Made by a program: the position numbers and the translations under genes. The notes under the pieces were generated by a model, which was given only the letters and a program-made list of their open reading frames with translations, had not been told where the DNA came from and did not search any database. Positions 1 through 11,268 of a DNA stretch of 11,268 nucleotides are shown one piece after another; positions within the stretch are counted from its first letter, which is position 1, and the number at the start of each line of letters is the position of its first letter. Origin of the DNA: Chloroflexota bacterium. Lineage in GTDB: Bacteria > Desulfobacterota > Desulfuromonadia > Desulfuromonadales > Geopsychrobacteraceae. The stretch covers positions 1-11,268 of the forward strand of contig JADFVC010000164.1 of NCBI GenBank assembly GCA_015222355.1, read 5' to 3'.

Positions 1-113
1 TACCATATGTATGCCTTCGCCCCTGAAAAACCACTACGCCTTGTAGGTCGAAATTTTTGCTTAGCCATCGTATTCTTTTTTGTGAGACCATCAAAGGAGA
101 AATCTGGAGAATA

Positions 114-914
114 ATGGGTGCCGGGTATCGAACCAAAAAGCGCTTTGGTCAACATTTTCTGCACGATCTGACCGTCATCGACAAGATTATCGCAGCGGCG
201 AAATTGTCGACGGAACAACAGGTTGTTGAAATTGGCCCAGGTTTGGGGGTGCTGACCGATCGCCTGCTGCCGGCGACAGCGCATGTTCACGTTATGGAGA
301 TCGACCGTGATTTGATCGAGCGTCTTCAGGCTCGGCAGGACAGTCGTTTAACGGTGCATGCCGGTGATGTTCTTAAGCTGCCGTGGGTGGAAATCCTGCC
401 GGATCCTCCTTACATATTGGTGGCGAATCTGCCATACAATATCTCCAGCCAGGTTGTGTTTCGCCTGTTGGATCATCGCCAACTGTTTCAGAGAATGGTG
501 TTGATGTTTCAGCGTGAGGTCGGGGAGCGGTTGATTGCTTCTCCGGGTGGTAAAGACTACGGGATACTCTCGGTTCTGTGCCGACTGTGGTACGATATCA
601 GTGTTGTCACTCTGGTTAAACCCGGCGCATTTAATCCTCCGCCTAAAGTTGATTCGATAGTTCTCCATTTTCAATCCTTAGTGGCTCCACGTGTCGATCC
701 TGTTGACGAACATTTTTTTCGACGGGTTGTTAAGGCGGCCTTTACCCAACGCCGGAAAACGCTGAGTAACAGTTTACAAGCGTCCGGTTTCAACCGCGAG
801 GAGATCACTCGGGCGCTGTCTTATGCGGATATTCTGCCTGGCCGTCGGGGAGAAACCCTGGCGCTGGAAGAATTTTCCCGCCTGACCAAATCATTATTTC
901 ATCAGAGCGAATAA
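114..914 (+). CDS. rsmA: 16S rRNA (adenine1518-N6/adenine1519-N6)-dimethyltransferase RsmA (KsgA)
   Basis: This enzyme dimethylates two adjacent adenines in the 3'-terminal hairpin of 16S rRNA, using S-adenosylmethionine, late in 30S assembly. The 266-aa product has the family's usual length. Visible motifs are the N-terminal KKRFGQHFL (8-16), the SAM-binding EIGPGLGVLT (39-48), the acidic MEID (61-64), GDVL (84-87), the catalytic NLPY motif (105-108) and QREVGERL near 142. The C-terminal helical part has the typical AAFTQRRKTLSNSL. The frame stays open upstream to a TTG at 57, but the family's N-terminus and the purine-rich AAGGAG/GGAGA stretch at 94-110 favour ATG 114. The GGAG closest to the start is only about 4 nt away and the AGGAG is 14 nt away, so the exact ribosome site is uncertain. 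No terminator is visible after the stop. The gene precedes the glutamate dehydrogenase gene, which has its own promoter. Confidence 0.97.
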   Translation: MGAGYRTKKRFGQHFLHDLTVIDKIIAAAKLSTEQQVVEIGPGLGVLTDRLLPATAHVHVMEIDRDLIERLQARQDSRLTVHAGDVLKLPWVEILPDPPYILVANLPYNISSQVVFRLLDHRQLFQRMVLMFQREVGERLIASPGGKDYGILSVLCRLWYDISVVTLVKPGAFNPPPKVDSIVLHFQSLVAPRVDPVDEHFFRRVVKAAFTQRRKTLSNSLQASGFNREEITRALSYADILPGRRGETLALEEFSRLTKSLFHQSE

Positions 915-932
915 CGTTTAGTTACTCCTGTC

Positions 933-961
933 TTGATATGCTGGTTTCCATCGACTATGAT
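933..961 (+). promoter_or_regulatory. Sigma-70-like promoter for the glutamate dehydrogenase gene
   Basis: The sequence contains TTGATA (933-938), a 17-base spacer and TATGAT (956-961). Each hexamer matches the consensus at five of six positions. The expected transcription start is near 967-969, which leaves a 5' untranslated region of about 76 nt before the ATG at 1045. It lies in the 130-base gap after rsmA. This is by eye only, but it is the best-matching promoter in the window. Confidence 0.6.
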
Positions 962-1044
962 CTCATGATGGTGGCGGCGAAAATTTCCTTTCACCGTTAT
1001 AACCGTTCGAACTCACACTATAAATCTGCTTAAGGGAGCATGAC

Positions 1045-4000
1045 ATGAATGTGACCGTCACGCGGGGTGGTCGTTTGGCTGGGGTTAAAGATCCGGTCTT
1101 GCAGCGCGACAGCTTGAAGCAGGAACTGATCCGGCAAGGGCAGGTTGAGGATTTGCCGATATTTGTCAGCCTGGGTGATATCCTGCGACAGCAGATACCG
1201 GAAAGTTTTCTTGTCTCGCTTTCCCTGGAAGAAGTTGTCAAAAACCTGCGACAAGTCGGGCAGTTTCTCTTGCATAAGGATGCTGAAATTAAAGTTGTTC
1301 TGCAGCAGTCGGGTGCGTCCGGTCACTACTGTCTGTTCAGTAATGCTCCTGATGCCAATCATATTTTTTCTTCGATTCAGGAATACCTGCATCATAAATT
1401 TCTTGATTTTAAAGTGATTTGCCACCCGATACTATCGGTCAATCGGGTGGACGGGGTTTTGCGGCAAGTTGCCGAGGGTGACGATCAATCAGCTCAGGAA
1501 TCGTTCGTCTGGTTGGAACTTGAACAGTTGCCATCACGACTGGTCGATGAAATTCAGCAGGATGTCGAAGAGATTGCCACCGCGGCAGTCACGGTCTATC
1601 GACATCGCGATAAGAGCCTGCAAAAGCTGCGTGACCTTGCCAAGATAGAAAATTTGGCCAAGTACGCCGATTTATTCGAGTGGTTACAACAGGATAATTT
1701 TATTCCGGTCGCCAGTCGCTGCTACCGCTGTGACAGTCTTCCTGCAGGACAGGAGGTCATCGAAGAGGTCGAGGAGGCGTACGGCCTGAAAGAATTTTAC
1801 CATCAGCCTTTTGGACGGCAGGCAACACCTGTCTCCCTGCAGCCACCGCAGGTGGAAAACATGCACAGGCATGGTATTGACGTGACTCTGGAAAAGACCA
1901 TGTTCCGCTGTCCGTTGCATCGTTTCGAGCGCTTGACCTATTTAGGTTTTCGTGAACATCTGCCGGACGGTGGCTGTCGGGAACATGCTTTCTGGGGCTT
2001 GTATACCCAGCAGAGCATCGACGTCAATACAGCGACAATACCGGCGCTGCGCAAACGGATTGTGGCGGCACAGCAACAACTCAATATCCCGCACGACAGT
2101 CATAATTACCGAAAGACGATGCAGATTATCAACACTTTTCCGAAAGTCGAACTCTTCCTCATGGGGGACAATGAACTGCGGCGGATGATCAGGTCATTTA
2201 CCCAGATGCATCGTCAGACCGGTGTTAAAGTCGTGGTTGCTCCCAGTGTGTCAGAGTCGGGTTTGACACTGTTGCTGATCATGCCGAAAGAATTTTACTC
2301 GGAAGAACATATCTCCCGTATGGAAGTTTACTTGCGGCGCTATTTCAAGGCTAGCGCCGTTGAGTCGCGACTTATTCATTTGTCGTCAGATTACCTCAGT
2401 TTACATGTCAATCTGAGGCTAAAGAAGAAAGAAATCCGCATTGAATTGTTGCAGCTTGAGCGAGGGCTGACACGTTTAATGCTTCCTTGGGATCTGAAAT
2501 TTCGAGATCTGCTGGAAAAGCATTTTGTGGCCGATTCTTTCGATATCTGGGAACGCTACAATAAGGCATTTTCTGCTGATTACCGGGCGAGAAAACATCC
2601 CCGTTTCGCCGTCAGGGATGTGCGCAATATCGAACAGTTGTTGCAGCATAAGGAGGATTTTTTCGATCTCTGGGGGCCATTTCATAAACGCGAAGTTTAT
2701 TACTATCAATTGCAATATTACAGCCTGAAGGAAAGTTATCTGAACGATTTGATGCCGTTTCTGGAAAATCTTGACCTCAGTGTCATTGAAGAAGTCGATT
2801 TTGCCCTGGACATTGACGGTGTCAGAATCTTCATCAAAAGTTTTGCCGTCCGTTTGCATTCTCCCGATGCTTTACCTTTCAAGCAGGTTAAGGATCTCTT
2901 GGTTGATGCTTTGGAGGCGATGCGTAACCGGGAAGTAGAAAACGATTATTTACATCGTTTATTGCCGCTGACGGGACTCGCCTGGCAACAGATTGATGTT
3001 TTCCGCGGCTATCGTAATTACTACTTCCAACTTGGCTGTCCTTTTACGAAACGTCGCGTCGCTTTTGCTCTGATCAATAACTTTGCGGTGGCACTGCTCC
3101 TCTATAAATATTTTGAGGGTCGTTTCAAGCCGAACGTTGCCTGGGCGGATCCGATGATCAGGGAGCTGGATGTTCTCTCGCCGATCCGTCAGCAACTGCT
3201 GGATGCCCTCGAAAAAGTCAGCGACAACAATGAAGATCGCATCCTGCGTACGCTGTTCAACCTGATCGATTCCACGGTGCGCACCAATTTTTATCTCCGT
3301 TACGATCAGGAAGATTACTTTTTCTCCTTCAAGGTGAGTTCGCTCGGTGTCATCGATATGCCGAATCCACGGCCTCTTTACGAAGTCTACGTCCATTCGG
3401 CGAAGATGGAAGGGTTGCACCTGCGCGGTGGCAAAGTTGCCCGTGGCGGCATTCGCTGGTCGGACCGACCGGATGATTTCCGAACCGAGGTCCTCGGCCT
3501 GGTCAAGGCGCAGACGACGAAGAATGCTGTGATCGTTCCGGTCGGCTCCAAGGGGGGCTTCATCACCAAAGAAACCAGTTCAGACCGTGAGCAGATGGGT
3601 GAGATCGTCAAGAAGGCTTATCAAACCCTGATGCGAGGCCTGCTCGATTTGACTGATAACCGAACCGGTGAAGGGGTTGTGCGACCGCCGGGAATCATCG
3701 CCTATGATGAGCAGGATCCATACCTGGTTGTTGCCGCCGACAAGGGGACTGCACACCTGCCGGATACCGCCAATGCGATCAGCGAATCATACAGTTTCTG
3801 GCTGGGTGACGCTTTTGCGAGTGGTGGTTCCCACGGTTACGATCATAAAAAGCTGGGGATCACTGCCCGTGGTGCCTGGGAGAGCGTCAAACGGCTGTTC
3901 CGCGAAATGGGTCATGATACCCAGACTCAGCCGTTTGCTGTGGTCGGCATCGGCGATATGAGTGGTGATGTTTTCGGCAACGGGATGCTCTTGTCACGCC

Positions 4001-5811
4001 AGATAAAGCTGCTGGCCGCCATTGATCATCGGCATATTTTTCTCGATCCCGATCCTGATCCGGAGATTTCTTTTCTGGAGCGCCAACGGCTTTTCGATTT
4101 GCCGCGTTCCAATTGGGAGGACTACAATTCACAATTAATTTCTGCAGGTGGAGGCGTATATTCCCGGCAACTGAAAGAAATTCCTTTGTCACCGCAAGCG
4201 GCTAAATGGTTGGGAGTACGGCCGGGGCGTATTGATGTTGCCGGCTTGATCAAGTTGATCCTGAAATCTCAGGTTGATCTGCTTTGGAACGGCGGCATCG
4301 GCACCTATGTGAAGGCTTCGATCGAGACCAATGAAAATGCCGGTGACCGTGCCAACGATGCGGTTCGCGTTGATGCTCTGGAGCTGCGCGCCAAAGTCAT
4401 TGGCGAGGGTGGAAATCTGGGATTTACCCAGTTGGCGCGTATTGAGTATGCCAACAACGGTGGTCGGCTCAATACCGATGCGATTGATAATTCGGCCGGT
4501 GTTGACAGCTCTGACCATGAGGTCAATTTGAAGATTCTCCTTCAGGTGTTGCGCCAGGAAGGGCAGGTGCAAAGCCTTCAATCAGGGTATCAACTGCTTG
4601 AAGAGATGGAAGAGACCGTCTGCCAGGATGTACTGTCGAATAATTATCATCAGACCCTCTCGATTTCTCTTGATGAAATGCGTTGCCAGGCCGATGTGGA
4701 GCCTTATCTTGATTTAATGGATCGTCTCGGTCGTTCCGGGCTGCTCGATCGTCGAGGTGAATTTTTACCCAGCCGCAAAGATGTTGCCGCACGCCAGCCC
4801 GCGCGGTTGCTTCGCCCGGAATTGTCTGTTCTGTTGGCTTACAGCAAAATGTTTCTTTATCGTGCATTGCTTGATAGCGAACTGCCTGACAATAAGGTTG
4901 TTACGCAACTTCTGTTCGACTATTTCCCGCAGCAGGTGATAGATCGTTACGCCGATCTTTTGCCGCAGCATCCGCTGGCCAAAGAGATTACCGCCACCAT
5001 GCTGACCAATCGAGTGATTGACCAGGCCGGCAGTAGTTTCTGTCAGAGCTTGAGCCGTTTAACCGGCCGTAGCCAGATGACCGTCGCCAACTCTTATCTG
5101 ATTTTCGATAATCTGCTCGACGGAAACCATTTGCGTCAGGCTGTTTTTGCCCTCGATAACAAAATTCCGGCGGCTCGGCAATATGAGTTGTTGATAAACC
5201 TTGAAGAGGTTCTGCGCTCCTTCTGCTCCTTCGCTCTGAGTAATGCTATGGAATTGCCGGTGACCGAAAAAGATCTGGAGCGGATTCACACTCAGTTGGA
5301 GCAGTACGCAGCATTGCTGCCGGACGTTCTGCCAACGGCCAACTGGCAGAAATGCCAGGTGGAACGTGATCGCCTGGTTGGCGAGGGTTTGTCCGAGGAG
5401 ATCGCTTTAAAATATGCGGCACTCGATAAGCTTGCTGATTTCCTGCCACTTATCTGCATGGTACGGGAGTCCGGCCAGAATCTTGAGCAACTTGCTCGTT
5501 TGAAAGTCACGGTTGAAGAAAAAATCTCCGGAGAGGCCATTACCAGCCATCTGGAAAAAGTTCCGCTACGTGACAGCTGGGATCGTCAGGCCAAGGAATC
5601 ACTCCTTGGGTCTTTGCATGCGATGATGGTACGGATTGTTCAGCAGGTCGCCATGGAAGCGGCTGAAAACCCGCAAGCCTTTTTCACTGTGCGTCGCCAG
5701 AAACTGAGAACATTTGTCGGTCTGCGTCAGACCTTGTTGAGCGAGTCTCCACAGAATTTTCATCCCTTTACCGTGTTATTGCGGTCATTGGAGGGGTTGC
5801 TCGTCGGCTAA
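1045..5811 (+). CDS. gdh: Large NAD-specific glutamate dehydrogenase (GDH-180 class)
   Basis: It catalyses NAD-dependent oxidative deamination of glutamate to 2-oxoglutarate and ammonium, normally a catabolic route in the cytoplasm. The 1588-aa length matches the 180-kDa bacterial class, not the common 450-aa enzymes. The N-terminal half (to about 720) is the regulatory, ACT-like part of this family and is less conserved. The catalytic region is unmistakable: GGKVARGGIRWSDRPDDFRTE from about 795 with K797, PVGSKGGF with K836, SESYSFWLGDAFASGGSHG near 913-931, GIGDMSGDVFGNG near 968-980, LDPDPDPEISFLERQRLF near 999-1016, and DLLWNGGIGTYVK plus IGEGGNLGFTQLARIEY further on. AAGGGAG at 1032-1038 sits 6 nt before the ATG and fixes the start. 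The frame is unbroken. It appears to be a single-gene unit, with a promoter at 933-961 and hairpins after the stop. The symbol is generic; some species call this gene gdhB or gdh2. Confidence 0.96.
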   Translation: MNVTVTRGGRLAGVKDPVLQRDSLKQELIRQGQVEDLPIFVSLGDILRQQIPESFLVSLSLEEVVKNLRQVGQFLLHKDAEIKVVLQQSGASGHYCLFSNAPDANHIFSSIQEYLHHKFLDFKVICHPILSVNRVDGVLRQVAEGDDQSAQESFVWLELEQLPSRLVDEIQQDVEEIATAAVTVYRHRDKSLQKLRDLAKIENLAKYADLFEWLQQDNFIPVASRCYRCDSLPAGQEVIEEVEEAYGLKEFYHQPFGRQATPVSLQPPQVENMHRHGIDVTLEKTMFRCPLHRFERLTYLGFREHLPDGGCREHAFWGLYTQQSIDVNTATIPALRKRIVAAQQQLNIPHDSHNYRKTMQIINTFPKVELFLMGDNELRRMIRSFTQMHRQTGVKVVVAPSVSESGLTLLLIMPKEFYSEEHISRMEVYLRRYFKASAVESRLIHLSSDYLSLHVNLRLKKKEIRIELLQLERGLTRLMLPWDLKFRDLLEKHFVADSFDIWERYNKAFSADYRARKHPRFAVRDVRNIEQLLQHKEDFFDLWGPFHKREVYYYQLQYYSLKESYLNDLMPFLENLDLSVIEEVDFALDIDGVRIFIKSFAVRLHSPDALPFKQVKDLLVDALEAMRNREVENDYLHRLLPLTGLAWQQIDVFRGYRNYYFQLGCPFTKRRVAFALINNFAVALLLYKYFEGRFKPNVAWADPMIRELDVLSPIRQQLLDALEKVSDNNEDRILRTLFNLIDSTVRTNFYLRYDQEDYFFSFKVSSLGVIDMPNPRPLYEVYVHSAKMEGLHLRGGKVARGGIRWSDRPDDFRTEVLGLVKAQTTKNAVIVPVGSKGGFITKETSSDREQMGEIVKKAYQTLMRGLLDLTDNRTGEGVVRPPGIIAYDEQDPYLVVAADKGTAHLPDTANAISESYSFWLGDAFASGGSHGYDHKKLGITARGAWESVKRLFREMGHDTQTQPFAVVGIGDMSGDVFGNGMLLSRQIKLLAAIDHRHIFLDPDPDPEISFLERQRLFDLPRSNWEDYNSQLISAGGGVYSRQLKEIPLSPQAAKWLGVRPGRIDVAGLIKLILKSQVDLLWNGGIGTYVKASIETNENAGDRANDAVRVDALELRAKVIGEGGNLGFTQLARIEYANNGGRLNTDAIDNSAGVDSSDHEVNLKILLQVLRQEGQVQSLQSGYQLLEEMEETVCQDVLSNNYHQTLSISLDEMRCQADVEPYLDLMDRLGRSGLLDRRGEFLPSRKDVAARQPARLLRPELSVLLAYSKMFLYRALLDSELPDNKVVTQLLFDYFPQQVIDRYADLLPQHPLAKEITATMLTNRVIDQAGSSFCQSLSRLTGRSQMTVANSYLIFDNLLDGNHLRQAVFALDNKIPAARQYELLINLEEVLRSFCSFALSNAMELPVTEKDLERIHTQLEQYAALLPDVLPTANWQKCQVERDRLVGEGLSEEIALKYAALDKLADFLPLICMVRESGQNLEQLARLKVTVEEKISGEAITSHLEKVPLRDSWDRQAKESLLGSLHAMMVRIVQQVAMEAAENPQAFFTVRRQKLRTFVGLRQTLLSESPQNFHPFTVLLRSLEGLLVG

Positions 5812-5837
5812 TGATCTGCAACTGAAATCGTTCTCGT

Positions 5838-5866
5838 GCGGGGCAGGCAGTTGCTGTCGGCCCCGC
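5838..5866 (+). terminator. Strong GC-rich hairpin after the dehydrogenase gene, without a T-tract
   Basis: GCGGGGC (5838-5844) pairs with GCCCCGC (5860-5866). Inside, GGCAG (5846-5850) pairs with CTGTC (5854-5858), separated from the outer stem by one A-G mismatch and closed by a TTG loop. It begins 26 nt after the stop codon. Because no run of T follows, it is either a 3'-end stabilising structure, a Rho-assisted stop, or a weak intrinsic terminator. Confidence 0.45.
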
Positions 5867-5880
5867 GACTTATGAACAAA

Positions 5881-5902
5881 AGACCGCTTGCCGGCACGGT
5901 CT
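5881..5902 (+). other. Second 3' hairpin in the dehydrogenase-panB gap
   Basis: AGACCG (5881-5886) and CGGTCT (5897-5902) form a perfect 6-bp stem with a 10-base loop. The 11-mer TCTGCAACTGA occurs at 5815-5825 before the first hairpin and again at 5900-5910 overlapping this one, so the two hairpins are partly bracketed by a short direct repeat. Function is unknown. From 5911 to about 5960 I see only AT-rich sequence. Confidence 0.35.
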
Positions 5903-5965
5903 GCAACTGAGCACAAAACAGCAGAAATATACCGTTGTTTTTCATGAAAAAACCACAAAAGCAAC

Positions 5966-5994
5966 TGGACAAGTCAAAGACCCTTGTGATATAT
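5966..5994 (+). promoter_or_regulatory. Candidate promoter for the pan operon
   Basis: TGGACA (5966-5971) and ATATAT (5989-5994) are separated by 17 bases. The predicted start, around 6000-6002, would give a leader of about 220 nt ahead of panB, enough to contain the whole structured region. The -10 match is only moderate, so the start point is tentative. Confidence 0.4.
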
Positions 5995-6028
5995 CGTAAA
6001 CGCTTTTTTAAAGTGGCTGAATTACTTT

Positions 6029-6135
6029 AGTACCCAGAAAAAGAATGGATGGCTTGGGACTCGAAGCGGAGTCGGTAGCCTGTTAATTTTTTTGTACACC
6101 GCCTGAATCTGGATAGCCGCGACGGAAGGTGATAA
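6029..6135 (+). promoter_or_regulatory. Candidate tandem pan RNA (structured leader of the pan operon)
   Basis: Two related units lie in the panB leader. In unit 1, AGT (6029-6031) pairs with ACT (6059-6061) and CCCA (6033-6036) pairs with TGGG (6055-6058), leaving A6032 bulged. In unit 2, TTGT (6092-6095) pairs with ATAA (6132-6135, one G-T wobble) and CACC (6097-6100) pairs with GGTG (6128-6131), leaving A6096 bulged. Both start GTAC and both carry a GAAT...GGAT..GC segment in the loop (6043-6053 and 6105-6117). The pan RNA family is known for short stems with conserved bulged A residues, frequent tandem occurrence, and a place upstream of pantothenate genes in Firmicutes, Chloroflexi and deltaproteobacteria. 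The match rests on position, tandem layout and bulged A; I could not score it against the covariance model. Its ligand, if any, has not been established as far as I know. Confidence 0.65.
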
Positions 6136-6178
6136 GCCTATGGTTGGAGGATCCCTCTGGCTGGTCAGTGCCTTTCGT
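6122..6178 (+). promoter_or_regulatory. Candidate antiterminator pairing in the panB leader
   Basis: The segment ACGGAAGGTG (6122-6131) can pair along all 10 bases, with three G-T wobbles, with TGCCTTTCGT (6169-6178), the 5' arm of the terminator. It imitates the terminator's own 3' arm, with which it shares ACGGAAGG (6122-6129 and 6184-6191). Its last four bases, GGTG, are also the 3' arm of structured unit 2. Folding of unit 2 would therefore free the terminator, and unfolding would permit read-through into panB. Confidence 0.55.
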
Positions 6179-6198
6179 TCTCTACGGAAGGCATTTTT
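6167..6198 (+). terminator. Intrinsic terminator (attenuator) just upstream of panB
   Basis: A 10-bp stem with one G-T wobble (6169-6178 with 6184-6193) is closed by the loop TCTCT. It can be extended by two weaker pairs (6167-6168 with 6194-6195). It runs into TTTTT (6194-6198). It ends 23 nt before the panB start and lies downstream of the candidate promoter, so it can only work as a conditional attenuator on the pan operon. Confidence 0.75.
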
Positions 6199-6221
6199 AG
6201 TTTAACTATAGGAAAATACTT

Positions 6222-7025
6222 GTGAAAAGCAGGAAGACAATTCTTGATGTCGGCGCTATGAAAGAGCAGGGGGAGAAGATCACGGTCCTGACGGCTTATG
6301 ATTATCCCTTCGCCCAATTGATGGATGCTGCCGGAATCGACATAATTCTGGTGGGAGATTCGGTTGGTTCGGTTTTTTCCGGTTACGACAATACCCTGCC
6401 GGTGACTCTCGAAGAGATGATTTATCATACCCGCGCTGTGGTACGCGGCAGTCAACTCGCGTTGATAGTCACCGATATGCCGTTCATGTCCTACCAGGTC
6501 GATGCTCGTGATGCCCGGCTGAATGCCGGACGCCTGGTCAAGGAAGGGGGGGCGCATGCGGTCAAGCTTGAGGGTGGCGAGCATGTTGCGGAAACCATTC
6601 GTACCATCGTTGATATCGATATCCCGGTGGTTGGGCATATCGGGTTGACTCCCCAGTCGATCCACCGCATGGGTGGTTTTCGCGTGCAGGGCCGTCAGGA
6701 AGAACAGGCGCGCAAAATCCTTGCTGATGCCAAGGCCGTGGAAGAAGCCGGGGCTTTTGCCATGGTTCTTGAAGGGATCCCTCGCGATCTGGCCCGTCAG
6801 GTGACCGAATCGGTCAGTATCCCGACGATCGGGATCGGTGCCGGAGCGGAATGTGACGGTCAGGTCTTGGTGATTCACGATATCCTCGGACTTTGTGATA
6901 AATATTCACCCAAATTTGTGAAATGTTATGCGGATATTTCCGGAACAATTTCAGAAGGGATCAGCAACTATATCAAGGAAGTCAAGGCCGGTGAGTTTCC
7001 GACCCTTGACCATTCGTTTAAATAA
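6222..7025 (+). CDS. panB: 3-methyl-2-oxobutanoate hydroxymethyltransferase PanB
   Basis: It makes ketopantoate from 2-oxoisovalerate and 5,10-methylenetetrahydrofolate, the first committed step to pantothenate. The 267 aa fit the family. Visible motifs are LTAYDYPFA (23-31), VGDSVG with the metal-binding D46, TDMPF with D85, VKLEGG with E117, VVGHIGLTPQSIHRMGGF (136-153), the catalytic-glutamate motif VLEGIP with E184, and IPTIGIGAG (200-208). By analogy with E. coli PanB, D46, D85 and E117 coordinate Mg2+ and E184 is catalytic. The start is GTG at 6222, preceded by AGGA (6210-6213) at 8 nt, giving MKSRKTILDV as expected. It is the first gene of the operon and lies 23 nt after the attenuator; panC follows after only 5 nt. 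Confidence 0.97.
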   Translation: MKSRKTILDVGAMKEQGEKITVLTAYDYPFAQLMDAAGIDIILVGDSVGSVFSGYDNTLPVTLEEMIYHTRAVVRGSQLALIVTDMPFMSYQVDARDARLNAGRLVKEGGAHAVKLEGGEHVAETIRTIVDIDIPVVGHIGLTPQSIHRMGGFRVQGRQEEQARKILADAKAVEEAGAFAMVLEGIPRDLARQVTESVSIPTIGIGAGAECDGQVLVIHDILGLCDKYSPKFVKCYADISGTISEGISNYIKEVKAGEFPTLDHSFK

Positions 7026-7030
7026 CGATC

Positions 7031-7885
7031 ATGGATATCATTACTTCAGTTAAGGACATGCAACAACGTTCCTCGGCTGCGCGTGCTGCGGGACAACGGC
7101 TCTCGTTTGTCCCGACCATGGGATCTCTCCATCAGGGACATCTGTCCTTACTGGAAGAGGGGCGTAAGCGGGGTGACCTGCTGGTTCTTTCGATTTTTGT
7201 CAATCCGACCCAGTTTGGCCAGGGAGAGGATTTTGCGGATTACCCGCGCGCCCTGCAGCGTGACAGTGAGCTTGCTGCATCGGTCGGTGTCGATATCATT
7301 TTTGCGCCAACGGCCGCCGACATGTACCCCCAGGGCTACGCCACCTATGTCGATGTTGACGGCATTACCGAAAACCTCTGTGGTGCCAGCCGTCCCGGAC
7401 ACTTCCGTGGAGTGACCACGGTGGTGAGCAAGCTGTTCAATATTGTTCAGCCGGATCTGGCCTTTTTCGGTAACAAGGATTTTCAACAGCTGGCAGTTAT
7501 CCGGCGGATGACGTTGGATCTGAATCTGCCTGTCGAGATTGTCGGTCTGCCTATTTTCCGTGAAGCCGATGGCTTGGCGATGAGTTCGCGCAACATTTAT
7601 CTGACGGACGATCAAAGACAACAGGCTTTGGTGTTGTCGCAGTCGATTGCCGAGGCAAAACGTTTGGTGGTTGCCGGGGTGTCTGACTGCGAAACCATCA
7701 TCTCTCAGGTAACAGAGATGATCAGCAGTCAAGCTGAGGCCCGGATCGACTATGTTCAGATCTGCCATCGATTGAGTCTGGAAGAGCAAAAACAGGTTGA
7801 TAACGATTCGGTGATATTGTTGGCCGTTCTTGTTGGTAAGACCCGGCTGATCGATAATAGTTTTCTGCTGACGGTTTGCGATTAG
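7031..7885 (+). CDS. panC: Pantothenate synthetase (pantoate-beta-alanine ligase) PanC
   Basis: It condenses pantoate and beta-alanine into pantothenate through a pantoyl-adenylate intermediate. The 284-aa length is usual. Motifs: FVPTMGSLHQGHLSL (26-40) with the HxGH nucleotide-binding signature H34-H37, NPTQF (58-62), GHFRGVTTVV (123-132), GNKDFQQL (147-154), READGLAMSSRN (177-188) with the KMSKS-equivalent MSSR, and GKTRLIDN (269-276). The position before KD in GNKDFQQ is N, where many proteobacterial homologues have E (GEKDFQQ). ATG 7031 begins 5 nt after the panB stop with no convincing ribosome-binding site, so translation is probably coupled to panB. Its co-substrate beta-alanine is likely made by the next gene. 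Confidence 0.97.
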   Translation: MDIITSVKDMQQRSSAARAAGQRLSFVPTMGSLHQGHLSLLEEGRKRGDLLVLSIFVNPTQFGQGEDFADYPRALQRDSELAASVGVDIIFAPTAADMYPQGYATYVDVDGITENLCGASRPGHFRGVTTVVSKLFNIVQPDLAFFGNKDFQQLAVIRRMTLDLNLPVEIVGLPIFREADGLAMSSRNIYLTDDQRQQALVLSQSIAEAKRLVVAGVSDCETIISQVTEMISSQAEARIDYVQICHRLSLEEQKQVDNDSVILLAVLVGKTRLIDNSFLLTVCD

Positions 7886-7917
7886 CGAATTCAGCATTCG
7901 CTCTCACGGTGATATTT

Positions 7918-9579
7918 ATGACGAAAAAAGAAATGGCCCAGGCTAATCTGGAAAATCTTTATCGGATCTTTACCGTACCTGAAGCTCCCGACTCGACGTT
8001 GGGACGGGTTGATCAGGCCATTTCCGATAATGTAACGGGGTTTCTGCAGAAGCATATTGTTGCCCTGGAGCGGAACCTGGAGGAGATTGAGGGGGATTTT
8101 GCCGATTCGCGGATCCCCGAAGAGCCGACCTTCGTTTCAGAATACACCGAGTTTGTCAAAGAGAAGCTGGTGGCACAATCAGTTCACACGGCCGCCCCCG
8201 GATTTGTCGGTCATATGACCTCGGCACTGCCCTATTTCATGTTGCCCCTGTCACGGATTATGACGGCTCTTAACCAGAACCTGGTTAAAGTGGAAACATC
8301 CAAGGCGTTCACACCGATGGAGCGCCAGGTTCTGGCTATGCTGCACAGGTTAATCTATGACTGTGATGACGATTTTTATCCCCGCTGGATTCATGACAGC
8401 GGACATGCCCTGGGAGCTTTCTGCTCAGGCGGAACAATAGCCAACGCCACGGCTCTCTGGGTTGCACGTAACCGGCTGTGTGGAGCGGACGGTGATTTTC
8501 GGGGAATTACCCAAGAAGGCCTATTCAAGGCCATGCAACACCTGAATTGTGAAGGTTTGGCAGTCCTTGTCTCGCAGCGCGCGCATTATTCTTTGGCCAA
8601 AGCAGTTGATCTGCTGGGGATTGGTCGCGACAATCTGGTGTTGCTTGATACCGATGACAATAATCGCCTCGATATGCAGCATTTACGGGAACAATATGGG
8701 CGTTTGCAAGACCGCAACATCCGGCCGCTGGCAATTGTCGGTATCGCCGGAACTACGGAAACAGGCAATGTCGATCCGTTAGCCGAGATCGCTGAATTTG
8801 CTGCTGAGCGACAGTGTCACTTCCACGTCGATGCTGCATGGGGCGGTCCTACCCTTTTTTCGGATAAATACCGTCATTTGCTCAGTGGGATTGAACTCGC
8901 GGATTCTGTGACAATTGATGCTCATAAACAGCTCTACGTACCAATGGGAGCGGGGATGGTGTTGTTCAAAGACCCGACCGCGCTTTCTGCCATTGAGCAT
9001 CATGCTGCTTATATCCTCCGTCACGGTTCCAAAGATCTCGGCAGCCATACCTTGGAAGGATCGCGCCCCGGCCAGTCGATGCTGGTGCATGCAGGCCTTT
9101 CTATTATCGGTCGCAAGGGGTATGAATTGCTGATTGACATGGGCGTTGAACGGGCGAAGCAGTTTGCCCGAATGGTTAATGAGCATCCCAATTTCGAGTT
9201 GATGTCCGAACCGGAGCTGAATATCCTCACCTACCGATTTAACCCTGAATGGCTTCAGTCATGCCAGGGGAGGATGTCAACAGAGATGCTCGGGCAAGTG
9301 AACGAACTGCTCGATCAGATTACCCGGTTGGTGCAGAAATCGCAGCGGGAGGCGGGGAAGACCTTTGTTTCCCGGACCCGGCTCAGATCAGAAAAATATG
9401 CCGGCGAGTTGATCAACGTGTTTCGCGTGGTCTTGGCGAATCCACTGACGACCGAAGAGATTTTAAGCGGTGTCCTCGAGGAGCAATGTGCTATCGTGTG
9501 TGAGAATGAGGTGCGTCCCTTGCTCGCACGATTAAAAGAAATGGTCGCGTTGCTGGATTGTGAGCAGGCGGCTTGCTGA
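7918..9579 (+). CDS. panP: Pyridoxal-phosphate-dependent aspartate 1-decarboxylase PanP
   Basis: It is a group II PLP decarboxylase (glutamate decarboxylase fold) of the PanP type, which turns aspartate into beta-alanine for PanC and replaces the unrelated pyruvoyl enzyme PanD. Features in the 553-aa product: SALPYFMLPLSRIMTALNQN near 102-121, CSGGTIAN (169-176) for phosphate binding, H223 in RAHYSL as the ring-stacking histidine, HVDAAWGG (303-310) with D305 for the pyridine nitrogen, and the Schiff-base lysine K337 in DAHKQLYVP. The sequence agrees along its length with what I recall of the family described as putative pyridoxal-dependent aspartate 1-decarboxylase, whose Geobacter members cluster with panB and panC. 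ATG 7918 is preferred (GGTGA at 7908-7912, 32 nt after panC); the frame also opens at TTG 7876, within panC. Substrate choice (aspartate rather than glutamate) is inferred from context and family. Confidence 0.9.
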   Translation: MTKKEMAQANLENLYRIFTVPEAPDSTLGRVDQAISDNVTGFLQKHIVALERNLEEIEGDFADSRIPEEPTFVSEYTEFVKEKLVAQSVHTAAPGFVGHMTSALPYFMLPLSRIMTALNQNLVKVETSKAFTPMERQVLAMLHRLIYDCDDDFYPRWIHDSGHALGAFCSGGTIANATALWVARNRLCGADGDFRGITQEGLFKAMQHLNCEGLAVLVSQRAHYSLAKAVDLLGIGRDNLVLLDTDDNNRLDMQHLREQYGRLQDRNIRPLAIVGIAGTTETGNVDPLAEIAEFAAERQCHFHVDAAWGGPTLFSDKYRHLLSGIELADSVTIDAHKQLYVPMGAGMVLFKDPTALSAIEHHAAYILRHGSKDLGSHTLEGSRPGQSMLVHAGLSIIGRKGYELLIDMGVERAKQFARMVNEHPNFELMSEPELNILTYRFNPEWLQSCQGRMSTEMLGQVNELLDQITRLVQKSQREAGKTFVSRTRLRSEKYAGELINVFRVVLANPLTTEEILSGVLEEQCAIVCENEVRPLLARLKEMVALLDCEQAAC

Positions 9580-9627
9580 AGGATGCGAGTTTGAGTTGTC
9601 TTTGTCCCGCATATCTGGTTCCAGTTG

Positions 9628-9654
9628 ACGCCCCGCCCATAGAAGGTGGGGCGT
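9628..9654 (+). terminator. GC-rich hairpin after panP, possible operon end
   Basis: A 10-bp stem (9628-9637 with 9645-9654, one G-T wobble) encloses the 7-base loop CATAGAA. It starts 48 nt after the panP stop. No T-run follows, so it is not a standard intrinsic terminator; Rho-dependent termination or RNA stabilisation is possible. Confidence 0.4.
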
Positions 9655-9660
9655 TGCTCG

Positions 9661-9685
9661 ATCCGGACGGGAAAATAGTCCGGGT
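9661..9685 (+). other. Second hairpin in the panP-rseC gap
   Basis: ATCCGGAC (9661-9668) pairs with GTCCGGGT (9678-9685), 8 bp with one wobble, around a 9-base purine-rich loop. It lies 6 nt after the previous hairpin and 18 nt before the GGAGG at 9703-9707, so it belongs either to the 3' end of the pan transcript or to the leader of the next gene. Confidence 0.35.
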
Positions 9686-9726
9686 TGAACGAGGTCTTAA
9701 ACTGGAGGAAATGGAGTCATTGACCC

Positions 9727-10215
9727 ATGGATAGTTTAATGATCGAGGAATATGGCACGATCGTCGAGTTGAAAGGGCGCGAGATTGCCGTAGTGCTCTG
9801 TCAGAAAAATAGTGCCTGTGCTCATTGCCCCTCCAGTGGCGCTTGCCGGCTTGGCGATGATAGTAAGTCGATGCTGGTCGAGACATTTAATGTCGCCGGG
9901 GGCCGGGTTGGTGATCGAGTTAAAGTGGTGACCACCACAAAGCATTTTTTGCAGTCTTCATTTATGCTTTACATTGTACCGATAATCGGGTTATTGGTCG
10001 GTGCCTTTGCCGGTCAATGGCTGGGAGAAAACCTCGTATTTGGAATAGATCCGTCGTTACTCTCGGCGATTTTCGGGGTCATTTTTCTGGTCAGCACCTT
10101 CCTCGGCATAAGACTTGGCACCCGGACCTTGAAACGGGAAGTTTTTATGCCGAAAATTGTTGCAATACAACAGCAAGCAGACACCCGAGCGGACGTGTTA
10201 CTTCATGGGCATTAA
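9727..10215 (+). CDS. RseC/MucC-family integral membrane protein (SoxR-reducing-system-like)
   Basis: A 162-aa protein of the RseC family (Pfam PF04246). The N-terminal soluble part (1-76) carries C25, C31, C34 and C40 in a C-x5-C-x2-C-x5-C pattern, the family's conserved cysteine cluster, able in principle to hold an iron-sulfur centre. Two hydrophobic stretches, about 77-97 and 109-130, are predicted membrane helices with a short loop between; the tail is basic then polar. E. coli RseC is linked to sigma-E control and to the Rsx complex that reduces SoxR; relatives elsewhere are linked to Rnf-type electron transfer. No partner of that kind is encoded here, so the role is unknown. GGAG (9713-9716) lies 10 nt before ATG 9727; a second ATG at 9739 is possible. 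The 3' end overlaps smpB by 11 nt, which suggests co-transcription and coupled translation. Confidence 0.85.
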
Positions 10216-10660
10216 AATTATCGCCACCAATAAAAAGGCCTATCATGATTTTTATATCGATGAAACATTTGAGGCCGGGATCGTCCTGACCGGCACAGAG
10301 GTGAAATCGATTCGAGAGGGAAAGGTCAATCTCAAGGAGTCCTTTTGCCGAATCAAGAATGGCGAGGTGTTCATCAATAACATGAACATCAGTCCTTACG
10401 ATTTCGGTAATCGAGAAAATCACGATCCAACCCGGATGCGCAAACTGCTGCTGCATCACGTTGAGATCGATAAACTGATCCGCCTGACCGAGCAGAAGGG
10501 ACTGGCGATGGTGCCGACCAAGCTCTACTTCAAGCACAACCATGTCAAACTGGAGATCGGTATCGGTCGCGGTAAAAAGCTGCACGACAAGCGCGAAACC
10601 CTCAAACGCAAAGAGGCTGATCGCGAGATGGCCAAGGCGATTAAATCGGCTCATCGATGA
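10205..10660 (+). CDS. smpB: SsrA-binding protein SmpB
   Basis: SmpB binds the tRNA-like domain of tmRNA and takes it to ribosomes stalled on broken messages; its C-terminal tail reads the empty mRNA channel in place of a codon-anticodon pair. The 151 aa match the family length. Visible are the N-terminal [12 protein letters not shown] (5-16), [20 protein letters not shown] (28-47), [10 protein letters not shown] (56-65), RKLLLH (79-84), VPTKLYF (103-109) and the basic tail [20 protein letters not shown] (121-140). ATG 10205 lies inside the end of the preceding gene (11-nt overlap), with no clear ribosome-binding site of its own, so coupling is likely. The gene for its RNA partner, ssrA, starts 81 nt downstream. 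Confidence 0.97.
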
Positions 10661-10662
10661 CC

Positions 10663-10691
10663 TTGTCAAACAATGAAAAATATGAGACAAT
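10663..10691 (+). promoter_or_regulatory. Candidate ssrA promoter
   Basis: TTGTCA (10663-10668) and GACAAT (10686-10691) with a 17-base spacer would start transcription near 10698, giving a 5' precursor of about 44 nt for RNase P to remove. A competing option is TTAACT (10709-10714) with TATAGA (10733-10738, spacer 18). That would start almost at the mature 5' end. A consensus TTGACA at 10717-10722 has no properly spaced -10. The choice is unresolved. Confidence 0.3.
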
Positions 10692-10741
10692 GCTTGTCAG
10701 GTATAAGATTAACTTATTGACAAACAACAAATTATAGAAAT

Positions 10742-11092
10742 GGGGGTGTCAAGGTTTCGACGGGGGACGGAAACGAAGTGCCGCATGCCGGAGTGGGCTG
10801 GCTCCGTAACAAGCCCAACTTAACTAAACGCAGATACTGACGTTAGTTACGCACTAGCAGCCTAAGGCTGTTACGTCTTGTCACTCATTGCCTGTGTGGC
10901 TGATGAGACGTTAATTCAGCAGGCTAGTTTCAGCGAGTGTCTGTGGCGCCGAAACGAAATTAAAGCAGACTCGCCTGGTGGATATCCTGTCTGTGGGAGC
11001 TTCATCCGGTTAACTCAATACACAGACTATGCATGTAGAAGCCTTACGTGGAAAGCTTTCGGACGCGGGTTCGATTCCCGCCACCTCCACCA
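10742..11092 (+). ncRNA. ssrA: Transfer-messenger RNA (tmRNA, ssrA), one-piece
   Basis: This RNA is charged with alanine, enters stalled ribosomes with SmpB and adds a degradation tag to the unfinished protein. The 5' GGGGGTG (10742-10748) pairs with CACCTCC (11082-11088, one G-T wobble) to form the acceptor stem, followed by an encoded ACCA end. The T-arm is GCGGG/CCCGC (11065-11069, 11077-11081) around TTCGATT. The usual tmRNA 5' signature GGTTTCGACGGGGG is at 10753-10766. Pseudoknot 1 is seen as CGGAG/CTCCG (10789-10793, 10802-10806) crossing GGGCT/AGCCC (10795-10799, 10812-10816). The tag frame runs 10830-10865. The length, 351 nt, is normal for a one-piece tmRNA. Confidence 0.97.
10830..10865 (+). 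CDS. tmRNA-encoded proteolysis tag ADTDVSYALAA
   Basis: The resume codon GCA (10830-10832) begins a reading frame of 11 codons ending at TAA (10863-10865), giving ADTDVSYALAA. With the non-encoded alanine from the charged tmRNA the added tag is A-ADTDVSYALAA. The terminal ALAA is the degron recognised by ClpXP/ClpAP-type proteases. The stop codon sits in the 3-base loop of a hairpin, CAGCC/GGCTG (10858-10862, 10866-10870), as in other tmRNAs. Confidence 0.92.
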   Translation, partial: ADTDVSYALAA

Positions 11093-11095
11093 ATT

Positions 11096-11130
11096 AAAAA
11101 GGGTCGTCCTGAAATGGGACGGCCCTTTTT
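11096..11130 (+). terminator. Intrinsic terminator of ssrA
   Basis: A 14-bp stem with one G-T wobble (11096-11109 with 11117-11130) encloses a 7-base loop. The arms begin with AAAAA and end with TTTTT, so the structure could also stop transcription arriving from the other strand. It begins 4 nt after the mature tmRNA 3' end. From 11131 to the window end (138 bases) I see no gene, only a tandem GCTTTGTG duplication at 11201-11216. Confidence 0.93.
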
Positions 11131-11268
11131 ATTTAAACCCATTATTCAGGTTTTGATCTTCAACCCATAAATTCGCTTTTGCCCTGGTTCTTCTTAGTGG
11201 GCTTTGTGGCTTTGTGCGAGACAAGCTTTTGATTTTGTCCCGTAGTTGTCCGTGTGTGTCAGTGGCTA

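Follow-up and report, generated by a model that had tools for sequence, protein, structure and literature searches.

The leader of a panB-panC-panP operon in a draft genome of the Desulfuromonadales raises the question of whether it carries a working tandem pan RNA, as an original prediction from the letters held, or what is left of one. The window, that is, the whole stretch of 11,268 nucleotides that was analysed, belongs to a draft genome that is 82% complete. Its gene order is rsmA/ksgA, NAD-glutamate dehydrogenase, panB, panC, panP, an RseC/MucC-type protein, smpB and tmRNA, and the leader under study lies within the 410-base spacer between the glutamate dehydrogenase gene and panB. The leader elements and the three pan genes described here are on the forward strand. 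The tmRNA gene at 10742–11092 follows closely behind smpB, an ordinary pairing.

The predicted operon downstream is borne out by protein family matches. The genes directly 3′ of the leader, in the position typical of pan RNAs, are panB (6222–7025, GTG start), encoding ketopantoate hydroxymethyltransferase (TIGR00222, E 6.9e-108); panC (7031–7885), encoding pantoate--beta-alanine ligase (TIGR00018, E 8.3e-100); and panP (7876–9579), encoding pyridoxal-dependent aspartate 1-decarboxylase (TIGR03799, E 2.3e-269), whose coordinates are those of the open frame as listed, the real start being perhaps further in. A candidate promoter may lie at 5966–5995, judging from its letters (TGGACA ... TGTGATATAT, then CGTAAACGC). 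A block of this region, TGTGATATATCGTAAACGC, is also present in three related genomes (G002, G008 and G003), and a sigma-70 scan did not flag 5966–5995.

The pan element in related leaders

The pan RNA motif (Rfam RF01749; Weinberg et al. 2010, PMC2864571) is made up in most cases of two hairpins in tandem (PMC2864571). In the available passages of the mainly open-access literature searched, including PMC2864571, PMC4342826 and PMC5670726, no ligand or protein partner of the RNA is named. RF01749 matches at E ≤ 0.001 occurred in 22 of 60 genomes, the window's own included, and 13 of the 60 exceeded the Rfam gathering cut-off of 36.2 bits. In 21 of the 22 matched genomes the match lay directly upstream of panB; the 22nd match, in G016, is near a contig end, and panB of that genome is on another contig.

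A wider comparison was made with panB leaders as such. The gene was found in 89 of the 98 genomes searched (own included), and 86 leaders were used, those of G016 and G020 (both with panB close to the end of a contig) and G095 (not fetched) being left out. A pan-type second hairpin, or unit 2, is present in 76 of the 86, and two pan units were seen in most relatives examined, at a spacing that varies widely (88 in G009). From the Rfam alignment to four relatives, the structure of unit 2 reads CCGCCUGG(A)UC....GACCGGG(A)CGG, and both bulged As are kept in all 76 leaders. The set of 76 was picked by fuzzy match to the consensus and is the one relied on for counts; an earlier "canonical" count of 71/86 used a pattern with the conserved letters built in, which makes its invariance figures circular in part. 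The ten leaders without unit 2 are those of G046, G080, G074, G053, G076, G037, G057, G047, G038 and G058 (leader handles L044, L086, L089, L091, L092, L093, L094, L100, L101 and L103; one of the ten, the G076 leader L092, is partly masked), so the element seems to be lost or absent in other branches too.

The 73 pan leaders other than those of the window and its two nearest relatives supplied 69 distinct sequences, from which the alignment and model were made. In these 69 the ten-pair stem of unit 2 is formed in 99.4% of cells, and versions of the stem slid by 1–3 columns fall far below the true register. Five pairs have changed on both sides and none of 500 shuffles reached any of five measures, figures to be read with the caveat that kinship alone can beat shuffles without structure and that in three of the five covarying pairs the change on both sides comes from a single sequence, G005 (L033). 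In unit 2 of G005 (L033:1365–1402) the fifth pair has changed from C-G to U-A and the upper stem is longer. With this paired change G005 keeps all ten pairs, whereas the changes in the window are uncompensated.

Broken pan units in the window and its near-copies

The window is best read together with two near relatives, the Desulfuromonadaceae MAGs CSMAG_312 (G002; leader L109) and GLR9 (G008; leader L108), a more distant one being the MAG SZUA-375 (G003; leader L111), filed as Malonomonas rubra. The window genome, G002 and G008, referred to as the trio, are three closely related draft genomes (completeness values of 82, 84 and 93%), about 94–96% identical across the leader region, with 94% identity between the window and G002 over 3.4 kb. 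They form a single clade (support 100/99) grouped with pan-bearing members of the genus and family, and since the trio sits among pan-bearing relatives, the broken stems described below are taken as the derived state.

An Rfam scan of the window at the gathering cut-off gave no pan match, and a search of the kind proposed with the original prediction gave none in 5900–6300 even at E ≤ 10. The only RF01749 match in the window's own genome scores 14.5 bits and is on another contig. A lineage model, R1, whose calibration is rough and whose building sequences include six members of the genus and not G002, scored those six at 41–51 bits (partly by construction), G002 at 27.1 bits (E 1.1e-5) and G008 at 19.6 bits. 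The window itself scored 13.6 bits (E 0.09 over 50,539 bases), with a partial match at 6115–6130. Given the identity of about 94–96% to G002 and G008, the homology of the window rests on the trio alignment and not on its own score; common descent with the pan leaders follows from its 94% identity to G002, which does score with R1.

The register of unit 2 was taken from the Rfam pan model on relatives and from G002 with R1, and it places a degenerate unit at 6099–6125. The two canonical bulge positions there, A6107 and A6122, are both still A. Three of the ten pairs are non-pairs in the window: C6103xC6120, A6106xC6117 and C6109xA6115. The first two are common to G002 and G008, so that three separate draft assemblies agree. 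Two to three of the ten pairs are broken in the trio only; 69 of the 76 leaders have none broken and four have one. Forcing the unit 2 helix gave energies of +3.3 (window), −1.3 (G002) and −0.4 kcal/mol (G008), and of −8.6 kcal/mol or better in the other 73 of the 76 leaders. In equilibrium folds of the leader before the terminator is made, the canonical helix has a probability of 0.0 throughout the trio; across the 76 leaders the next lowest value is 0.20 and the median 0.98.

Unit 1 is in a similar state. Its remnant, GGCTTGGGACTCGAAGCGGAGTC, lies at 6051–6073, where the CCGG/CCGG core of relatives is weakened to UUGG/GCGG. For the canonical helix, the window gives +0.1 kcal/mol and G002 −0.7. 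Of the 72 leaders scored (four of the 76, including G008, were unscored), the remaining 70 reach −4.8 kcal/mol or better. At that energy of the unit 1 remnant, the tandem hairpins of a pan RNA are not found in the window, and because the stems fail it is not filed as one.

The leader is classed as a decayed or altered descendant of a pan RNA, at a true pan locus. It resembles pan RNA (RF01749) in its gene position, its orthology to pan leaders, its remnants of two units and its retention of both bulge As of unit 2. It differs in that the window leader has no Rfam match and in the breakage of 2–3 of ten unit 2 pairs and of the unit 1 core; a further difference, seen in G008, is a 162-nt insertion between the units. 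The original prediction is supported as to the locus, where relatives carry RF01749, most of those examined with two units, and where a terminator follows in the window; its description as a clean example, for which Rfam gives no match, is not supported.

The insertion in G008 (L108:831–992) has inverted ends of about 20 bases, as judged by eye, and sits immediately 3′ of the unit 1 remnant, where it interrupts the leader between the counterparts of window positions 6074 and 6076. Matches to it number 17 in G000, 18 in G002, 24 in G008 and 3 in G007, some of them being the inverted ends of one copy, and none were found in G003 or G004. These counts mark it as a MITE-like family. As the insertion separates the units and leaves the unit 1 remnant uncut, it is weak evidence for decay; relatives in any case differ widely in how far apart the two units stand.

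A conserved terminator and a candidate antiterminator

The second half of the leader is in quite different condition. The readable terminator of the original prediction is present as an intrinsic terminator at 6167–6195, ahead of the first gene, with a stem of 12 pairs followed by a T-rich tail, and none of its 29 sites varies in the trio. Between it and unit 2 is a spacer region predicted to fold into a hairpin (6131–6166), with 1 of 36 sites variable. A terminator-like site was located downstream of unit 2 in all 76 leaders, the finder having apparently chosen the wrong hairpin in a few (G015, G040 and G086, by eye).

Variation within the trio is correspondingly uneven. Unit 1 and the linker (6030–6097) vary at 11 of 64 sites, much like the upstream spacer (21 of 149; p 0.54), and unit 2 (6098–6130) varies at two of 33, namely 6115 and 6116. 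The spacer hairpin and terminator together (6131–6195) vary at only one of 65 sites (Fisher p 0.0032 against the spacer and 0.0021 against unit 1 plus linker). A boundary at 6117 gives 1/79 and p 0.0015 and was chosen after the variable sites had been seen, so 6131–6195 is the fairer figure. Such a pattern would be expected if the sensor had been freed from constraint and the terminator half had not, three close genomes supplying few events.

Riboswitches and protein-binding leaders that attenuate transcription form a general class with a terminator and an antiterminator. The window is like this class in having an intrinsic terminator and an upstream strand that is complementary to the terminator 5′ arm and overlaps the sensor helix; it is unlike it in that its sensing helix is unstable and switching is here presumed. 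The candidate antiterminator strand, ACGGAAGGT, lies at 6122–6130, and in most leaders the terminator 5′ arm is complementary to the strand that starts at the second bulge A (ACGGAAGG). The duplex has an energy of −12.0 kcal/mol in each trio member. In 34 of the 76 leaders no other 13-mer pairs as well as this strand, whose median rank is in the top 1%; better-pairing 13-mers occur elsewhere in the leader of the window (−13.6) and of G008 (−12.6).

Matched strands and arms paired no better than mismatched ones (means −11.93 and −11.84; 2876 of 10000 permutations as good). Per-pair covariation was likewise at chance level, its three observed values being reached by 471, 714 and 1324 of 2000 shuffles, with an anchor that missed the site in a few leaders. 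Since these pairing tests add nothing beyond sequence conservation, the attenuation mechanism is one that we continue to infer. Folding of the full leader favours the terminator in the trio, with a probability of 0.93–0.96 (median of the 76 leaders, 0.89), a result of equilibrium folds that does not settle the co-transcriptional outcome. The antiterminator strand overlaps the pan helix, so the two would be mutually exclusive, and this exclusion would make a switch in which a held helix turns the operon off and an open helix turns it on.

A probable loss of the sensor, and other readings

At a probability of roughly 0.7, we consider that the sensor of this pan leader has already disappeared or is disappearing, with the terminator half kept. 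The ancestor of the panB-panC-panP leader would have been a tandem pan RNA coupled to a transcription attenuator. In related leaders AAGGY follows directly on the 3′ strand of unit 2 (ACGG), and the stretch so formed can pair with the terminator 5′ arm. Where a metabolite or protein held the pan helix, the terminator would be left free and the operon off; where the helix was open, the antiterminator would form and the operon would be on. The trio ancestor would then have lost conserved pairs in both pan hairpins without compensation, which argues that sensing is probably gone or going. Several points count against this reading: both canonical bulge As persist in all three trio members, an alternative hairpin can form in the unit 2 region, the antiterminator pairing covaries no more than shuffles do, the trio consists of closely related drafts, and three of the covarying unit 2 pairs depend on G005.

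The alternative hairpin leads to another reading, in which the leader is a remodelled, working pan derivative whose unit 2 has refolded, with part of the antiterminator strand still hidden and with altered or new recognition. The hairpin concerned pairs CGCCU with AGGUG around UCUGG/CCG(C)GA. Four minimum-energy folds, one of the whole window leader and one of each short trio piece, all contain its inner helix (6108–6112/6117–6122). Three of them (the window leader and the G002 and G008 pieces) contain the complete hairpin, whereas the outer part of the short window piece is paired differently. The variable sites 6115 and 6116 would fall in the loop of the hairpin, and the constraint on 6131–6195 would suit a working leader. 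The presence of the inner helix in all four folds and the position of the insertion behind unit 1 shift the odds slightly from decay toward this variant. Nonetheless, the hairpin is no more stable than shuffled sequence (z −0.53, −0.01 and 0.11), unit 1 is broken, and three near-identical sequences display no covariation, so that we regard remodelling as unlikely.

Less probable again is that RNA sensing has given way entirely to another form of control, for example by a translated leader peptide or by a protein, which works through the retained terminator. A terminator half that varies little beside a sensor half that varies like spacer would agree with this, and a 13-codon frame can be read from ATG 6045 in the window. 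The ATG is absent at the same place in G002 and G008 (alignment, by eye), though, and no regulator was identified. A shared leader peptide was rejected by eye on reading the aligned leaders.

The stems of the original prediction lie in another register. It had read two segments beginning with GTAC, each forming a stem with a single bulged A (A6032 and A6096) and carrying a GAAT..GGAT..GC core. The letters are indeed there, GTAC at 6030–6033 and 6094–6097 and the longer strings at 6043–6053 and 6105–6117. Both stems can be drawn, as AGU(A)CCCA/UGGGACU (6029–6036/6055–6061) and UUGU(A)CACC/GGUGAUAA (6092–6100/6128–6135), but they are at the level of chance: of 1000 dinucleotide shuffles of 6029–6135, 816 contained a bulged-A stem of seven or more pairs and 555 contained two or more such stems. 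Nor are they conserved: the GTACCC of stem 1 is missing at this position from all six other panB-bearing members of the genus, and at least seven of the eight pairs of stem 2 are kept in four of 76 leaders, of which the window, G002 and G008 make up three. When 6020–6221 is folded to minimum energy, the first GTAC pairs with the second, so neither stem forms in that fold. With stems that are chance-level and unkept, and with A6096 variable within the trio, the observation is real as letters and weightless as structure, which leaves it confirmed in part and the interpretation built on it supported in part. A functional tandem pair exactly as drawn is hardly credible: the stems are drawable and the locus is a pan locus, but the bulged As of the Rfam register are A6107 and A6122, Rfam gives no match, and the drawn stems fare as just described. 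The case is a warning against naming pan RNAs by eye from bulged-A stems.

For the family, the order-wide alignment defines the two pan units, their conserved bases and the terminator behind them, and the broken-stem clade, standing beside intact pan leaders of the same genus, offers ready pairs of loss-of-function and intact leaders for reporter and binding tests. It is possible, if rather doubtful, that the trio amounts to a natural knock-out of pan sensing, with an ancestor that no longer had, or no longer needed, the pan-binding factor; both hairpins would then have decayed, and the terminator would serve as a fixed or otherwise controlled attenuator. If that were true, comparing which genes the trio and its pan-bearing sister species possess could point to the pan-binding factor.
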